This document shows, piece after piece, positions 1 through 64,000 of a DNA stretch of 64,000 bases (its first letter is position 1; each line of letters starts with the position of its first letter). The stretch comes from Isoptericola cucumis (lineage in GTDB: Bacteria > Actinomycetota > Actinomycetes > Actinomycetales > Cellulomonadaceae), in contig NZ_BMDG01000012.1 in the NCBI RefSeq assembly GCF_014635665.1, positions 62,001 through 126,000 on the forward strand. The letters run 5' to 3'. The notes under the pieces were generated by a model that had not been told where the DNA came from, ran no database searches, and was given only the letters and a program-made list of their open reading frames with translations. Position numbers and translations under genes: made by a program.

Positions 1-42
1 GTGCGCCGCGAGGTGGCCGCCGCCGAGAGGAGCGCGGCATGA
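1..42 (+). CDS. C-terminal end of an upstream gene (partial)
   Basis: An open frame enters the window at base 1 and stops with TGA at 40-42, giving only the last 13 residues of a protein. The stop overlaps the ATG of the next gene at 39 (ATGA), so the two are translationally coupled. FMN reductases of the type that follows are often paired with a luciferase-like flavin-dependent monooxygenase, so that is a reasonable guess for this gene. Too little sequence is present to identify it. Confidence 0.5.
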   Translation: MRREVAAAERSAA

Positions 43-695
43 CCACGACCTCCGCCACCACGACCTCGGCCGGCGCGACGGCGGTCCCGCGTCCCACGAC
101 GGCCGGCGGCGCGTCGTCCGCCGACACCGCGCCCACCCCGGACCCCGGGAGCGCGCGGCTGCGGGTCGTCGTCGTCAACGGCAGCCCGAGCCGGCCGTCC
201 AAGACGATGGGGCTCACCTCCGTGGTCCTGGACACGCTGGCCGAGATGCTCCCGACCGAGGCGTCGCAGGTCGACGTCTACCGGCTCGGCCACGGGTTCA
301 CCGACGCGACCTCGCGGGACGAGGTCACGCCGGACGTCGAGTCCGCGCTGCACCGTGCCGAGGAGGCCGACCTGCTCGTCGCCGCCGCGCCGGTCTTCCG
401 CGGGTCCTACCCGGGCATGTTCAAGCACTTCTTCGACCTGGTGGACCAGTACGCGCTCGCCAACAAGGCCGTGCTCCTCGTGGCCACCGGCGGCAGCGAC
501 CGCCACGCCCTCGTGCTGGAGCACGCCATGCGCCCCCTCTTCGCCTTCTTCCAGGCGATGACCGTGCCGGTCGCGTTCTACGCGTCGTCCGGGGACTTCG
601 ACGGCACGCTCCTGCTCAACCCCCGCGTCTACGGGCGCGTCCAGATGGGCCTCCAGGACGTCGCGGGACTGCTCAGGTCCCGCGCGACCGGCTGA
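39..695 (+). CDS. NAD(P)H-dependent FMN reductase
   Basis: 218-residue flavodoxin-fold reductase that would supply reduced FMN to a partner monooxygenase. After a low-complexity Thr/Ala/Pro-rich N-terminus of about 45 residues comes the phosphate-binding start of the fold (VVVVNGSPSRPSKT), then a PVFRGSYPGMFKHFFD segment and VLLVATGGSDRHALVLEH, typical of the NADPH-dependent FMN reductase (MsuE/CE1759-like) family. The ATG overlaps the stop of the previous gene, pointing to a coupled oxidoreductase-reductase operon. The Thr/Ala-rich extension suggests that the true start could be internal, but the ATGA overlap favours 39. The family call is firm; the physiological substrate of the partner is unknown. 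Confidence 0.85.
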   Translation: MTTTSATTTSAGATAVPRPTTAGGASSADTAPTPDPGSARLRVVVVNGSPSRPSKTMGLTSVVLDTLAEMLPTEASQVDVYRLGHGFTDATSRDEVTPDVESALHRAEEADLLVAAAPVFRGSYPGMFKHFFDLVDQYALANKAVLLVATGGSDRHALVLEHAMRPLFAFFQAMTVPVAFYASSGDFDGTLLLNPRVYGRVQMGLQDVAGLLRSRATG

Positions 696-697
696 GG

Positions 698-2182
698 TCA
701 GCGGGCGACGAGCTCCTCCACCGTGGCCCGCGCGCCGCGCGCGTGCAACGAGGCCAGCGCGGCGGTGTAGGCCTCGACGAAGCGCGGCTGGGACGCCAGG
801 TCGCCGAACAGCTCCTCGTCGCGCACGAACGCGAGCGGGTCCTCGTGGTTGCGGGCGGCGGCGGCCTTCAGCCGGTCGGCGTACCGGTCCACGATCTCGA
901 TGGGCTCGCCCTGCTCGTCGACGCCCTCGTCGTAGCGGGCCCACGAGGCGACGACCGCGGCGGAGCGGTGGACCTCCCCGCCGGCGGCGAGGTTGGCCCG
1001 GATCACGGGGACCAGCCACTTCGGGATCCGGTCGGACGACTCGGCGCACAGCCGGGCGAGGGTGTCGCGCACGTGCGGGTTCGCGAACCGCTCGATGAGG
1101 GTGTCCTGGTACTCCGCCAGGTCGATGCCCGGCACGGGCAGCAGGGTCGGCTCCCCCTCGCGGGCCATGTAGTCGCGCAGGAACTGCACGAACGTCTCGT
1201 CGGCGCACACCTCGTGCGCGTACCGGTAGCCGGCGAGGTAGCCGACGTAGCACAGCGCCTGGTGGCTGGAGTTGAGCAGCCGGAGCTTCATGAGCTCGTA
1301 CGGCTCGACGTCGTCGACCAGCTGCGCGCCGACCTCCTCGTACGGCGGGCGGCCGTTCGTGAACCGGTCCTCGATCACCCACTGCGTGAACGGCTCCGCC
1401 ACCACCGGCCACGCGTCGTCGACGCCGAACCGCTCGGCGACCATCGCCCGGTCGTCGTCCGTCGTCACCGGGGTGATGCGGTCGACCATCGAGTTGGGGA
1501 ACGGCACGTGCGCCTCGATCCAGTCCGCGAGGGCGGGGTCCTTGAGGCGCGCGAACGCGACGAACATGCGGTGCGCGACGTCGCCGTTGCCCTGGATGTT
1601 GTCGCAGCTGGCCACCGTGAACGGGGTGACCCCGCGGTCGCGACGACGCCGCAGCGCCTCCGTGACCAGCCCGAACGACGTGGCGGGGACGGCGCCGGGC
1701 GCGAGGTCGGCGACGACCGCCGGGTCCTCGGCGTCGAACTCCCCCGTCACCGGGTTGACGTTGTAGCCGCCCTCGGTGACGGTCAGCGACACGATCCGGA
1801 TCTCCGGGGACGCCATCTTCTCGATGACGGCCTCGGGGTCGTCGGGGGCGAGCAGGAAGTCCACGATCGACCCGATCACACGGCCCTCGAGCGTGCCGTC
1901 CGGGTGCTTCAGCACGAGGGTGTACAGCCCGTCCTGGCTGGTGAGCGCGTCGCGCATGCGCGCGTCGTGGGGCAGCACGCCGACGCCGCAGATCGCCCAG
2001 TCGAGCGCCTTGCCCTCGTTCATCAGCCGGTCGAGGTACATGGCCTGGTGGGCGCGGTGGAAGCCGCCGACGCCGAGGTGGACGATGCCGGCACGCAGCC
2101 GCGAGCGGTCGTACGCCGGCACCGCGACCGGCAGGTCGCCGCCCGACAGGGATGCCAGGGTCTCGTCGCTGAGTGCGGTCAT
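698..2182 (-). CDS. Mannitol dehydrogenase family oxidoreductase (mannitol 2-dehydrogenase or fructuronate reductase type)
   Basis: 494-residue polyol-specific long-chain dehydrogenase, close to the roughly 490 residues usual for the family. It should interconvert a polyol or aldonate and a ketose with NAD(H). The N-terminal nucleotide-binding motif is HLGVGGFHRAHQ (residues 35-46). The family segment SLTVTEGGYNVNP lies near 132-144. The catalytic K-x4-N-x2-H set is seen in MKLRLLNSSHQAL as K299, N304 and H307. The ATG at 2182 is preceded by AAGGAG, which fixes the start; longer upstream reading is without family similarity. It is transcribed alone, next to a VanZ-like gene. Sequence alone does not separate D-mannitol, D-arabinitol and D-fructuronate/tagaturonate as substrates. 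Confidence 0.9.
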   Translation of the reverse strand: MTALSDETLASLSGGDLPVAVPAYDRSRLRAGIVHLGVGGFHRAHQAMYLDRLMNEGKALDWAICGVGVLPHDARMRDALTSQDGLYTLVLKHPDGTLEGRVIGSIVDFLLAPDDPEAVIEKMASPEIRIVSLTVTEGGYNVNPVTGEFDAEDPAVVADLAPGAVPATSFGLVTEALRRRRDRGVTPFTVASCDNIQGNGDVAHRMFVAFARLKDPALADWIEAHVPFPNSMVDRITPVTTDDDRAMVAERFGVDDAWPVVAEPFTQWVIEDRFTNGRPPYEEVGAQLVDDVEPYELMKLRLLNSSHQALCYVGYLAGYRYAHEVCADETFVQFLRDYMAREGEPTLLPVPGIDLAEYQDTLIERFANPHVRDTLARLCAESSDRIPKWLVPVIRANLAAGGEVHRSAAVVASWARYDEGVDEQGEPIEIVDRYADRLKAAAARNHEDPLAFVRDEELFGDLASQPRFVEAYTAALASLHARGARATVEELVAR

Positions 2183-2215
2183 GGTGCGTCGCTCCTTCGT
2201 CGGGCCGGAACGGCC

Positions 2216-2242
2216 AAGGTACCAAACGAGCGCAGCGTTCAA
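2216..2242 (-). promoter_or_regulatory. Possible promoter of the mannitol dehydrogenase gene
   Basis: Read on the minus strand there is TTGAAC (2242-2237) and TACCTT (2221-2216) separated by 15 bases, short for a sigma-70-type promoter. A dyad AACG-N7-CGTT lies between them (2225-2239) and could be a LacI- or GntR-type operator. It is the best candidate between the gene and its neighbour but is weak. Confidence 0.25.
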
Positions 2243-2248
2243 CACATA

Positions 2249-2284
2249 TGAGCGGCCTGCTGAGCGGTCTGCTGAGCGGTCAGG
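2249..2284. repeat. Three tandem 12-bp repeats
   Basis: The unit TGAGCGGYCTGC occurs three times head to tail (2249-2260, 2261-2272, 2273-2284; the last copy ends CAGG). It lies upstream of the mannitol dehydrogenase promoter region and reaches into the stop codon of the VanZ-like gene. Unit length is a multiple of three, but almost none of it is coding. Confidence 0.7.
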
Positions 2285-3440
2285 CCCGGGCGTCGACCAG
2301 GCGCGCGCCCGTGAGCGCGCAGGACAGCCCCCGTCGGTCGCCCGTGGCGAGCACACCGACGACGGCGGCCAGCACCACCAGCCCCTGGAGCGACTGCGCC
2401 CCCGCGGCCTCGGCGCCGGGCGGCACCGCCGCCGCGACGTCCAGCAGCCCGTAGACGCCGAGCACGGCATACCCCCGCGCGAGGCGTCGGCCGAGGCTCC
2501 CGCGCGCGAGCCCGCCCGCGCCGTCCGGCCAGCGCGGCTCCAGCCACACCGCCCGCTGCCCCAGCGACGCCCCCGACCCCACCCACGGCGGCACCCCGAA
2601 GACCAGCACCGCCGGCAGGACGGTGCCGAGCAGCACCTCCGCCCACGTGGGCGTCGCCGGCAGCCCGTGGCCCGTGGCCATCAGCGCGATGCGGTACGCC
2701 AGCTGGAGCGCGGCGCCCAGCGCCGCCGCGGCGCCGACGTCCACGACCATGCCCAGCAGCCGCCGCGGCACCGTCACGGGCCGCGGCTCCAGGCGGTCGG
2801 CGGCGAGCGCCCGCGCCTGCGGCATCCACCGCAGCACCACCGGCGCCACGAGCGCGCCGAGCAGGCCCCCGAGCGTGTTGGTGAGCACGTCGTCGACGTC
2901 CGCGACGCGGTAGGAGCAGCCGATGACGCCGAAGATGCCGGTGTACTGGACGGTCTCGATCGCGACCGACGCCAGCAGCGCGGAGGCGGTCGAGGCGACG
3001 ACGCCCCAGCCGAGGTACCGGCGGGCGAACACCCCCCACGGGACGAACAGGAGCACGTTGAACGCCACCTGCAGGAACGCCCGGCTGCGCAGCGTCGCGA
3101 GGGTGCTCAGTCCGGAGGTGTCGCCACGGATGTCGTCGATCGAGTGCAGCGGGACGAGCTCGGCCCCGGACACCGCGTTCGCGGCGCACCATGCGGCGAG
3201 GTCGCCGGACGGCAGCGGCAGCAGCGTGTACGCCAGCAGCGTCACGACGTACACCGCCAGTGCCGCCGCACCGAGCATCCGCCGCGCGTCGAGCCGCCCG
3301 TACCGTCGCTGCTGCACCACGAGCACCGGCAGCAGCACCGCGAGGAACGCCAGCACCCCGAGCGCCACGCCCACGTACGCGGGCCAAGTCCATTCGTCCA
3401 CGTCGCCGACCGTAACGTCCGAGTCGCGCGACGGCGCCAT
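2280..3440 (-). CDS. VanZ-RDD fusion membrane protein
   Basis: 386-residue integral membrane protein. Residues about 20-190 form a VanZ-like domain with several membrane helices and the family-typical FNVLLFVPWG, IETVQ and DVDDVLTNTLGGLLG segments. Residues about 225-380 form an RDD domain beginning RRLLGMVVDVGAA, with three further helices and a Q-R-AVWLEP motif. VanZ-like proteins are linked to glycopeptide tolerance or envelope functions and RDD proteins to transport or envelope stress; neither role can be assigned here. There is no van cluster nearby. The ATG at 3440 has no obvious ribosome binding site. The protein is complete, with no frame break. Confidence 0.85.
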   Translation of the reverse strand: MAPSRDSDVTVGDVDEWTWPAYVGVALGVLAFLAVLLPVLVVQQRRYGRLDARRMLGAAALAVYVVTLLAYTLLPLPSGDLAAWCAANAVSGAELVPLHSIDDIRGDTSGLSTLATLRSRAFLQVAFNVLLFVPWGVFARRYLGWGVVASTASALLASVAIETVQYTGIFGVIGCSYRVADVDDVLTNTLGGLLGALVAPVVLRWMPQARALAADRLEPRPVTVPRRLLGMVVDVGAAAALGAALQLAYRIALMATGHGLPATPTWAEVLLGTVLPAVLVFGVPPWVGSGASLGQRAVWLEPRWPDGAGGLARGSLGRRLARGYAVLGVYGLLDVAAAVPPGAEAAGAQSLQGLVVLAAVVGVLATGDRRGLSCALTGARLVDARA

Positions 3441-3522
3441 CGCCGCTGCTCAGGGCGGTGTTCTGCGACACCCCGCACGTCCCGCGCCGCGGTCGGCTGA
3501 TCGAGGCGTACCGGTCGTCCGC

Positions 3523-3557
3523 GATACTGGCAGCAGACCGGCCCAGCCCGAAGGAGC
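3523..3557 (+). promoter_or_regulatory. Likely -10 element and ribosome binding site of the FGE gene
   Basis: GATACT at 3523-3528 resembles a -10 hexamer and lies 34 bases before the start. AAGGAG at 3551-3556 is a strong ribosome binding site with good spacing to the ATG at 3562. No convincing -35 box is visible. Confidence 0.4.
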
Positions 3558-3561
3558 GACG

Positions 3562-4608
3562 ATGACCCACCCCGAGCAGGACTCGTGCTGCGCCCCGGCA
3601 CGTCCGGCCGACACGACCGACTCCTGCTGCGCCCCCTCCCGGCCGGCCGAGCCCGCGGCCCTGGCGATGCCGGTGCTGCGTGGCGGAGCCGCCGGCGCCG
3701 GCACGGCCGCCGCGCCCGGTGACGGCCCGCGCCACACGGTCCAGCAGGTCGCGGTGCCGGCCGGCCGGTTCGCGATGGGCGACTCCCACGGGGACGGCAA
3801 GCCGTTCGACGGCGAGTCGCCCGTGCACGAGGTGTCGCTGGACGGCTTCACGATCGACGCGACGTCGGTGACCAACGACGACTTCGCCCGCTTCGTCGAC
3901 GCCACCGGCTACCGCACGGAGGCGGAGACGTTCGGCAGCTCGCCCGTCTTCCACCTCGCCGTCGACCAGCGCGCCGTGGACGAAGGGCGGGTGGAGGTGC
4001 TCGGCGTCGCGGGCGGCGCACCGTGGTGGCTGTTCGTCACCGGCGCCGACTGGGCGCACCCGGAGGGGCCGGGCACCGACCTCGCGGGCCGCGGCGACCA
4101 CCCGGTGGTGCACGTGTCGTGGAACGACGCGCAGGCCTACTGCGCCTGGGCGGGGCGCCGGCTGCCCACCGAGGCGGAGTGGGAGTACGCGTCGCGCGGC
4201 GGCCTCGACGGCGCCCGGTACCCGTGGGGTGACGACCTGCTCGGCGACGACGGCGAATGGCGCTGCAACATCTGGCAGGGGACGTTCCCGACCGCGAACA
4301 CCCGCGACGACGGCTGGCTGACCACCGCCCCGGTGCGGACGTTCGCGCCCAACGGCTACGGGCTGTGGCAGACGGTGGGCAACGTGTGGGAGTGGTGCCA
4401 GGACGTGTGGTCGCCGCACACGTACGCCCGCCGCGGCCCCGCGGCGCACGCACCGCTCGAGCAGGGTGCCTCCGACGCCCGGGTGCTGCGCGGCGGCTCG
4501 TACCTGTGCCACGACTCGTACTGCAACCGCTACCGCAACGCCGCCCGGTCGTCGAACACGGTGGAGTCGTCCACCGGCAACGGCGGGTTCCGCACGGTCG
4601 CGCTCTGA
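3562..4608 (+). CDS. Formylglycine-generating enzyme (sulfatase-activating)
   Basis: 348-residue SUMF1/FGE-family enzyme. It would convert the cysteine of CxPxR motifs in sulfatases to formylglycine using copper and O2. The catalytic cysteine pair is present as C316 and C321 in RGGSYLCHDSYCNRYR, exactly as in characterised actinobacterial FGEs, and WNDAQAYCAWAGRRLPTEAEWEYA and NVWEWCQDVW are conserved blocks. This distinguishes a true FGE from generic SUMF1 relatives (e.g. EgtB), which lack the pair. The N-terminus carries two copies of a CCAP motif (C9-C10 and C22-C23, both preceded by Asp-Ser), separate from the catalytic domain that begins near residue 60. Start chosen by AAGGAG at 3551. 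No formylglycine-dependent sulfatase lies in the window, so its client is elsewhere. Confidence 0.93.
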   Translation: MTHPEQDSCCAPARPADTTDSCCAPSRPAEPAALAMPVLRGGAAGAGTAAAPGDGPRHTVQQVAVPAGRFAMGDSHGDGKPFDGESPVHEVSLDGFTIDATSVTNDDFARFVDATGYRTEAETFGSSPVFHLAVDQRAVDEGRVEVLGVAGGAPWWLFVTGADWAHPEGPGTDLAGRGDHPVVHVSWNDAQAYCAWAGRRLPTEAEWEYASRGGLDGARYPWGDDLLGDDGEWRCNIWQGTFPTANTRDDGWLTTAPVRTFAPNGYGLWQTVGNVWEWCQDVWSPHTYARRGPAAHAPLEQGASDARVLRGGSYLCHDSYCNRYRNAARSSNTVESSTGNGGFRTVAL

Positions 4609-4627
4609 CGGGCGCCGGGCGCTGTCG

Positions 4628-5386
4628 TCAGCCGATCGTCATCGCGCGCAGGTCGTCGAGGGTGCCGTCGAAGACGTTCATGTCGATGTGCTCCTCCTCG
4701 CCCACGTAGCCGTCCAGGACGTCGCGGTCGGAGTACTGCCAGAAGTCCCACGCGCGCTTCGGCAGGTCGGGGCTGGACGCCACCGACCGGATCCACAGCG
4801 GGTAGCGGTCGTAGTCGTCGCCGAGGTAGGCCTCGCGCAGCTGCTGCGTCGTGTAGATGATCGGCGCGGCGCCGTAGTGCTCCTCGAGGTCGGCGAGCAG
4901 CGGGTCGAGGATGCCGCGCAGCTCGTCGACGCTGGGCGGGTCGTCCATGAACGGCCCGTAGTACTCGACGTCGACGACGGGCGGCAGGGTGCCGGGGTCG
5001 GCCGGGACGTTCTCCACGACGTTCCCGGCCTGGTCCTCGCCCGGGCTCTCGAAGCTGAGGAAGTGGTAGGCGCCGACGAGCAGGTCCGTCTCGCGCGCGC
5101 CCGCCCAGCTCGCGGCGAAGCGCTCGTCGACGTGGTTCGAGCCTTCAGTGGCCTTGATGAACGCGAAGTCGAGGTCCTGGTCGGCGAGCACCGGCCAGTC
5201 GATCTCGCCCTGGTAGGCGGAGACGTCCACCCCGCGGACGTCGAACTTCGCCGCCGTGATGCGGTTGGGCCACAGCACACCGGTCCACACCAGCGCCGCG
5301 AGGACACCGAGCGCGACGACGAGCGCCCCGGCGACCACCGCCGCCGTGCGCCAGCGTCTCCGGGTCCCCCGCGTCGTCGTGCTCAC
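4628..5386 (-). CDS. GH25 family lysozyme, membrane-anchored or secreted
   Basis: 252-residue muramidase predicted to cleave the N-acetylmuramyl-glucosaminyl bond of peptidoglycan. An N-terminal basic stretch plus one hydrophobic helix (residues about 12-38) acts as signal anchor. The GH25 barrel starts at RGVDVSAYQG (51-60) with D54 and includes IKATEGSNHVD, and the catalytic DVE motif at D139-V140-E141 (PPVVDVEYYG). The C-terminus ends with the barrel, so no wall-binding repeats are attached. The GTG start at 5386 follows AATGAT by 6 bases, so the transcript may be leaderless, although GGGAG also precedes it closely. It is convergent with the FGE gene, 19 bases apart. Confidence 0.92.
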   Translation of the reverse strand: MSTTTRGTRRRWRTAAVVAGALVVALGVLAALVWTGVLWPNRITAAKFDVRGVDVSAYQGEIDWPVLADQDLDFAFIKATEGSNHVDERFAASWAGARETDLLVGAYHFLSFESPGEDQAGNVVENVPADPGTLPPVVDVEYYGPFMDDPPSVDELRGILDPLLADLEEHYGAAPIIYTTQQLREAYLGDDYDRYPLWIRSVASSPDLPKRAWDFWQYSDRDVLDGYVGEEEHIDMNVFDGTLDDLRAMTIG

Positions 5387-5543
5387 CTCCCGATCATTGC
5401 CGATCGCCGGCCCTGCTGACGAACCCGTCGCTGTCCACCTGTCGCCACGGCCCGGCTCACCAGATGACCGTTTCGGGGGAATCCTTGCGCGAGTCGTTAC
5501 GTTATGTCACTGGAACAGCAGAGCACCCGAGGCGAGGAGAACT

Positions 5544-5963
5544 GTGCGACGCATCCCCCGGAAGGTCGAGATCGAGGACGACGCGGGCAACGTCACGCGC
5601 TATCTGCGGCACGACAACGGCGAGGGCTACGTCTCCCCGTACGCGACCGTCCACCCGGACGCGACGGTCGAGGCCGGAGCCTACGTCGAGGCCGGCGCCC
5701 GCGTGGCCGAGCGCGCCCGCGTGGGGCGCTTCAGCTGGATCGACGTCGACGCCGTCGTGGGGCCGCGCGCCCGGGTCGGCGACGCGGTGCACGTCGGCGT
5801 CCGCGGCGTCGTGGGCGACGGCGCCCGGGTCGGCGCGCACGCACGGCTCGGCGAGGACATCCAGATCGAGCCCGGCGCGATCGTGCTGCCGGACGAGATC
5901 GTGCCCGAGGGCACCGTCGTGCGGGCCGAGCGCCGGCGGGGCGACTTCGGCACCGCCGCGTAG
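5544..5963 (+). CDS. Left-handed beta-helix (hexapeptide repeat) protein
   Basis: 139-residue protein dominated by imperfect hexapeptide repeats (for example ATVHPDATVEAGAYVEAGARV and GPRARVGDAVHV), which build a left-handed parallel beta-helix as in acyltransferases and gamma-carbonic anhydrases. No catalytic histidine loop or CoA site of a known acyltransferase is evident, so it may be structural or a metal/ligand-binding trimer. The GTG at 5544 is selected because GAGGAGA precedes it at good spacing; the frame is open further upstream but without repeat similarity. It stands alone between two minus-strand genes. Function unknown. Confidence 0.75.
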   Translation: MRRIPRKVEIEDDAGNVTRYLRHDNGEGYVSPYATVHPDATVEAGAYVEAGARVAERARVGRFSWIDVDAVVGPRARVGDAVHVGVRGVVGDGARVGAHARLGEDIQIEPGAIVLPDEIVPEGTVVRAERRRGDFGTAA

Positions 5964-6000
5964 CCACCTCCCACCGCTCGGCCCGCCCGCCGGCGGCTCC

Positions 6001-7923
6001 TCAGAAGCCCAGCGCCTCCGCTCCCCCGACCACGGGCAGCCGCAGCACGCTCTGGTGCGGCGACACCGTGAGCTCCGTCCCGCCGAGCGGCAGCAGCGTG
6101 TGCTCCTGATCGGTCGAGAAGACCACGAGCCCGATCCGGTGACCCGCGGGAACCACGTAGTCCTTCGGCTCGAGCGTCCAGGACAGGTCGTACGCCTTGC
6201 CGCGCACGAGCGGCTCCGAGCGGTCCGCCCCCTTGCGGTTCTGCGGGTCCGTCCAGCCCCGGGTCACGACCGTGGGCTCGACGTCGGACCCGGCCGGGCC
6301 GTAGTCGACGAGCTGCACCGTGAGGTTCGCGTCGGCAGCGTTCTCGATCGCCGTGCGCAGCCGGATCGACGGGCGCCCGGAGAGACGGACGTCCTCGTCG
6401 AGCTCCGGCGTCGTGTACACGAGCCGGTTCTCGCTGACGGTGTCGGGGTCGGCGACCAACGTGTCCGGGTGGACCGTGCGTCCCTGGTCGACGAACGACT
6501 GCCGCGCCGCCGGACCGTGCGGCCCGCGCGTGACCAGGGCGCCCGGGGCGTCGGACGCATCGGCGGCGAGCCGCAGCCGGACGTCCTTGGCACCGGCGTC
6601 CGGCCAGGTGGAGGACGGCGTGTTCTCGCCGTCCTCGCGCTGCACGACCGCCTGCGGCTCGTCCATGATCCCGTTGTCGACGCCCCACAGCCAGTGGTCG
6701 AACCAGCGGTTCTCGGTCTGCTTGTAGGTCCAGGTCTCGCCGTCCGGCAGCGTGACGCTCGCGCCGGAGCCGGGGCCGCCGTGTCCGCCCTGGTGCAGCC
6801 AGATCTTGCGCGGCACGTCGTGCGCGGCGAGCTCGTCCCACCACCCGGCGAAGTTCTCCGTGCGGACGTTCCAGTCGTTCAGCCCGTGCACGACGAAGAC
6901 GCTCGCGGCCACGTCGCTCGCGTCGCGGTAGTCGCGGGCCGCCCAGAAGTCCGTGTAGTCCCCGGTGTCGCGCCCCTGCTCCGCGGTGATCTCGGCGATC
7001 TCGTCCGCGCAGTCGCCCGTGACCCGCTCCTCGCCGCCGACGAAGTTCGCGAGGACGTCGGCGTCCTCGCCCTGGTAGCCGCCGGGGGCGACCACGAGGC
7101 CGTTGGCGCGGTAGTAGTCGTACCAGCTGCTGATGGCGGCGACGGGGACGATCGTCTTGAGGCCCTCGACGCCGGTGGTCGCGACCTGGTTGGGCAGCGT
7201 CCCGTTGTAGGAGCCGCCGATCATCCCGACGTCGCCGGTGGTCCAGTCCGCCTCGACGGCCTCGCCGGTGGCGTCGACGCCGGGCGCGCGACCGTTCAGC
7301 CAGTCGATCACGGCCTTCGTGCCGAGGGTCTCGGCGGGGTCGCCGCTGGTCGGGCAGCCGTCGGAGTCCCCCGTGCCGACGCTCATCCCGAGCACGACGG
7401 CGTAGCCGCGCGGCACGTAGTAGTCGTCCAGGCTGCCGGGCAGGTCGGCGGCCCTGGCCCCCGCGACGGCGTCGCCGCCGAGGAAGCCCGCCGTCGTGCG
7501 GAACGAGCCGGCCGTCGCGCCCTTGGCGAAGAGGCGGTTCTGCGGCAGCTCGTCGACGAGGACGCTGGGGTACGGAGCCTCGCCCCACGTGTCCTTGCGG
7601 TACGGGCTGTGCTCGAAGATGACGGGGACGTCGAGGCCCTCGGTCGCGGTCTCCGCCGGCCGGGCGATGTCGATCGCCACCCGGTCGTGCTCGCCGTCGT
7701 GGTCGCTGTCCACGGGCGCGGTGACGTACACCCGCTCCGTGATCGCGTCGTCGAGCGAGAAGACGGGCTGCGTCGTCCCGTCCTCGACGACGACGCCGGG
7801 CGGCAGGCCGTCGTCGTCCGCCGGCGCGTCGCCCCCTCCGGGAGCCGCGACAGCGACAGGGGCGTGCAGGAGCGTGAGGGCGCCGGCCATGCCGGCCAGC
7901 ACCAGGGGTCGTGAACGTCGCAC
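6001..7923 (-). CDS. Secreted CocE/NonD-type X-Pro dipeptidyl-peptidase-like hydrolase
   Basis: 640-residue alpha/beta hydrolase of the S15 (PepX) / CocE type, predicted to act outside the membrane on proline-containing peptides or esters. A signal peptide VRRSRPLVLAGMAGAL...AVAA opens the protein. The nucleophile serine lies in GGSYNGTLPNQ, the acid in VVHGLNDWNV and the histidine in LHQGGHGGPG. The C-terminal third is the jelly-roll typical of the family (LSGRPSIRLRTAIENA, VVPAGHRIGLVVFST). I chose GTG 7923, which has AAAGG 8-9 bases upstream and starts directly at the signal peptide. An in-frame GTG at 7968 would place a CRP-like operator inside the gene. Single-gene unit. Confidence 0.88.
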   Translation of the reverse strand: MRRSRPLVLAGMAGALTLLHAPVAVAAPGGGDAPADDDGLPPGVVVEDGTTQPVFSLDDAITERVYVTAPVDSDHDGEHDRVAIDIARPAETATEGLDVPVIFEHSPYRKDTWGEAPYPSVLVDELPQNRLFAKGATAGSFRTTAGFLGGDAVAGARAADLPGSLDDYYVPRGYAVVLGMSVGTGDSDGCPTSGDPAETLGTKAVIDWLNGRAPGVDATGEAVEADWTTGDVGMIGGSYNGTLPNQVATTGVEGLKTIVPVAAISSWYDYYRANGLVVAPGGYQGEDADVLANFVGGEERVTGDCADEIAEITAEQGRDTGDYTDFWAARDYRDASDVAASVFVVHGLNDWNVRTENFAGWWDELAAHDVPRKIWLHQGGHGGPGSGASVTLPDGETWTYKQTENRWFDHWLWGVDNGIMDEPQAVVQREDGENTPSSTWPDAGAKDVRLRLAADASDAPGALVTRGPHGPAARQSFVDQGRTVHPDTLVADPDTVSENRLVYTTPELDEDVRLSGRPSIRLRTAIENAADANLTVQLVDYGPAGSDVEPTVVTRGWTDPQNRKGADRSEPLVRGKAYDLSWTLEPKDYVVPAGHRIGLVVFSTDQEHTLLPLGGTELTVSPHQSVLRLPVVGGAEALGF

Positions 7924-7960
7924 GGGCAGGGCCACCTTTCGGTCGAAGTACCGACCTGAG

Positions 7961-7976
7961 GGTGACACAGGTCACA
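7961..7976 (-). promoter_or_regulatory. CRP/GlxR-like operator
   Basis: The sequence GGTGA-N6-TCACA matches the TGTGA-N6-TCACA consensus of cAMP-receptor-type regulators at 9 of 10 positions. It lies about 40 bases upstream of the hydrolase start at 7923 and supports that shorter start. Binding is not shown; actinobacterial CRP/GlxR proteins use this consensus. Confidence 0.5.
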
Positions 7977-8071
7977 CCGGCGCATGCGGCGACCCGCCGG
8001 AGGACGTCGCCCGGCGCACGGCCTCCCCGGCCGCGCGACCACCCCGGCCCCTGCGACGAGGGCGCGGGCCC

Positions 8072-10702
8072 TCAGCGTGCGTCCGCCGGGGCGGGCTCCG
8101 GCTCGGGGGTGGCGTCGGGCGCGCCGTCCTCGGCGTGCGGGTGACGACGCTCCAGCGCCGCCCCCTCGACGTCGACGTTCGGCAGGATCCGCTCGAGCCA
8201 CCGCGGCAGCCACCACGCCGCGTCGCCGAGCAGGTGCATGAGCGCCGGCACGACGAGCATCCGCACGACGAACGCGTCGACGAGCACGCCGAACGCGAGG
8301 GCGAACCCGATCGACCGGATCATGGCGTCCTCGGCGAACACGAACCCGCCGAACACGGAGATCATGATGACGGCCGCCGCGGTGACGACGGAGCGGCCGG
8401 CGCGGAAGCCCTGCGCGACGGCGAGGCGCGCGGGCGCACCGTGGGCGTACGCCTCCCGCATGCCCGAGCCGAGGAAAAGCATGTAGTCCATGGCCAGGCC
8501 GAACAGGATGCCGACGAGGATCGTGGGCAGGAAGTTCAGGATCGGCCCCGGCTGGTGGACGCCGAAGACGCCGGCCAGCCAGCCCCACTGGTAGATCGCC
8601 ACGACGCCGCCGAGGGCGGCGAAGTACGACAGGACGAAGCCGAGGGTCGCGATCACGGGCACGAGGATCGACCGGAACACGACCACGAGGATCAGCAGCG
8701 ACAGGCCGATGACCACGCCGAGGTAGAGCGGCAGCGCGTCGGACAGCTTCTCGGAGATGTCGATGTTGCCCGACGCCGCACCCGCGACGCCGACCTGGAC
8801 GTCGCCCGTCACGGTCGCGTCCCCGGTGCCCTGCACGTCGACCGCCAGCGGGGACAGGCCTCGCAGCGTGTGGACGAGCTGCTCGGTGGACGCGCTCGTC
8901 GGCCCCTCGGTGGGGACCACCTGGAACGCGAGCGTCCAGCCGTCCTCCGACGTCCCGGCGGGCGCGACGGCGACCACGTCGTCCTGCGCGGCGAGCTGCT
9001 TCGCGAGGGCGAGCTGCGTCGCGACCTCGGTGTCCTGGGTGACCGCGTCCGGCACGTCCGCGACCACGAGCAGCGGCCCGTTCACGCCGGCGCCGAACTG
9101 GTCGGCGACCGTCGTGTACGCCGCGTACGACGTGGTGTCCTCGGGGGCCGACGACCCGTCGGGGAGGTTGGTCCGCAGGTCGAGCGCCGGGATGGCGACG
9201 ACGCCGAGCACCGCGACGCCGAGGACCACGCGGCCCACCGCGACGAGCGTCCGCATCGGCTTCACCGGCGTCGCCTGCTTCGCCGGCGGCACGTCGGCCG
9301 CGGCCGCCTGCCCGAGGCGCCCGCGCTCCTTGCGGCTGAGGATCCGCATGCCGATGGCGGACAGCAGCGCCGGCGTGAGCGTCACCGCGACCAGCACCGC
9401 GACGGCGACCGAGGCCGCGCCGACGGTGCCCATGAGGCCGAGGAACGGGATGCCGGTGACGTTGAGCGCGAGCAGCGCGATCACGACCGTCGCGCCGGCG
9501 AAGACGACGGCGTTGCCCGACGTGCCGTTGGCGAGCGCCACGGACTCGCGGACCTCGTAGCCGTCCTTCAGCTGCTGGCGGTGCCGGTTGACGATGAACA
9601 GCGCGTAGTCGATGCCGACGGCGAGGCCGAGCATGAGGCCGAGCACCGGCGTCACGGACGACATCTGCACGACGCCCGAGAACGCCAGGGCGCCCATCGC
9701 CGCGACGCCGACGCCGACCAGCGCGGTGAGCAGCGGCAGCCCGGCACCGACGAACGTGCCGAGCATGACGACGAGCACGACGGCCGCCACGACCAGGCCG
9801 ACGACCTCGCCCGGCCCCACGACCGACGGCGTCTCCTGGGCGATGTCGGAGCCGAAGTCCACGCTCACGCCGCCGACGTCCGCGACCCCGTCGGTGATGG
9901 CGCCGATGACGGCGTCCTTGGTCTCCATGTCCACGGCCATCAGGTCGTCGGTGAACATCACGGTGGCGACGGCGGTGGAGCCGTCGTCGGACACGAGGGT
10001 GATCCCGGACGCGAGGTCCAGCAGCTCCCGGCCCTGCTCGAGCTGCGTGGCCTGCTCGTCGAGCTCGGCGGCGCCGTCCGCGAGCTCCGCGGTCTTCTCG
10101 TCGAGGGTGTCCTGCTGCGCGTCGAGCTGCTCCTGCTGGGCGTCGAGCTGCGGGGCGGCGAGCTCGGCCTGGCCGGCGGCCTCCGCCTGGGCGCGGGCGT
10201 CGTCGAGCTGGGCCTGGCCCGCCTCGACCTCGGCGCGCGCGGCGTCGAGCTGCTGCTGACCCGCCTCGAGCTGGTCCCGCCCGTCCGCGAGCCGGTCGCG
10301 CCCGTCGGCGATCTGCTTCTCGCCGTCGGCGAGCTGGTCGGCCTGCTCCTGCCGGTCGGCCTCGGTGGTGAACGGGTCGACAGCGTCCTCGACGCCGTCG
10401 ATGCCCGTCGCCCCGGCGAGGATCTCGCCCAGGGCCTTCTCCTGGTCGGCGGTGAACTCCGAACCGTCGTCCGTGCTCAGCACGACGGTGCCGGCGCCGC
10501 CCGCCGCCTCGGGCAGCTCGTCGGCGAGCTGGTCGGTCACCTCCTGCGTCGGCGTGCCGGGGATCGAGAAGCTGTCGCTCAGGGTCCCCGCCCCGACGGC
10601 GTAGCCGACGCCGGCGATCGCCAGGACGGCGACCCACGCGGCGACGACGGTCTTGACGCGTCGCGACGCGAAGCGTCCGAGGCGGTAGAGCAGCTCAGCC
10701 AT
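8072..10702 (-). CDS. MMPL/RND family transporter
   Basis: 876-residue transporter with the MMPL topology: one N-terminal helix (about 18-38), a first external domain, five helices, a second external domain and a C-terminal helix bundle (for example TILVGILFGLAMDYMLFLGS). MMPL proteins export lipids or hydrophobic compounds using the proton gradient. The first external domain contains a long heptad-like Gln/Asp/Ala-rich stretch (residues about 115-230) with repeated LADG, LDAQQ and LDEQ units, predicted to form an extended coiled coil that could project into the envelope. Its start overlaps the stop of the upstream tetR gene by 8 bases, so the pair forms one operon and the exporter is probably controlled by that repressor. 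Substrate unknown. Confidence 0.9.
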   Translation of the reverse strand: MAELLYRLGRFASRRVKTVVAAWVAVLAIAGVGYAVGAGTLSDSFSIPGTPTQEVTDQLADELPEAAGGAGTVVLSTDDGSEFTADQEKALGEILAGATGIDGVEDAVDPFTTEADRQEQADQLADGEKQIADGRDRLADGRDQLEAGQQQLDAARAEVEAGQAQLDDARAQAEAAGQAELAAPQLDAQQEQLDAQQDTLDEKTAELADGAAELDEQATQLEQGRELLDLASGITLVSDDGSTAVATVMFTDDLMAVDMETKDAVIGAITDGVADVGGVSVDFGSDIAQETPSVVGPGEVVGLVVAAVVLVVMLGTFVGAGLPLLTALVGVGVAAMGALAFSGVVQMSSVTPVLGLMLGLAVGIDYALFIVNRHRQQLKDGYEVRESVALANGTSGNAVVFAGATVVIALLALNVTGIPFLGLMGTVGAASVAVAVLVAVTLTPALLSAIGMRILSRKERGRLGQAAAADVPPAKQATPVKPMRTLVAVGRVVLGVAVLGVVAIPALDLRTNLPDGSSAPEDTTSYAAYTTVADQFGAGVNGPLLVVADVPDAVTQDTEVATQLALAKQLAAQDDVVAVAPAGTSEDGWTLAFQVVPTEGPTSASTEQLVHTLRGLSPLAVDVQGTGDATVTGDVQVGVAGAASGNIDISEKLSDALPLYLGVVIGLSLLILVVVFRSILVPVIATLGFVLSYFAALGGVVAIYQWGWLAGVFGVHQPGPILNFLPTILVGILFGLAMDYMLFLGSGMREAYAHGAPARLAVAQGFRAGRSVVTAAAVIMISVFGGFVFAEDAMIRSIGFALAFGVLVDAFVVRMLVVPALMHLLGDAAWWLPRWLERILPNVDVEGAALERRHPHAEDGAPDATPEPEPAPADAR

Positions 10703-11408
10703 GGTGTCCTTCAGTTGCGATCGGGCCAGGTGGGGTGGTGCGCAGGGCGGGAACGAGGTGGTCGAGCAGGGCGGACCAGGTGTCGTGAGCAGCGCCGTCC
10801 GACGCGCCGCCGGTCCGGGCGAACCAGTGACGGTGCAGCACGACGAGGCTGCTCATGGCCTGGGCGACGAGGAGCTCCACGTCGAGGGCCTCGACGTCGG
10901 CGTGCCGGCGCGCGAGGTCCGCCGCGAGCTCCTCGCTGACGTCGGACAGCGACCGCAGCAGCAGCATCGCCTGGTGCGGAGGCACGACGGCGGCGTCCGC
11001 CGACTCCCCCGCGAGGCCGAGGCCGCGCGTGAGGGACGCCATCGGCGCCACGAGCTCCGCGCGCCGCAGCGCCGCGACGAGGTCGTCGCGGAGGGCGTCG
11101 CGCGCGGCGTCCGGGCCGGGACCGGCCGGCGTCGGCGGCGCGACGGCGTGGAGCGCGTCGCGGACGGTGCCGAACGCGTCGGCACCGACGGCCGCGACGA
11201 CGTCGTCGAGCGACGGGAAGTGGTTGAAGACGGTGCGCCGGGAGACGCCCGCGCGCGTGGCGAGGTCGTCGACCGAGAAGCCGACGCCGCCACCGTCGTG
11301 CATGAGAGCCGCGGCCGCCTGGACGATGTCGCGGCGCGTCCGGGCCTTCAGCAGGGCACGCTTCCCGACGGACGGGCCGTCAGGACGCGGGGAGGGGGTC
11401 GGCGGCAC
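10695..11408 (-). CDS. TetR/AcrR family regulator of the MMPL exporter
   Basis: 237-residue repressor with an N-terminal TetR helix-turn-helix (VGFSVDDLATRAGVSRRTVFNHFPSLDDVV, roughly residues 42-71) and a divergent ligand-binding C-terminus. It is followed with an 8-base overlap by the MMPL gene, the usual repressor-exporter arrangement. The start is a GTG at 11408 located 6 bases after a TAGTGT -10 element, so the message is probably leaderless. The promoter is overlaid by a 39-bp palindrome, predicting autorepression of the two-gene operon. Confidence 0.88.
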   Translation of the reverse strand: MPPTPSPRPDGPSVGKRALLKARTRRDIVQAAAALMHDGGGVGFSVDDLATRAGVSRRTVFNHFPSLDDVVAAVGADAFGTVRDALHAVAPPTPAGPGPDAARDALRDDLVAALRRAELVAPMASLTRGLGLAGESADAAVVPPHQAMLLLRSLSDVSEELAADLARRHADVEALDVELLVAQAMSSLVVLHRHWFARTGGASDGAAHDTWSALLDHLVPALRTTPPGPIATEGHHG

Positions 11409-11414
11409 GGAGCG

Positions 11415-11456
11415 ACACTAGGCGGCTCGCTGCACTGAGTGCAACGAGCCGCCTAG
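11415..11456 (-). promoter_or_regulatory. Leaderless promoter overlaid by a 39-bp TetR-type palindrome
   Basis: Bases 11418-11456 form a palindrome with arms CTAGGCGGCTCG and a core TGCACT-g-AGTGCA; only one arm position (C/A) and the central base break symmetry. Read on the minus strand, TTGCAC (11444-11439), an 18-base spacer and TAGTGT (11420-11415) form a promoter inside the palindrome, with transcription expected to begin at the GTG of tetR (11408). The core resembles common TetR operators. The stem also lies 23 bases beyond the stop of the giant surface-protein gene and could serve as its terminator. Confidence 0.7.
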
Positions 11457-11478
11457 GTGACGCTGGTCTCCTTCCGCG

Positions 11479-14400
11479 TCAGTGCACCCCGCGCCGTCGC
11501 ACGTTCACGAGCACCACACCCGCCGCCGTCAGCAGGACGACCAGGCCCAGCAGCTTGATGAAGTCCGCACCCGTGCGCGGCAGCCAGCCCGGCAGGCCGC
11601 TGTCGTCACCACCGGTGGCGCCACCGTTCCCGCCGTCGTCGCCGCCGTCCGCGGGCGGGGGCGGCGGGCCGAACGTGTTGGTCACAGTGACCGACGCCGG
11701 GTCGGCCGCGACCGTCACCGCGCCCGGGTCGCCGCCGTCGACGCTGGAGACGGTCGAAGCGGCCGCCCCGCCGTCGTCGGTCTCCGTGACGACACAGTCC
11801 GCGCCGACCGGCAGCCCGTCGTAGGTGACCGGGTCGCCCGGGGTGAGCTCGCGCGCCGCTCCGTCGGGGATCTCGATCGACTCGCCCTGGAACGTGCACT
11901 CGAGCGCGACCTCGAACGGCCCGACGTCGTACGAGTCGCCCTCGAACTCGACCACCTTGTCCACCGCGATCGACCCGACGTCGAACGTGTTCGTCACCGT
12001 CACGGTCACCGGGTCGCCGTCCGTGCCAGGCACCACGACCTGGCCCGGCTCCCCGTCCTCCACGGTCGTGGAGACCGTGGACGACGTCGCGCCCGCGACG
12101 TCCGTCTCGGTCACGACGCAGTCGGCGCCGACCGGCAGCTCCGTGTACGTCACCGGCTCGCCGGGGGTGATCTCCCGCACGGCCCCGCCGGGGATCTCGA
12201 CCGGCTCCCCCTCGAACGTGCACTCGAGGGAGACCTCGAACGGCCCGTCGCCGTACAGCTCCGCACCGTCGCCGACCACGACCTTGTCGACCGTGAGCTC
12301 GCCCAGGTCGAAGGTGTTGGTCGCGGTGAGCGTCACCTGCTCGCCGTCGGACGGCGGCACCACGACCTCACCCGGTCCGCCGCCGTCCACGGCGGTCGAC
12401 ACTGTCGTGGACGTCGCGCCGCCGTCCTCGGTCTCGGTGACGACGCAGTCCGCTCCCACCGGGAGCCCGGCGTAGACCGCGGGCTCGTCCGGAGCCACCG
12501 TGCGGGTGGCGCCGTCCGGCACCTCGATCGCGTTGCCCTCGAACGTGCACTCGGCCGTCACCTCGAACGGGCCGGTGCCGTACTGGGCGCCCTCACCGTC
12601 CACGACCTTCTCGACGGTGAACTCACCGACGTCGTAGATGTTGGTGACGACGACCTCGACCGGATCGGCCAGGTCGGCCCCGTCGACCGGTACCGTCACC
12701 GGCTCCGACTGCGGCTCCTCGTCCGGCGGCACCAGATACGAGACCGACGTCGCGCCCCCGGTGCCGGTCTCCGTGACCGTGCACGTGTCCCCGTCCTGGA
12801 GCCCGAAGTAGAGCGCCGGGAAGCCTGGCCCGAACCGACGGGTGTCACCGCCGGGAATCGTCTCGACCGGGACACCTTGGTCGTCGACGCAGGAGATCGA
12901 CGCCTGGTACGGGAACTCGTCGAACGGGATGTCCGCGAAGAACTGCTGGTACTCGTCGACCAGCTCCTGGATCTCGTCCGGGTCGGTGGGCAGCGGGTCC
13001 GGGATCTCCGGGGGCGCCGGCAGGTCCGGCATCGGCGGGGCGAACTCGGCCGCCTCGCCGTCCACCACCTTGCGCACCACCAGCGGGCTGGTCTCGAACG
13101 TGTTCGTCACGGTGATGACGACCGGGTCCTCGTCGGCGCCGCCGACGGTGACGTCACCGCTGGTGGCGGGGTCGCCCTCGCCCACCGGGTCCATCTCGAC
13201 CGAGGTGGCCCCGAAGTCCTGGGTCTCGGTCACGGCGCACACCGCGCCGACCGGCAGGTCGTCGTAGGTGATCGTCTGGCCACCGTTGATGGTGCGCAGC
13301 TCGCCGCCCGGGATGGCGATCGTCTCGCTCTCGAAGGTGCAGGAGAGCTCGACCTCGAACGGCCCGGGCCCGTACAGCGCGCCCAGGCCGGCCAGGTCCT
13401 TGGTCACCTGCAGCGACGCCAGGTCGAACGTGTTCGTGACCGTGACCTCGGTCGGGTCGTCGCCGATCGTGACCTCGCCCGGCGCACCGTCGTCGACGGA
13501 CGAGATCGTGACCTCGGTGGCCCCGCCCGTCGTCGGCTCCGTGACGACGCAGTCCGCGCCGACCGGCAGGTCGCCGTATGTCACCGGCTCCCCCGGGGTG
13601 ATCTCGCGCGTCGCACCGCCCGGGATCTCGATGGCCTCGCCCTGGTACGTGCACTCCAGGGTGACCTCGAACGGGCCGGTGCCGTACTGCGCGCCGTCAC
13701 CGTCCACCATCTTGTCGACCACGACCTCGCCGACGTCGAACGTGTTGGTCACGGTGATCTCGGCCGGGTCATCACCCGCGGGAGGCACCACGACCTCGCC
13801 CGGGTCACCACCCTCCACGGTGGTGGAGACCGTCGACGAGGTGGCTCCCCCGTCTTCCGTCTCCGTCACGACGCACTCCGCGCCGACGGGGATCCCGTCG
13901 TAGCTGACCGACTCCCCTCCGACGAGCGTCTGCGTCGCCGGGTCGATCTCGACCGGCTCACCCTGGTACGTGCACTCCAGGGTGACCTCGAACGGGCCGT
14001 CCCCGTACAGGTCGGCGCCGGCCCCGTCCACGACCTTGTCGACCACGATCCCGCCGACGTCGAAGGTGTTGGTGGCGGTGACCTCCGCGGTCTCACCGGC
14101 GCCCACCGTGACCGGGTTCGGCGTGACGACGGTGTCGGTCGCGCCACCGTCGTCCGTCTCGGTGATGTCGCACTCGGCCCCCGCGGGCAGGTTCTCGATC
14201 GTGAGCTCCAGCGGGTCGTCGCCGCCCAGGCTCACCGAGTCCTCGTACACGGTGCGCGGCTCGCCGCCCGTGTCGTCCAGCGTGCAGACGATGTCGAACG
14301 TGAACGGCCCGTCGCCATACTCGGGTGCACCCTCGCCTTCCACCACCTTGGTGAGGTGGATCGCGCCGTCGCCGAAGGTGTTGGTCACGCCGACCTGCGT

Positions 14401-17400
14401 GCCGGCCGTGCCCTCGTCGTCGGGGACGATGACAACGTCGGCGGATGTGCCGTCGGTGGTGACCGGGTCCTCCCCCGGCTGCGTCACGGTCATCGATGTC
14501 GACGCCGCTCCCGCGGTGTCCGTCTCGGTGACCGTGCACTCGGCGTTGACCGGGAGCCCCTCGAGGGTCACGGGCGTGCCGTCGGCGTCAAGCTCCACGA
14601 CCATCGGGGTGTCCGCGTCGTATCCCTCGGCGAACACCTCCTCGCCGAGGAACGTGCACTCCACCGCGGCCTCGAACGGGCCGTAGGAGATCGGGTTGCC
14701 GTCCTGGTCGACGGCGTCGCTCACGACGTCCTTGGACAGCTCCAGGCTCGCCAGGTCGTACTCGTTCGTGATCGCGATCTGCGCGGGGGCCGTCTCGTCG
14801 CCGATCGTGACCGACTCCGGGGTGACGGTGAAGTCCGTCTGCCCGTTCACGGCCGCGTCCTCGGTCAGGGTGCACTCGGCCCCGTACGGGAGGTTCGGCA
14901 CGGTCACGGGTTCGTCCGGACTGACGGTGATCGTGACCGGGTCGAGATCGGTCTCCACCCACGTCCCCACGGCCGACGTGCACTCCACCTGGACCTCGAA
15001 CGAGTCCGGTGCGTACTGGTCGGCCCCGTCGCCCGTGACGAACTTGTTCACCTCGAGCGGTCCGGTCGCCGTCGCGACCCCGACCTTGACGCCCTCGGTG
15101 GGCAGGTTGTTCTGCCGGCCCGCCTGCTGGGTGACGACGACGCCGCCGGCGGCCGCGGAGTTCCATGCGATCGACCGGTCGCCGGCCTCCGGCGCCGCCG
15201 GCGGGGTGGTCGTCGTGCCCTCCAGCGCGATGGAGTCGCCCGGCTCGAACAGGTCGTCCTCGGGAAAGGTCACGACCACCTTCAACGCGGTGATCTGCTG
15301 GTAGACCTCTTCCGACTCGTCTCCGGTCAGCTCGACCCACCCGGTCTCCGGGTCGCCGGTCGGGCACGGCATGGTGATCGGGTCTTCGATGTCGCCCATG
15401 CAGTAGTCCTGCGTGGTCGAGTAGTAGAACGTGCCCTCGGCGCCGGGGGGGAGGTTGACGAACTCCGGCGGCGGGTCGTTGGTGAGGATCGGCGCCCACT
15501 CGGACCCGCGATCGGCGCCCGCGTACGAGCCCGTGTCGCCCGGGGTCGGCAGCCGGTCGTACAGCACCAGCGTGTCCATCGGGAGGTTGCCGACGTTCTC
15601 CACGCCGACCTGCCACGTCTCGTTGTGGCCCGGAGCGATGACCGGGGTGCACGGGTACGCGTAGAAGCCGGCCCCGTTGGGTGTGCACTCGAAGCTCTGG
15701 TCCGGGTAGGCCGGGTCGAGCATGACGTCGAGCTCGTCGTCGTCGGTCGCCTTGACGAGCTTCTGCTGCTGGAGTGCCGCCGAGCCGGTCGGGGTGACGT
15801 CGGCGTCCGCCTCGCAGGCGCCGGTCTCCTCGTTGAGCCGCTGCGCACACTCGTCCCAGGGCCGGTCGCCCGTGACACCGGCGGTGTTCTCCACCGGGGT
15901 CTGCGGCGGCAGGCCGAGCCGGAACTGCACCATCACGGTGATGGTGTAGCTCTGCCCGACCTCGAGCACCGAGCCCTCGGGGAAGCTGAACCCGAGGCTG
16001 TCGATGTCGCCCTGCTGGTCGACGGTCACCTGAGCGGCGTCGGTCGGCAGGTCGGGGGTGCTGGTGTCGGGGTCCGAGACGCCGCCCAGGGAGTAGCTGA
16101 ACGGTTCGTCCTCACCCTCGGCGATCCGCAGCTGCGCGCCCTCGTCGTCGAACGGCATCGGGTCGTCCGTCACCACGGGGTCCACGATCGGCCGGTCGCC
16201 CGTGTTCGTGAACGTGATGTTCATGGGGAACGTCGCCTCGGGCGCCTCGGTGCCGCCCGTGGGGACGCCGTCGAAGTCCTTCTCGATCATCACCCCGTTG
16301 GTCGCGTGCTGGTACAGGATCGACGACTCGGCCTCGTCGGTCGCCGACACCGGCACGAGCTCCCCCGTGTCCGGGTCGGTGACCAGGTCGGCACCCGTCG
16401 TGCTGCCCTGGACGGAGTTGCTCGCCACGCCGGGGTCGGTCTCGCCAGGGCCGGGCGGGTTCGCGGCGAGGTCCGGGAGCACCGGGCCGCCGGAGCGCAT
16501 CTCGTCGCGGCGCAGGATCTGGATCGGCACCTCCTGCGTCGGGGTCGCCGGGTTCTCCCAGATCGACCCGTCCGTGCGCGTGAAGGTGAACCGCAGGCCC
16601 TGCACGTCCTCCGGCGCCACGCCGTCCGGCAGCGTGAACGTGTCCGACGGCGTGCCGGTGACCCAGTCACCGCCCGTCACGGTGACCGGGTCCTCCGACC
16701 CGGGCTCACCGGTGAAGGTGCCGCCGGTGAAGGCATCCACCTGCACCTGCTGGATGGGGCGGGCCAGGTCGGCGCTCGGGTCGAACCCGACGAAGTCGTA
16801 CTGGTTCCAGAACTGCGGGTCGTCGTCCGTGAGCACCATCTCGACGCTGCGCGACGGGCCCTGCGGCTGGCCGGTGAGCGTCATGACCACGGGGGTGTCC
16901 CCCGGGTTGCCGTGGTTCGGCTCGACGATCGTGTCGGGGGTGAACGACTTGCCCACCTCGAGGGCGATCTCCGCGTCCTGCAGCTCCATGGTCGCGTCGT
17001 CGTTGTCGAGGCGGACGTCCTCCGTGGTGCCGCCCGGGTCGTCGATCGTCGCGGCCGACATGTTCGGCACCGGGCTGTAGTCGGCCACCGTGATCGGGGC
17101 GTCCGAGTACCGGTCGAACTGCCGCAGCTGCAACGTGAGGTCCATGCTGCCGGCCGCGCCCGGCGCGACGAGGCCGTCGTACGCCACCTCGACGCCGACG
17201 ACGTCGTCCAGGTCGCTCACGGCGAGCGCCTCGGCCTCGTCCTCGGTGAAGGTCGCCGTGGTGTCGTCGTCGTAGTGCAGCGTGACCGTAGTGGTCTCCG
17301 TGCCCTCCGGCGGCGTGAGGTCGATCGCCGTCAGGGTGAATGCGTCGAACGGCTTCGTGCCGTCCGCCGTCTCCACATCACCCGAGCCCTCGACGGTCGG

Positions 17401-20340
17401 GTCGGCCAGTCGCAGCTCCTCCACCTTGGCGGCGGAGTTGTTGGTGCCGGTGATCGTCGCGATGGTGCTCGGGTAGAACTGGGGCGGCGTGCCGTCCGGC
17501 GGCACCGAGACCGGCCCGCCGGCCCACTCCTTGTCCACGGTGACGTTGAGCGGCACGTCGAGGATCGTGGCCTCGTCGGCGTCCTCTTCCACGAAGTCCT
17601 CGCCGTCGATCGTGGCCGTGCCACGCACGGTGTTGTTCACGACCCCCGCATCGCCCGGGATGTTGTACTCCACGCCGCTGGTGTTACCGAGCACCGCCTG
17701 GCTCGGGTCGCTCCGCTTGTAGTCCCGCACCTGCCACGTGAGGTCCAGGTGGCGGCCGGTCTCTTGCGTGGAGCGGGCCACCCCGTCGCCGGGGACCGGC
17801 GCGGTCGGGTCGGTCGGGTTCTCCGCACGTGACGGCGACTCGGTGTAGGTGAGCCGCACGGACGTCGCACTCGCCTGCTCCTCGGCGGTCAGCGTGTAGC
17901 CAGGGAACGTCCCGTCACAGGCCTCTGGGCAGGGGTCGTCCGAGGCCTCGACCCAGGCGCCGTCGATGAACAGCTCGACGCTCTCCACCTGGTCGTACTG
18001 GATGAGCGGGTCCACGGTGTTGTCGATCGGCTCCACGCGCACCAGGTTGAACGCGTCGTAGAACGAGTCCTCGATCGGGACGGCCGCCGGGTCGGTGATG
18101 TCGGAGATGACCATCGGGTCCACGCCCGAGAAGCCGCCCGTGGACCACGTGATCTGGCCGGTCACCTGGTCGTCCGTACGTGCCCGCACCGTCGCAGGGT
18201 CTCCGAGCATCGTCTTGTCGATGAAGTCCCCCGGGCCCTCGCCGTCCACCGGGAACGGGTCGACCGTGTCGCAGGCCACGACCGGCTCGGTCTCCTCGAC
18301 CGTGTCGGCCGATGCCGACGACTGTCCGCAGTTCTCGATGGGGTCGTCGCGGTCGGTCGGGCCGGTGTAGTCCGCCGTGAAGTTCGGCTGGAAGGCCGTG
18401 CCGGGCGGGAAGCCGTCGTCGGAGGTGTAGACGAACTGCACACCCTCCGCGCCGGCGGGCAGGTCGCAGTTCGCCGTGGTCGGGCCCTCGAACGGCCCGC
18501 AGTCGGGCGCCGGCTCCCACGAGTCGCCGTCCCAGTAGTTCACCGTCAGGGTGGCGTTGGCCGGCACGTCCGTGCTGCGCACGCCGGTGGCCTCGAAGTT
18601 CTGCCAGAACTCGTCGGGGTTGGCCGGGTCGGTCGGGTCCTGCACCACGAACGTGTTCGCATCCGTCGTCGAACCATCGGGCCCGAACGTCGCCAGCTCG
18701 CTCGGGAGCTGCACCACGACGCTCTGCCCCGGCACCGCCGGGATCGTGGACGGCGAGATGTTCTTCTCGATGTCGGTCGCGAGCCGGTCCACCAACGTGG
18801 TGAGGGTGTCGTCCGCGAGCGCCGGGTCGGCGCTCGGCACGTCGGCCTCGATCTGGTTGGGGTGGTCGACGTTGTCGGGCTCTTGGTCGGGGTCCGTGTC
18901 GGCCGTGAACGGGACGGTCGCCTCGGCGCCGTTGGAGATGGTGCCCGTGTACTCGATGGTGAACCCGGTGACGTTGCAGCCGGCCGGCGGGTCGGGCAGC
19001 GTGTTCGGCGCCGACGCCGGGATCGGTTCACCAGGCGTGCCGTCGCAGACGAACGTCACCGAGGCGCCGGTCGCGCCGTCGGGCCACACCACGCCGGCGC
19101 CCGCACCGTCGGTGCCCCACCCGGTGAACGTGATCGGGTCGTCGCCCTCGAACACGTTGTTGGTGCCCGGCGCCGGCTCGGTGATGCTCATCGAGGTCAC
19201 CGGGGTGCCGGTGTTGGTGGCGCCCAGGGTCACCGTCGTGGGCGCGCCCGCGCTGACCTCGCCCGGGTCGAAGCTCTTCGACGCCGTGACCGAGTTGTTC
19301 GGCGGCGTGATGACGTACGTGTCGCTCGCCGTCACCGGGTCGGACGCGTCGTCACCCAGCGTGACGTTCGACTGGACCTCGTTGGTGACCGTCGTCGGGT
19401 CCTCGAGCTCCTCGACCGCCTCGCTCTGCTGCACCTCGACCGGGATCGTCGCCGTCGCACCCTGCTGGATGTCGCCGCTGAAGGTGTAGCGCACGCCCTG
19501 CACGGAGGCCGGGTCCACGGAGTCGTCGAGCGGCTCCCACGAGTCGCCGTCCCAGTACTCCTCGGTCACGTCCGTAGCGTTGGGCGGCATCTCGATGTCG
19601 CCGGTGCCCGTGTACTCGAGGTAGGTGAACGGGTTCGGGTCGGCCGTCGGGTCCACCGGGTCCTGCACGACGAGCGTGTCGACAGGGGTGTTGGAGGTGT
19701 TGGTCGCCCCGAGCGTCATCGTCGCCTCGGTGCCGGGCGCGGCCAACGCGCCCTCCGGCTCGATGGTCTTGGTGGTCTCCGAGGCGAGGCTCAGCTCGAC
19801 GACGGGGGTGATCTCGACCGTGTCGGACTCCGGGTCGGCGTTGTCCGCGTCGACGGTGGCGGTGTTGGGGATCGGCACGCCGTCTGCGCTGTACGGCAGG
19901 TCGGGGTCCACCGTCGCCGTCACGACGATCAGCGCCTGCTGGCCGTTCGGCGTCTCGTCGGCGGTGTACGTCACCGTGTTGGTCTCGGTGTCCGCGACGA
20001 CGTCGCCGCTCCCGCTGCTCACCGACGCGTCCACGAGCACGAGCTCGTCCGGCAGCTCGTCCGTCATCACCGTGTTGGTGCACGGGTCGTTGTTCGGGTC
20101 CGAGCAGGAGATCTGGATCGCGTACTGCACCTGCTGCCCGGGCTCGTACGGGCCCTCGCCGCTGGTGACCTGCTTGTTGATCCCCCACTCCGCCGCCGAC
20201 GCCGTCGTCGCCGGCACCAGCAGCATCGGCAGCGCGAGCGCCACGGCGCCCAGCACGGACCAGCCGCGGCTGAACCGCCGCCTGTCCCGACTCCTCCCGT
20301 GCCGCGCCGTCCGGCTCGCTGACCTGCGCCCCTCCACCAT
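11479..20340 (-). CDS. Giant LPxTG-anchored repeat surface protein (DUF11-like and DUF5979 domains)
   Basis: 2953-residue predicted cell-wall-anchored adhesin or stalk. A signal peptide (basic start, ALALPMLLVPATTASAA) is followed by about 1700 residues of DUF11/isopeptide-like beta-sandwich domains recognised by recurring TNT/N-T and VTNTF-like endings and WEP-x-DD, then ten DUF5979 repeats of about 100-110 residues (residues about 1759-2891), a Pro/Gly/Asp linker, the sorting signal LPRTG (2920-2924), a hydrophobic helix and a basic tail RRRGVH. This is the substrate layout for a sortase; none lies in the window. ATG 20340 is chosen for GGGAGG six bases upstream; ATG 20358 lacks a site. Single-gene unit. 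Role in adhesion or aggregation is inferred from architecture. Confidence 0.88.
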   Translation of the reverse strand: MVEGRRSASRTARHGRSRDRRRFSRGWSVLGAVALALPMLLVPATTASAAEWGINKQVTSGEGPYEPGQQVQYAIQISCSDPNNDPCTNTVMTDELPDELVLVDASVSSGSGDVVADTETNTVTYTADETPNGQQALIVVTATVDPDLPYSADGVPIPNTATVDADNADPESDTVEITPVVELSLASETTKTIEPEGALAAPGTEATMTLGATNTSNTPVDTLVVQDPVDPTADPNPFTYLEYTGTGDIEMPPNATDVTEEYWDGDSWEPLDDSVDPASVQGVRYTFSGDIQQGATATIPVEVQQSEAVEELEDPTTVTNEVQSNVTLGDDASDPVTASDTYVITPPNNSVTASKSFDPGEVSAGAPTTVTLGATNTGTPVTSMSITEPAPGTNNVFEGDDPITFTGWGTDGAGAGVVWPDGATGASVTFVCDGTPGEPIPASAPNTLPDPPAGCNVTGFTIEYTGTISNGAEATVPFTADTDPDQEPDNVDHPNQIEADVPSADPALADDTLTTLVDRLATDIEKNISPSTIPAVPGQSVVVQLPSELATFGPDGSTTDANTFVVQDPTDPANPDEFWQNFEATGVRSTDVPANATLTVNYWDGDSWEPAPDCGPFEGPTTANCDLPAGAEGVQFVYTSDDGFPPGTAFQPNFTADYTGPTDRDDPIENCGQSSASADTVEETEPVVACDTVDPFPVDGEGPGDFIDKTMLGDPATVRARTDDQVTGQITWSTGGFSGVDPMVISDITDPAAVPIEDSFYDAFNLVRVEPIDNTVDPLIQYDQVESVELFIDGAWVEASDDPCPEACDGTFPGYTLTAEEQASATSVRLTYTESPSRAENPTDPTAPVPGDGVARSTQETGRHLDLTWQVRDYKRSDPSQAVLGNTSGVEYNIPGDAGVVNNTVRGTATIDGEDFVEEDADEATILDVPLNVTVDKEWAGGPVSVPPDGTPPQFYPSTIATITGTNNSAAKVEELRLADPTVEGSGDVETADGTKPFDAFTLTAIDLTPPEGTETTTVTLHYDDDTTATFTEDEAEALAVSDLDDVVGVEVAYDGLVAPGAAGSMDLTLQLRQFDRYSDAPITVADYSPVPNMSAATIDDPGGTTEDVRLDNDDATMELQDAEIALEVGKSFTPDTIVEPNHGNPGDTPVVMTLTGQPQGPSRSVEMVLTDDDPQFWNQYDFVGFDPSADLARPIQQVQVDAFTGGTFTGEPGSEDPVTVTGGDWVTGTPSDTFTLPDGVAPEDVQGLRFTFTRTDGSIWENPATPTQEVPIQILRRDEMRSGGPVLPDLAANPPGPGETDPGVASNSVQGSTTGADLVTDPDTGELVPVSATDEAESSILYQHATNGVMIEKDFDGVPTGGTEAPEATFPMNITFTNTGDRPIVDPVVTDDPMPFDDEGAQLRIAEGEDEPFSYSLGGVSDPDTSTPDLPTDAAQVTVDQQGDIDSLGFSFPEGSVLEVGQSYTITVMVQFRLGLPPQTPVENTAGVTGDRPWDECAQRLNEETGACEADADVTPTGSAALQQQKLVKATDDDELDVMLDPAYPDQSFECTPNGAGFYAYPCTPVIAPGHNETWQVGVENVGNLPMDTLVLYDRLPTPGDTGSYAGADRGSEWAPILTNDPPPEFVNLPPGAEGTFYYSTTQDYCMGDIEDPITMPCPTGDPETGWVELTGDESEEVYQQITALKVVVTFPEDDLFEPGDSIALEGTTTTPPAAPEAGDRSIAWNSAAAGGVVVTQQAGRQNNLPTEGVKVGVATATGPLEVNKFVTGDGADQYAPDSFEVQVECTSAVGTWVETDLDPVTITVSPDEPVTVPNLPYGAECTLTEDAAVNGQTDFTVTPESVTIGDETAPAQIAITNEYDLASLELSKDVVSDAVDQDGNPISYGPFEAAVECTFLGEEVFAEGYDADTPMVVELDADGTPVTLEGLPVNAECTVTETDTAGAASTSMTVTQPGEDPVTTDGTSADVVIVPDDEGTAGTQVGVTNTFGDGAIHLTKVVEGEGAPEYGDGPFTFDIVCTLDDTGGEPRTVYEDSVSLGGDDPLELTIENLPAGAECDITETDDGGATDTVVTPNPVTVGAGETAEVTATNTFDVGGIVVDKVVDGAGADLYGDGPFEVTLECTYQGEPVEIDPATQTLVGGESVSYDGIPVGAECVVTETEDGGATSSTVSTTVEGGDPGEVVVPPAGDDPAEITVTNTFDVGEVVVDKMVDGDGAQYGTGPFEVTLECTYQGEAIEIPGGATREITPGEPVTYGDLPVGADCVVTEPTTGGATEVTISSVDDGAPGEVTIGDDPTEVTVTNTFDLASLQVTKDLAGLGALYGPGPFEVELSCTFESETIAIPGGELRTINGGQTITYDDLPVGAVCAVTETQDFGATSVEMDPVGEGDPATSGDVTVGGADEDPVVITVTNTFETSPLVVRKVVDGEAAEFAPPMPDLPAPPEIPDPLPTDPDEIQELVDEYQQFFADIPFDEFPYQASISCVDDQGVPVETIPGGDTRRFGPGFPALYFGLQDGDTCTVTETGTGGATSVSYLVPPDEEPQSEPVTVPVDGADLADPVEVVVTNIYDVGEFTVEKVVDGEGAQYGTGPFEVTAECTFEGNAIEVPDGATRTVAPDEPAVYAGLPVGADCVVTETEDGGATSTTVSTAVDGGGPGEVVVPPSDGEQVTLTATNTFDLGELTVDKVVVGDGAELYGDGPFEVSLECTFEGEPVEIPGGAVREITPGEPVTYTELPVGADCVVTETDVAGATSSTVSTTVEDGEPGQVVVPGTDGDPVTVTVTNTFDVGSIAVDKVVEFEGDSYDVGPFEVALECTFQGESIEIPDGAARELTPGDPVTYDGLPVGADCVVTETDDGGAAASTVSSVDGGDPGAVTVAADPASVTVTNTFGPPPPPADGGDDGGNGGATGGDDSGLPGWLPRTGADFIKLLGLVVLLTAAGVVLVNVRRRGVH
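11665..15068 (-). repeat. Ten DUF5979-type protein repeats within the surface-protein gene
   Basis: Ten divergent units of about 320 bp encode the pattern V-x-K-x-V...YG-x-GPFEV-x-LECT...P-GA-x-CVVTET...GGAT...VTNTFD. Each unit keeps a lysine in the first strand, a Glu-rich VTETE box, a terminal Asn in TNTF, and two cysteines. The copies are similar enough at DNA level (for example GTGACCTCGAACGG recurring on the plus strand) to invite unequal recombination. The seventh unit carries an extra Pro/Asp-rich insert at about 12930-13046. Confidence 0.85.
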
Positions 20341-20580
20341 CAGTGCCCTCCCACACATCGGTGCACAACCGCCCGCGCGCGACCTTGCGCGCAAGGACCA
20401 CCTACGAAGGTGTCAGAAATCACCCGGCTTGGCGCGCCGAAACGGGAGATCCGCCCCAGGACGGTCTTTCGCGAGTTCTGGGACGCCTCGGCTCAGTCCC
20501 GCTCACCGGCTCGCGAGCGGGGACCGGCGCGACGAGAGTGGGAGAAGGCGAGGTCAGAGCGCACGGCGAAGGAGCCGACC

Positions 20581-21003
20581 ATGAGCCAGGCGACGGCACG
20601 GCGTATCGCGCTGCTCGGCGCGGCGGCGCTGGTCCTCGCGGGCTGCGGCGCCGACTCCACCGACGCCGCCGGGGACAGCACCACGCAGACGTGCGAGGAC
20701 CTCGACGCCTACACGGACGCCCTGGGGAACCTCGCCCGCACGCTCGGGGCGGACGCGACGCCCGAGGAGGTCCAGGCGGCCCGCGACCAGGCGGACCAGG
20801 CGCAGCGGGCGCTGGGCGACAGCATCTCCGACGTCGCGAAGGACCGGACGGACGAGATCAACCGCACCTGGGACGCCCTGGTGACCGCGTTCGGCGACGT
20901 CGACGACCAGGCGTCGCTCTCCGAGGCGGCGCCGACGCTGCGGGTGGAGGCGCAGGACGTCGTGGACGAGGTCGCCGCCGTCCGGGAGGACCTGGACTGC
21001 TGA
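20581..21003 (+). CDS. Small predicted lipoprotein of unknown function
   Basis: 140-residue protein with a lipoprotein signal (MSQATARRIALLGAAALVLAGC, lipobox LAGC), so anchored to the outer face of the membrane. The mature part is short, acidic and mostly helical (PEEVQAARDQADQAQRALG..., LRVEAQDVVDEVAAVREDLDC) with two cysteines near its ends (TCEDLD and the final DC) that could form a disulfide. The ATG at 20581 follows GAAGGAG at ideal spacing; an earlier ATG at 20410 in frame lacks one. It lies between the giant surface-protein gene (divergent) and the arsR gene (convergent). I do not recognise the family. Confidence 0.75.
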   Translation: MSQATARRIALLGAAALVLAGCGADSTDAAGDSTTQTCEDLDAYTDALGNLARTLGADATPEEVQAARDQADQAQRALGDSISDVAKDRTDEINRTWDALVTAFGDVDDQASLSEAAPTLRVEAQDVVDEVAAVREDLDC

Positions 21004-21018
21004 CGGCGCGCGGCCTGC

Positions 21019-21753
21019 TCAGGCCGCCGCGTCGTCGAGGGTGCCGGCGGCCACGCCCCAGAGGTCCGCGAGCGCGGCCTGCCCGCCGTCGGTCACGACC
21101 AGCCCGCGCGTGCCGCTGCGCCGGGCCACCCACCCGGCACCGAGGAACCTGGTCGCGACGGCGGCACCCAGCGCCCCGGCCAGGTGCTCGCGGCGCTCGG
21201 TCCAGTCGGGGCACGCCCGGGTCGTCGGCCGGCGGCTCGACCGCGCCGCGTCGACGTCGACGCCCGCTCCGGACAGCCCTGCCTGCCCGGCGTCGGTCAG
21301 CACGAGCGCGTCGCCCAGCCAGCCGCGCGCCGCCATCGCCTCGGTGAGGGCCACGCCGAGGCGTCCGGCGAGGTGGTCGTAGCAGAGGCGGGCGCGCGCG
21401 AGCCGCGCCGCCTCGGCCGACTGCCGGAGGGTCACCACCGGGGCCGGCGGGCACAGCCGGCCCAGCGTCTCGAGCGCGTCGGCCACCCCGACGTCGGCCA
21501 GCCGGTAGAACCGTTGCCGGCCTCGCCGTGCCACCGCGACGAGCCCGGCGTCCGCGAGCGCGGTGAGGTGCTCGCTCGCGGTCGACGGGCGCACCCCCGC
21601 GGCGTGCGCGAGCTCGCTCGCGGGCCGGCTCGACCCGTCGACCAGGAGGTTCAGCATCGTCGAGCGCGCCGGCGCCGCCAGGGCGCGCCCGACGGCGGTG
21701 AAGTCCTTGCCGCTCACGTCCTTGCCCGTGCGCCGGGCCGCGCGTCCACCCAT
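21019..21753 (-). CDS. ArsR-type winged-helix regulator
   Basis: 244-residue regulator with an N-terminal ArsR/SmtB winged helix (LAAPARSTMLNLLVDG ... ELAHAAGVRPSTASEHLTALADAGLV ... RRGRQRFYRL, residues about 22-85). It is about twice the length of classical ArsR proteins. The C-terminal half holds two similar segments (ALVLTDAGQAGLSGAGVD and GLVVTDGGQAALADLWG), a tandem arrangement seen in larger actinobacterial members. No classical CxC metal site is present, so it may sense a non-metal signal. It is divergent from the ACT - SulP - BASS operon with 64 bases between start codons, and a perfect palindrome fills that gap. Confidence 0.85.
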   Translation of the reverse strand: MGGRAARRTGKDVSGKDFTAVGRALAAPARSTMLNLLVDGSSRPASELAHAAGVRPSTASEHLTALADAGLVAVARRGRQRFYRLADVGVADALETLGRLCPPAPVVTLRQSAEAARLARARLCYDHLAGRLGVALTEAMAARGWLGDALVLTDAGQAGLSGAGVDVDAARSSRRPTTRACPDWTERREHLAGALGAAVATRFLGAGWVARRSGTRGLVVTDGGQAALADLWGVAAGTLDDAAA

Positions 21754-21760
21754 GCGGCCA

Positions 21761-21811
21761 CCGTAGGGCGGGGACGGTTCGGCCGCTGCCGAACCGTCCC
21801 CGCCCTACCGT
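21761..21811. promoter_or_regulatory. Perfect 21-bp inverted repeat with mirror-image leaderless promoters
   Basis: Two 21-base arms (21763-21783 and 21788-21808; arm core GGGCGGGGACGGTTCGGC) are exact reverse complements around a CGCT spacer. The outer end of each arm forms part of a -10 hexamer: TACCGT (21806-21811) lies 6 bases before the ATG at 21818, and on the other strand TACGGT (21766-21761) lies 6 bases before the ATG at 21753. One regulator dimer or pair could thus silence both divergent leaderless genes at once. The adjacent ArsR protein is the obvious ligand. Confidence 0.7.
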
Positions 21812-21817
21812 CCCGGC

Positions 21818-22231
21818 ATGACCACCACGCACCTGCAGGACCTGGAGATCGTCCTCGCCCACACCCCCGGCACCCTGGCCGCCCTCGGGCGCGCTCTCGG
21901 CGAGGCGGGGATCAGCCTCGAGGGCGGTGGCGTCTTCGCCACGGGCCCCACCGCCGTCGCGCACTACCTCGTCGACGACGGCCCCGGGGCCCGCGAGGCC
22001 GCCACGCGGGCCGGTCTGGGGGCCGCCGTGCTGCACGACGTCGTCACGCTGCGGCTCGACCAGGAGACCCCGGGCCAGCTCGGCGCCGTCGCCGCCCTGC
22101 TCGCCGGCGCGGGCGTCAACGTCGAGGCGCAGTACAGCGACCACGCCGGGAACCTCGTGCTCGTCGTCGACCCGGACCAGCACGACGCGTGCTCCCGCGT
22201 CGCCGACGACTGGCGTCGACGCGGGCGCTGA
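21818..22231 (+). CDS. Tandem ACT-domain amino-acid-binding protein
   Basis: 137-residue protein made of two ACT-like modules. The first opens with LEIVLAHTPGTLAALGRALGEAGISLEGGGVF (residues about 8-39) and the second with VTLRLDQETPGQLGAVAALLAGAGVNVEAQYSD (about 76-108). Both contain the Pro-Gly-x-Leu turn and following helix of ACT domains, which usually bind an amino acid at a dimer interface to control a partner. No enzyme domain is attached, so it is likely a stand-alone sensor. It is the first gene of the operon with SulP and BASS transporters and lacks a ribosome binding site, fitting the leaderless promoter. A role in sensing an amino acid related to the transported anion is inference. 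Confidence 0.82.
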   Translation: MTTTHLQDLEIVLAHTPGTLAALGRALGEAGISLEGGGVFATGPTAVAHYLVDDGPGAREAATRAGLGAAVLHDVVTLRLDQETPGQLGAVAALLAGAGVNVEAQYSDHAGNLVLVVDPDQHDACSRVADDWRRRGR

Positions 22232-22313
22232 CCTGCCCACCTGCCCCGCCCCGGGCACCGTCGGTCCGGCCGTCCCGGTCGCGGGGCCGGGGCGAGTACG
22301 GCACGGTGCTGAG

Positions 22314-24026
22314 GTGCCCCAGTCGAAGCCCACCCCGCGCGACGTCGTCTCCGGCTTCGTCACCGGCCTGTTCTCCATCCCCGAGGGCATGGCGTACGCG
22401 ACGGTGGGCGGGTTCTCGGCCCCGCTGGGCCTGTGGTCCGGCGCCGTCCCGACGGTGATCGGGTCGATCTTCTCCCGCACGGTCCTCATGGTCACCACGC
22501 TGACCAGCGCCATCGCGCTGTCCGCCAGGAGCGTGCTCACCGACGCCGGGCTCGACCCCGGCGACCTCGGCTCGATCGCGGCGCTCACGCTCATGGTCGG
22601 GCTGTGGATGGTGCTGCTGGGCGTGCTGAGGCTGGGCTCGGTGATGTCGTTCGTCTCGACGGCGGTCATGACGGGCTTCACCGCCGGCATCGCCGTGCAG
22701 ATCGTCGCCGGCGTGGTGCAGGACGCGACCGGCTACGAGCCGCAGTCGCACAACACGGTGGGCAAGCTCGTCGAGGCCATCGTGCACGTCGGCGCGTGGG
22801 ACGCACCGACGGTCGCCGTCGCCGGCGCGACCGTCGCCGCGTGGGCGGCCCTCAGCCTGGTCCCGCGGCTGCGCAAGACGGCCACGCTGGTGTCGCTGGT
22901 CGTCGTCACGGTCGTCGTGACGCTGCTGGGAGCCGGCGTCGAGACCGTCTCCGACATCGCCGCCATCCCCCGCTCCCTGCCGCCGCTGACGCTGCCCGAC
23001 GTCGGTGCGCTGCCGGAGCTGACGTCCGGCGGGCTCGCCATCGCGCTCATCGCCCTCGCGCAGGCGGCGGGCATCGGGGCCGCCGTGCCCAACCCGGACG
23101 GGACGCGCACCGACGTCTCCAAGGACTTCACGGCCCAGGGGCTCGCGAACGTCGCCGGCGGGTTCTTCGGCGCGCTGCCGACGGGCGGCTCGCTGTCCCG
23201 CACGGGCGTCGCGACCAGCGGCGGGGCGCAGACGCGCTGGGCCGGCATCTTCGCCGGCGTGTGGCTCATCGTGCTCGTGCTCGTCCTCGGGCCCCTGGCC
23301 GGCGCCATCCCGATGGCGGTCATCGGCGGCCTGCTCCTCGTCATCGGCGGCGAGCTGGTCGTGGGCCGGTGGGCCGACATCGTGCTCGTGGTCCGCACGT
23401 CGTGGCTGTCCGCCGCGGCGATGGTCGTGACCTTCGTCGCCACCACCCAGCTGCCGCTGCAGCAGGCCATCTTCCTCGGAGCCGGCCTGTCGATCGTGCT
23501 GTTCGCCGTGCAGTCCGCCAAGCGCGGCCGCATCGTCGAGCTGGTCCCCACCCCCGACGGCGAGGGCGGCGGCGACTTCACCGTGGCCGACCCGCCCGCC
23601 GACCTGCCCAGCGGGCGCACCACGGTGCTGCACTACGTGGGCTCCGGGTTCTTCGCCGAGGTGAACCGGCTCGAGGAGGAGTGGCCCCACACCGCGAGCA
23701 CCCGCGACGCCGGGCTGGTGATCTCGCTGCGCGGCTCGGCCGGCATCCCGTCGACCACGTTCCTCAAGTCTCTCGACCGCCTGCTGGACCGCTGGCACGA
23801 CCACGGCGTCGAGGTCGTCGTGTGCGGGGTGCCGGACGAGCTGCGGCAACGCTTCGAGACGGGCGGCGTCTCCGGGCGGCTGCAGGGCGCGCTCGTCGGC
23901 GACGCCGGCGGCGTGCTCGCCTCCCTGCGCCGGGCCTACGACCTGGCGGAACGCCGCCGGGCCGCACGCGCCGCCCTCTCCCCGCCCGCCCCTGACGACG
24001 CCCCGGACGACAAGGACCCCGCATGA
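22314..24026 (+). CDS. SulP family anion permease with C-terminal STAS-like domain
   Basis: About 570-residue transporter of the SulP (SLC26-like) family. The membrane part (residues about 10-400) shows the SulP opening DVVSGFVTGLFSIPEGMAYATVGG, many hydrophobic helices and GFFGALPTGGSLSRTGVATSGGAQTRWAGI, the conserved family stretch. Residues about 425-545 form a cytoplasmic STAS-like domain (GRTTVLHYVGSGFFAEV, VVVCGVPDELRQRF). Substrates in the family are sulfate, bicarbonate or dicarboxylates. The GTG at 22314 is the best in-frame start near the conserved region, with only a weak ribosome binding site, so the exact start is uncertain. It follows the ACT gene and overlaps the BASS gene by 4 bases (ATGA). 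Confidence 0.85.
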   Translation: MPQSKPTPRDVVSGFVTGLFSIPEGMAYATVGGFSAPLGLWSGAVPTVIGSIFSRTVLMVTTLTSAIALSARSVLTDAGLDPGDLGSIAALTLMVGLWMVLLGVLRLGSVMSFVSTAVMTGFTAGIAVQIVAGVVQDATGYEPQSHNTVGKLVEAIVHVGAWDAPTVAVAGATVAAWAALSLVPRLRKTATLVSLVVVTVVVTLLGAGVETVSDIAAIPRSLPPLTLPDVGALPELTSGGLAIALIALAQAAGIGAAVPNPDGTRTDVSKDFTAQGLANVAGGFFGALPTGGSLSRTGVATSGGAQTRWAGIFAGVWLIVLVLVLGPLAGAIPMAVIGGLLLVIGGELVVGRWADIVLVVRTSWLSAAAMVVTFVATTQLPLQQAIFLGAGLSIVLFAVQSAKRGRIVELVPTPDGEGGGDFTVADPPADLPSGRTTVLHYVGSGFFAEVNRLEEEWPHTASTRDAGLVISLRGSAGIPSTTFLKSLDRLLDRWHDHGVEVVVCGVPDELRQRFETGGVSGRLQGALVGDAGGVLASLRRAYDLAERRRAARAALSPPAPDDAPDDKDPA

Positions 24027-24868
24027 CCGACGTCCTCACCACCCTCGCGCAGGTCGCGGTCCTCACGTTCGTCGTGACGTCGATGGTCGCCCTCGGCCTG
24101 TCGCTCACGGTGGTGCAGATCCTCACGCCGCTGAAGGACGCGAAGCTGGTGCTGCTCGGGCTGGTGACGAGCTTCGTCGTCGCGCCGGCCGCCGCGTGGG
24201 GCATCGCGGCGCTGTTCGGCCTGAGCGACGACCAGACGCTCGGGCTGCTGCTGCTCGGCGTCGCCGCGGGCGCGCCGTTCCTGCCCAAGCTCGCGCAGCT
24301 GGCGCACGGCGAGGTGCCCTACTCGGTGGGCCTCATGGTGCTGCTCATGGTCGTCACCGTCGGCTACGTGCCGCTGGTGCTTCCGCTGCTGGTCGACGGC
24401 GTCACCGTGAGCGCCTGGGACATCGCCCGCCCGCTGCTGCTGCTCATGCTGCTGCCGCTCGCCGTCGCGCTCGTCGTGCGAGCGCGCTACCCCGACGCCG
24501 CGAGGCTGGCACCGGTCCTCAACCGGGTGTCGACGACGGCGCTCGCCCTCGGCATCGGCGCCGCGGTGCTGGTCGGCCTGCCGCAGATCTGGGACCAGGT
24601 CGGCACCGGGCTGCTGCTCGCGACCCTGCTGTTCGTCGTCGTGTGCCTCGCCGTCGGGTACCTGCTCGGCGGGTCGGGGCGGTCCCAGCGCGTCGTGACG
24701 TCCCTCGGGTCGGCGCAGCGCAACCTGTCGGCGGCGCTGCTCATCGCCGGCACCAGCTTCGTCGGCACCCCCGTGGTGCTCGTGACCGTCATGGTGGCGT
24801 CGCTGCTGCTCACCGCCGTGCTGCTGCTCGTCGCCGCGGAGCTCGGCAAGCGGGCGTCCCCCAAATAG
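24023..24868 (+). CDS. Bile acid:sodium symporter (BASS) family transporter
   Basis: 281-residue membrane protein with about nine to ten helices and the BASS/NTCP landmarks LGVAAGAPFLPKLAQ and GSAQRNLSAALLIAG. Bacterial members carry organic anions (keto acids, pantoate and similar) with sodium. Its ATG overlaps the SulP stop, so both transporters are made from the ACT-led operon, suggesting coordinated anion transport. Its TAG stop codon forms the first three bases of a 20-bp palindrome that belongs to the next gene's control region. The substrate cannot be predicted. Confidence 0.85.
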   Translation: MTDVLTTLAQVAVLTFVVTSMVALGLSLTVVQILTPLKDAKLVLLGLVTSFVVAPAAAWGIAALFGLSDDQTLGLLLLGVAAGAPFLPKLAQLAHGEVPYSVGLMVLLMVVTVGYVPLVLPLLVDGVTVSAWDIARPLLLLMLLPLAVALVVRARYPDAARLAPVLNRVSTTALALGIGAAVLVGLPQIWDQVGTGLLLATLLFVVVCLAVGYLLGGSGRSQRVVTSLGSAQRNLSAALLIAGTSFVGTPVVLVTVMVASLLLTAVLLLVAAELGKRASPK

Positions 24869-24921
24869 AAGTTATATAACTTCTAGGGCCTCTTGCTCAG
24901 AGTTATATAACTCCCCATACT
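24866..24921 (+). promoter_or_regulatory. Double AT-rich operator and leaderless promoter of the AlbA_2 gene
   Basis: Two palindromes share the core AGTTATATAACT: TAGAAGTTATATAACTTCTA at 24866-24885 (20 bp, perfect) and GAGTTATATAACTC at 24900-24913 (14 bp, perfect). Their centres are 31 bp apart, about three helical turns, so bound dimers would face the same side. The second palindrome fills the 17-base spacer between TTGCTC (24893-24898) and CATACT (24916-24921). The start codon at 24929 follows the -10 by 7 bases with no ribosome binding site, so the transcript should be leaderless. Such AT-rich sites stand out sharply in this GC-rich DNA. Confidence 0.75.
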
Positions 24922-24928
24922 GGTCTGC

Positions 24929-26623
24929 ATGGATGCAGAGCGGGGGGCTCGCCTCGTCGCGGAGGGCGAAAAGCTCGACGTCGAGTTCAAGAGCGAGGAG
25001 CGGCAGCTCTATGCGGACAAGGAGCTGATCGAGGCAGTTGCCTGTCTCGCCAACGGGTCCGGTGGGGTGCTGTTCCTCGGCGTCGAGGACGACGGGACGG
25101 TCACGGGCGCTCGCCCACGGCACGGCACGCGGACGGACCCCTTCCGGGTCCAGGCCACGATCGCCAACGGGACGATCCCGCCATTGCCCGCACGCGTGTC
25201 TCTGCTCACGATCGCGGAGAAGGGCGTGGTCGCGATCGAGGTCGACGAGGCCACGACGCCCGTCGGTACCAAGACGGGCCGGTACACGCGGCGAGCTCTT
25301 CGGAACGACGGCATGCCCGAGTGCACCCCCTACCCCCTGCACGAGATGTTGAGCACGACCACGAGCGCCGGCGAGTCCGACTACGCCACGCTACGTGCAC
25401 CCGGCGCGACCTGGGCGGATCTCGACTCCACCGAGTTCGACCGATTCCGACGCCTCGCGGCCAGTCAGTCGGGTGACGGCACCCTCGCCACGCTCTCCGA
25501 CGTCGAGATCGCGCGATCACTGGGCGTGACCGATCCCGGAAGAGCCGAGCCGACCCCGCTCATGGGGGCACTACTCCTCTTCGGCTCGGCGACGGCGCTC
25601 GCACGCTTCGCACCAACCCACGAGACGTTCTTCCAGGTGATGCGCGGCTCCGACGTCGAGGTCAACGAGCATATCGTCGGCGCCCTGCTCAAAGCCGCCG
25701 AGGAGCTCTTCACACGCTTCTCCCCCTACAACACAGAGGAGGAGGTCGACGCCGGACTGGTGCGCCTCGCCCTCCCGCGGGTGCCCGAGCGCGCTCTGCG
25801 CGAGGTGATCGCCAACGCGCTCGTGCACCGCGACTACACGATGACGGGCGCCGTGCGCCTCCAGGTGGGCGATGACGCCGTCGTCGTCTCGAGCCCGGGC
25901 TCGTTCCCTCGCGGCATCAGCCTGGACAACCTCCTCGACCACAGTCGTCCCCGCAGCCGGACGCTGGCGGACGCATTCAAGCGCGCCGGTCTCGTAGAGC
26001 GCACGGGACGAGGGATCCCCCGGATGTTCGAGAGCACGCTCCGGATCGGACGCGACGCCCCCGACTACTCCCGCAGCACGTCGGACGCCGTCGTGGCGTC
26101 GTTCGCGACGTCCGACGCCGACGCCGCCCTGGCCAGGTTCGTCTTCGAGAAGGAGTCGGCGCAGGGCAGCCCGATGGCGCTCTCCGTCCTCCAGGTGCTG
26201 CACGAGCTGCGGCGCGAGGGCGATCTCAGCGTGGTCGAAGCGGCTCGGCTCCTGCAGAAGGTCGAGGGCGAAGCTCGCGCCTCGTTGACGAGGATGGTGG
26301 AAGCCGGGCTGGTCGAACCCCGCGGGTCGGGTCGCGGCCGCCGATACCACCTCTCGGCCGCGACGTACCGGGCCCTGCAGTCCGACCCCAGCGACGTCCG
26401 GGTCCGCGGCTTCGACCGGATTCAGCTGCGACAAATGGTGCTCACCTATGTCCGCGCGCACGGCAAGATCACCCGTGCCACGACTGCCGAGCTCTGCTCG
26501 CTCGCTCCCCCGGCCGCGACAGCACTGCTGCGCTCGATGGTCGACGCCGGAGATCTCGAGCTGCGCGGTGAGCGTCGGGGTGCCCACTACGTGCTCCCTG
26601 GAACAGGTTCGGCCGAGGGCTGA
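24929..26623 (+). CDS. Schlafen/AlbA_2-domain ATP-binding regulator
   Basis: 564-residue protein. Residues about 10-140 form an AlbA_2 (Schlafen-like, DNA/RNA-binding) domain with VEFKSE (18-23) and LANGSGGVLFLGVEDDG (40-56). Residues about 275-375 form a GHKL-type ATP-binding domain as in RecG-like C-terminal regulators: N-box E292-x3-N296-x3-H300, SSPGSFPRGI at 321-330 and GRG at 360-362. Two winged helices follow (about 415-476 and 495-556). Such proteins are annotated as transcriptional regulators; some relatives occur in defence loci or toxin-like contexts. It stands alone, with no toxin, helicase or phage gene beside it, and has a dedicated palindromic operator suited to autoregulation. 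Function beyond that is unknown. Confidence 0.85.
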   Translation: MDAERGARLVAEGEKLDVEFKSEERQLYADKELIEAVACLANGSGGVLFLGVEDDGTVTGARPRHGTRTDPFRVQATIANGTIPPLPARVSLLTIAEKGVVAIEVDEATTPVGTKTGRYTRRALRNDGMPECTPYPLHEMLSTTTSAGESDYATLRAPGATWADLDSTEFDRFRRLAASQSGDGTLATLSDVEIARSLGVTDPGRAEPTPLMGALLLFGSATALARFAPTHETFFQVMRGSDVEVNEHIVGALLKAAEELFTRFSPYNTEEEVDAGLVRLALPRVPERALREVIANALVHRDYTMTGAVRLQVGDDAVVVSSPGSFPRGISLDNLLDHSRPRSRTLADAFKRAGLVERTGRGIPRMFESTLRIGRDAPDYSRSTSDAVVASFATSDADAALARFVFEKESAQGSPMALSVLQVLHELRREGDLSVVEAARLLQKVEGEARASLTRMVEAGLVEPRGSGRGRRYHLSAATYRALQSDPSDVRVRGFDRIQLRQMVLTYVRAHGKITRATTAELCSLAPPAATALLRSMVDAGDLELRGERRGAHYVLPGTGSAEG

Positions 26624-26667
26624 ACCCTCGCCGTGCGGTGGGGGGCGAGCAGTGCCAGCCTGGCGCC

Positions 26668-28551
26668 ATGCCTACGACGCCCAAGCCAGCCACGCCCACG
26701 ATCGTCGCCCAGCAGCAGGAGATCCTGAACACGCTGCCGTTCTCGGACCGGCAGGACTTCGAGGACGCGACGCGCGGGCTCGTCGCCCGACGCCAGCCCA
26801 ACGCCGTCACCGACGCCTCCGGCGCCGTCGTCTGGGACAACGACACCTACGCCTTCCTCTCCGGCGACGCGCCCGACACCGTGAACCCGAGCCTGTGGCG
26901 CCAGTCGCAGCTCAATGCGGTCGAGGGACTGTTCGAGGTCGTGCCCGGCGTCTACCAGGTGCGCGGCATGGACCTGTCGAACACGTCGATCATCGAGGGC
27001 GACGAGGGCGTCATCGTCATCGACACCCTGCTCACCAAGGAGACCGGGGAGGCCGCGCTCGCGCTGTACCGCGAGCACCGGGGCGACCGGCCGGTCAAGG
27101 CGATCATCTACACGCACTCGCACGCCGACCACTTCGGCGGCACCAAGGGGTTCGTCACGCAGGAGGAGGTCGACTCCGGCGCGGTGAAGATCTTCGCGCC
27201 CGAGGGCTTCGTGGAGCACGCGGTCTCGGAGAACGTGTACGCGGGTGTCGCGATGAACCGCCGCGCCGCCTACATGTACGGCGCGGCCCTCGCCCGCGGC
27301 CCGCAGGGCGGCGTCGGCGCCGGCCTCGGCCAGACCATCTCCACCGGCGAGGTCACGTTCGTCCCACCGACCCACACGATCTCCACGACCGGCCACGAGG
27401 AGGTCATCGACGGCGTCCGCTTCGTCTTCCAGATGGCCCCCGGCACCGAGGCGCCGTCGGAGATGCTCATCTACCTGCCCGACCACCAGGCGCTCTGCTC
27501 GGCCGAGGACGCCACCCACACGCTGCACAACCTGCTGACCCTCCGCGGCGCCGTCGTGCGCGACCCGCACGCCTGGTCCAAGTACCTCACCGAGACCGTG
27601 GACCTCTTCGGCGACGTCGAGGTCGTCTTCGCCTCCCACCACTGGCCTACCTGGGGCCACGACCGCGTCGTGAAGTTCCTGCAGGACCAGCGCGACATCT
27701 ACGCCTACCTGCACGACCAGACCCTGCGCCTGCTCAACAAGGGCCTCACCGGCCCGGAGATCGCCGAGGAGATCACCCTCCCGCCGGCGCTCGAGAACGC
27801 CTGGAACACCCGCGGCTACTACGGCTCCGTGAGCCACAACGTCCGCGCGATCTACCAGCGCTACCTCGGCTTCTTCGACGGCAACCCGGCCCACCTGTGG
27901 GAGCACACCCCGGTGGAGCGGGCGAAGCGGTACGCGAAGCTCGCGGGCGGCGTCGACGCCCTGGTGTCGACCGCCCGCGACGCCTTCGACGCCGGCGACT
28001 TCCGCTGGGCGGCCGAGGTGGCCAACCACGCCGTCTTCGCCCAGCCCGACCACGTCGCGGCGCGGGAGGTGCTCGCCGACACGTACGAGCAGCTCGGCTA
28101 CGGCTCCGAGAACGGCACGTGGCGCGACTTCTACCTCGCCGGCGCCATGGAGCTGCGCGACGGCCAGTTCGGCACGCCGACCGAGACGAACGCGCCCGAC
28201 GTCGTCGCCAACCTCTCCCCCGAGATGCTCTTCGACGCCATCGCCATCCAGGTCAACGGCCCGAAGGCGTGGGGCGAGAAGCTGACGATCGACGTCGTGC
28301 TCACCGACTCAGGCACGCGGTACCGGCTCCGGCTCGCCAACGGCGTCCTCACCTACAGCGCCGCGGCACAGCAGGGCGACGCGGACGCGACGATCACGGC
28401 GACCCGCGCGTCGCTGCCGGCGCTCGCCGCCGGTTCGCCGGACGCGCTCGCCGCGGCCGGGATCGAGGTCGCCGGCGATCCGTCCGCGCTCGGGCGACTC
28501 GCCGCGGTGCTCGACCCGGGCGACAAGAACTTCGCGATCGTCACCCCCTGA
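26668..28551 (+). CDS. Alkyl/aryl sulfatase, metallo-beta-lactamase fold (SdsA1/BDS1 type)
   Basis: 627-residue type III alkyl sulfatase expected to hydrolyse alkyl sulfates such as dodecyl sulfate to alcohol and sulfate. The zinc motif THSHADHFGG gives H150, H152, D154 and H155, and further metal and substrate segments are seen at APEGFVEHAVSENVYAG and CSAEDATHTLHNLLTLRGA. A middle helical dimerisation domain and a C-terminal SCP2-like domain (from about residue 510, INGPKAW-like VNGPKAWGEKLTIDVVL) complete the architecture. No signal peptide is evident, unlike SdsA1, so it may act in the cytoplasm. Zinc-dependent sulfatases do not need the formylglycine enzyme encoded at 3562. The ATG at 26668 has no clear ribosome binding site. 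Confidence 0.92.
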   Translation: MPTTPKPATPTIVAQQQEILNTLPFSDRQDFEDATRGLVARRQPNAVTDASGAVVWDNDTYAFLSGDAPDTVNPSLWRQSQLNAVEGLFEVVPGVYQVRGMDLSNTSIIEGDEGVIVIDTLLTKETGEAALALYREHRGDRPVKAIIYTHSHADHFGGTKGFVTQEEVDSGAVKIFAPEGFVEHAVSENVYAGVAMNRRAAYMYGAALARGPQGGVGAGLGQTISTGEVTFVPPTHTISTTGHEEVIDGVRFVFQMAPGTEAPSEMLIYLPDHQALCSAEDATHTLHNLLTLRGAVVRDPHAWSKYLTETVDLFGDVEVVFASHHWPTWGHDRVVKFLQDQRDIYAYLHDQTLRLLNKGLTGPEIAEEITLPPALENAWNTRGYYGSVSHNVRAIYQRYLGFFDGNPAHLWEHTPVERAKRYAKLAGGVDALVSTARDAFDAGDFRWAAEVANHAVFAQPDHVAAREVLADTYEQLGYGSENGTWRDFYLAGAMELRDGQFGTPTETNAPDVVANLSPEMLFDAIAIQVNGPKAWGEKLTIDVVLTDSGTRYRLRLANGVLTYSAAAQQGDADATITATRASLPALAAGSPDALAAAGIEVAGDPSALGRLAAVLDPGDKNFAIVTP

Positions 28552-28565
28552 CGGACGCCCCGCTG

Positions 28566-28637
28566 CTCCCCTTCGAGAACACCCTCGTGGACGAAACTGG
28601 CCCGAGTTTCGTCCACGAGGGCGTTCTCGAAGGGAAG
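28566..28637. terminator. Long inverted repeat with 33-bp stem, likely bidirectional terminator or REP-like element
   Basis: Arms 28566-28598 and 28605-28637 (core TTCGAGAAC and CCCTCGTGGACGAAACT) pair with two mismatches around a 6-base loop. It sits 14 bases after the alkyl sulfatase stop and 28 bases before the stop of the convergent DUF202 gene. Location favours transcription termination in both directions, but no U-tract follows and the stem is unusually long, so a dispersed palindromic element is also possible. Confidence 0.6.
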
Positions 28638-28664
28638 CGCAGAGGGGGAGGCCCGGAAAGGGGC

Positions 28665-29009
28665 TCAGAAGACCAGGACCAGCACCAGGCCGGCCAGCCC
28701 CAGCAGGCACGTGCCGGCGCAGATGACGGCGATGCGGCGGCCGTGGCGCAGCCGCGGCTCGTCGTGCGTCAGGTGGGCGTGCGTGTGCCGCGCGTGGCTC
28801 TTGGCGAACCACCACAGGGGCGGGGTGAGGACGAGGGCGACGGCGGCGGCGAGCACCAGCGCCCGGGAGCCCTCGACGGTCGGCAGCACCTGGATCGCGA
28901 CCAGGCAAGCGGCCGTGAACGACAGCAGGGTGCGCCGCCACGCCAGCGCGGTGCGCTCCACCTGGAGCCCGCGGTCGCGGTCCGGGCCGACGAGCGGCTG
29001 GTCGGTCAT
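28665..29009 (-). CDS. DUF202 domain membrane protein
   Basis: 114-residue protein with three predicted membrane helices and the DUF202 signature LQVERTALAWRRTLLSFTAACLVA near the N-terminus. A His-rich loop HARHTHAHLTHDE lies between helices two and three and could bind a metal. Function unknown. It is preceded at 29037 by a YidH-type DUF202 gene in the same direction, 27 bases away, and both proteins share the same fold; tandem DUF202 genes are common and may form a hetero-oligomer. Confidence 0.85.
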   Translation of the reverse strand: MTDQPLVGPDRDRGLQVERTALAWRRTLLSFTAACLVAIQVLPTVEGSRALVLAAAVALVLTPPLWWFAKSHARHTHAHLTHDEPRLRHGRRIAVICAGTCLLGLAGLVLVLVF

Positions 29010-29036
29010 CGCCTCTGCCCCGTCACGTGGCCGGCC

Positions 29037-29399
29037 TCATCTCAGCAGGAGCGCGAGCAGGACGAGGACGCCGACCACGCTGACCGTGGCCACGAGGAGG
29101 AAGCCGGTGATCGCGCCGGGCAGCGGGCCGTGCTCCCGCATCGCGCGCTCGGTGCGCGCCCACTCGATCGCGGCCACCACCGGGACGGCGGCCCCGGCGA
29201 CCAGCAGCACGATCGCGGACGCCAGCCGCAGCCGCGGCTCCATCGGCAGGTCGAGCGCCTCGAGCGCCGTACCTCCGGCGATGAGCCCGAGGGCCGTGCG
29301 GATCCACGCGAGGATGGTGCGCTCGTTGGCCAGCGAGAACCGCGGGTCCGGCTCGGTGCCGCGCTCGTACACCCAGCGGGGAAAGCGTTCCCGGCTCAC
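29037..29399 (-). CDS. YidH-family DUF202 membrane protein
   Basis: 120-residue membrane protein with the YidH/DUF202 signature DPRFSLANERTILAWIRTALGLIAGGTAL and two further helices. I chose GTG 29399, which has GAGGTG upstream and begins at the usual family position (VSRERFPRWVYERG). A GTG at 29447 in frame would add 16 residues and lies within an apparent -10-like TAGGGT, making it less likely. It leads a two-gene DUF202 operon. Function is unknown. Confidence 0.82.
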   Translation of the reverse strand: MSRERFPRWVYERGTEPDPRFSLANERTILAWIRTALGLIAGGTALEALDLPMEPRLRLASAIVLLVAGAAVPVVAAIEWARTERAMREHGPLPGAITGFLLVATVSVVGVLVLLALLLR

Positions 29400-29514
29400 G
29401 CGGCGCACCTCGGGCGAGGGGCGGGTCGGCAGGTCACAAGGCCTCACCCTAACCGCGTGCCCCGCGCGGGTCGCGACGACCGACGGGCCGGCGCCCGGCG
29501 TCGGGGGCGGTCGC

Positions 29515-29520
29515 TAGCGT
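29515..29520 (+). promoter_or_regulatory. -10 element of a probable leaderless promoter
   Basis: TAGCGT lies 7 bases before the GTG start at 29528, with no ribosome binding site between them. The same hexamer and spacing recur before the gene at 47498. Confidence 0.5.
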
Positions 29521-29527
29521 CGGACCC

Positions 29528-30328
29528 GTGACCACGGACCGTCTCGCACCGGACTTCCTCGCCCTGCACCGTCCCGGCGACCCGCTCCTGCTCCCGAACG
29601 CGTGGGACGCGGGCTCGGCCCGCATCCTGGCGGCGCTCGGGTTCGCCGCGGTCGCGACGACCAGCAGCGGATTCGCCGCCACGCTCGGCCGGCCCGACGG
29701 CGGCGTGACGCGCGCCGAGGCGCTCGAGCACGCCGCCGCGCTGGCGGCCGCCGTCGACGTCCCCGTGAGCGCCGACCTGGAGAACGGCTTCGCCGACTCC
29801 CCCGCCGACGTCGCGCGGACCGTCGCCGACGCTCGTCTCACGGGCGTCGCCGGGTGCTCGATCGAGGACCACACCGGCAACGAGGACGACCCTGTCTACG
29901 AGCGAGGGCTGGCGGTCGAGCGCGTCGCGGCGGCGGTCGAGGCCGCGGGCGACCTGGTGGTCACCGCCCGCTGCGAGAACCACCTGTACGGGCGCGACGA
30001 CCTCACGGACACGATCGGCCGGCTCCAGGCCTACCAGGAGGCGGGCGCCGACGTGCTGTTCGCGCCCGGGCTGCACGACGCCGCGCAGGTCGCGACCGTG
30101 TGCCGCGAGGTCGACCGGCCGGTCAGCGTCCTGCTCGTGCGCGGCGGGCCGACCCCAGCCGAGCTCGCAGCGGCGGGCGCGGCCCGTATCTCCGTCGGGG
30201 GCACGTTCGCGTGGAACGCCCTGTCCGCGCTGGTCGACGCCGCCCGCGAGCTGCAGGCCGGCGGCACGGCGTTCCTCGACCGCACCGGCCCGGCGCGCGA
30301 CGTCATGCCGGCGGCGTTCCGGGGCTGA
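29528..30328 (+). CDS. Isocitrate lyase/PEP mutase superfamily protein
   Basis: 266-residue TIM-barrel enzyme of the ICL/PEPM superfamily, which makes or breaks C-C or C-P bonds next to a carboxylate with Mg2+. The N-terminal LLPNAWDAGSARIL, the metal site SADLENGF (D83, E85) and GCSIEDHTG (E113, D114), and TARCENHLYG are all present. The KKCGH cysteine motif of true isocitrate lyases and 2-methylisocitrate lyases is absent, so the reaction is unassigned (oxaloacetate- or phosphonopyruvate-type lyases are alternatives). It begins with GTG and appears leaderless. It stands alone between divergent DUF202 genes and a convergent S66 peptidase gene, 15 bases downstream. Confidence 0.85.
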   Translation: MTTDRLAPDFLALHRPGDPLLLPNAWDAGSARILAALGFAAVATTSSGFAATLGRPDGGVTRAEALEHAAALAAAVDVPVSADLENGFADSPADVARTVADARLTGVAGCSIEDHTGNEDDPVYERGLAVERVAAAVEAAGDLVVTARCENHLYGRDDLTDTIGRLQAYQEAGADVLFAPGLHDAAQVATVCREVDRPVSVLLVRGGPTPAELAAAGAARISVGGTFAWNALSALVDAARELQAGGTAFLDRTGPARDVMPAAFRG

Positions 30329-30343
30329 CGCGTCGGCGGACCG

Positions 30344-31384
30344 CTACGGCACGAGGCGCTGCGTGACCACCGATTCCTGGGGGCCGTGCTGCACGCGCGC
30401 GAGGGCGCCGTTCACCAGGGCGAGGTACGGCGGCACGTGCCCGCACTCGACCTCCGCGAGGAGCGGGACCCCGAGGTCCCCGAGCGCGTCGCGGACGGCG
30501 TCGTGCTGCGTGAGGCCGTCCGCGTCGGGGGCGTGCGTGCGGCTCACCAGCACCGCGTTCGCGGCGTCGAACCACCCGGCGTGGCGCAGGGCCCACAGGG
30601 CCCGGCCGACGTAGAGCGCATCCCACTCCAGGATGTCGAGGTAGACGACCAGCCCCTCGGGCGCGTGCTCGGCGGCGAACCGCCGCACGTCGCCGTACGG
30701 CGTGCCGGCGAGGGGCGCGACCGTCTCCAGGCAGCCGCCGATCAGGCGACCGGCGACGTCGACGGGCTCGTCGGGGTCGGCGTGGGCGTCGAGCCGCACC
30801 CACGACCCGGGGGCGTCGAGGGTCCACGTCGAGACGTCGGGGTGCTCCTCGTAGTCGTCCCAGCCGGACGAGCGGTGCCGCCGCGGCGACCGCTGCACCA
30901 GCTCCGCGCCCTGCCCGGCCGAGGCGACCTCCCACCAGCCGAGCACGCCGTCCGGCACGTCGTAGGGCGTGTCCATGAGGTTCTGGCCGTGCAGCGTGGC
31001 GACGCCCGTGCGCAGCGTCAGCGGCAGCATCACGGTGGAGACGTCGGAGAAGCCGACCAGCCACGTCGGGTCCGCGGCCAGGGCCTCCCAGTCGAGCCGG
31101 CCCAGCAGGTCGGTCGCGAGCTCCCCGCCCCACGGCGGCACGACGGCGCGCACCGCCGGGTCGGTGACCATCGCGGTGAGCTCGGCGGCGCGGACGCCGG
31201 CCGGGGCGCTGACGATCCCCTGGCCCGTGGCCGTCGCGCCGAGGCGGACGTCGTAGCCCCGGGCACGGACGACCTCGGCCGCGTGGTGCAGCCGGGCCTG
31301 CAGCGGGGCCGGCACGCCCGACGACGGCGCGGTCACGCCGACGGTGTCACCGGGGCGCAGCGGGCGGGGGTAGCGGATCGTCAT
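30344..31384 (-). CDS. S66 family peptidase (LD-carboxypeptidase / MccF-like)
   Basis: 346-residue serine peptidase. The family opening LRPGDTVGVTAPSSG is present at residues 9-23, the nucleophile is S113 in WLVGFSDVST, the histidine is H316 in ECGHVPPY, and an acidic residue is offered near D250/E253. Members either trim L,D bonds of muropeptides during peptidoglycan recycling (LdcA) or hydrolyse microcin C-like peptide-nucleotide antibiotics (MccF). The length and the GWDDYE and WLVGFSD segments resemble MccF-like members more, so self-immunity or detoxification is possible, but no microcin-type gene is near. It probably forms a unit of its own. Confidence 0.85.
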   Translation of the reverse strand: MTIRYPRPLRPGDTVGVTAPSSGVPAPLQARLHHAAEVVRARGYDVRLGATATGQGIVSAPAGVRAAELTAMVTDPAVRAVVPPWGGELATDLLGRLDWEALAADPTWLVGFSDVSTVMLPLTLRTGVATLHGQNLMDTPYDVPDGVLGWWEVASAGQGAELVQRSPRRHRSSGWDDYEEHPDVSTWTLDAPGSWVRLDAHADPDEPVDVAGRLIGGCLETVAPLAGTPYGDVRRFAAEHAPEGLVVYLDILEWDALYVGRALWALRHAGWFDAANAVLVSRTHAPDADGLTQHDAVRDALGDLGVPLLAEVECGHVPPYLALVNGALARVQHGPQESVVTQRLVP

Positions 31385-31441
31385 GTCCGGGATCGTCGCC
31401 GCCCGAGCACGGTCGCGTCCAGGGGAATCCGCCGCGGGCGG

Positions 31442-31891
31442 TCAGCCGCTCGTGCAGGGGACGTCGGCCGGCGACGCCGCCGGTGAGGCCGCCGCACGCC
31501 GCCGCAGCGCGGCGACCGTCCCGGCGACCCGCTCCCGCACCGAGGCGCGCTGCGGCCGCAGCCGGAAGGTCGACGCCGTCGCCGGGTCCGACAGGACGGC
31601 GTCGACCTTCGCCGGGCCGTACGGGTCGTACTTGGCGCGGTAGGCGTCGTCGAGGGGGCCGTGCAGCTCGGGGGCGACCTCCGTCAGCACGACCGGGTAC
31701 TCCGCACCGTCCAGCCGCACGCGGGCCCGGCCGGCCGGGGACCACCGGTCCCCGGGGACCGTCCGCACGTACAGGTCCTGGCCGAGGCGCACGACCCAGC
31801 TGCGTGCGCCGTGCTCCGCGCCGGCGGCGAGGAGCTGGACGGCGGGGGCGGCGACGAGGGCACCGAGGTCGTGGGGGCTGGTCGTGGACAT
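31442..31891 (-). CDS. DUF2255-like protein
   Basis: 149-residue protein. The core SWVVRLGQDLYVRTVPGDRWSPAGRARVRLDGAEYPV resembles the beta-rich DUF2255/nitroreductase-like split-barrel pattern in which an uncharacterised ligand site is built from Trp/Tyr/Arg. The C-terminal 40 residues are Arg/Ala-rich and probably disordered. GAGGAG upstream of ATG 31891 fixes the start. It lies downstream of arcA with a 224-base gap, so it is probably transcribed separately. Function unknown, family call moderate. Confidence 0.6.
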   Translation of the reverse strand: MSTTSPHDLGALVAAPAVQLLAAGAEHGARSWVVRLGQDLYVRTVPGDRWSPAGRARVRLDGAEYPVVLTEVAPELHGPLDDAYRAKYDPYGPAKVDAVLSDPATASTFRLRPQRASVRERVAGTVAALRRRAAASPAASPADVPCTSG

Positions 31892-32004
31892 CGGGGTCTC
31901 CTCGCGGTCAGGCGTCGGGTGCGGCCGGGGCGTGCGGTCGATAGGCGTGATCGGTCCTTCGTCGGGTGGTCGTGCGACGGCACGCGCTCTGCGCTGCCCT
32001 CGTG

Positions 32005-32034
32005 GGATGTCGTGTCGGCGGATGACGTGTCGGC
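32005..32034. repeat. Two tandem 15-bp repeats in the arcA-DUF2255 gap
   Basis: GGATGTCGTGTCGGC (32005-32019) is followed at once by GGATGACGTGTCGGC (32020-32034), one base different. The rest of the 31892-32115 gap shows no gene or strong promoter. The repeat lies about 115-145 bases upstream of the DUF2255-like gene and could be a binding site. Confidence 0.55.
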
Positions 32035-32115
32035 GCGGGCCGATGACCCGTCCGCCATGGGTGGAACCGCTGCCGCGCCGCCGGTGTTCCCGGCGTCACA
32101 GACCGAGGGGGCGGA

Positions 32116-33369
32116 TCAGTCCAGCGGGTCCCGGGCGATGGGGCAGGTCATGCAGTGCCCGCCGCCGCGGCCGCGGCCGAGCTCGGCGCCGACGATGGTG
32201 ATGACCTCCACGCCGGCCCGGCGCAGCGCGGCGTTCGTCAGGGTGTTGCGGTCGTAGGTGAAGACGACGCCCGGCTCGAGCGCGACGGCGTTGTTCCCCG
32301 AGTCCCACTGCTGGCGCTCGGAGGCGTACACGTCGCCCGCCGTCTCGACGACCCGCAGCCGGGGCAGCCCCATGGCGCGCGCCACGACGTCGACGAAGGG
32401 TGTGTCCCCCTCGTCGGTGACCTCCACGCCGGGCGCCCGGTCGCTCGGTCGCAGGGTGAACGTGCGGATGCCGTCGACGATGTCGGGGTGCACGGTCACG
32501 AGGTCCCGGTCGGCGAACGTGAAGACGGTGTCCAGGTGCATCGCCGCGCGCAGGCGCGGCATCCCGGCCACGACGACCTGCTCGGCGGCGCCCGCGTCGA
32601 ACAGCGCCTTCGCAAGCTGCGTGATGCCCTGCCGCGAGCTGCGCTCGCTCATCCCGACCAGCACGACGCCGCCGCCGACCGGCATGACGTCCCCGCCCTC
32701 GATCGTCGCCTGCGCCCAGTCCTGCTCCGGGTCGCCCCACCACACCGGCGAGCCGGCGTACTCGGGGTGGAACGAGTAGATCGCCTTCATCAGCAGCGTC
32801 TCGTCCTTGCGCGCCGGCCAGTACAGCGGGTTGAGCGTCAGCCCGCCGTAGATCCAGCAGGTGGTGTCGCGCGTGTACAGGGTGTTGGGCAGCGGCGGCA
32901 GCAGGTACTCCCGCGCCCCCGTCGACTCCCGGGCCAGCGTGACGTAGTCGGTGCGGAAGTCGGCGGGCAGGTCGTGGGTCGACAGACCGCCGATCAGGAC
33001 GCGCGCGAGCTCCTTCTCCGCCAGCGAGTCGAGGTAGGTGCGGGTGGGCTCGAGGAGGCCGAGGCCCACCCGGTTCGGCACGACCTTGCGGTCCAGGAGC
33101 CAGGTGCGGGCGTCCGGGATCGCCATCGTCTGGGCGAGCAGGTCGTGCAGCTCGACCACCTCCACGCCCCGGTTGGTGAGCTTGTTGACGAAGTCCAGGT
33201 GGTCGCGCTGCGCGTTCTCCACCCACATGACGTCGTCGAACAGCAGGTCGTCGGAGTTCGACGGCGTCAGCCGCTCGTGCGCCAGCCCGGGCGAGCACAC
33301 CAGGACCTTGCGCAGGCGGCCCACCTCGGAGTGGACGCCGTGGGCGGTGACGGTGGGGACGGCGGTCAT
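32116..33369 (-). CDS. arcA: Arginine deiminase
   Basis: 417-residue enzyme hydrolysing L-arginine to citrulline and ammonia, first step of the deiminase pathway. The nucleophile is C406 in [34 protein letters not shown] and [11 protein letters not shown] are the standard conserved blocks, and length is typical. ATG 33369 is chosen because the protein starts at the family's N-terminus ([17 protein letters not shown]) and AAAGG lies upstream. It follows arcD with 17 bases between them. Ornithine carbamoyltransferase and carbamate kinase are not adjacent, so ATP production through the pathway depends on genes elsewhere; alternatively the pair mainly serves acid or ammonia balance. Confidence 0.96.
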
Positions 33370-33386
33370 GGTGCCAACCTTTCGTG

Positions 33387-34826
33387 TCAGATCGAGACCC
33401 AGCCTGCGGAGAGACCGACCACGCCGAGCACGGCGACGGCCACGGCCACGAGGAACAGGACGAGCTCGGCCGGCGAGAACACCCGCCGGCCCTGCTCGCG
33501 TCGGGTCATGGCGAACAGGATCGTCGCGGGCGCGTAGAAGAGGAACGAGACCAGCACGAGGTCCAGGCCGGCGGCGAAGACCAGGAACGCGGTGTAGGCC
33601 GTCGCGAGCAACGCGACCACCATGTCCCCGCGCAGCGTCGAGGGCGCGGCGCCGTCGTACGTCTCCCGGGTGGCGCGCAGCTTCAGCGCGTACAGGGTCG
33701 CGAGGAGGAACGGGATGAGCGTCATGACGGCGGTCATGTCGAGCGCGAAGTCGAACGCGTCCTCGGAGAAGTAGGTGAGGACCAGCACCACCTGCGACAG
33801 CGAGGTGCTCAGCAGCAGCGCGTTGACGGGCACGTCGCGGTCCGTCTGCCGGGCGAGGAAGCGCGGCATGTCGCGGTCCTTGGCGGCGACGAACAGCACC
33901 TCGGCGGCCATCAACGTCCAGGCCAGGTACGCGCCGAGCACCGAGATGATGAGGCCGACGCCGACGAAGACGCTGCCCCACTCGCCGACGGCCGCCTCGA
34001 GCACCCCCGCCATCGACGGCTGGCGCAGCTCGGCGATCTCGGCCATCGGCATGATGCCGTAGGACACGATCGTCACCGACGCGAAGATGGCGAACACGCT
34101 CACGAAGCCCAGGATCGTGGCCTTTCCGACGTCCTCGCGACGCTTCGCGTGCCGGGAGTAGACGCTCGCGCCCTCGACCCCGAGGAACACGAACACCGTC
34201 ACCAGCATGGTGCCGCGCACCTGGTCGAACAGGCTCCCGGCGTAGTCGGCGCCGGCCCAGTTCTCCGCGAAGGCGCTCGGGTCGAAGACGAACAGCGCCA
34301 GCAGGACGAAGACCACGATCGGGATGACCTTGGCGACGGTGACGATCCGGTTGATCGCCGTCGCTTCCTTGATCCCGCGTCGCACGAGCAGGAAGAACAG
34401 CCAGAGGCCGACGGTGGAGAGCGCGAGGGCGAGCACGGTGTCCCCGGCACCCAGCGCCGGGACCCACTCGCCCAGCGTCGACATGATGAGCACCCAGTAG
34501 GTGACGTTGCCGACGCACGCGCTGGCCCAGTAGCCGGCGGCGGCGAAGAACCCGGTGTACTCGCCGAACCCCGCCTTCGCGTAGGCGTAGACGCCGGCGT
34601 CGAGCTCGGGCTTGCGCATCGCGAGGCGCTGGAACACGAACGCCAGCATCAGCATGCCCGCGCCGGCCACCACCCACGCGATGAGGGCGCCCATGACGCC
34701 CGTCTCCTGCGCGAAGCGCCGCGGCAGCGAGAACACCCCCGCGCCGACCATCGACCCCACGACCATCGCGGTGAGGGTGAACAGCGAGACCTTGGTTGTG
34801 GTGCTGGCGACGTCCTGGCTGCTCAC
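33387..34826 (-). CDS. arcD: Arginine/ornithine antiporter (APC family)
   Basis: 479-residue amino-acid antiporter with twelve or more helices. It shows the basic amino-acid/polyamine antiporter opening [26 protein letters not shown] and the conserved [24 protein letters not shown]. It would exchange external arginine for ornithine or citrulline. The GTG at 34826 is preceded by GGAGG at somewhat long spacing. Because arcA follows after 17 bases, the two form an operon and the specific assignment as arginine antiporter rests on that context. Confidence 0.9.
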
Positions 34827-34919
34827 TGGCTATCGCGCCTCCGATCGGGTCCGTCACGATGCTGGCACGACGACGCCGGTCGTGCGCGGCGAGCCGTCGT
34901 CGGCCGCACTGCCGACGGT

Positions 34920-35291
34920 TCAGAGCGGAGGGTGCCGCCAGTCCTCGTCGAAGTCCGGGTGCTCGGCGTACGCGAGCGCGAGAGTGCGCAGCATGCGGTC
35001 GCCGACGAAGGCGACGCCGCTGTCCTCTCTCGCGTTGACGGTGCGGTCGAGGTCGACCGTCATGTCGAGCCCCGTGGCCTCGTACGCCAGCTCCACGAGG
35101 TGCCGCTTGGCCGCGACCTCGGCCAGGACCCGGCGCGGGGTGAGCTCCCAGTCGCCCGACCGGGCCAGCGGGGTGTCGAGCGTCGGCCGTGCCGGGGTCC
35201 CGGCGGCGCGCGACGCGGGCGGGTCGAGCAGCGCGAGGACCGCGGCCTCGTCCTCGGCGATCCGGGCGAGAAGGAACTGGGTCAGCGTCAT
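34920..35291 (-). CDS. DUF6221 family protein
   Basis: 123-residue actinobacterial protein of unknown function matching DUF6221: [17 protein letters not shown] at the N-terminus, [20 protein letters not shown] in the middle and [23 protein letters not shown] at the end. Mostly helical, no signal peptide and no cysteines. Its ATG overlaps the stop of the P-type ATPase gene by 4 bases, so it is co-translated with it, which is an unusual neighbour for this family and hints at an accessory role, though none is known. Confidence 0.82.
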
Positions 35292-38089
35292 GGGTGCACC
35301 TTCGCACCGCGCGCGGCCGCACGGCGCGGTCGCAGGCGTCGCGCCCCCGCCGCCTTGGCGACCTCGACGAGCAGGAAGACGACGACCGCCAGGCCGAGGG
35401 TCTTGGCCCACTCGTCCAGCCCGATGGGCGCGGAGTCGAACCAGTCGTGCATGAACGGCGCGTAGACGAACACGCACTGCAGCGCGACGAGGCTCGCGGC
35501 GGAGATCCACACGACCCGGTTCCCGCGCAGCACGTCCAGGGTGAGGCTCGAGCGGTTCAGGAAGCGGCAGTTGAACAGGTACGCGAGCTGGCCCAGGGCG
35601 AGCATCGTGACGGCCGTCGTCTGCGCCTCGGCGAGCGGCGCGCCCTGTGCGCGCTCGGCATAGAAGGCGAACATCGTCGCGCCGCCGATGAGCAGCGACA
35701 CCACGACGATCCGCCGCAGGAAGACGGCGTCGAGGATGCTCGCCGCCGGGTCGCGCGGCGGTCGCGACATGACGTCCGGCTCCGCGCGCTCGTACGCCAG
35801 GCCGAGCGACAGCGTGACGGCGGTGATCATGTTGATCCACAGCACCTGGACGGGCGCGAGCGGCAGCGTCAGGCCGAACAGGACGGCGACGAGGATGACC
35901 AGCGACTGCGCGCCGTTCGTCGGCAGGAGGAAGAGCACGGACTTGCGGATGTTGTCGTAGATCCGCCGCCCCTCCTCCACGGCCCGCTCGATGGTGGCGA
36001 AGTTGTCGTCGGCGAGCACCACCTCGGCGGCCTCCTTGGTCGCCTCGGTGCCCTTGATGCCCATCGCGACGCCCACGTCGGCCTGCGTGAGGGCGGGCGC
36101 GTCGTTGACGCCGTCGCCCGTCATGGACACGACCTCGCCGTGCGCCTGCAGCGCCGACACGATGCGGATCTTGTGCTCCGGGCTGGTGCGCGCGTACACG
36201 TCGACGTCCCGCACGACGGCGCGCAGCTGCTCGGTGGACATCGCCTCCAGCTCGGGCCCGGTGAGCACGGCGGGGGCGTCGGGCGAGCCGGGCTGCCCGT
36301 CGACGATCCCCATCTCGCGGCCGATCGCGACGGCGGTGCCGGCGTGGTCGCCGGTGATCATCTTGACGCGGATGCCGGCGTCGCGGCACTGCGCGATCGC
36401 GGCGACCGCCTCCGGCCGCGGCGGGTCGACGATGCCGACCAGCCCGCACAGCTCGAGGCCGCCCGCCACGTCGTCGGCGTCGAGCGTCGTCGTCCCGTCG
36501 TCGGCACGGCGCCGAGCCGCCGCGAGGACCCGCAGGCCCTGCCCGCCCAGCTCGTCGATCCGCCGCTCCCACAGGGCGCGGTCGAGCGGCTCGGACGTCC
36601 CGGACGGCGAGGTCTGCGTGGCGCAGCGGTCGAGCACGCGGTCCGGCGCGCCCTTGAGGTGCACGTCCAGCGTGCCGTCCGGGCCGCGGTCGAGGGTGGC
36701 CATGAACTTGTTCTCGGACTCGAACGGCACGACGGCGACGCGCGTCCAGCCCTGCGTGGCCACGCCGGCCTTCATGCCGAGCGAGCGGACCGCGCCCTCC
36801 GTCGGCTCCCCGACGAGCCGCCAGCCGCCGTCGCCCCCGGCGTCGCCGCCGCCGTCCCCGGCCGCACCCGCCCGCACGATCCGCGCGTCGTTGCACAGCA
36901 TCATGGCGGTCGCGACGGCGGCGAGGTCCGGGTCGTCGGCCAGGTCGGCGTGCCGGCCCTCGGCGGTGACCTCGCCCTCGGGCGCGTAGCCGACGCCGGC
37001 CACGGCGAACGTCCGCCCCGCGGTGACGACGGTCCGCGCCGTCATCTCGTTCTTCGTCAGCGTGCCGGTCTTGTCGGAGCAGATGGTCGTGACGGACCCC
37101 AGCGTCTCGACCGCCGGCAGCTTGCGGGTGATGGCGCGGCGGCGCGCCATCTGCTGCACCCCGAGGGCGAGGGTGATCGTCACCAGGGCGGGCAGGCCCT
37201 CGGGCACGGCCGCCACGGCGAAGCCGATCGACGCCGAGACCAGCTCCGGCACGGAGAAGTCGTGCACCAGGCGGCCCACGAGCACCATGACCACGGCCAT
37301 GGCCAGGATGAGGACGGCGAGCGCCTTGCCGAACTTGTCGAGCTGCCGCGTGAGCGGCGTCTCCAGGCTGCTGACCTCGGAGATCATCGTCTGGATGCGG
37401 CCGATCTCCGTCGCCTCGCCGGTCGCGGTGACGACCCCGGTGCCCTGCCCTGCCGCGACGAGCGTGCCCGAGAACAGCATGCTCGTGCGGTCGCCCACCC
37501 CGGCGTCGGCGCCGACGGCCTCGACCCGCTTGGTCGCCGCGACCGACTCGCCGGTGAGCGCCGACTCCTCGACCCGCAGGTTCGTCGCCTGCAGCAGCCG
37601 CACGTCGGCGGGCACCTTGTCGCCCGACCGCACGCGCACGACGTCGCCGGGCACCACGTCGTCCGCGTCGACGCGCGCCCAGGCGCCGTCGCGCCGCGCC
37701 TCGGCGTGCACCGACAGCATCTGCCGGATGCCGTCGAGCGCGCTCTCCGCGCGGCCCTCCTGGACGAAGCCGATGGCCGCGTTGATGACGGCGACGGCGA
37801 GGATCACCGTGAAGTCGACCCAGTCGCCGAGGATCGCCTTGAGCACCGCGGAGACGAGCAGGATGTAGATGAGGATGTCGTCGAAGTGCACGGCGATCCG
37901 CTTCCACAGCGGGTCGCGCTCCGGCGGCGGCAGCCGGTTCGGGCCCACCCGTCCCAGGCGCTCGGCGGCGTCCGCCGAGGTCAGCCCGCCGCCGGTCGTG
38001 CCCAGCGCGCGGAGGACGTCGTCCGGCGGCTGCGACCAGGGGGCGGACGGGACGGCGGTCGCCGTGTCGGCGCGGCCGCCCACGCTCAT
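35288..38089 (-). CDS. P2-type cation-transporting ATPase (Ca2+-ATPase-like)
   Basis: 933-residue P-type ATPase with all core motifs: actuator TGES (179-182), PEGLP in helix M4 (296-300), phosphorylation DKTGTLT with D339, nucleotide-binding and hinge segment [11 protein letters not shown], and an N-terminal cation-ATPase domain ([22 protein letters not shown]). PEGLP and overall length indicate type IIA/IIB, exporting Ca2+ or a similar divalent cation rather than a heavy metal (no CPC motif). It overlaps the GlsB-like gene upstream and the DUF6221 gene downstream by 4 bases each, forming a three-gene translationally coupled unit. Confidence 0.93.
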
Positions 38090-38355
38090 TCGGCCTTGCG
38101 GCCGGACGCCCCCGCCACGATCGACACCCCGATCGCGGCGAGAACCACCTGGAAGGCCAGCTCGATCCAGTCGATGCCGCCCGTGTCCTTCACGCCGACG
38201 AGGTCGGCGATCCAGGTGCCGAGCAGCGCGGCCACGATGCCCACGATGATCGTCACCAGGATCGAGATGTTCTGCCGCCCCCTCAGCACGAGTCGGCCCA
38301 GGGCGCCGATGATGGCGCCGATGATGATCGCGGTGATGATGCCGGACACGGTCAT
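38086..38355 (-). CDS. GlsB/YeaQ/YmgE-type stress-response membrane protein
   Basis: 89-residue protein with three short helices and the repeated Gly-rich motif of the family (IITAIIIGAIIGALGRLVLRG, VGIVAALLGTWIADLVG). Members are general-stress or envelope-stress proteins of unknown mechanism, earlier called transglycosylase-associated. GAAGGGG upstream of ATG 38355 fixes the start. A TAGATT -10-like hexamer lies at 38400-38395. It leads the operon with the Ca2+-type ATPase, hinting that the cation pump is stress-induced; that link is inference. Confidence 0.9.
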   Translation of the reverse strand: MTVSGIITAIIIGAIIGALGRLVLRGRQNISILVTIIVGIVAALLGTWIADLVGVKDTGGIDWIELAFQVVLAAIGVSIVAGASGRKAE

Positions 38356-38506
38356 GGTGCTGCCCCTTCCGTCGACCGGTGGTGCGGTTCCTCGAATCTA
38401 GGTCGGCTCACCGCGCGCCGCACGGCGGACGGGGTGGACGGCGCGTGCCCCGCAGTGGAAGCGGTGGAAGCATGGTCGGCACCCGCTACGTCACCGAAGG
38501 GGAGCC

Positions 38507-39466
38507 ATGCGCATCTTCGGTCGCGACCGCGCCGACGCCTTCCAGAGCAAGGTCGCCGCTGTGTCGGGGGCAGGTTCGGGCATCGGGCGGGCACTCGCGC
38601 TCGGCCTCGCGGCCCGAGGGGCCGGCGTCGCGGTGTCGGACGTCGACGCCCGCGGGCTGCAGGGGACCACGGACCTGCTGCGCGCGCAGAGCACCGACCC
38701 GCACTCCGCCGTCGTGGACGTGGCCGACGAGACGGAGGTCGCGGCCTGGGCGGCCGAGGTGGCCGAGCACTTCGGGGTGGTGCATCAGGTGTACAACAAC
38801 GCGGGTGTCGGGGCACCGATGTCGTCGGTGGCCGACACGCCTCCCGCCGTCTACGCGCGGCTGCTGGGCATCAACCTGTGGGGCGTGATCCACGGGACCC
38901 GGGCGTTCCTGCCGCACGTGATCGCGTCGGGCGACGGACACGTGGTCAACATGTCCAGCCTGCACGGGCTGGTCGCGCAGCCGAACCTGTCGGCATACGT
39001 CACCACCAAGTTCGCCGTGCGCGGCTTCACGGAGACGCTGCGCACGGAGATGCTGCGCGCCGATCTGCCCGTGCGCGTCACAGCCGTCTACCCCGCCGGG
39101 GTCGCGACCAACATCGCGCACCACGCCAAGGTGACGGCCCTCGCCGACCTGCGTGCCGAGGCCGCCGGCGCTCCCGGTGGGCCGGCCGGCGGGGGCCGGG
39201 AGGCGGCGATCGAGAGCGAAGCCGCCGCCTTCGGCGCGCTGCTCACCACCTCGGCCGACACCGCGGCCAGCGCCATCCTGACCGGGGTCGCGAAGGGACG
39301 GGCCCGGGTGCTGGTGGGCGAGGCCCGTCAGCTCGACGCGCTGGCCCGGCTGCTGCCGTCGGCCTCCGCGCGGCTGATGGTCGCGTTCGACCGCAAGACC
39401 TTCGGATCGAGCTCGACCGGCGGCGATGCCCGACGTCGTCAGCGGCGCTCCGGGCCCTGCCCGTAG
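38507..39466 (+). CDS. Short-chain dehydrogenase/reductase
   Basis: 319-residue classical SDR. Cofactor motif GAGSGIG (residues 21-27, preceded by Ser rather than Thr), D-V-D at the end of the second strand favouring NAD or an acidic selector (SDVDARG), NNAG at 97-100, and the catalytic S151 (MSSLHG), Y164 and K168 (SAYVTTKFA). It carries a C-terminal extension of about 60 residues beyond the usual 250, ending in an Arg/Gln-rich tail. GAAGGGGAG precedes the ATG. Substrate unknown. Its 3' end overlaps the convergent rpmE2 gene by 28 bases. Confidence 0.9.
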
Positions 39467-39723
39467 CGGCGGCGGAACTTCTCGACGCGGCCGGCGGTGT
39501 CGACGACGCGGGACGCCCCGGTCCAGAACGGGTGGCTGACGCTCGAGATCTCGACGTCGACCACCGGGTACGTGTTGCCGTCCTCCCACTCGACCGTCCG
39601 GGCGGGGCGGCCGGGGCCGGAGGCGGCGTCGCCGGCCAGCGTGGAACGCGTGAGGAACGCGGTGCCCGCGCTGGTGTCGCGGAAGACGACGGGGCCGTAC
39701 GTGGGGTGGATGTTCTGCTGCAT
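39439..39723 (-). CDS. rpmE2: Ribosomal protein L31 type B (zinc-independent)
   Basis: 94-residue L31 paralogue, opening with [16 protein letters not shown] and containing [13 protein letters not shown]. It has no cysteine, so it lacks the zinc ribbon of the housekeeping L31 and belongs to the C-minus type induced under zinc starvation to free zinc from ribosomes. GAGGAG precedes its ATG. It is cotranscribed after the equally cysteine-free L33, 44 bases upstream, behind a Zur-like box. An insertion ([17 protein letters not shown]) is longer than in most L31B proteins. Confidence 0.95.
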
Positions 39724-39767
39724 GGTGCTTCTCCTCTTCGCGTGCTGGACGGGGCCGACGCGGCGCG

Positions 39768-39935
39768 TCAGCGCTCCTCGCGGAACTCGACGTGCCGGTG
39801 CACGACGGGGTCGTACTTGCGCAGCACGACGCGGTCGGGGTCGTTCCGGCGGTTCTTGCGGGTGACGTACGTGAAGCCCGTGCCCGCCGTCGAGCGGAGC
39901 CTGACGATCGGGCGCAGGTCGGTGCGGGTGGCCAT
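39768..39935 (-). CDS. rpmG: Ribosomal protein L33 (zinc-independent)
   Basis: 55-residue L33 ([18 protein letters not shown]...[21 protein letters not shown]) with no cysteines, hence the zinc-free paralogue. The ATG at 39935 follows GAGGAG; further upstream the frame is open but unrelated. First gene of the rpmG-rpmE2 operon, with a TGAGAA-N3-TTCTCA box 26 bases upstream of its start, the arrangement seen for Zur-repressed ribosomal proteins in actinobacteria. Confidence 0.93.
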
Positions 39936-39960
39936 CCGGCGGCTCCTCGTGCGGTCGAGA

Positions 39961-39975
39961 TGAGAACGCTTCTCA
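39961..39975. promoter_or_regulatory. Zur-like box upstream of rpmG-rpmE2
   Basis: TGAGAACGCTTCTCA is a dyad TGAGAA-N3-TTCTCA with all six arm positions symmetric. It resembles actinobacterial Zur boxes (TGA-A-A-N3-T-T-TCA type) and precedes zinc-free ribosomal protein genes. It also lies 145 bases upstream of nhaA on the other strand. Confidence 0.65.
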
Positions 39976-40119
39976 CCTGCCGTCGGGTGCAACCGGCCAC
40001 CCCGCTCGGACATTCCCGGGAACACCCGCACCACGGGCCGACGTTCCCCCGACGGCCGACGGACCAGGAACGACATACGCTCCTGCCGGGCCCGCACCCA
40101 CCACGGACGGGAGGCACGC

Positions 40120-41943
40120 ATGGCACCACGCGCACTGGTCGAGCGGCTGCGCACCGAGTCGGGCGCCGCGCTGCTGCTCGTGGGCGTCACGGTGCTGGCC
40201 CTCGTCTGGGCGAACTCGCCGCTGTCCGGCGCGTACACCCACCTGTGGGAGACGTCGGTGAACCTGGACGTCGGCGAGCTGCGCTTCGACATGGACCTGC
40301 ACCACTGGGTCAACGACGGGCTCATGGTCCTGTTCTTCTTCGTCATCGGCCTCGAGGTGCGCCAGGAGCTGTCGATCGGTTCCCTGCGCCAGCGCAGCCA
40401 GCGCCTGGTGCCGCTCGTCGCGGGGACCGCCGGGGTGCTCGTGCCCGCGCTCGTCTACCTCGCGGTCGCGGGCGGCGCGGCGCCGCAGGGCTGGGGCGTG
40501 GTCGTCGGCACGGACACGGCCTTCCTGCTGGGCGTCCTCGCGCTGGTCGGCCCGGCGATGTCGAACCAGCTGCGGGTCTTCCTGATGACGCTCACCGTGG
40601 TGGACGACTTCCTCTCGGTGGCGATCATCGGCGTGTTCTACTCCGACGACGTCCGGATCGGGCCGCTGGTGCTGGCCGTCGTGTGCCTGGGCGTGCTGTG
40701 GCTGCTGGGCCGCATGCGCCAGTGGCGCAGCGCGCCGTACGTGGTCGTCATCGTCGTGCTGTGGGGTGCGACGGTGCAGGCGGGCGTCCACCCCTCGATC
40801 GCGGGTATGGTCGCGGGCCTGCTCGTGCCGGCGGCCGTCACCCGGCGGGCGGACGTGCTCCACGCGAAGAGCCTCTTCCGCGCCTACTGGCAGTCCCCGG
40901 ACGCCGCGGGGGCGCGGAACGTCCAGGCAGGGCTGGCCCGGTCCATCTCGGTCAACCATCGCCTGCACGAGGTGCTGCGCGGTCCCGTGTCGCTCGTCGT
41001 GGTCCCGGTGTTCGCGCTGGCCAACGCCGGGATCGACCTGCGCGGGGGCGCGCTCGCCGACGCCCTCGGGTCCGCGATCACCTGGGGCGTCGTCGCCGGC
41101 CTCGTGGTGGGCAAGCTCGTGGGTGTCTCGCTCGGCACCTGGACGGCACTGCGGATGCGGCTCGGGCTGCTGCCGGACGGCGTGGGCCCGGGCAGCGTCC
41201 TGGGCGGCGCCGCGCTCTCCGGCATCGGCTTCACCGTCTCCCTGCTCGTGGTGAACCTCGCGTTCCCCGACCCCGCCGACGCCCAGGCCGCGACGGTCGG
41301 CGTCCTGCTCGCGATGGCGCTCGCCTCGGTCCTGGGCTGGCTGATCTTCACGGTGGCCCGCGTGCGCTGGGGCGAGACGACGGCCGACCTGCCCGTGACG
41401 CTCGCCCCGCCGGTCGACGACGAGCTCGACCACGTCAGGGGCGACCCCGACGCCGCCCACACCGTCGTCGAGTACCTCGACTTCCAGTGCCCGTTCTGCG
41501 CGCGCGTGACCGGGATGAACGTCGAGCTGCACGAGCACTTCGGCGACCGGGTGCGTTACGTGGTGCGCCACCTGCCGCTGCCGGACGTGCACCCGCAGGC
41601 CTTCCTCGCGGCGGTCGCCTCGGAGGCCGCCCACCGCCAGGGCCAGTTCTGGGAGATGCACGACGTGCTGTTCAGCCACCAGTCCCAGCTCGAGCTGGAC
41701 GACCTGCGCGGCTACGCCGCCGACCTCGGTCTCGACCTGGCGCGCTTCGACGCCGACCTGGACGACGAGGAGCTGCACGACCTGGTGCGCGCCCACGCCG
41801 CGAGCGCCGCGGCGAGCGGGGCCCGGGGCACGCCCACGTTCTTCCTCGACGGGCACCGGCACCGCGGGCCGCACGACGCGCGCACGCTGGCGGCCGCGAT
41901 CGAGGCGGCGGAGTCGGACCCCGCCGCCCGCCGCCGGTCCTGA
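40120..41943 (+). CDS. nhaA: Na+/H+ antiporter NhaA fused to a DsbA-like thioredoxin domain
   Basis: 607-residue fusion. Residues about 1-420 are a complete NhaA antiporter: [37 protein letters not shown] and [12 protein letters not shown] with the two essential adjacent aspartates. Residues about 430-600 are a DsbA/thioredoxin-4 domain, [15 protein letters not shown] with CPFC at C457-C460, and the cis-Pro loop GTPTFFL. Such fusions are known in actinobacteria; the thioredoxin part is expected to face one side of the membrane as a dithiol oxidoreductase, partner unknown. GGGAGG precedes the ATG. It lies between two Zur-like boxes, so zinc regulation is possible but unproven. Confidence 0.93.
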
Positions 41944-42022
41944 TCCGGTCGGGGTTCCTGGACCGGCCGAACCCGCAGGTCGTGGCGTCGTGCCACGTGG
42001 TCGAGCCGGACGTCGGGACCCT

Positions 42023-42053
42023 TAATGAGAATGGTTCTGATTACTGATACCGT
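42023..42053 (+). promoter_or_regulatory. Zur-like box and leaderless promoter of aztD-aztC
   Basis: TAATGAGAA-N3-TTCTGATTA (42023-42043) is a 21-bp dyad with arms matching at 8 of 9 positions and the TGAGAA-N3-TTCT core of the box at 39961. A -10-like TACCGT follows at 42048-42053, 8 bases before the aztD ATG, with no ribosome binding site. Repression by zinc-loaded Zur would block the promoter directly. Confidence 0.7.
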
Positions 42054-42061
42054 CTGCGACC

Positions 42062-43390
42062 ATGAACTCCATCACACGACACCGGCCCCGGACGCGGAGC
42101 CTCCTGTCCCTCGGCCTCGCCCTGCCCCTGGTCGCCCTCGCCGGCTGCGCGGCGGACGACCCCGCCTCGACGACCTCCGACACCCCGGCCGCCGAGGAGC
42201 AGAGCGGCCACGCCACCGAGGCGGCGACCTACACGCCCCGGATCGCCGTCACCTACGACGGCGGCGTCCAGGTCCTCGACGCCGGCAGCCTCGAGCAGGT
42301 CGCGGACCTCGAGCTCGAGGGCTTCAACCGGATCAACGGCGTCGGCGACGGCCGCCACCTCCTGGTGTCCACCACGGGCGGCTTCCAGCTGCTCGACGGC
42401 GGGGCGTGGGCCGAGCCGCACGGCGACCACTCGCACTACTACACGGCCGACCCCCAGCTCACCGGCACGACGTTCGAGGCGACCACGCCCGGTCACGTCG
42501 TCGTCCACGACGGGCGCACCGCCCTGTTCGACGACGGCACCGGGCACGTCGAGATCTTCGACTCCGCCGCGGTGGCCGACCCCGACCGCGAGACCCGCGA
42601 GCACACCACGCCGGAGGCGCACCACGGCGTCGCGGTCGAGCTCTCCGACGGCACCCTCGTCGTCTCCGAGGGGACCGAGGACGCACGCACCGGCATCCGG
42701 GTCCTCGACGCCGACGGCGAGCAGGTCGCCGCGTCGGACGAGTGCCCCGGCGTGCACGGCGAGGCCGTGGCGGCCGACGAGGCCGTCCTCATCGGGTGCG
42801 AGGACGGCGTCCTGGTCGTCTCCGACGGGAAGATCACCAAGGTCGACAGCCCGGACGACTACGGCCGCGTGGGCAACCAGGCCGGCAGCGAGGAGTCGCC
42901 CGTCGTGCTCGGCGACTACAAGACGGACCCGGACGCGGAGCTCGAGCGCCCGACGCGCGTGTCGCTCACCGACACGACGACCGGCGAGATGACGCTCGTG
43001 GACCTGCCGGCCAGCTACACCTTCCGCTCGCTCGCGCGCGGTGACCACGGCGAGGCCCTCGTGCTCGGCACCGACGGCAAGATCCACGTCATCGACCCGA
43101 AGACCGGCGAGCTCGAGACCTCGATCCCCGTGATCGACGCGTGGGAGGAGCCGGTGGAGTGGCAGTCCCCGCGCCCGGCGATCTTCGTGCTCGACGGCTC
43201 GGCGTACGTGACCGACCCGGCGAACCGGGCGATCCACGCCGTCGACATCGAGACCGGCGAGGTGTGGAACAGCGCCGAGCTCGACGTCGAGCCCAACGAG
43301 ATCAACGGCATCTCCGGCAACGTCGAGGACGGCTCGACCGAGTACGGCGAGGGCGACGAGCACGCCCACGACGAGCACGGGCACGAGTGA
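42062..43390 (+). CDS. aztD: Zinc metallochaperone lipoprotein AztD
   Basis: 442-residue lipoprotein (LVALAGC lipobox) with a beta-propeller-like body recognisable as AztD: RIAVTYDGGVQVLDA, GDHSHYYTADP, EAHHGVAVELSDGTLVVSEG and CPGVHGEAVAADEAVLIGCEDG. AztD passes zinc to the substrate-binding protein AztC outside the membrane. Conserved histidines in HGDHSHYY and EAHHG plus a C-terminal tail HAHDEHGHE offer metal ligands. aztC follows after 4 bases. The ABC ATPase and permease (aztA, aztB) usually found beside them are absent from the window. A Zur-like box overlaps the promoter. Confidence 0.93.
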   Translation: MNSITRHRPRTRSLLSLGLALPLVALAGCAADDPASTTSDTPAAEEQSGHATEAATYTPRIAVTYDGGVQVLDAGSLEQVADLELEGFNRINGVGDGRHLLVSTTGGFQLLDGGAWAEPHGDHSHYYTADPQLTGTTFEATTPGHVVVHDGRTALFDDGTGHVEIFDSAAVADPDRETREHTTPEAHHGVAVELSDGTLVVSEGTEDARTGIRVLDADGEQVAASDECPGVHGEAVAADEAVLIGCEDGVLVVSDGKITKVDSPDDYGRVGNQAGSEESPVVLGDYKTDPDAELERPTRVSLTDTTTGEMTLVDLPASYTFRSLARGDHGEALVLGTDGKIHVIDPKTGELETSIPVIDAWEEPVEWQSPRPAIFVLDGSAYVTDPANRAIHAVDIETGEVWNSAELDVEPNEINGISGNVEDGSTEYGEGDEHAHDEHGHE

Positions 43391-43394
43391 TCCC

Positions 43395-44279
43395 GTGACC
43401 CCCCGCCCCGCCCGGGGGCCGCTCGCCGCGGCCGCCGCACTGCTCGCCGTCCCGGCCCTCGCGGCCTGCGCCCCGTCCTCGGCGGACGACCGGGTCGAGG
43501 TGCTCGCGTCGTTCTACCCGTTGCAGTTCGTCGCCGAGCAGGTCGGCGGCGAGCACGTGAGCGTGGACAACCTCACGCCTCCCGCGGCCGACCCGCACAG
43601 CCTCGAGCTGTCCCCCGCGCAGGTGCGCGCCCTCGGCGGGGCGGACGTCGTCGTGTACCTGTCCGGCATGCAGGCGGCGCTCGACGAGGCGGTGGCGACG
43701 AGCGCACCTGAACGCCTCGTCGACACCGCCGAGGCCGCCGGGCTCACCGGCGGCGCCGAGGACCCGCACTTCTGGCAGGACCCGGCACGGCTGGCGGACG
43801 TCGCGCACGACGTCGCCGACCGGCTCGCCGACGCCGACCCCGGCCACGCGTCCGAGTTCGCCGCGAACGCGGACGCGCTGGCCGGGCGGCTCGCCGCCCT
43901 CGACGACGACTACCGCGAGACGCTCGCGCCCTGCGCGGGGGCGACGCTCGTCGTCTCGCACGAGGCGTTCGGCTACCTCGCGGACCGCTACGGCCTCGAG
44001 CAGGTGGGCATCACCGGCATCGACCCCGAGGTGGAGCCGTCGCCCGCCCGGCTCCGCGCGGTCCGGTCGGTCGTCGAGGAGGCCGGCGTCAGGACGGTCT
44101 TCTTCGAGGTGATCACCAGCCCGAAGGTCGCCCGGACCCTCGCCGAGGACCTCGGCATCGGGTCCGCCAGGCTGGACCCGATCGAGGGGCGCAGCGACCC
44201 CGAGGCCGACTACCTGGACGTCATGCGGGAGAACCTGGCTGCCCTCCGGGACGGTCTGACCTGCGCGGACGGGACCTGA
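43395..44279 (+). CDS. aztC: Zinc-binding ABC transporter substrate-binding lipoprotein
   Basis: 294-residue cluster A-I (ZnuA/AztC) solute-binding protein. Lipobox LAAC at C25. Metal ligands H68 (ADPHSLEL), H125 (DPHFWQDP), H189 (VSHEAFGYL) and an acidic residue near D261 (LDPIEG) are all placed as in zinc-binding members. The His-rich flexible loop of ZnuA is missing, as in AztC, where AztD supplies that function. GTG 43395 begins 4 bases after aztD. The transport ATPase and permease must be encoded elsewhere. Confidence 0.9.
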   Translation: MTPRPARGPLAAAAALLAVPALAACAPSSADDRVEVLASFYPLQFVAEQVGGEHVSVDNLTPPAADPHSLELSPAQVRALGGADVVVYLSGMQAALDEAVATSAPERLVDTAEAAGLTGGAEDPHFWQDPARLADVAHDVADRLADADPGHASEFAANADALAGRLAALDDDYRETLAPCAGATLVVSHEAFGYLADRYGLEQVGITGIDPEVEPSPARLRAVRSVVEEAGVRTVFFEVITSPKVARTLAEDLGIGSARLDPIEGRSDPEADYLDVMRENLAALRDGLTCADGT

Positions 44280-44300
44280 CGCGCACGGTCCGCCGACCCG

Positions 44301-44340
44301 CGGACGTCCGAGGAGGGGATGTGGGATCCTCGGACGTCCG
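44301..44340. promoter_or_regulatory. Paired CGGACGTCCG palindromes forming a 14-bp inverted repeat
   Basis: CGGACGTCCGAGGA (44301-44314) and TCCTCGGACGTCCG (44327-44340) are exact reverse complements around a 12-base spacer. Each half also contains the perfect 10-bp palindrome CGGACGTCCG. It lies between aztC and the fur-type gene and could be a double operator in front of that regulator or a terminator of aztC. Confidence 0.55.
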
Positions 44341-44362
44341 AGAGGGTGAGGAGGTGACCGCC

Positions 44363-44788
44363 GTGGCACGGATGACCCGCCAGCGGGCGGCGCTGCTGGA
44401 CGCGATCGACGACCAGGAAGAGTTCCGCAGCGCCCAGGAGATCCACCGGGAGCTGCAGCAGCGCGGCGAGAAGGTGGGCCTCGCGACCGTGTACCGGGGG
44501 CTCCAGCGGCTCGCCGGCACGGGCGACGTCGACACCGTCAAGACGGGCGAGGGCGAGAACCTCTACCGCCGGTGCGCCACCCGCGAGCACCACCACCACC
44601 TGGTGTGCCGGGTCTGCGGCCGCGCCGAGGAGATCGACGGCCCGACCGTCGAGGAGTGGGCGCGGACGACCGGCGAGGCGTACGGCTTCGCGGACATCAC
44701 GCACGAGGTCGAGCTGTTCGGCACGTGCGCGGCCTGCCGCGGGTCCGCGAGCGTCTCTGTCCGTCAGGGATCGTCGCCCGACTCCTGA
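44363..44788 (+). CDS. zur: Fur-family regulator, probably Zur
   Basis: 141-residue Fur-family repressor. N-terminal winged helix (MTRQRAALLDAIDDQEEFRSAQEIHRELQQRG ... LATVYRGLQRLAGTGDVD), the His-rich hinge REHHHHLVCRVCGR, and structural zinc cysteines C82/C85 and C122/C125. Its position beside aztDC and two Zur-like boxes favours zinc uptake regulator. The GTG at 44363 is chosen for GAGGAGG eight bases upstream; an in-frame ATG at 44321 lies inside the inverted repeat at 44301-44340. The last 15 codons lie within another long hairpin. Confidence 0.85.
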   Translation: MARMTRQRAALLDAIDDQEEFRSAQEIHRELQQRGEKVGLATVYRGLQRLAGTGDVDTVKTGEGENLYRRCATREHHHHLVCRVCGRAEEIDGPTVEEWARTTGEAYGFADITHEVELFGTCAACRGSASVSVRQGSSPDS

Positions 44789-44804
44789 CGGACAGAGACG
44801 CTCG
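44748..44804. terminator. 21-bp perfect stem overlapping the 3' end of the zur gene
   Basis: Arms 44748-44768 and 44784-44804 (core GCGTCTCTGTCCGTCAGG) are exact reverse complements around a 15-base loop. The stop codon at 44786-44788 falls in the second arm. A terminator is the likeliest reading, although no T-tract follows. Confidence 0.55.
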
Positions 44805-44842
44805 ACGTGCACCGGCCCGCCCGGAGATGTTTGCCTGGACGG

Positions 44843-45655
44843 ATGAGGACCCCGGCCGAGGACCCTGCCCGCAGGCGCCGCACCGGCTCCGTCGTCATGG
44901 TCACGCTCGCGACGGTCGCCGGCCTCGCCGCGTGCGGGTCCGGCGGCGCCGGCGACCCCGCGGCCCCGCCGGCGGCGTCCGAAGACGCGGGCGGCGCCGG
45001 CCCCACCTCCGAGGGCTGCGCCCCGACCGGCGACGGGCCGCCGGGCGGCGCCGAGCCCCGCGAGGTCGCCGACGTGGACGGCGACGACGAGAACGACTCC
45101 GCCTGGCTCACCGGCGGCGACCAGCGACGGCTCGGCATCACGACGGCGTCCGGCGCCACGTTCTCCGTCCCGCTCGGCTCCGCGAGCCCGGAGCGGGCCG
45201 CCGCGGTGGTCGACCGCGTCGCGACCGAGGACGGCACAGCACCGGTCGCGCTCGTCGACACCGGGCGCGCCGTGCGCCTGTTCTCGGTGGCCGGGTGCGG
45301 GCTGACGCCCACCCGGAACCAGGAGGGCGTCCCGTACACGTTCGACAAGGGCTTCACCGGGCAGGGCACCGGCGTCGAGTGCGCCGACGAGGTGCCCACG
45401 GTCGACGGCGACCGCGACGCGGACCGGCTGCACCTCGCGGCGCTGAACGCCGAGGCCAGCGACGACGGCTCCGTGTTCACCGTGACGCGCACCTTCGTCG
45501 ACCTGTCCGCGGGCGCGACCCGGGCCACCGACGGGGTCGAGGAGACCGTGGTCGAGGGCGCCCCCGCCGACGACGCGGTGGTCGCGGCCGCGCAGCGGAC
45601 CAGCTGCGGCGACCGGGTCGCCGGCGAGGACGGGCCGGTCGAGCCGGCGCCGTGA
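44843..45655 (+). CDS. Predicted lipoprotein with FG-GAP-like core, function unknown
   Basis: 270-residue protein with an N-terminal arginine cluster and lipobox LAAC, so membrane-anchored outside. After a Gly/Ala/Pro-rich linker the body holds DVDGDDENDSAWL and TVDGDRDADRLHLAAL, calcium-binding-like D-x-D-x-D loops reminiscent of FG-GAP/VCBS or dockerin-type repeats, and four cysteines likely paired (EGCAP, VAGCGLTP, VECADE, TSCGDR). ATG 44843 is chosen because it begins the signal peptide; an earlier ATG at 44807 adds 12 residues inside the hairpin flank. Seven bases separate its stop from the convergent lrp gene. Not recognised as a named family. Confidence 0.75.
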   Translation: MRTPAEDPARRRRTGSVVMVTLATVAGLAACGSGGAGDPAAPPAASEDAGGAGPTSEGCAPTGDGPPGGAEPREVADVDGDDENDSAWLTGGDQRRLGITTASGATFSVPLGSASPERAAAVVDRVATEDGTAPVALVDTGRAVRLFSVAGCGLTPTRNQEGVPYTFDKGFTGQGTGVECADEVPTVDGDRDADRLHLAALNAEASDDGSVFTVTRTFVDLSAGATRATDGVEETVVEGAPADDAVVAAAQRTSCGDRVAGEDGPVEPAP

Positions 45656-45661
45656 CGGTGC

Positions 45662-46114
45662 CTACCGGCCTCCGACGCCCGGGGCCTTGACGGTCTTCAT
45701 CCGGAACCGGGAGCTGGCCCGCCGGATGCCCGGCACCTGGAGCACCTTCTCCATGTGGAAGCGCTCGTAGGCCTCCAGGTCGGCGACGGCGACGCGGACG
45801 AAGTAGTCCGGCGAGCCGAACAGCCGCTGCACCTCCACGACCTCGTCGAACGCGGTGAGGGCGTCCTCGAACCGCTGCACCGTGGCACGGTCGTTGACCA
45901 GCAGGTCGATGTCGACGAGCACCTCGAAGCCCTGACCCATCGCGTCCGGGTCGACGACGGCGCGGTAGCCCTGGATCACACCGTCAGCCTCGAGCCGCTG
46001 CACGCGGCGCAGCGTCGGCCCGGGCGTGAGGTTGATGCGGTCGGCCAGCTCGACGTTCGTCATCCGGCCGTCGGCGAGCAGGGCGGCGACGATGGCCCGG
46101 TCCGTGCGATCCAT
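45662..46114 (-). CDS. Lrp/AsnC family transcriptional regulator
   Basis: 150-residue Lrp-type regulator: N-terminal helix-turn-helix (MDRTDRAIVAALLADGRMTNVELADRINLTPGPTLRRVQRLEADGVIQGY) and a C-terminal RAM ligand-binding domain (FEVLVDIDLLVN ... LFGSPDYFVRVAVADLEAYERF). ATG 46114 is preceded at 6 bases by GATGAT, so the transcript may be leaderless. It lies directly after azlD and azlC on the same strand, so branched-chain amino acid export is its likely target. Confidence 0.92.
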   Translation of the reverse strand: MDRTDRAIVAALLADGRMTNVELADRINLTPGPTLRRVQRLEADGVIQGYRAVVDPDAMGQGFEVLVDIDLLVNDRATVQRFEDALTAFDEVVEVQRLFGSPDYFVRVAVADLEAYERFHMEKVLQVPGIRRASSRFRMKTVKAPGVGGR

Positions 46115-46137
46115 GCGGACATCATCGCGCGCCGTCC

Positions 46138-46458
46138 TCACAGGAGATTGACCAGGAGCACGAAGGTCGCGGTGCCCGCCCCGACGCTCAGGAGAGTCCG
46201 CCGGCCGCCGACGAGGTGCACGACGACCGTCACCGCGACGGCGGCGAGGGCCTGCCACACCCGGCCGCCGGCCGCGCTGCTGCGCACGGTGCTGGCGGCC
46301 AGGATCAGCAGGACCCCGGCCGGCAGCCAGCGGGCGAGGGAGCCGACCAGCCGCGACGCGCGCAGCCGGTCGATCGCGGCGAACGGCGCCGCCCGGAGCG
46401 CGAAGGTGATCGCGAAGACGACGGCCAGCACGGCCAGGAGGTAGCCGGTCTCAGGCAC
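46138..46458 (-). CDS. azlD: Branched-chain amino acid exporter small subunit AzlD
   Basis: 106-residue protein with three to four helices and the AzlD pattern (VVFAITFALRAAPFAAIDRLR ... WLPAGVLLILAAST). It is the small partner of AzlC, and the pair exports branched-chain amino acids. Its ATG overlaps the azlC stop by 8 bases. The Lrp-type gene follows 23 bases downstream. Confidence 0.92.
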   Translation of the reverse strand: MPETGYLLAVLAVVFAITFALRAAPFAAIDRLRASRLVGSLARWLPAGVLLILAASTVRSSAAGGRVWQALAAVAVTVVVHLVGGRRTLLSVGAGTATFVLLVNLL

Positions 46459-47215
46459 GGCGCGCCCGCCGGGCGGACAGGACGTGGCGGCCCGCGAGCA
46501 GGGCGACGAACCCCAGCATCCCGACGAACAGCGCGTTGCCGGGGGCCAGCAGCACGGCCAGCGTGAAGCTGAGCCCCGCGAGCAGGAGCGACGGCACCTG
46601 GCCGCGGCCGCGGGCGGCGTCGAGCACCAGGGTGACGAACAGGGCGCACAGCGCGAAGTCGAGCCCCTCCAGCGGCCCCGGGAGCAGGCCCGCCAGCAGC
46701 ACCCCGGCGACGCCGCCGCTCACCCAGTAGGCCTGGAACGACAGCTGCAGGGACAGCAGGCGCGGCCCCGTCCACCGCCCCGGCGACGCGGCGGTCAGGG
46801 CGTACGCCTCGTCGATCAGCGCGTACATCGAGTACGCGCGGGCGACCGGGTGGCGCACCACCTGCAGCGGGAAGCTGAACGCGTAGAACACGTGCCGGAA
46901 GTTCACCAGCAGCGTCGTGAGCGCGATCGTCCCGAGCGGCGTCACCGCGGCGGCCAGCCCGACGACGAGCAGCTCCAGCGAGCCCGCGAAGCCCGCGACC
47001 GAGAGCGCCGGCGCGAACCACCACGGCAGCCCCGCCTGCACGACGAGCAGGCCGAACGCCACCCCCAGCGGGAACATCCCCAGCCCCGCGGCCAGCGAGT
47101 CGCGGACGCCGGCCGCGACCTCGGCGCGCAGGCCGGTGGGCCGGTCGTCGAGGCGGTCGTCGGGTCGGTTCGTGCGTCGGCCCGTGGGGGCCGGGGCGGT
47201 CAGTACCTCGGTCAC
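46451..47215 (-). CDS. azlC: Branched-chain amino acid exporter large subunit AzlC
   Basis: 254-residue membrane protein of the AzlC family: GVRDSLAAGLGMFPLGVAFGLLVVQAG, NFRHVFYAFSFPLQVV, MYALIDEAYAL and QAYWVSGGVAGVLLA. GTG 47215 begins VTEVLTAPAP and gives the usual length with a short hydrophilic leader; the frame extends upstream (ATG 47278) but without similarity. A weak CAGGCT 6 bases before the GTG would suit a leaderless promoter, but that is uncertain. First gene of azlC-azlD, probably with lrp. Confidence 0.88.
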   Translation of the reverse strand: MTEVLTAPAPTGRRTNRPDDRLDDRPTGLRAEVAAGVRDSLAAGLGMFPLGVAFGLLVVQAGLPWWFAPALSVAGFAGSLELLVVGLAAAVTPLGTIALTTLLVNFRHVFYAFSFPLQVVRHPVARAYSMYALIDEAYALTAASPGRWTGPRLLSLQLSFQAYWVSGGVAGVLLAGLLPGPLEGLDFALCALFVTLVLDAARGRGQVPSLLLAGLSFTLAVLLAPGNALFVGMLGFVALLAGRHVLSARRARRA

Positions 47216-47383
47216 GCGAGGAGCCTGGCACGGGACCCGGGGCGCGCGATTGCGGATCTTCCCCGGTCGCCGCCGCATTGCACAACACATCCTCGCCGCC
47301 TGCCCCTGGCGAGAAAGGTCCTTGCGCACGAGGCGGGCGCGGTGCCGCCCGTGTGGCGGTCGCGACCCCGAGCGACGTCGGAC

Positions 47384-47490
47384 CGGCGGTCCGGGATCAC
47401 CCTGACCCGGCGGTCCGACCCGGGTCGCACGGCGGTCCGCGAGGTTCCGTTCCCGGGCCGACGACGCCGGGACCTGCCCGTTCGTAGCGT
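47384..47490 (+). promoter_or_regulatory. Three CGGCGGTCCG direct repeats and leaderless -10 element
   Basis: CGGCGGTCCG occurs at 47384-47393, 47408-47417 and 47430-47439, spaced 24 and 22 bases, roughly two helical turns. TAGCGT at 47485-47490 lies 7 bases before the ATG at 47498. The repeats could be activator or repressor sites for this gene or, less likely, for divergent azlC. Apart from these the azlC-47498 gap holds no gene. Confidence 0.5.
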
Positions 47491-47497
47491 CGACGTC

Positions 47498-48064
47498 ATG
47501 CACACCGAGATCTCCCCGACCGACGACCGACCCCTGACGACCACCGACCTGCGCACGCCCCAGCGCCGGCTCCTGGGCATCCTCGCCGTCGCCGCCGGCG
47601 TCGTGGTCACGACCACCGCGTGCGCGGGCCTCACCGAGTCGCTGGCCGAGCGCGCGGACGGGCACACCAAGACGTTCGAGTACTCCAGCGGCGCGGCGGG
47701 GAAGGACGCCGAGGTGCTGCCCGCGTGGGCGCCCGACGACGCGACCGACGTGCGCGGCGTCTTCCGCACCACGGGCGACGAGGTGATCCTCTCGATGTCC
47801 GCCGACCTCGACGACCTGCCCGCCGGCTGCGAGGCCGTGAGCGCGAAGAACCCGCTCGCCGCCCGGCCCGACCGCGGCACGCTCGAGCCCGAGGACTACC
47901 GCGACGCCTCGACCCTGGAGGCCGGCTGGTGGACGGCGGGGCAGGAGCAGTCGGCCACCCTGATGTGCGGCCGCTGGTGGGTGGGTGAGCAGGACGGGAC
48001 CGTCTTCGCGTTCACGCCCGAGCTGAAGCAGGTCGAGGTGGAGGAGCAGCCCGACGCGGCATGA
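47498..48064 (+). CDS. Predicted membrane-anchored or lipoprotein of unknown function
   Basis: 188-residue protein. A 25-residue Asp/Thr-rich cytoplasmic start precedes one hydrophobic segment ending TTTACAG, a possible lipobox. The exported part (TKTFEYSSGAAGKDAEVLPAWAPDDATDVRGVFRTTGDEVILSMSAD) is compact with two cysteines (AGCEAV and LMCGRWW) and Trp-rich ends, suggesting a small beta-rich domain; proteins with this PAWVP/PAWAP-x-DAT-x-I pattern are common but uncharacterised in actinobacteria. It is transcribed alone from a leaderless-type promoter. Confidence 0.75.
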   Translation: MHTEISPTDDRPLTTTDLRTPQRRLLGILAVAAGVVVTTTACAGLTESLAERADGHTKTFEYSSGAAGKDAEVLPAWAPDDATDVRGVFRTTGDEVILSMSADLDDLPAGCEAVSAKNPLAARPDRGTLEPEDYRDASTLEAGWWTAGQEQSATLMCGRWWVGEQDGTVFAFTPELKQVEVEEQPDAA

Positions 48065-48208
48065 CCCCTCGCCCCGGCCGCACCGCCCCGAACTTCACCC
48101 GGCGGCGCACCGCCGGCAGCGGCGGGGCGGACGGATCCTGGAAGCGTCCGGCATCACGTGGCGGCGCCTGCCGTCCGGGCCGGCGGTGATGAAGGAGTGG
48201 GACGGGCG

Positions 48209-48625
48209 ATGGTCACGACTCGACGCGGGTTCTCCAGCTTCTCGGTGGACGACCTCGACGCAGCGCACAGCTTCTACGCGGACACCCTCGGGCTCCGCGT
48301 CACTCCCCTCGACGAGGGCATGGGCCTCGTGGTCCGGCTCGGGCCCGGGGCCCCGGTGTTCGTCTACCCGAAGGAGGACCACGTCCCGGCGGCGTTCACC
48401 GTGATGCACCTGGCGGTCGCCGACGTCGACCCCGTGGTCGACGACCTCGTCGCGAAGGGTGTGACCCTCGAGCGGTACGAGGGCTTCGACCAGGACGAGA
48501 AGGGCGTCGCCCGCGGGTTCATGGAGGGCGGCGACGGGGCCTGGTTCACCGACCCGGCCGGCAACGTCATCGGCCTCATGGACGGCGAGGGGGTGGCGCA
48601 GCTCCTCGACGAGCTCGGCGGCTGA
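48209..48625 (+). CDS. VOC (glyoxalase/bleomycin-resistance fold) protein
   Basis: 138-residue vicinal-oxygen-chelate protein with two beta-alpha-beta-beta-beta modules (FSSFSVDDLDAAHSFYADTLGLRV and MHLAVADVDPVVDDLVAKGV) and the closing GAWFTDPAGNVIGLMD. No clear set of metal ligands (His/Glu at the four usual places) can be confirmed, so dioxygenase, glyoxalase or binding roles remain open. AGGAG 10 bases before ATG 48209 fixes the start. The 144-base upstream gap shows GC-rich sequence only. Confidence 0.88.
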   Translation: MVTTRRGFSSFSVDDLDAAHSFYADTLGLRVTPLDEGMGLVVRLGPGAPVFVYPKEDHVPAAFTVMHLAVADVDPVVDDLVAKGVTLERYEGFDQDEKGVARGFMEGGDGAWFTDPAGNVIGLMDGEGVAQLLDELGG

Positions 48626-48636
48626 CGAGCGCCGGG

Positions 48637-49155
48637 TCACTCTGCCCGCACGGCCTCGCCGTAGGCACCGACGAAGCGCTCGAGGAGCTCGAGGAACGCC
48701 CCGGACTCGTCACCGAGCGTCGCGAGGGCGTCGTCGTAGGCGCCCAGGGCGAGGGCGGTGGCGTTCTCGAAGGCCTCGATCCCCGCGGCCGTCGGCTCGA
48801 TGAGGCGGGCGGGCCGGCCGGCCTCGGCGAACCGGCGCAGCAGGCCGGCGTCGATCGCCGCGTTGACCTGCCGGTTGACGGTGGACTGCTCCAGCCCGAG
48901 GGCGCTGGAGATCTCGCGCAGCGTGCGCGGCCGCCGGTCGGACATCAGCCACAGGAGCCGCCCGTCCGCCGTGCCGAGCGGGCTGCGCTGCTCGGCGAGG
49001 CGCCGGTGCAGGTCGAGGCGGTAGAGCAGCGACGCAAGGGCCCGGTCGCGCGAGCGCGAGCCGGTGGGCGGCGCATCCGTGGACGACGCGTCGGACGACG
49101 CATCCGTGGACGACGCGTCGGACGACGCGCCCGTGGACGAGGGGGCGGGCACCAT
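48637..49155 (-). CDS. MarR family regulator of the adjacent MFS exporter
   Basis: 172-residue MarR-type winged-helix repressor (LLWLMSDRRPRTLREISSALGLEQSTVNRQVNAAIDAGLL). The first 35 residues are a Ser/Thr/Asp/Ala repeat tract encoded by a tandem DNA repeat and are unlikely to be structured. AGGAGG precedes ATG 49155. It is divergent from an MFS exporter gene and the 93-base gap holds an inverted repeat overlapping both promoters. Confidence 0.88.
   Translation of the reverse strand: MVPAPSSTGASSDASSTDASSDASSTDAPPTGSRSRDRALASLLYRLDLHRRLAEQRSPLGTADGRLLWLMSDRRPRTLREISSALGLEQSTVNRQVNAAIDAGLLRRFAEAGRPARLIEPTAAGIEAFENATALALGAYDDALATLGDESGAFLELLERFVGAYGEAVRAE
49073..49126 (-). repeat. 27-bp tandem repeat in the 5' end of the marR gene
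   Basis: Two perfect 27-bp units (49073-49099, 49100-49126) beginning GCATCCGTGGACGACGCG, followed by a diverged partial third copy, encode nine-residue Ser/Thr/Asp/Ala units. The length is a multiple of three, so copy-number changes would alter only the disordered N-terminus. Confidence 0.8.
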
Positions 49156-49178
49156 CGGGCCTCCTGTGGCCGGGCGTG

Positions 49179-49234
49179 TTGGCGGATCGCTGATGTGTAG
49201 GTAGCATACACACTCGGTTATGTAACTTACACAT
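49179..49234 (+). promoter_or_regulatory. Divergent MarR/MFS promoter with operator dyad
   Basis: TTGGCG (49179-49184), 17 bases and TAGCAT (49202-49207) form a promoter for the MFS gene. ATGTGTAGGTAGCATA (49193-49208) and TATGTAACTTACACAT (49219-49234) are inverted repeats matching at 13 of 16 positions and cover the -10 and start region; TATGCT on the minus strand is a candidate -10 for marR. The AT-rich dyad is the likely MarR operator. Confidence 0.65.
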
Positions 49235-49248
49235 GGAATCGAAGGTTC

Positions 49249-50712
49249 ATGAGCTCCTCCTCCCCACCCGCCGGGCAGACGAACGCCCGCGCCCTGGCCG
49301 TCATGGTCGTGCTGGGCTTCAGCAGCCTGTGCGCCGCCCTGATGCAGTCGCTGGTCATCCCGATCCAGAGCGAGCTGCCCGAGCTGCTGCACACCTCCGC
49401 GAGCAACGCCTCGTGGGTAGTCACCGCCACCCTGCTCGGCGGCGCCGTCGCGATGCCCGTCACCGGCCGCCTGGCCGACATGTACGGCAAGAAGCCGGTC
49501 ATGGTCGTCTCCGGCGCCGTCCTCGTGGTCGGGTCGCTCGTCTGCGCGGTCTCCGACAGCGTCGGACCCGTCGTGGTCGGCCGCGTCCTGCAGGGCATCG
49601 CGATGGGCTACATCCCGGTCGCCATCAGCATGGTGCGCGAGCTCGCGCCGGCGCACCTGCGCAACACCGCCGTCGCGGGCATCAGCGCCACGCTCGGCGT
49701 CGGCGGCGCCCTCGGGCTGCCGCTCGCGGCCTGGATCGCCCAGGACTACGACTGGCACGTCCTGTTCTGGGTCTCCACCGTCCTCGCCGTCGTCATGGCC
49801 GCCCTGACCCTCGTCGTCGTGCCGCACGTGCGCGACGCGCACCCCGGCCGGTTCGACGCCGTGGGCGCCCTCGGCCTCGCCGTCGGCCTCGTCGGCGTGC
49901 TGGTCGGCGTCTCCAAGGGCAACGACTGGGGCTGGGCCTCCGCGAGCACCCTCGCGACGATCGGGGGCGGCGTCGTCGTCCTGCTCCTGTGGGGCTGGTA
50001 CGAGCTGCGCCACTCCGACCCGCTCGTCGACCTGCGCACCAGCGCCCGCAAGCCGGTGCTGTTCACCAACATCGCCGCCCTGCTGATCGGCTTCGGCATG
50101 ATGGCGCAGTCCATCGTCGTGCCGCAGCTGCTGCAGATGCCGGAGGCCACCGGCTACGGGCTCGGCCAGACGATCCTGCAGGCCGGCCTGTGGATGGCGC
50201 CCGGCGGCCTGATGATGATGCTCTTCACGCCGATCTCCTCGCGCATGCTGACCCGGCTCGGCGGCCGCACCACGCTCTGCGTCGGCGCCGGCGTGCTCGC
50301 GCTCGGTTACGTCGTCGCGGTGTTCATGACCGACGCTCCCTGGCAGCTCATGGTCGCGTCGTGCGTGGCCTCGGCCGGTGTCGGCATCGGCTACGCCGCG
50401 ATGCCCACGCTCATCCTCACCAACGTCCCGGCCTCCGAGTCGGCGGCGAGCGTCGGTCTGAACAGCCTCATGCGCTCGATGGGCACCACCGTGGCCGGCG
50501 CCGTCATGGCGATGATCCTCACCAGCCAGACCGTCGTCCTCGCGCCGGGCACGCCCGAGATCCCCGCCCAGGGCGCGTTCACGCTCTGCTTCGCGGTCGG
50601 CGCCGTCGCGGCGGCGGTGGGCGCGCTGATCGTGCTGCTCGTGCCCCGGCAGCGCACGGGCGACGACGACCGGGCCGAGGCCCACGACGACGAGCCCGCG
50701 CTGGTCGGCTGA
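49249..50712 (+). CDS. MFS multidrug exporter (DHA2/EmrB-like)
   Basis: 487-residue transporter with about 14 helices. It shows the MFS motif GRLADMYGKKPV between helices 2 and 3 and the drug-antiporter motif GGALGLPLAAWIA in helix 5. Predicted to extrude toxic compounds or metabolites with protons. GAAGG lies just before the ATG at close spacing. Control by the divergent MarR repressor is expected. Acidic C-terminal tail DDDRAEAHDDEP. Confidence 0.9.
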   Translation: MSSSSPPAGQTNARALAVMVVLGFSSLCAALMQSLVIPIQSELPELLHTSASNASWVVTATLLGGAVAMPVTGRLADMYGKKPVMVVSGAVLVVGSLVCAVSDSVGPVVVGRVLQGIAMGYIPVAISMVRELAPAHLRNTAVAGISATLGVGGALGLPLAAWIAQDYDWHVLFWVSTVLAVVMAALTLVVVPHVRDAHPGRFDAVGALGLAVGLVGVLVGVSKGNDWGWASASTLATIGGGVVVLLLWGWYELRHSDPLVDLRTSARKPVLFTNIAALLIGFGMMAQSIVVPQLLQMPEATGYGLGQTILQAGLWMAPGGLMMMLFTPISSRMLTRLGGRTTLCVGAGVLALGYVVAVFMTDAPWQLMVASCVASAGVGIGYAAMPTLILTNVPASESAASVGLNSLMRSMGTTVAGAVMAMILTSQTVVLAPGTPEIPAQGAFTLCFAVGAVAAAVGALIVLLVPRQRTGDDDRAEAHDDEPALVG

Positions 50713-50733
50713 GGCGGAGGCCGAGGCCGGGCG

Positions 50734-51753
50734 CTACATCGCCGCCACGCCCAGCATCGTCGCCAGGACCGCGGCGACGAGGATCCCCGCCGCCGCCACG
50801 ACGTGCACCGTCGGGCGGCGGCGGAGGACCGCGACGAACTCGCGCAGGTAGGCGCTGGGGAAGAAGTAGCCCGCCGTCGGGGCGCCCACGGCGTGCACGT
50901 CGAGGCCCAGGTCCATCGCCTCGAGCGCGGCCCGCGGCGCGTGGTAGTTGTTCGTCGCCACGAGGTAGGGGGCCGGCACGCCGTGCTCCGCGAGCAGCGC
51001 CACGCCGTAGGTGAGGTTCTCCCGCGTGGTGCGCGCCCGGTCCTCCACCAGCACCAGCTCGCGCGACACCCCGTGCTCGACCAGCCAGTCCCCCATGGCG
51101 GCGCCCTCGGGGCGGTCCTCGTCGCGGCCCTGCCCGCCCGACGGGACGATCGGGACCAGCCGGCCGCCGGCGCTCAGGCGCGCGGCGGCCGCCGTCGCCG
51201 TCGTGAGCCGGGCCGCGAGCAGCGGCGGGACCCGCCCGGCCACCACCCTGGACCCCAGCACGATCACGCCGTTCGCCGGCGCTGCGGCCACGTAGCGGCG
51301 GTACAACAGCGTCTGCGCGACGAAGCCCAGGAACGTGAACCCGAGCCAGGCCGTGCCCATCAGCACCGCCACCGCCAGGCCCCACGTCCACGCCGCGCGC
51401 AGCACGACCGGCGCCACCACGACGAAGGGCGCGACCAGCATGGCCAGCCCCGCGAGCAGCGACAGCAGGTTGGCGGGCGTGCGCCGCTCGCGGCGCACCA
51501 TCGTGAGGCCGTTGACCACGAGGAAGACCGGCAGGGCGAGCAGCCCCAGGACCAGGCCGAGGAACAGCACGAAGCTGGCCCACGACATCACGGCCGGGCC
51601 GCCGGGCGTGAGCATGACGACCTGCCCCAGCAGCGCCACCGCCGTGTACAGGACGGCGATCAGCAGGAAGCCGTTGCGCAGCCGACGGCGGTCGGCGCGC
51701 AGCGAGGCGCGGAGCCACACCACCCACAGGCCGCACACCACGGCGGACGTCAC
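50734..51753 (-). CDS. YdcF-like (DUF218) membrane protein
   Basis: 339-residue protein. Residues about 1-155 span four to five membrane helices; residues about 160-330 form a DUF218/YdcF-like Rossmann domain with GVIVLGSRVVAGRVPPLLAARL, VPSGGQGRDEDRPEGAAMGDWLV, VEDRARTTRENLTYG and YLVATNNYHAPRAAL, then a last helix at the C-terminus. This architecture belongs to the ElyC/SanA/YdcF superfamily, linked to envelope and peptidoglycan homeostasis, enzymatic activity unknown. The GTG at 51753 begins the first helix; no ATG/GTG lies further upstream in frame before a stop. Confidence 0.85.
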   Translation of the reverse strand: MTSAVVCGLWVVWLRASLRADRRRLRNGFLLIAVLYTAVALLGQVVMLTPGGPAVMSWASFVLFLGLVLGLLALPVFLVVNGLTMVRRERRTPANLLSLLAGLAMLVAPFVVVAPVVLRAAWTWGLAVAVLMGTAWLGFTFLGFVAQTLLYRRYVAAAPANGVIVLGSRVVAGRVPPLLAARLTTATAAAARLSAGGRLVPIVPSGGQGRDEDRPEGAAMGDWLVEHGVSRELVLVEDRARTTRENLTYGVALLAEHGVPAPYLVATNNYHAPRAALEAMDLGLDVHAVGAPTAGYFFPSAYLREFVAVLRRRPTVHVVAAAGILVAAVLATMLGVAAM

Positions 51754-51884
51754 GACGGAGCCGACGGTCGCGGTGACGTCGGCGTTCAGGGCGCGATCCG
51801 CGCGTCGTGCGCGACCATGCAGGACCTCCGGGGCTCAGGGACGGGTGCGGCAGCACCGACCCTACGGCCGGACGCCGCGGAAAA

Positions 51885-51902
51885 TAGCGTGGGCACGCCC
51901 AC
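51885..51902 (+). promoter_or_regulatory. -10 element TAGCGT with adjoining GTGGGC/GCCCAC dyad
   Basis: TAGCGT (51885-51890) in a locally AT-rich AAAATAGCGT and the dyad GTGGGC-AC-GCCCAC (51889-51902) lie 35 bases before the VOC gene at 51925. The dyad would cover the transcription start, so it may be an operator or a small hairpin. Confidence 0.4.
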
Positions 51903-51924
51903 CACGACGTGCTCAGATGCCTGC

Positions 51925-52344
51925 ATGACCTCACGCATCTCGCACACCTCGTTCGACGCCCGCGACGCCTACGCGCAGTCCCAGTTCTGGGCCGCCGTGC
52001 TCGGCTACACCGGAGTGCCGGGCGAGCCCGACGAGCCGGGCGACGAGGAGTGCATGATCGTGCCCCCGGCCGGCCACGAGGCCCCGGCCGAGAGCCACGG
52101 GCACCTGTTGTTCATCGAGGTGCCCGAGCCCAAGGAGCTGAAGAACCGCGTGCACCTCGACCTGCGGCCCACGGACCGGACGCAGGCCGAGGAGGTCGAG
52201 CGGCTGCTGGCCCTCGGCGCGACGCAGGTCGCCGACCGGCGGAGCCCCGACGGCACCGGCGGGTGGGTGGTGCTGGCCGACCCCGAGGGCAACGAGTTCT
52301 GCATCCTGCGCAGCGATGGCGAGCGGGCCGCGCTGCGCGCCTGA
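51925..52344 (+). CDS. VOC family (glyoxalase-like) protein
   Basis: 139-residue VOC protein of the 4a-hydroxytetrahydrobiopterin-dehydratase-like / glyoxalase_6 type: FDARDAYAQSQFWAAVLGYTGVPG, HLLFIEVPEPKELKNRVHLDLRP and ending VVLADPEGNEFCILRS. Such small actinobacterial proteins are mostly uncharacterised; several confer tolerance to ring-containing drugs in related families. ATG 51925 begins at the family start. Convergent with the MFS gene that ends at 52361. Confidence 0.88.
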   Translation: MTSRISHTSFDARDAYAQSQFWAAVLGYTGVPGEPDEPGDEECMIVPPAGHEAPAESHGHLLFIEVPEPKELKNRVHLDLRPTDRTQAEEVERLLALGATQVADRRSPDGTGGWVVLADPEGNEFCILRSDGERAALRA

Positions 52345-52360
52345 CGGCCCGGGCCGGCGC

Positions 52361-53584
52361 CTACCGGCCGGCGTCGGCCCCGGCGCCCGCGGCGACGTCG
52401 TCGTCAGCCGGCGCGGCCGGTCGCGGCGACGCGGCCCGCGCGGCGAACGCCGCCACGACGAGCAGCGCGACGACGACGAGCATGGCGGGCCGCAGCCCGA
52501 GGTGCTCGCCCAGGAACCCGAGCAGCGGCGGGCCGACGAGGAACGCGAGGTAGCCGCTGGTGGCGACGGCGCTGACGCGCTCGTCGCCGCGCTCCGGGTC
52601 GTCGCCGGCCGCGGAGATCGCGACCGGGAAGCCGAGCGAGGCGCCCAGGCCCCACAGGACGACGGCGGCCCCCGCCACGACCGGGCCGGACGCGAACACC
52701 ACGGCCAGGACGCCGACGATCGCGCACACGGCGCTCACCGACAGCACCGCGGCGCGGCCGAACCGCGCGACGACCGGCCCGCCGGAGAACCGGCCCACCG
52801 TCATCGCCGCGGCGAACCCGGCGTAGACCAGCGACCCGTGGGTGGCGGACATCCCGTGCCCGTCCACCATGAGCAGCGGCAGCCAGTCGTTGGCGGCGCC
52901 CTCGGCGAACGCCATCGCCAGCACGACGACGCCGATGAGCAGCAGGCGGGGGTGGCGCCACACGCTCGGCCGGTGCCCGACCGCGCCGGCGGCGGCGGGC
53001 GCCACCCGGGCCTGTCGCCCGGTGCCGGCGGGGAGCCCTGGCAGCGCCCAGGCCGCGAGCGCCGCCATGACGACCGCCATCGCGAGCAGGTGCCACACCA
53101 CCGGGAAGTCGGCGGCGGTGAGCGCGATCCCCACGAGGGCACCGATCACCGTGCCGAGGCTGAAGCTGCCGTGCAGCGCGGGCAGCACCGGGCGGCCGGT
53201 GCGGGACTCGAGGGCCGCGCCCTCGATGTTGAGCCCGATCTCGCCCAGGCCGCCGCCCACGCCGAAGAGGAGCAGGCCGGCGAACACCGCGGCGGCGAGC
53301 CCGACCCCCGCGGCCAGGCCGACCACGACGACGCCGGCGACGATCAGCAGCGTGCCGACGACGACGACGGGCCGCGCGCCGTGGCGCCGCACGAGGGGCC
53401 CCGCGGACATCACGCCCGCCATCGACCCGACGGACAGCCCGAACAGGACCATGCCCATGCCCGCCGTCGACGCGTCCACGGCGTCGCGCACGGCCGGCGT
53501 GCGGGTCACCCAGGACGACATCCCCAGGCCGACCAGCAGCGTGAGGGCGAAGAGCGACAGGCGGCTGCGGAGCTGTTCGGGCAT
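52361..53584 (-). CDS. MFS transporter
   Basis: 407-residue permease with 12 helices, related to the YbjJ/FucP-like MFS proteins (ALTLLVGLGMSSWVTRTPAVRDAVDAS; GLLLFGVGGGLGEIGLNIEGAALE; AEGAANDWLPLLMVDGHGMSATHGSLVYAGFAAAMTVGRF). Substrate unknown, perhaps a sugar or drug. ATG 53584 is chosen since it starts the first helix and stands 7 bases after TACGCT, fitting a leaderless promoter. It follows the TetR gene by 83 bases on the same strand but has its own control region. Confidence 0.88.
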   Translation of the reverse strand: MPEQLRSRLSLFALTLLVGLGMSSWVTRTPAVRDAVDASTAGMGMVLFGLSVGSMAGVMSAGPLVRRHGARPVVVVGTLLIVAGVVVVGLAAGVGLAAAVFAGLLLFGVGGGLGEIGLNIEGAALESRTGRPVLPALHGSFSLGTVIGALVGIALTAADFPVVWHLLAMAVVMAALAAWALPGLPAGTGRQARVAPAAAGAVGHRPSVWRHPRLLLIGVVVLAMAFAEGAANDWLPLLMVDGHGMSATHGSLVYAGFAAAMTVGRFSGGPVVARFGRAAVLSVSAVCAIVGVLAVVFASGPVVAGAAVVLWGLGASLGFPVAISAAGDDPERGDERVSAVATSGYLAFLVGPPLLGFLGEHLGLRPAMLVVVALLVVAAFAARAASPRPAAPADDDVAAGAGADAGR

Positions 53585-53591
53585 GCGGACG

Positions 53592-53621
53592 AGCGTACAC
53601 ACTGCGTCGTAACGATTCGAC
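53592..53621 (-). promoter_or_regulatory. Leaderless promoter and dyad of the MFS gene at 52361
   Basis: On the minus strand TACGCT (53597-53592) lies 7 bases before the ATG. The imperfect palindrome GTCGTAACGATTCGAC (53606-53621) sits just upstream, about where a -35 box and repressor would bind. The neighbouring TetR protein is one candidate ligand. Confidence 0.45.
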
Positions 53622-53667
53622 CGCATTCCGGCCGGGCGCGCCCGAGGGCGAGGCACCCTGCCGGGCG

Positions 53668-54264
53668 TCAGCCCGGGTCGGCCGTGACGCGCTCGACGGC
53701 GTCGACGACGAGCGCCGTGTCGTACCCCGCGCCGCCGCCCGGCGGGTCCTGCGGCGTGTCCAGGGCCCGGTGGATGGTGAGCCCCTCGATGAGCGCGTCC
53801 ACCAGGCGGGCCGTCGTCGGGTCGAAGTGCCGCTCCAGCGCGTGGCGGGAGCGCGCCATCCACGCGTTGGTGATGTCGCGGAACGCGGGCTCGCGCGCGG
53901 CCAGCGTGTACAGCTCGTGGGTGAGGACGAGGTCGCGCCGGCTCGTCACGACGTCCGACGTGATCATCGCGACGACCGCCCGCCGCGCCTCGCCGACGTC
54001 CGCCGCCTCGGACATCCGCCGCTCGAACCGGTCGCTCACCGTGCGCGCGTAGCGCGTGAACGCCTCCCGCAGCAGCTCGTCCATCCCGGTGAAGTGGTAG
54101 GTCATGGAACCCAGGGGCACGTCCGCCGCCTCGGCGACGCGGCGGTGCGAGGTGCCGCTCACCCCGTTCGCGACGACGACGTCGAGGCAGGCGTCGATGA
54201 TCCGGTCGCGCCGGCCGGGGTCGGTGCGGCGCGTGCGGCGGCGCGGCGCGGGCCCGTCAGCCAT
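53668..54264 (-). CDS. TetR family regulator
   Basis: 198-residue repressor with the TetR helix-turn-helix (RDRIIDACLDVVVANGVSGTSHRRVAEAADVPLGSMTYHFTGMDELL, about residues 19-63) and an unknown ligand domain. It overlaps the upstream acetyltransferase gene by 8 bases, so both share a promoter with a 32-bp palindrome, and it is followed by an MFS gene. Control of both the operon and the transporter is plausible. Confidence 0.9.
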   Translation of the reverse strand: MADGPAPRRRTRRTDPGRRDRIIDACLDVVVANGVSGTSHRRVAEAADVPLGSMTYHFTGMDELLREAFTRYARTVSDRFERRMSEAADVGEARRAVVAMITSDVVTSRRDLVLTHELYTLAAREPAFRDITNAWMARSRHALERHFDPTTARLVDALIEGLTIHRALDTPQDPPGGGAGYDTALVVDAVERVTADPG

Positions 54265-54880
54265 CGGTCCCCCCGGCCTCCGCGCGCCCGGCGTCGTCGC
54301 CGATCGACCTGACCACGCGGGCGGGGTTGCCGACCGCCACGACGTTCGCCGGGACGTCCCGCGTCACGACCGCGCCCGCCCCGATCACCGTGTTGTCCCC
54401 GATGGTGACGCCCGGGCAGACGATCACCCCGCCGCCCAGCCAGACGTTGTCGCCCAGCGTGATGGGCAGCGCGGCCTCCAGCTTGTCCCGGCGCGGGCCG
54501 GGCTCGACGGGGTGCGTCGGCGTGAGGAGCTGGACGTTCGGGCCGATCTGGCAGTCCTCGCCGATCGTGATGGGCGCGACGTCCAGCGCGGTGAGGTGGT
54601 AGTTGACGAACGTGCGGGCGCCGACGTGGAGGTTCTCCCCGTAGTCCACGTACAGCGGCGCGCGGACGACGGCGCCCTCCCCCAGCGTGCCCAGCAGGTC
54701 GGCGAGCACCGCCCCGGCCTTCTCGGGGTCGAGCGGGGCGGTGCGGGCGTACTCGCCCTGCAGGCGCATCGCCCGCCGGGCCCGCCGCTCGATCTCGGGG
54801 TCGTCGGCGATGTACAGGTCGCCCGCGAGCATGCGCTCGTGGTTCGTGCGCAGGTCGCCGGCGAAGTGGTCGGTCGTCAT
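54257..54880 (-). CDS. Sugar O-acetyltransferase (maltose/galactoside acetyltransferase type)
   Basis: 207-residue left-handed beta-helix acetyltransferase. N-terminal mac domain NHERMLAGDLYIADDPEIERRARRAMRLQGEYART, hexapeptide repeats, catalytic histidine in LLTPTHPVEPGPRRDKLEAALPITLGDNVWLGGGV, and C-terminal GNPARVVR. It would move acetyl from acetyl-CoA onto a sugar hydroxyl, a detoxification or modification step. ATG 54880 lies 7 bases after TACCAT, so it is probably leaderless. First gene of the operon with tetR. Confidence 0.92.
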   Translation of the reverse strand: MTTDHFAGDLRTNHERMLAGDLYIADDPEIERRARRAMRLQGEYARTAPLDPEKAGAVLADLLGTLGEGAVVRAPLYVDYGENLHVGARTFVNYHLTALDVAPITIGEDCQIGPNVQLLTPTHPVEPGPRRDKLEAALPITLGDNVWLGGGVIVCPGVTIGDNTVIGAGAVVTRDVPANVVAVGNPARVVRSIGDDAGRAEAGGTDG

Positions 54881-54887
54881 GCGGGCG

Positions 54888-54925
54888 ATGGTAGCCCGGC
54901 TGCGTACGACCGTACGCAGCCGGGC
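54888..54925 (-). promoter_or_regulatory. 32-bp perfect palindrome abutting a leaderless -10 element
   Basis: Arms GCCCGGCTGCGTACG (54894-54908) and CGTACGCAGCCGGGC (54911-54925) are exact complements around a 2-base spacer. On the minus strand TACCAT (54893-54888) follows at once, 7 bases before the acetyltransferase ATG, so a bound TetR dimer would occlude the promoter. The stem also starts 7 bases beyond the stop of the isomerase-like gene and may terminate that operon. Confidence 0.7.
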
Positions 54926-54931
54926 GCGGCG

Positions 54932-56377
54932 TCACACCGTGCGGAACGGCACCCCCAGCAGGTCGGCGGCCGCGCGCAGGTCGCCCGCGCGATGGCCGAG
55001 CGCGAGGGACCAGTGGTGACCGACCCCGGTCGCCGACCACGCGTCGACCCACTCGCCCGGGTCGCGGCCGAAGTCGACCCGGCTCGTCGTGTTCCCGATC
55101 TCGAGCAGCGGCCCCGGCACGACGGCGCCCTCGGAGACGACGAACGACAGGCCGCCGTCGGCGTCCTGCCCCACGCCGAGCAGCGTGACGGGCCCGGGCC
55201 GCACGTCGAGCTCCACCGACACGCCCCAGCCGCGCTTGCCGTGGTAGACGCCGAGGCCGCGCAGCAGCGGCCGGCCGGCGGAGTTCCCGAGGTGCGCCGG
55301 CCCGTCGTGACCCATCTCGACCACGTCGTCGTCGAAGTTCAGCGCCTGGATCTCGCAGAAGGAGCCGCCCGCCCCGGCGACGTCGGTGACGAGCTGTGCC
55401 ACCGTGGTGCGCAGCTCGTACTCCCCGGTGGTCGGGACGCCCCGGCCGGTGAGGAGCGTGGCGCCGAGGATCATCCCCGCCGCCAGCCGCTCGTGCAGCT
55501 CGCCGTCGAGGCCGCGGTGGTAGTAGGCGAGCGTGTCGAGCCCGAAGTCGTCCACGAGCCGGTCGAGGCCGACCGAGACCCGGGCGCCCCACGCGAAGTC
55601 GTCCTCCGCCACCGAGCCGTCCACGTGGAAGATCTCGCGGGCGAGGGCCGTCCGCTCCCGCACCTCCTCGTCCGTCACCTGCTCGACGCGGGACCGCAGG
55701 TCGTCGAGCTCCAGCACCTCCACGTGCGACCCGAAGGTGGCCGGGAGCAGCGTGAGGTCGGTCGAGACGTCGAGCATGCCCGGGTACAGGTGGCCCATGA
55801 GCCCGTGCCGGGCGTGCCGCAGCGCGCCGCGCACCCGCGCCCCGGCGACCCACCGCTCGATGCGGCGCCACGCGGCGTCCTGCTCCAGCCAGCCCGAGAC
55901 GGAGCGGAACGGGATCCCGGCGCGCCGGAAGACGTTCCCCAGCTCCGGCACCGGGCACTGCCCGCAGTAGGCGAGCCAGTCGCCCGTGTCGGTCTCGGCG
56001 TGGTTCATCCGCGCGGTGGGCTGCAGGTCGACCACCAGCACCGGCGCCCCGGACCGCTGCGCGATCGGCAGCACCATCGAGGACGTCAGGTAGGTCGCCA
56101 GGAACAGCACGATGACGTCGCAGTCGGCCTGCCGCAGCCGCTCGGCCGCCGCCGCGCCCTCCTGGGCGTCGGAGACGAACCCGACGTCCGTCACCTCGGC
56201 GTCCATCCCACGGAAGCGCTCGGAGACGTACCGCGCCGACTCCTGCAGCCGCGGCAGCAGACCCGGGAACTGCGGCCAGTAGGTCCCGAGGCCGCCGGCC
56301 ACCAGGCCGATCTTCACCCGGCGGCGGACGGTGCGGGGCAGGAGGTCCTGCGGCGCAGGGTGCAGGTCGGTCATCAT
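54932..56377 (-). CDS. L-fucose/L-arabinose isomerase-like protein
   Basis: 481-residue protein of the fucose/arabinose isomerase superfamily. It shows KIGLVAGGLGTYWPQFPGLLPRLQ, a Rossmann-like N-terminal domain with VIVLFLATYLTSSMVLPIAQRS and VDLQPTARMNHAETDTGDWLAYCGQ, and a C-terminal part with FCEIQALNFDDDVVEMGHDGPAHL, where E and H residues suit Mn2+ binding. It probably isomerises a pentose or 6-deoxyhexose aldose to the ketose. Its ATG overlaps the stop of the glycosidase gene (ATGA), so it acts downstream of that enzyme; a second ATG at 56374 has slightly better spacing to AAGGGGA. Last gene of the operon. Confidence 0.82.
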   Translation of the reverse strand: MMTDLHPAPQDLLPRTVRRRVKIGLVAGGLGTYWPQFPGLLPRLQESARYVSERFRGMDAEVTDVGFVSDAQEGAAAAERLRQADCDVIVLFLATYLTSSMVLPIAQRSGAPVLVVDLQPTARMNHAETDTGDWLAYCGQCPVPELGNVFRRAGIPFRSVSGWLEQDAAWRRIERWVAGARVRGALRHARHGLMGHLYPGMLDVSTDLTLLPATFGSHVEVLELDDLRSRVEQVTDEEVRERTALAREIFHVDGSVAEDDFAWGARVSVGLDRLVDDFGLDTLAYYHRGLDGELHERLAAGMILGATLLTGRGVPTTGEYELRTTVAQLVTDVAGAGGSFCEIQALNFDDDVVEMGHDGPAHLGNSAGRPLLRGLGVYHGKRGWGVSVELDVRPGPVTLLGVGQDADGGLSFVVSEGAVVPGPLLEIGNTTSRVDFGRDPGEWVDAWSATGVGHHWSLALGHRAGDLRAAADLLGVPFRTV

Positions 56378-59300
56378 CGGTCCCCTTCTGCTCGAGAAAT
56401 GTCGGTGCTGGTGTCGGAGCCGGCGCGGTGCCGGCGCAGCCGGACCGGTCCGAGCACGCCCGTCAGGAGCTGGGACGGGCGCAGGAACGCCGTCGGGCTG
56501 ACGGAGTCGAGCCGGGGCGCGAGGGTGCCGTAGACGGTCACGGCCACCTCGTGCTCCCCCGGCGCGAGCGGCCCGAGGTCGACGGCGAACGGGCTGCAGA
56601 AGACGGTGTCCCGGACCTCGCCGTCCACCGCCACCACGACCGCCCCGCGCACCCGGCCGAGGTCCAGCGTCAGCCGCTCCCCGTCCCGGGCGGCGAGCCG
56701 CCGGGTCGAGCGCACCGCACCGCTCCACGCGCCGAGCCCCAGCTCCCGCCAGTCGCCGAACGGCCCGCCGAAGGCCTCCGTCCGCACCACGACCGGGCCG
56801 GACCAGGCCGCACCCCCGACCGAGAACGCCCGCGGCCCGACCTGCACGACCAGCTCCGTGGGCCGCTCCAGGGGCCGCTCCAGCACCAGCGTCCCGGCCT
56901 CCGGGGTCACGACCTGCCCGCCGAGCCGCACCGACGACGCCGGCACCGGCAGGTCCACCTCGCGGGTGCCCGCCGGCAGCAGGACCTCGAACTCCTGGCC
57001 GCGGGGTGCCGCGGACCGGGCCGCCTCGAACGCGACCGCCGGGGCCCCGAGCTCGGGCTCCCCCGCCAGCCACGACGTGCCCGGCAGCGGGTGCGGGCGA
57101 CGGGCGACGTGGGTGTGGGTCAGCCCCGCGCCCAGCCCGCGCACCACGCGCACCCGCTCGCCGGTGGTGCCGGTCGTCCAGGCGGGGCCGCTCACCACGG
57201 CCTGCCGGCCCGCCGGCCCGTCGACGACGGCGTCCACCGAGACGGCGTGCCCGGGGTCGGCGGTCTCGGCCACGACCCGCAGCTCGTGCTCGCCGGCGGG
57301 GACGCCGTCGAGCCGGTGCGTGAAGAACATCGGCCGGTCGCCGGCGTCCGACTCGTAGTACTGCACCTTCTCCTGGCGCCCCACCGGGCGGCCGTCCAGC
57401 TCGACCCGCGCCGCGCTGGTCGAGCCGACGACGACCACGAGGCGCTCGGCGTCGGCGGCGGTGGTGAAGCGGGTGCGCAGGTCGCCCTCGCCGCCCGTCA
57501 CGGCGGCGGGCGCGACGAACTCGGGCCGCGCGACGTGCTCCCCCGCGCGCTCGAGCATGAACCACGAGCCCATCGTGCGCGGCCGGTCGCCGTGCACCGA
57601 CGCGGGGAGCTCGCTCGCGCCGACGGTGTACTCCAGCACGGCGGTGCGGCCCGCGAGCCGCACGGGGACGGTCGTCGCGAACAGCCCGTCGGACCCGCCG
57701 TCGTCGTGCACCTCGACCCCGTCGACCCGGACCCGCTTCGCGCCCGGCGCCGCCACGGTGAGGTCGTACGCGCCGGCCTCCGGCACCCGCAGCACGGTGC
57801 GCACCGTGACGTGCTCGCCGTCGCCGGGGGCCGGGAGCACCAGGAACTCCTCCGGGACGAACCCCTTCGGCTCGTACCGGTGGCCGTCGTCGGTGTCGAG
57901 GCCGCGCGACCGCGAGAACCGGTGGACCTGCCAGTCCGGGCCGGCGAGGTCGGCGCCGCCGTGCACCCGCTCGGCCTCCTTCGGACCGAGCGGCGACGGC
58001 GGCGCGGTCGCGGGGCCGTGCACCAGCACCTGCTGGCCGAAGGTCGCACGCACGTCCACCGGCTCGGCGTCCCCGTCGCGCCAGCGCATCCGCCAGACCT
58101 CCAGCGGCACGTCGGCGCCCGCGGGCAGCGCGATGTCCCCCCACGTGTTGTCGAGGGTGGGCACCAGCTCGTGGGTCCAGCCGTCGTCGAGGACCTCCTC
58201 GGTCGCGTCGTCCGGCGCCGCGGGTGCCGCGCCGGATCGAGCGACGGGAGCGGCGACGGCCGCGCGCGCGGGCTCGCCCTCGCCCCAGACGACGAACACC
58301 GCCGGCGCGCCGGCGAGGTCGACGTCGATCGTGCTCCCCGCCGGCCCCGTCGTGACGGTCGCCTCGGCGCGGTGGCCCGTCGCCGGGTTCCACACCTCGG
58401 CCCACGCCACGGGCCCGTCCACCTCGACCCGGGTGGCGGCGGCGTAGCGGGCGGGGTCGAAGTCGATGTCGTCCCAGTGCAGCGAGCCCGGGTCGCGACG
58501 CAGCGGGAAGGCGGTGGCGTTCGGGGCCGCCGCCGGCAGGAACGCCACAGTGACGTCCCCGGACCGGCGGGCGCGCAGTCCCTGCGGCGCCCACGCCGGG
58601 GTCCCGCCGTCGGCGACCACGGACACGGCCTCCTCGGGCGAGCCCACGCGCACGAGCCGCGGGTGCGCGGTGAGCGCGGCCAGCGCCGCCCGCGACGACT
58701 CCGGCACGGCGCGCCCCGTCACGCGCCCCGTCACGTGCTCCGGGTCCGCGCCCACGACCACGACGCGCCCGCCGGCGTCGAGCAGGCGCACGAGCTGCTC
58801 GGCGGTGCCGGGCTGCAGGTGCGTGACGGCGGGGAGCACGACGGTGCGCAGCCGCAGCGCCTCGACGCGCAGGGCCCCGTCGTCGGCGACGCCCCGGCGG
58901 ACCGAGTCCTCGTCGACCACGTCGAAGTCGACGCCGGCGACGTCGAACGCCCCCGGCGCGTGGCGGAACCAGTTGTTCGTCCCGGCGAGCGCCAGGTAGG
59001 TGGCCTGCGCCCGGTCGGCGCGCTCGTGCGACGCGCCCACCTGCCCGTCGCCGAAGTAGTCGATCGGCCCGTCCGGCGTCAGCTCGGCGTGCCCGGTCGC
59101 GGCCGGGTAGAGCAGGCCGACGTCGACGACGTGGTCGCCCCAGGTCAGCAGCGCCGAGGTGCGCGCCACCGCGCGGGCGAAGCTCGGGTAGGCGGCGTAG
59201 TACGGCTGCCGGAAGTCGGTCCCCGGCGGGGCCCACTCGAACCAGCCGGCCCGGGTGTCGTAGTAGACGGCGTGCGGGTTGTACAGGTCCGCGCCGCTGC

Positions 59301-60426
59301 GGAAGAACGGCAGCAGCCAGTCCCAGGTGTCCTCCAGGGTGCCGCCCCACCCGCTGGAGTGGAACGACTCGATCCACACCCGCGGGTGGCCGTACAGGTC
59401 GGCCATCGACGAGTGCACGCGCGCGTCGCCCTCGTGGTCGCTGCCGACGGCGTTGATCCACCGGTGGGTGGCGAAGTAGTCGCCGTAGAGCTGCGAGCTC
59501 TGCGTCGGCCAGCCCGCCCGCGCCGGGTTCGTCTGGTCGGCGCCGACGAGCATGCCGCGCCGCTCGTGCCACTCGCCGAGCGGGCGGAAGAACGCCTCCT
59601 CGGCGAGCTGGGTGCGCACGAGGTGGTAGTCCGCGCGCACCTCGTCGTCGGCCGCGCCCCCGCGTTCCCACAGCGACGGGAGGTGGTCCAGCAGGTCGTA
59701 GCCGCGGCGGCGCGCGAACTCGTCGGCGAACCGGGCGGACCAGGTCGGCATGGCCGGGAGCTCGTCCTGGAAGCTGCCGGCGATGACGGAGCCCAGGTGC
59801 TCGGGGAGGCGGCGGTCGAACTCGCCGTGGACGGCGTCGATCAGCCGGGCGCAGGCCTCCGGGGACAGATAGTCGAAGGCGGTCTCCTGCCAGCACACCA
59901 CCCGCACCTCCGTCCCCGCACGCGCGTCGACGCGCCCGTCGCGCACCGGGAGGCGGCGCCACCCGTGGGCGCCGTCCCGCCCGGCGTAGACGCCGAGGAG
60001 GTGGTCGCGGTCGCCCACGGGCACGCGGCCGTCGTCGTCGACGGCCGCGGACCGGTGCCGCAGCACCCGGCCGGCCGCCTCGGGGTGGGCGGCCACGATC
60101 GCGCCCTGCACGTTCGCGCCGGAGAACCCGATCTGGTCGTAGAGCCAGAGGTGCACCCCGAGCTCCGCCGCGACGTCGCACGCGTACCCGACCAGGTCCC
60201 ACCAGGGCTCGCTGAACCACGGCGGGTCGTCCGGCGGGGCGCCGTACGTCGGCCCCTTGGGCGCCAGGTTCATGAGCACGAGGTCGTGGATCCCCCCGGC
60301 GACGAACCTCTCCAGCTGCCACCGCACGCGCTCGCGCGTGACGGGCGCCCCGCTCCACCACCACAGCGGCACGGGGCCGTGGTGGCGTGGCGGGTTCTCG
60401 AACAGGTCGACGAGCTGCGGGTCCAT
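56374..60426 (-). CDS. GH106-like glycosidase (alpha-L-rhamnosidase type)
   Basis: 1350-residue enzyme. The N-terminus FENPPRHHGPVPLWWWSGAPVTRERVRWQLERFVAGGIHDL and LWLYDQIGFSGANV match GH106-type barrels; acidic candidates sit in FQDELPAMPTWS and VWIESFHSSGWGGTLEDTWDW. The rest consists of beta-sandwich and jelly-roll domains (for example TEVRVVCW, GRVVVVGADPEHV, VPVRLAGRTAVLEYTVGASELP), probably carbohydrate-binding. There is no signal peptide, so it likely acts inside the cell on oligosaccharides imported by the coupled Dpp-type transporter. It overlaps the ABC gene by 1 base and the isomerase gene by 4. Rhamnoside specificity is family-based inference. Confidence 0.8.
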   Translation of the reverse strand: MDPQLVDLFENPPRHHGPVPLWWWSGAPVTRERVRWQLERFVAGGIHDLVLMNLAPKGPTYGAPPDDPPWFSEPWWDLVGYACDVAAELGVHLWLYDQIGFSGANVQGAIVAAHPEAAGRVLRHRSAAVDDDGRVPVGDRDHLLGVYAGRDGAHGWRRLPVRDGRVDARAGTEVRVVCWQETAFDYLSPEACARLIDAVHGEFDRRLPEHLGSVIAGSFQDELPAMPTWSARFADEFARRRGYDLLDHLPSLWERGGAADDEVRADYHLVRTQLAEEAFFRPLGEWHERRGMLVGADQTNPARAGWPTQSSQLYGDYFATHRWINAVGSDHEGDARVHSSMADLYGHPRVWIESFHSSGWGGTLEDTWDWLLPFFRSGADLYNPHAVYYDTRAGWFEWAPPGTDFRQPYYAAYPSFARAVARTSALLTWGDHVVDVGLLYPAATGHAELTPDGPIDYFGDGQVGASHERADRAQATYLALAGTNNWFRHAPGAFDVAGVDFDVVDEDSVRRGVADDGALRVEALRLRTVVLPAVTHLQPGTAEQLVRLLDAGGRVVVVGADPEHVTGRVTGRAVPESSRAALAALTAHPRLVRVGSPEEAVSVVADGGTPAWAPQGLRARRSGDVTVAFLPAAAPNATAFPLRRDPGSLHWDDIDFDPARYAAATRVEVDGPVAWAEVWNPATGHRAEATVTTGPAGSTIDVDLAGAPAVFVVWGEGEPARAAVAAPVARSGAAPAAPDDATEEVLDDGWTHELVPTLDNTWGDIALPAGADVPLEVWRMRWRDGDAEPVDVRATFGQQVLVHGPATAPPSPLGPKEAERVHGGADLAGPDWQVHRFSRSRGLDTDDGHRYEPKGFVPEEFLVLPAPGDGEHVTVRTVLRVPEAGAYDLTVAAPGAKRVRVDGVEVHDDGGSDGLFATTVPVRLAGRTAVLEYTVGASELPASVHGDRPRTMGSWFMLERAGEHVARPEFVAPAAVTGGEGDLRTRFTTAADAERLVVVVGSTSAARVELDGRPVGRQEKVQYYESDAGDRPMFFTHRLDGVPAGEHELRVVAETADPGHAVSVDAVVDGPAGRQAVVSGPAWTTGTTGERVRVVRGLGAGLTHTHVARRPHPLPGTSWLAGEPELGAPAVAFEAARSAAPRGQEFEVLLPAGTREVDLPVPASSVRLGGQVVTPEAGTLVLERPLERPTELVVQVGPRAFSVGGAAWSGPVVVRTEAFGGPFGDWRELGLGAWSGAVRSTRRLAARDGERLTLDLGRVRGAVVVAVDGEVRDTVFCSPFAVDLGPLAPGEHEVAVTVYGTLAPRLDSVSPTAFLRPSQLLTGVLGPVRLRRHRAGSDTSTDISRAEGDR

Positions 60427-61271
60427 CAGGCCACCCCCGCCGCGGCCTGCTCGCGCAGCAGCGCCTGGCGCTCCTGGCGGCGCTGCGCCTGCAGCACGGG
60501 GTCGGCGACGGGCGTCGCCATCTGCAGCCGCTTGCTGTACGGGTGCCGCGGGTCGCCGGCGACCTGGTCGGCCGTCCCCTCCTCCACCACCCGGCCGCCC
60601 AGCAGCACCGCGGTCCGGTCGCTCATCGCCCGCACGACGCCCAGGTCGTGACTGATGAACAGGTAGGACACGGCCGTGCGCTGCTGGATCTCGCGCAGCA
60701 GCTCCAGCACCCGCGTCTGCGTGCTCATGTCGAGCGCGCTCGTCGGCTCGTCGCAGACGATGAGCCGCGGGTGCAGGGCCAGGGCGCGGGCGATGGCGAT
60801 CCGCTGGCGCTGGCCGCCGGAGAACTCGCGAGCCTGACGACGGCCCGCGTCGGACGGCAGCCGCACGGCGTCGAGCAGCTCGTGCACCCGCCGGCGCTTC
60901 TCCGCCTGCGTGCCCTCGCGGATCGGCTCCACGAGGATCTCCGCGATCGACATCGACGGGTTCAGGGAGGAGTACGGGTCCTGGAAGATCGCCTGGACCC
61001 CCTGCGCCCGGTCGCGCCGCTCACGGCGGCCGAGCCGGCTGATGTCGGTGCCGTCGAGGACGACCCGCCCGGACGTCACGGGCGCGAGCCCGAGGATCGC
61101 CCGGCCGATCGTCGTCTTGCCGGACCCGGACTCCCCGACGAGGCCGAGCGTCTCGCCCGCCCCGATCGTCAGGCTCACGTCGTCGATGACCCGCTTCGGG
61201 CCCCGCAGGCGCCCGGACCGGTACTCGACGACCAGGTGCTCCACGGACAGCAGTGCGCTCGCGTGGTTCAT
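60426..61271 (-). CDS. Oligopeptide/sugar ABC transporter ATP-binding protein (DppF/OppF type)
   Basis: 281-residue ATPase: Walker A GESGSGKTT (about 46-54), Q-loop QAIFQDPYSSLNP, signature FSGGQRQRIAIARAL, Walker B LIVCDEPTSALD, H-loop LFISHDLG, and the C-terminal oligo_HPY extension YSKRLQMATPV. It overlaps the permease-ATPase fusion gene by one base (TGATG) and the glycosidase by one, so it powers an importer for this operon's substrate. Confidence 0.92.
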   Translation of the reverse strand: MNHASALLSVEHLVVEYRSGRLRGPKRVIDDVSLTIGAGETLGLVGESGSGKTTIGRAILGLAPVTSGRVVLDGTDISRLGRRERRDRAQGVQAIFQDPYSSLNPSMSIAEILVEPIREGTQAEKRRRVHELLDAVRLPSDAGRRQAREFSGGQRQRIAIARALALHPRLIVCDEPTSALDMSTQTRVLELLREIQQRTAVSYLFISHDLGVVRAMSDRTAVLLGGRVVEEGTADQVAGDPRHPYSKRLQMATPVADPVLQAQRRQERQALLREQAAAGVA

Positions 61272-63061
61272 CACGCCTCCTCGGGGTCGAGGGTGGAGGA
61301 GAGCAGCTCCCGCGTGTACGGGTGCTCGGGTGCGGCGAACAAGGACCTGACCTCCTGGTGCTCGACGATCGACCCGTCGCGCATGACGCTCACCGAGTCG
61401 CAGATGTCCGCCACGACGCCCAGGTCGTGGGTGACGAGGACCATCCCGAGCCCGCGCTCGTCCCGCAGCTCGCGCAGGAGCGCCAGCACGTCGGCCTGCA
61501 CGGTGACGTCGAGCGCGGTGGTCGGCTCGTCGGCGACGATGAGGTCCGGGTCGCCGGCGATCGCCCCCGTGATGAGGACGCGCTGCGCCATGCCGCCGGA
61601 GATCTGGTGCGGGTACAGGTCGAAGACCGCCTCCGGGTCCGCGATGCCGACGCGCGCCAGCAGGCCGAGCAGGTGCGTGCGCGCCGCGGCCTTGGGCATC
61701 GGGCGGGCCGCCCGGAGCCCGAGGGTGAGCTGGCGCCCGATGGTGATCGTCGGGTCGAGGTTGCTCATCGGCTCCTGCGGCACGTAGGCGATCCGGGTGC
61801 CGCGCGCGCGGCGCATCGCGCCGGCGTCGCCGAGGAGGTCGGCGCCGTCGAACAGCACCGCCCCGCCGAGCACCACGGCGTCCTTGGGGAGCAGCCCCAG
61901 CATCGCGAACGCCGTCTGCGACTTGCCCGAGCCGGACTCCCCCACCAGGCCGTGGATCTCGCCGCGGTGGACGACGAGGTCGACGCCGTCGACGACCGAG
62001 CGCACGCCGCCCTCGCCGTCGGGGTAGCCGAGGCTGAGCGACCGCACGGCCACGAGCGCGTCGGGCTCCGGGTCGGCCGCCGGCGCCACGCGGGCGGCGC
62101 GCGCCTCGGCGACCCGGTCGGCGTCGACCGGGCGGCTCCGGCCCGTGCTCTGCAGCGCGTCGCGCAGCGCGTTGCCCATCAGCACGAACGCCAGCGTCGT
62201 GAGGCTCACGACGACCGCCGGGGCGACGACCCCCTGCGGGTTGAGGTAGATCGCGGAGAACGCCTGCTCGAGGACGCCGCCCCACGACGGGACGCTCGGG
62301 TTGCCCAGGCCGAGGAACTCCAGGCCCGCCTGGATGCCGATGCCGGCGGCCAGCACGTACCCGCTCTGGATGAGGATCGGCGCGCGCACCGCCGTCAGCA
62401 CGTGCCGGAAGACGATGCGCAGGTCGGACAGCCCCGAGACCTTGGCGGCGTCGATGTACAGCTCGCTGCGCACCTGGCCCACGACCGCTCGCACGAGGCG
62501 GTAGTTCGCGGGGGCGATGAGCACCCCGAAGACGGCCATCGCCGTCGGGATCGACGGCCCGATGACCGTGTAGAGCGCGATGAGGAGCACGATGCCGGGC
62601 AGGGCCATGATCGCGTCCGCGACCCAGCTCGCGACCACCTCGGTGCGGCCGCGGAAGTAGCCGGCGAGCAGCCCGCCCACCACCCCGATCACGGTGGAGA
62701 CGACGAGGACGATGACGCACGCGACGAGCGTGCCGCGGGTGGCCCAGAGCAGGCGGGAGAAGACGTCCCGGCCGGAGGAGTCGCCGCCGAGCAGGAAGTC
62801 CCCGCCGCTGAACGGGGCGGTGTTCGCCTGGGAGAGGTCGACGAAGCTCGGCGAGCTCGGCGCGATCAGCGGCGCGAACACGCCCACCACGACCACGAGG
62901 GCGATGTACGCCATCGCGCCGACGGCGAGCGGGTCGTGCAGGAGGCGTCGCAGCGCCCCGTCGTCACCGCGCCCGTCGTCGCGCGGCCCCGGCGCCGCCC
63001 CGGCCTCGGGGCGGGCGTCGCGGGCGTCGAGGACGGCCTGGGGGGTGTGCACCGTGCTCAT
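61271..63061 (-). CDS. ABC transporter permease-ATPase fusion (DppC-DppD type)
   Basis: 596-residue natural fusion. Residues about 25-310 form a DppC/OppC permease (LLGGDSSGRDVFSRLLWATRGTL ... EAA loop SELYIDAAKVSGLSDLRIVFRHVL ... GLEFLGLGNPSVPSWGGVL), and residues about 335-596 form a DppD ATPase with Walker A GESGSGKSQ, signature ISGGMAQRVLIT, Walker B LIVADEPTTALD and H-loop LVTHDLG. Such permease-ATPase fusions are known in actinobacterial peptide/nickel-type importers. It overlaps the DppB-type gene by 4 bases. No break in frame between the two halves. Confidence 0.92.
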   Translation of the reverse strand: MSTVHTPQAVLDARDARPEAGAAPGPRDDGRGDDGALRRLLHDPLAVGAMAYIALVVVVGVFAPLIAPSSPSFVDLSQANTAPFSGGDFLLGGDSSGRDVFSRLLWATRGTLVACVIVLVVSTVIGVVGGLLAGYFRGRTEVVASWVADAIMALPGIVLLIALYTVIGPSIPTAMAVFGVLIAPANYRLVRAVVGQVRSELYIDAAKVSGLSDLRIVFRHVLTAVRAPILIQSGYVLAAGIGIQAGLEFLGLGNPSVPSWGGVLEQAFSAIYLNPQGVVAPAVVVSLTTLAFVLMGNALRDALQSTGRSRPVDADRVAEARAARVAPAADPEPDALVAVRSLSLGYPDGEGGVRSVVDGVDLVVHRGEIHGLVGESGSGKSQTAFAMLGLLPKDAVVLGGAVLFDGADLLGDAGAMRRARGTRIAYVPQEPMSNLDPTITIGRQLTLGLRAARPMPKAAARTHLLGLLARVGIADPEAVFDLYPHQISGGMAQRVLITGAIAGDPDLIVADEPTTALDVTVQADVLALLRELRDERGLGMVLVTHDLGVVADICDSVSVMRDGSIVEHQEVRSLFAAPEHPYTRELLSSTLDPEEA

Positions 63062-63999
63062 GCGAGCCTCACCTTCGGGTTGATCCAGGCACCGACGACG
63101 TCCGCCAGGAGGTTCACGACCACGACGACGAGGACGGTGAAGACGACGCACCCCATGACGACGGGGACGTCGGAGCGCATGGTCGTCTCGAGCGCGAGGT
63201 TGCCCACCCCGGGGAGCGCGAACACCTGCTCGATGAGGACGACGCCGCCGAGCATGCCGATCGTCTGCAGGCTGAGGATCGTCAGGCCGGGCGCGGCGGC
63301 GCCGCGCAGCACGTGCCGCGCGACGATGGGGAGCTCGCCGATCCCGCGCGAGCGCAGGGTGCGCACGAAGTCCTGCTGGAGGACGTCGGAGATCGCGCCG
63401 CGGAACTGCTGCGCCGCCCCGCCCACGGAGCCGACGAGGATCGCGAGCACGGGGAGCACGAGCGACCGTGCCCACCCGCCGGGGTCGGTGGTGAGAGGCA
63501 CGTAGCCGGTCGCAGGCAGGACGCCCCAGCCGACGGCGACCGTCAGCACGAGGACGATCGCGACGATGAACCCGGGGACCGCGGCACCCGCGACCGCGAG
63601 GAGCTGCAGGGCACGGTCGAGCCAGCCGCCGCGCACGGCGGCGAGCGTGCCGACCAGCACGCTGATCAGCGCCGTGAGCAGCACGACGATGACGGTCAGG
63701 GAGAGCGTGACGGGCAGCCTCGTGAGGAGCATCGCCGTCACGGGCTCGCCCGTGAAGTAGCTGTTGCCGAGGCTGCCGTGCAGGACGCCCTGGACCCAGT
63801 CCAGGTACTGCGTGACGACGGGCTGGTCCAGGCCGAGCTGGACGGCCTTGGCCTCGACGGCCTCCTGGGTCGCGCTCTCGCCGAGCGTGGCGCGCGCGAT
63901 CGTGGTGCCGTCGCTGAAGATCAGCAGGAACGTCGCGCAGGTGACGACGACGACGAGCAGGAGCGCCGAGGCGAGCCGGCGCAGCGTGAATCCGATCAT
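63058..63999 (-). CDS. ABC transporter permease (DppB type)
   Basis: 313-residue permease with six helices, the DppB N-terminal pattern MIGFTLRRLASALLLVVVVTCATFLLIF, a long external loop and the EAA loop DFVRTLRSRGIGELPIVARHVLRGAAAPG. It begins with ATG at 63999, one base from the window edge; the length matches the family, so it is probably complete. The substrate-binding protein and any regulator should lie beyond the window. Confidence 0.9.
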   Translation of the reverse strand: MIGFTLRRLASALLLVVVVTCATFLLIFSDGTTIARATLGESATQEAVEAKAVQLGLDQPVVTQYLDWVQGVLHGSLGNSYFTGEPVTAMLLTRLPVTLSLTVIVVLLTALISVLVGTLAAVRGGWLDRALQLLAVAGAAVPGFIVAIVLVLTVAVGWGVLPATGYVPLTTDPGGWARSLVLPVLAILVGSVGGAAQQFRGAISDVLQQDFVRTLRSRGIGELPIVARHVLRGAAAPGLTILSLQTIGMLGGVVLIEQVFALPGVGNLALETTMRSDVPVVMGCVVFTVLVVVVVNLLADVVGAWINPKVRLA

Positions 64000-64000
64000 G

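What the first reader, a model, noticed from the sequence alone, without database searches (positions are those of the whole stretch)
24866..24928. Two identical-core AT-rich palindromes 31 bp apart, one filling a promoter spacer, in front of the AlbA_2 gene
TAGAAGTTATATAACTTCTA and GAGTTATATAACTC share the 12-bp core AGTTATATAACT. The second sits exactly in the 17-base spacer between TTGCTC and CATACT, and the start codon follows 7 bases later. Centre spacing of 31 bp (about three turns) predicts cooperative binding on one face. In such GC-rich DNA two perfect AT-rich dyads cannot be chance. The upstream one includes the stop codon of the previous gene, so selection has fitted an operator across a coding end.
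Basis: partly seen in the sequence, partly recalled or inferred. Interest (0 to 1): 0.75.

Follow-up and report, generated by a model that had tools for sequence, protein, structure and literature searches.

The report
Twin operator of a self-silencing Schlafen gene
Two matching AT-rich mirror-image sites in the promoter of a bacterial Schlafen-type gene are most likely the landing pads through which its own protein keeps the gene switched off; several relatives carry different sites in the same place, so the switch seems to travel and evolve with the gene.

Summary
TAGAAGTTATATAACTTCTA (24866-24885) and GAGTTATATAACTC (24900-24913) have centres 31 bp apart and are the only AT-rich ones among 72 perfect palindromes of 12 bp or more in the window. 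The own genome holds the core nowhere else, even with one mismatch. An 87%-identical orthologue in Isoptericola luteus, behind a different gene, keeps both cores, their spacing and both proposed promoter hexamers (36 of 36 bases); 11 of the other 27 bases differ. Orthologues often carry other dyads or repeats in the same place (12 of 25 genes, against 11 of 100 control genes), phased with the helix in the repeat-bearing subset. In the compared cases the site follows the protein, not the host genus. So this is most likely a twin operator by which the protein, which ends in two winged helix-turn-helix domains, represses its own promoter. The protein carries the Schlafen RNase triad and an ATPase domain; three relatives sit among defence genes, so a mobile, self-silenced defence cassette is likely. 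The claim that selection fitted an operator across a coding end is not supported: the gene was inserted into the upstream gene's tail and the outer arms are not conserved. Binding, repression and RNase activity are untested.

The parts
24866..24885 (.). upstream dyad (operator 1), TAGAAGTTATATAACTTCTA; part conserved in I. luteus is GAAGTTATATAACT (24868-24881)
   Evidence: outer TAGA/TCTA not conserved
24900..24913 (.). downstream dyad (operator 2), GAGTTATATAACTC, filling the promoter spacer
   Evidence: core and right flank conserved in I. luteus, left flanking G not
24893..24898 (+). proposed -35 hexamer TTGCTC
   Evidence: identical in I. luteus; weak consensus
24916..24921 (+). proposed -10 hexamer CATACT, 7 nt before ATG, so a leaderless mRNA is predicted (inference)
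   Evidence: identical in I. luteus; NATACT 6-8 nt before the chosen start also in L069, L038, L071 (read by eye)
24929..26623 (+). gene for the 564-aa Schlafen AlbA_2 - HATPase_c_4 - tandem wHTH protein
24968..25297 (+). SLFN_AlbA_2 domain (residues 14-123) with candidate RNase triad E14, E19, D54
   Evidence: Pfam; profile alignment to Schlafen structures; triad from passages of PMC5862951
25853..26086 (+). HATPase_c_4 domain, residues 309-386 (GHKL-type ATPase; the type name is recalled)
26180..26344 (+). wHTH 1 (MarR_2), residues 418-472
26417..26593 (+). wHTH 2, residues about 497-555
   Evidence: three helices and two strands in the model; phrog_1687 MarR match 500-555
24023..24868 (+). 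upstream SBF-family transporter gene, into whose 3' tail the Schlafen gene was inserted
26605..26645 (+). 3' junction: the gene's last codons and stop lie in sequence that is the transporter gene's tail in a relative without the gene
   Evidence: L065; similar 3' flank in L062

Best explanation
The two dyads are a dedicated twin operator for negative autoregulation. The encoded protein (N-terminal Schlafen AlbA_2 RNase-like domain, GHKL-type ATPase domain, two C-terminal winged helix-turn-helix domains) binds both dyads as a dimer or pair of dimers on one face of the DNA, about three helical turns apart. Operator 2 lies between the -35 and -10 elements, so binding shuts out RNA polymerase and keeps a potentially toxic RNase at low level. 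A signal such as phage infection, perhaps read through the ATPase domain, would release the protein, raising expression and freeing the RNase. Shown here: the sites, their conservation in I. luteus, recurrence of dyads or repeats in about half of the relatives, genome-wide uniqueness, protein domains and triad, insertion history, defence context of some relatives. Inferred: binding by the protein itself, repression, oligomeric state, signal, RNase activity, defence role.
For: Uniqueness: core with up to 1 mismatch only at these two places in the own genome; in 18 genomes of the genus exact cores only in the two genomes that carry the close gene, two each; exact core in 3 of 221 family genomes. 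Footprint: between window and I. luteus 52 of 63 bases before ATG agree and all 11 differences fall outside the 36 bases of cores and hexamers (hypergeometric 2e-5). Same-place recurrence: self-similarity of the 85 bp upstream is p<=0.05 in 12 of 25 genes, the window's own included (Fisher 1.3e-12, inflated by related members), against 11 of 100 control genes (Fisher exact 1.1e-4). Phasing: repeat offsets cluster on 10.5 bp (R=0.67, p=0.0002 for the 18 of 25 with p<=0.15; R=0.70, p=0.0018 for the 12 with p<=0.05; p=0.056 for all 25). Site follows protein, not host: same-genus G013 has a 47% orthologue with CCCATAGTT-N6-AACTATGGG and no core, while L006 of another genus (50% to L007) has nearly the same site; L069 of another family (65%) has a GTTATATA pair 30 bp apart. 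The protein itself has two wHTH domains. An ArsR-type wHTH gene in G817 has the same GAGTTATATAACTC just before it, so a wHTH protein can plausibly read this kind of site.
Against: No binding or expression data. 13 of 25 genes do not reach p<=0.05, and four of five genes read from family f36 (L035, L036, L037, L039) show no AT-rich dyad. The single-dyad score reaches p<=0.05 in only 8 of 25. Upstream similarity tracks all protein domains about equally (rho 0.33-0.40), so it does not single out the wHTH and could partly be plain common descent. The phasing is not significant in the full set, and the 7 genes with p>0.15 point to another phase. The promoter hexamers match the consensus poorly. 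The wHTH tail also matches AlkZ-like DNA glycosylases (PF06224: just below its cut-off here; above it in L080 and L104; 9zd6), so it could serve another kind of DNA contact.
Confidence: 0.75

Rival explanations
1. The dyads are operators for another, host-encoded regulator (for example an ArsR- or MarR-type protein), not for the Schlafen protein.
For: GAGTTATATAACTC stands directly before an ArsR-type gene in G817, a genome with no Schlafen orthologue at E<=1e-60; the own genome has 15 matches to that regulator, and one ArsR-type gene lies about 3 kb away (21019-21753).
Against: The best own-genome match to the G817 regulator is 39% over 96 residues. The nearby ArsR-type gene has a quite different GC-rich inverted repeat in front of it. 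A host regulator would normally have further sites, yet the core is unique. The site type differs between two orthologues within one genus.
Confidence: 0.15
2. AT-rich DNA before a horizontally acquired gene, recognised by a xenogeneic silencer (Lsr2-type, recalled) or simply the promoter's own AT-rich character.
For: The gene is sporadic (8 of 221 family genomes at E<=1e-60, own genome included) and inserted.
Against: Perfect dyad symmetry, identical cores, 31-bp spacing and base-exact conservation of the cores are not needed for recognition by AT content.
Confidence: 0.05
3. The palindromes are ends or recombination sites of the inserted cassette, or act as RNA hairpins.
For: The block clearly shared with I. 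luteus begins at operator 1 and an insertion did occur here.
Against: No copy of the core at the 3' junction; operator 2 lies inside the proposed promoter; related genes elsewhere have other dyads in the same position; both dyads lie upstream of the predicted transcription start, so they would not be in the mRNA (inference).
Confidence: 0.04

Closest known systems
[quoted passage not shown] passages seen)
   Same: Same domain order AlbA_2 - HATPase - wHTH; one relative found here lies between PglX and PglZ genes (L089)
   Different: Here a stand-alone gene with its own promoter and twin operator; the passages seen mention no operator or autoregulation of these genes
SLFN13 tRNA/rRNA endoribonuclease (PMC5862951; passages seen)
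   Same: AlbA_2 lobe aligns with 5yd0; E205, E210, D248 correspond to E14, E19, D54 by alignment and spacing (that 5yd0, listed as Schlafen 8, is the rat SLFN13 structure of that paper is recalled)
   Different: One lobe instead of a pseudo-dimer; fused to ATPase and wHTH domains; activity unknown
Autorepressed toxin-antitoxin operons and defence repressors such as BrxR/CapW, CapR and RptR (PMC12255303; abstract and passages seen)
   Same: A repressor that acts on the promoter of a toxin or defence unit; RptR binds a palindrome repeated in the promoter
   Different: There effector and repressor are separate proteins; here effector-like and DNA-binding domains are in one chain
3LMM, DIP2311 of Corynebacterium diphtheriae, listed as uncharacterised protein
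   Same: Closest full-length solved relative, E 3.7e-51 by profile
   Different: About 22% identical; the matched stretch (profile 28-557) begins after the first two triad residues

Membership tests
SLFN_AlbA_2 (Schlafen) family | Pfam PF04326 above its gathering score | tested here: met
   55 bits against cut-off 25.3
Schlafen endoribonuclease | three-carboxylate triad (E205/E210/D248 in rat SLFN13) | tested here: met
   E14 and D54 in at least 90%, E19 in all of 21 aligned proteins; correspondence by alignment and spacing
Schlafen endoribonuclease | RNA cleavage | not testable with these tools
   needs purified protein
BREX-linked Schlafen - minimal histidine kinase - wHTH proteins | AlbA_2, HATPase and wHTH in one chain | tested here: met
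BREX-linked Schlafen - minimal histidine kinase - wHTH proteins | close to BREX core genes | tested here: not met
   10 window neighbours between 21022 and 31891 scanned against PADLOC: the only match is Csa3 wHTH models on the ArsR-type protein; the rest of the window was not scanned. Met in relative L089
Autorepressed gene with cognate operator | dyad operator overlapping the core promoter | tested here: met
   operator 2 fills the proposed spacer, conserved in I. luteus; promoter itself is a proposal
Autorepressed gene with cognate operator | binding and repression by its own product | not testable with these tools
   needs gel shift and reporter assay
Type II toxin-antitoxin operon | two adjacent genes, toxin and antitoxin | tested here: not met
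   no conserved partner gene: neighbours on both sides differ between window and I. luteus

The most novel reading that the evidence does not exclude
A class of stand-alone bacterial Schlafens that are toxin and repressor in one chain: operator DNA both silences the gene and holds the RNase inactive, so that leaving the DNA during infection switches on synthesis and activity at once; each lineage has evolved its own phased operator together with its protein.
Probability: 0.25. Interest if true: 0.75.

Novelty: new variant of a known kind. Interest (0 to 1): 0.5.

Why it matters
Bacterial Schlafens are reported as defence RNases (PMC12839542, passages), but I saw nothing in my searches on how a cell keeps such an RNase quiet. 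If this reading holds, the wHTH tail explains it: the protein represses itself through a phased twin operator that travels with the gene. The site makes this directly testable with one protein and one 65-bp fragment, and gives a handle for predicting operators of a large, little-studied family (COG2865 type; that label is recalled).

Tried and rejected
A plain dyad score was only moderately informative (8 of 25), so a combined direct-plus-inverted repeat score was tried next; two scores were thus looked at, and the p<=0.15 cut was chosen after seeing the scores. The 25 genes include close pairs and groups (for example L001/L002, L035/L036/L037/L039, L074/L075), so they are not independent. Correlating upstream similarity with single domains did not single out a DNA-binding domain. 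More distant AlbA_2 genes with crudely guessed starts gave 3 of 17 at p<=0.05, too weak to build on. The search of named genomes found 2 loci. AlphaFold gave a mediocre model (pLDDT 69.5, pTM 0.50, 7 sequences); only the two wHTH domains and the Foldseek matches were used. In the listings of nine paper searches I saw no paper on an operator of a bacterial Schlafen, and one search listed no paper that looks like an operator study of this core; apart from passages of three papers only listings were seen. [quoted passage not shown] Rejected: host ArsR regulator, AT-content silencing, recombination ends (see rivals).

Full report
What is there. At 24866-24885 and 24900-24913 lie two perfect AT-rich palindromes with the same 12-bp core and centres 31 bp apart. 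The second fills the 17-bp spacer between TTGCTC (24893-24898) and CATACT (24916-24921), and ATG follows 7 bases later. In this window of 70-77% GC (2-kb steps) they are the only palindromes of 12 bp or more that are at least 60% AT (2 of 72), and one is the longest of all. In the own 4.46-Mb genome, with up to 1 mismatch, the core is found nowhere else.

Conservation. In I. luteus the gene has another upstream neighbour, an ACT-domain gene whose counterpart in the window ends about 2.6 kb upstream of operator 1. Still both cores, their 31-bp spacing, TTGCTC and CATACT are identical: 52 of 63 bases before ATG agree and all 11 differences fall in the 27 bases outside cores and hexamers (hypergeometric p about 2e-5). 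The outer TAGA/TCTA arms of the first palindrome are not kept. In the 22 bases further upstream 12 agree. Among 18 genus genomes, exact cores exist only in these two; G007 and G012 each have one one-mismatch site. Among 221 family genomes the exact core occurs in 3. The third, G817, has one GAGTTATATAACTC directly in front of an ArsR-type gene next to an AHSA1-type gene. The closely spaced exact pair occurs in 1 of 396 order genomes (I. luteus not drawn).

Family view. Upstream regions of 26 genes were printed and 25 of them, the window's own included, were scored; starts were chosen by eye. Many show dyads of other sequence in the same place: CCATAGTT-N6-AACTATGG in L006 and L007, an inverted repeat with 16-bp arms in L004, CTAACATGTTAG copies 21 bp apart in L079, TTTCTCTGAATTCAGAGAAA in L075. 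A score that combines direct and inverted self-similarity of the 85 bp before the start reaches p<=0.05 in 12 of 25, against 11 of 100 neighbouring control genes from crude gene calls (Fisher exact 1.1e-4; 8 of 18 for the closer set, p=0.0017). The simpler dyad score gave 8 of 25. Repeat offsets cluster on the 10.5-bp helical repeat: R=0.67, p=0.0002 in the 18 with p<=0.15; R=0.70, p=0.0018 in the 12 with p<=0.05; p=0.0009 in 14 after dropping four near-duplicates; but p=0.056 in all 25. Four of five genes from family f36 (L035, L036, L037, L039) have no AT-rich dyad; their upstream sequences look alike in another motif (by eye). The site follows the protein in the compared cases: L007 in the same genus has a different operator, close to that of L006 from another genus, while L069 from another family shares the window type. 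Upstream similarity correlates with protein identity over 21 genes (rho 0.36, permutation p=0.0005), for all domains about alike.

The protein. Residues 14-123 are SLFN_AlbA_2, 309-386 HATPase_c_4, 418-472 MarR_2; the model adds a second wHTH at about 497-555 (phrog_1687). A profile of 21 relatives matches Schlafen structures (5yd0 at E 3.9e-6; SLFN5, SLFN11, SLFN12, SLFN14 below 0.001). The SLFN13 residues E205, E210 and D248, any of which when mutated diminished activity according to PMC5862951 (passages), fall on E14, E19 and D54; E19 is invariant and the other two are kept in at least 90% of the 21 proteins. The closest full-length solved relative is 3LMM. The wHTH tail also resembles AlkZ-like glycosylases.

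Insertion and context. Five of 18 genus genomes, own included, have the transporter gene. Of the four relatives, G010 (L065) and G007 (L067) have transporter and alkylsulfatase genes adjacent without the Schlafen gene; G013 (L066) has other genes there; in G009 (L068) a stretch matching window 28665-29390 lies between them. The last codons and stop of the window gene align with the transporter tail of L065, and I. luteus has a similar 3' flank. So one insertion into the transporter tail, with later loss of the transporter genes in I. luteus, is the simplest history (inference). In G013 the junction holds an HTH-nucleotidyltransferase gene and a HepT-like gene (HepT-like just below its cut-off), a toxin-antitoxin-like pair. 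The gene is sporadic: matches at E<=1e-60 in 8 of 221 family and 15 of 396 order genomes, own included. Neighbours were called for 19 of 20 loci of relatives; from these, 10 neighbours in 4 loci were picked by eye for PADLOC, so this is not a rate. Three loci gave defence matches: PglX and PglZ on either side (L089); Wadjet JetB, JetC and JetD upstream (L096, with PDC-M09A and GajB-type helicase matches downstream); an Orf5/HEC-06-type gene and a type IIG/DISARM-like protein (L104). The L100 protein gave none. In the window itself 10 neighbours gave no defence match beyond Csa3 wHTH models on the ArsR-type protein. [quoted passage not shown]

How it most likely works. A self-repressing gene, probably for defence: the protein's wHTH domains hold two phased dyads, and the promoter-proximal one blocks the polymerase site. 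The predicted transcription start is at or next to the ATG, so the dyads would act as DNA and not as RNA. Release by an infection signal would raise expression. Shown: sequence, conservation, phasing in a subset, domains, insertion, context of some relatives. Inferred: binding, repression, signal, RNase activity, defence.

Verdict. Observation confirmed; interpretation partly supported. The kind (autoregulatory operator) is ordinary; the setting, a Schlafen RNase candidate fused to its own DNA-binding tail with lineage-specific phased operators, is a new variant and readily testable.

Noticed in passing
window 21763-21808: Perfect GC-rich inverted repeat with 21-bp arms (GTAGGGCGGGGACGGTTCGGC, 4-bp loop) between a divergent ArsR-type gene (21019-21753, -) and an ACT-domain gene (21818-22231, +); looks like an operator of the ArsR-type gene.
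   Followed up: partly
L066 2336-3309: In another genome of the genus (G013) the same transporter/alkylsulfatase junction holds an HTH-nucleotidyltransferase gene and a HepT-like gene: possible small hot spot for toxin-antitoxin or defence cassettes.
   Followed up: partly
L112 1500-1513: GAGTTATATAACTC directly before an ArsR-type gene next to an AHSA1-type gene in a genome (G817) without a close Schlafen orthologue.
   Followed up: partly
L012 1254-1293: 40-bp perfect palindrome AAGTTGTTTCAAAGTTGTTTAAACAACTTTGAAACAACTT before a more distant AlbA_2 gene.
   Followed up: no
L035, L036, L037, L039 upstream regions: Relatives without AT dyads share another motif (roughly GTAGC-TGACGCC-GCG-GATCA, by eye) before the start; could be a different promoter or operator type.
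   Followed up: no
window 24929-26623 and L080, L104: The C-terminal tandem wHTH region matches the AlkZ-like DNA glycosylase family (above cut-off in L080 and L104, just below here) and 9zd6 by fold.
   Followed up: no
window 11479-20394 (-): 2971-residue open frame that reads as a repetitive surface protein with a C-terminal hydrophobic stretch (by eye).
   Followed up: no
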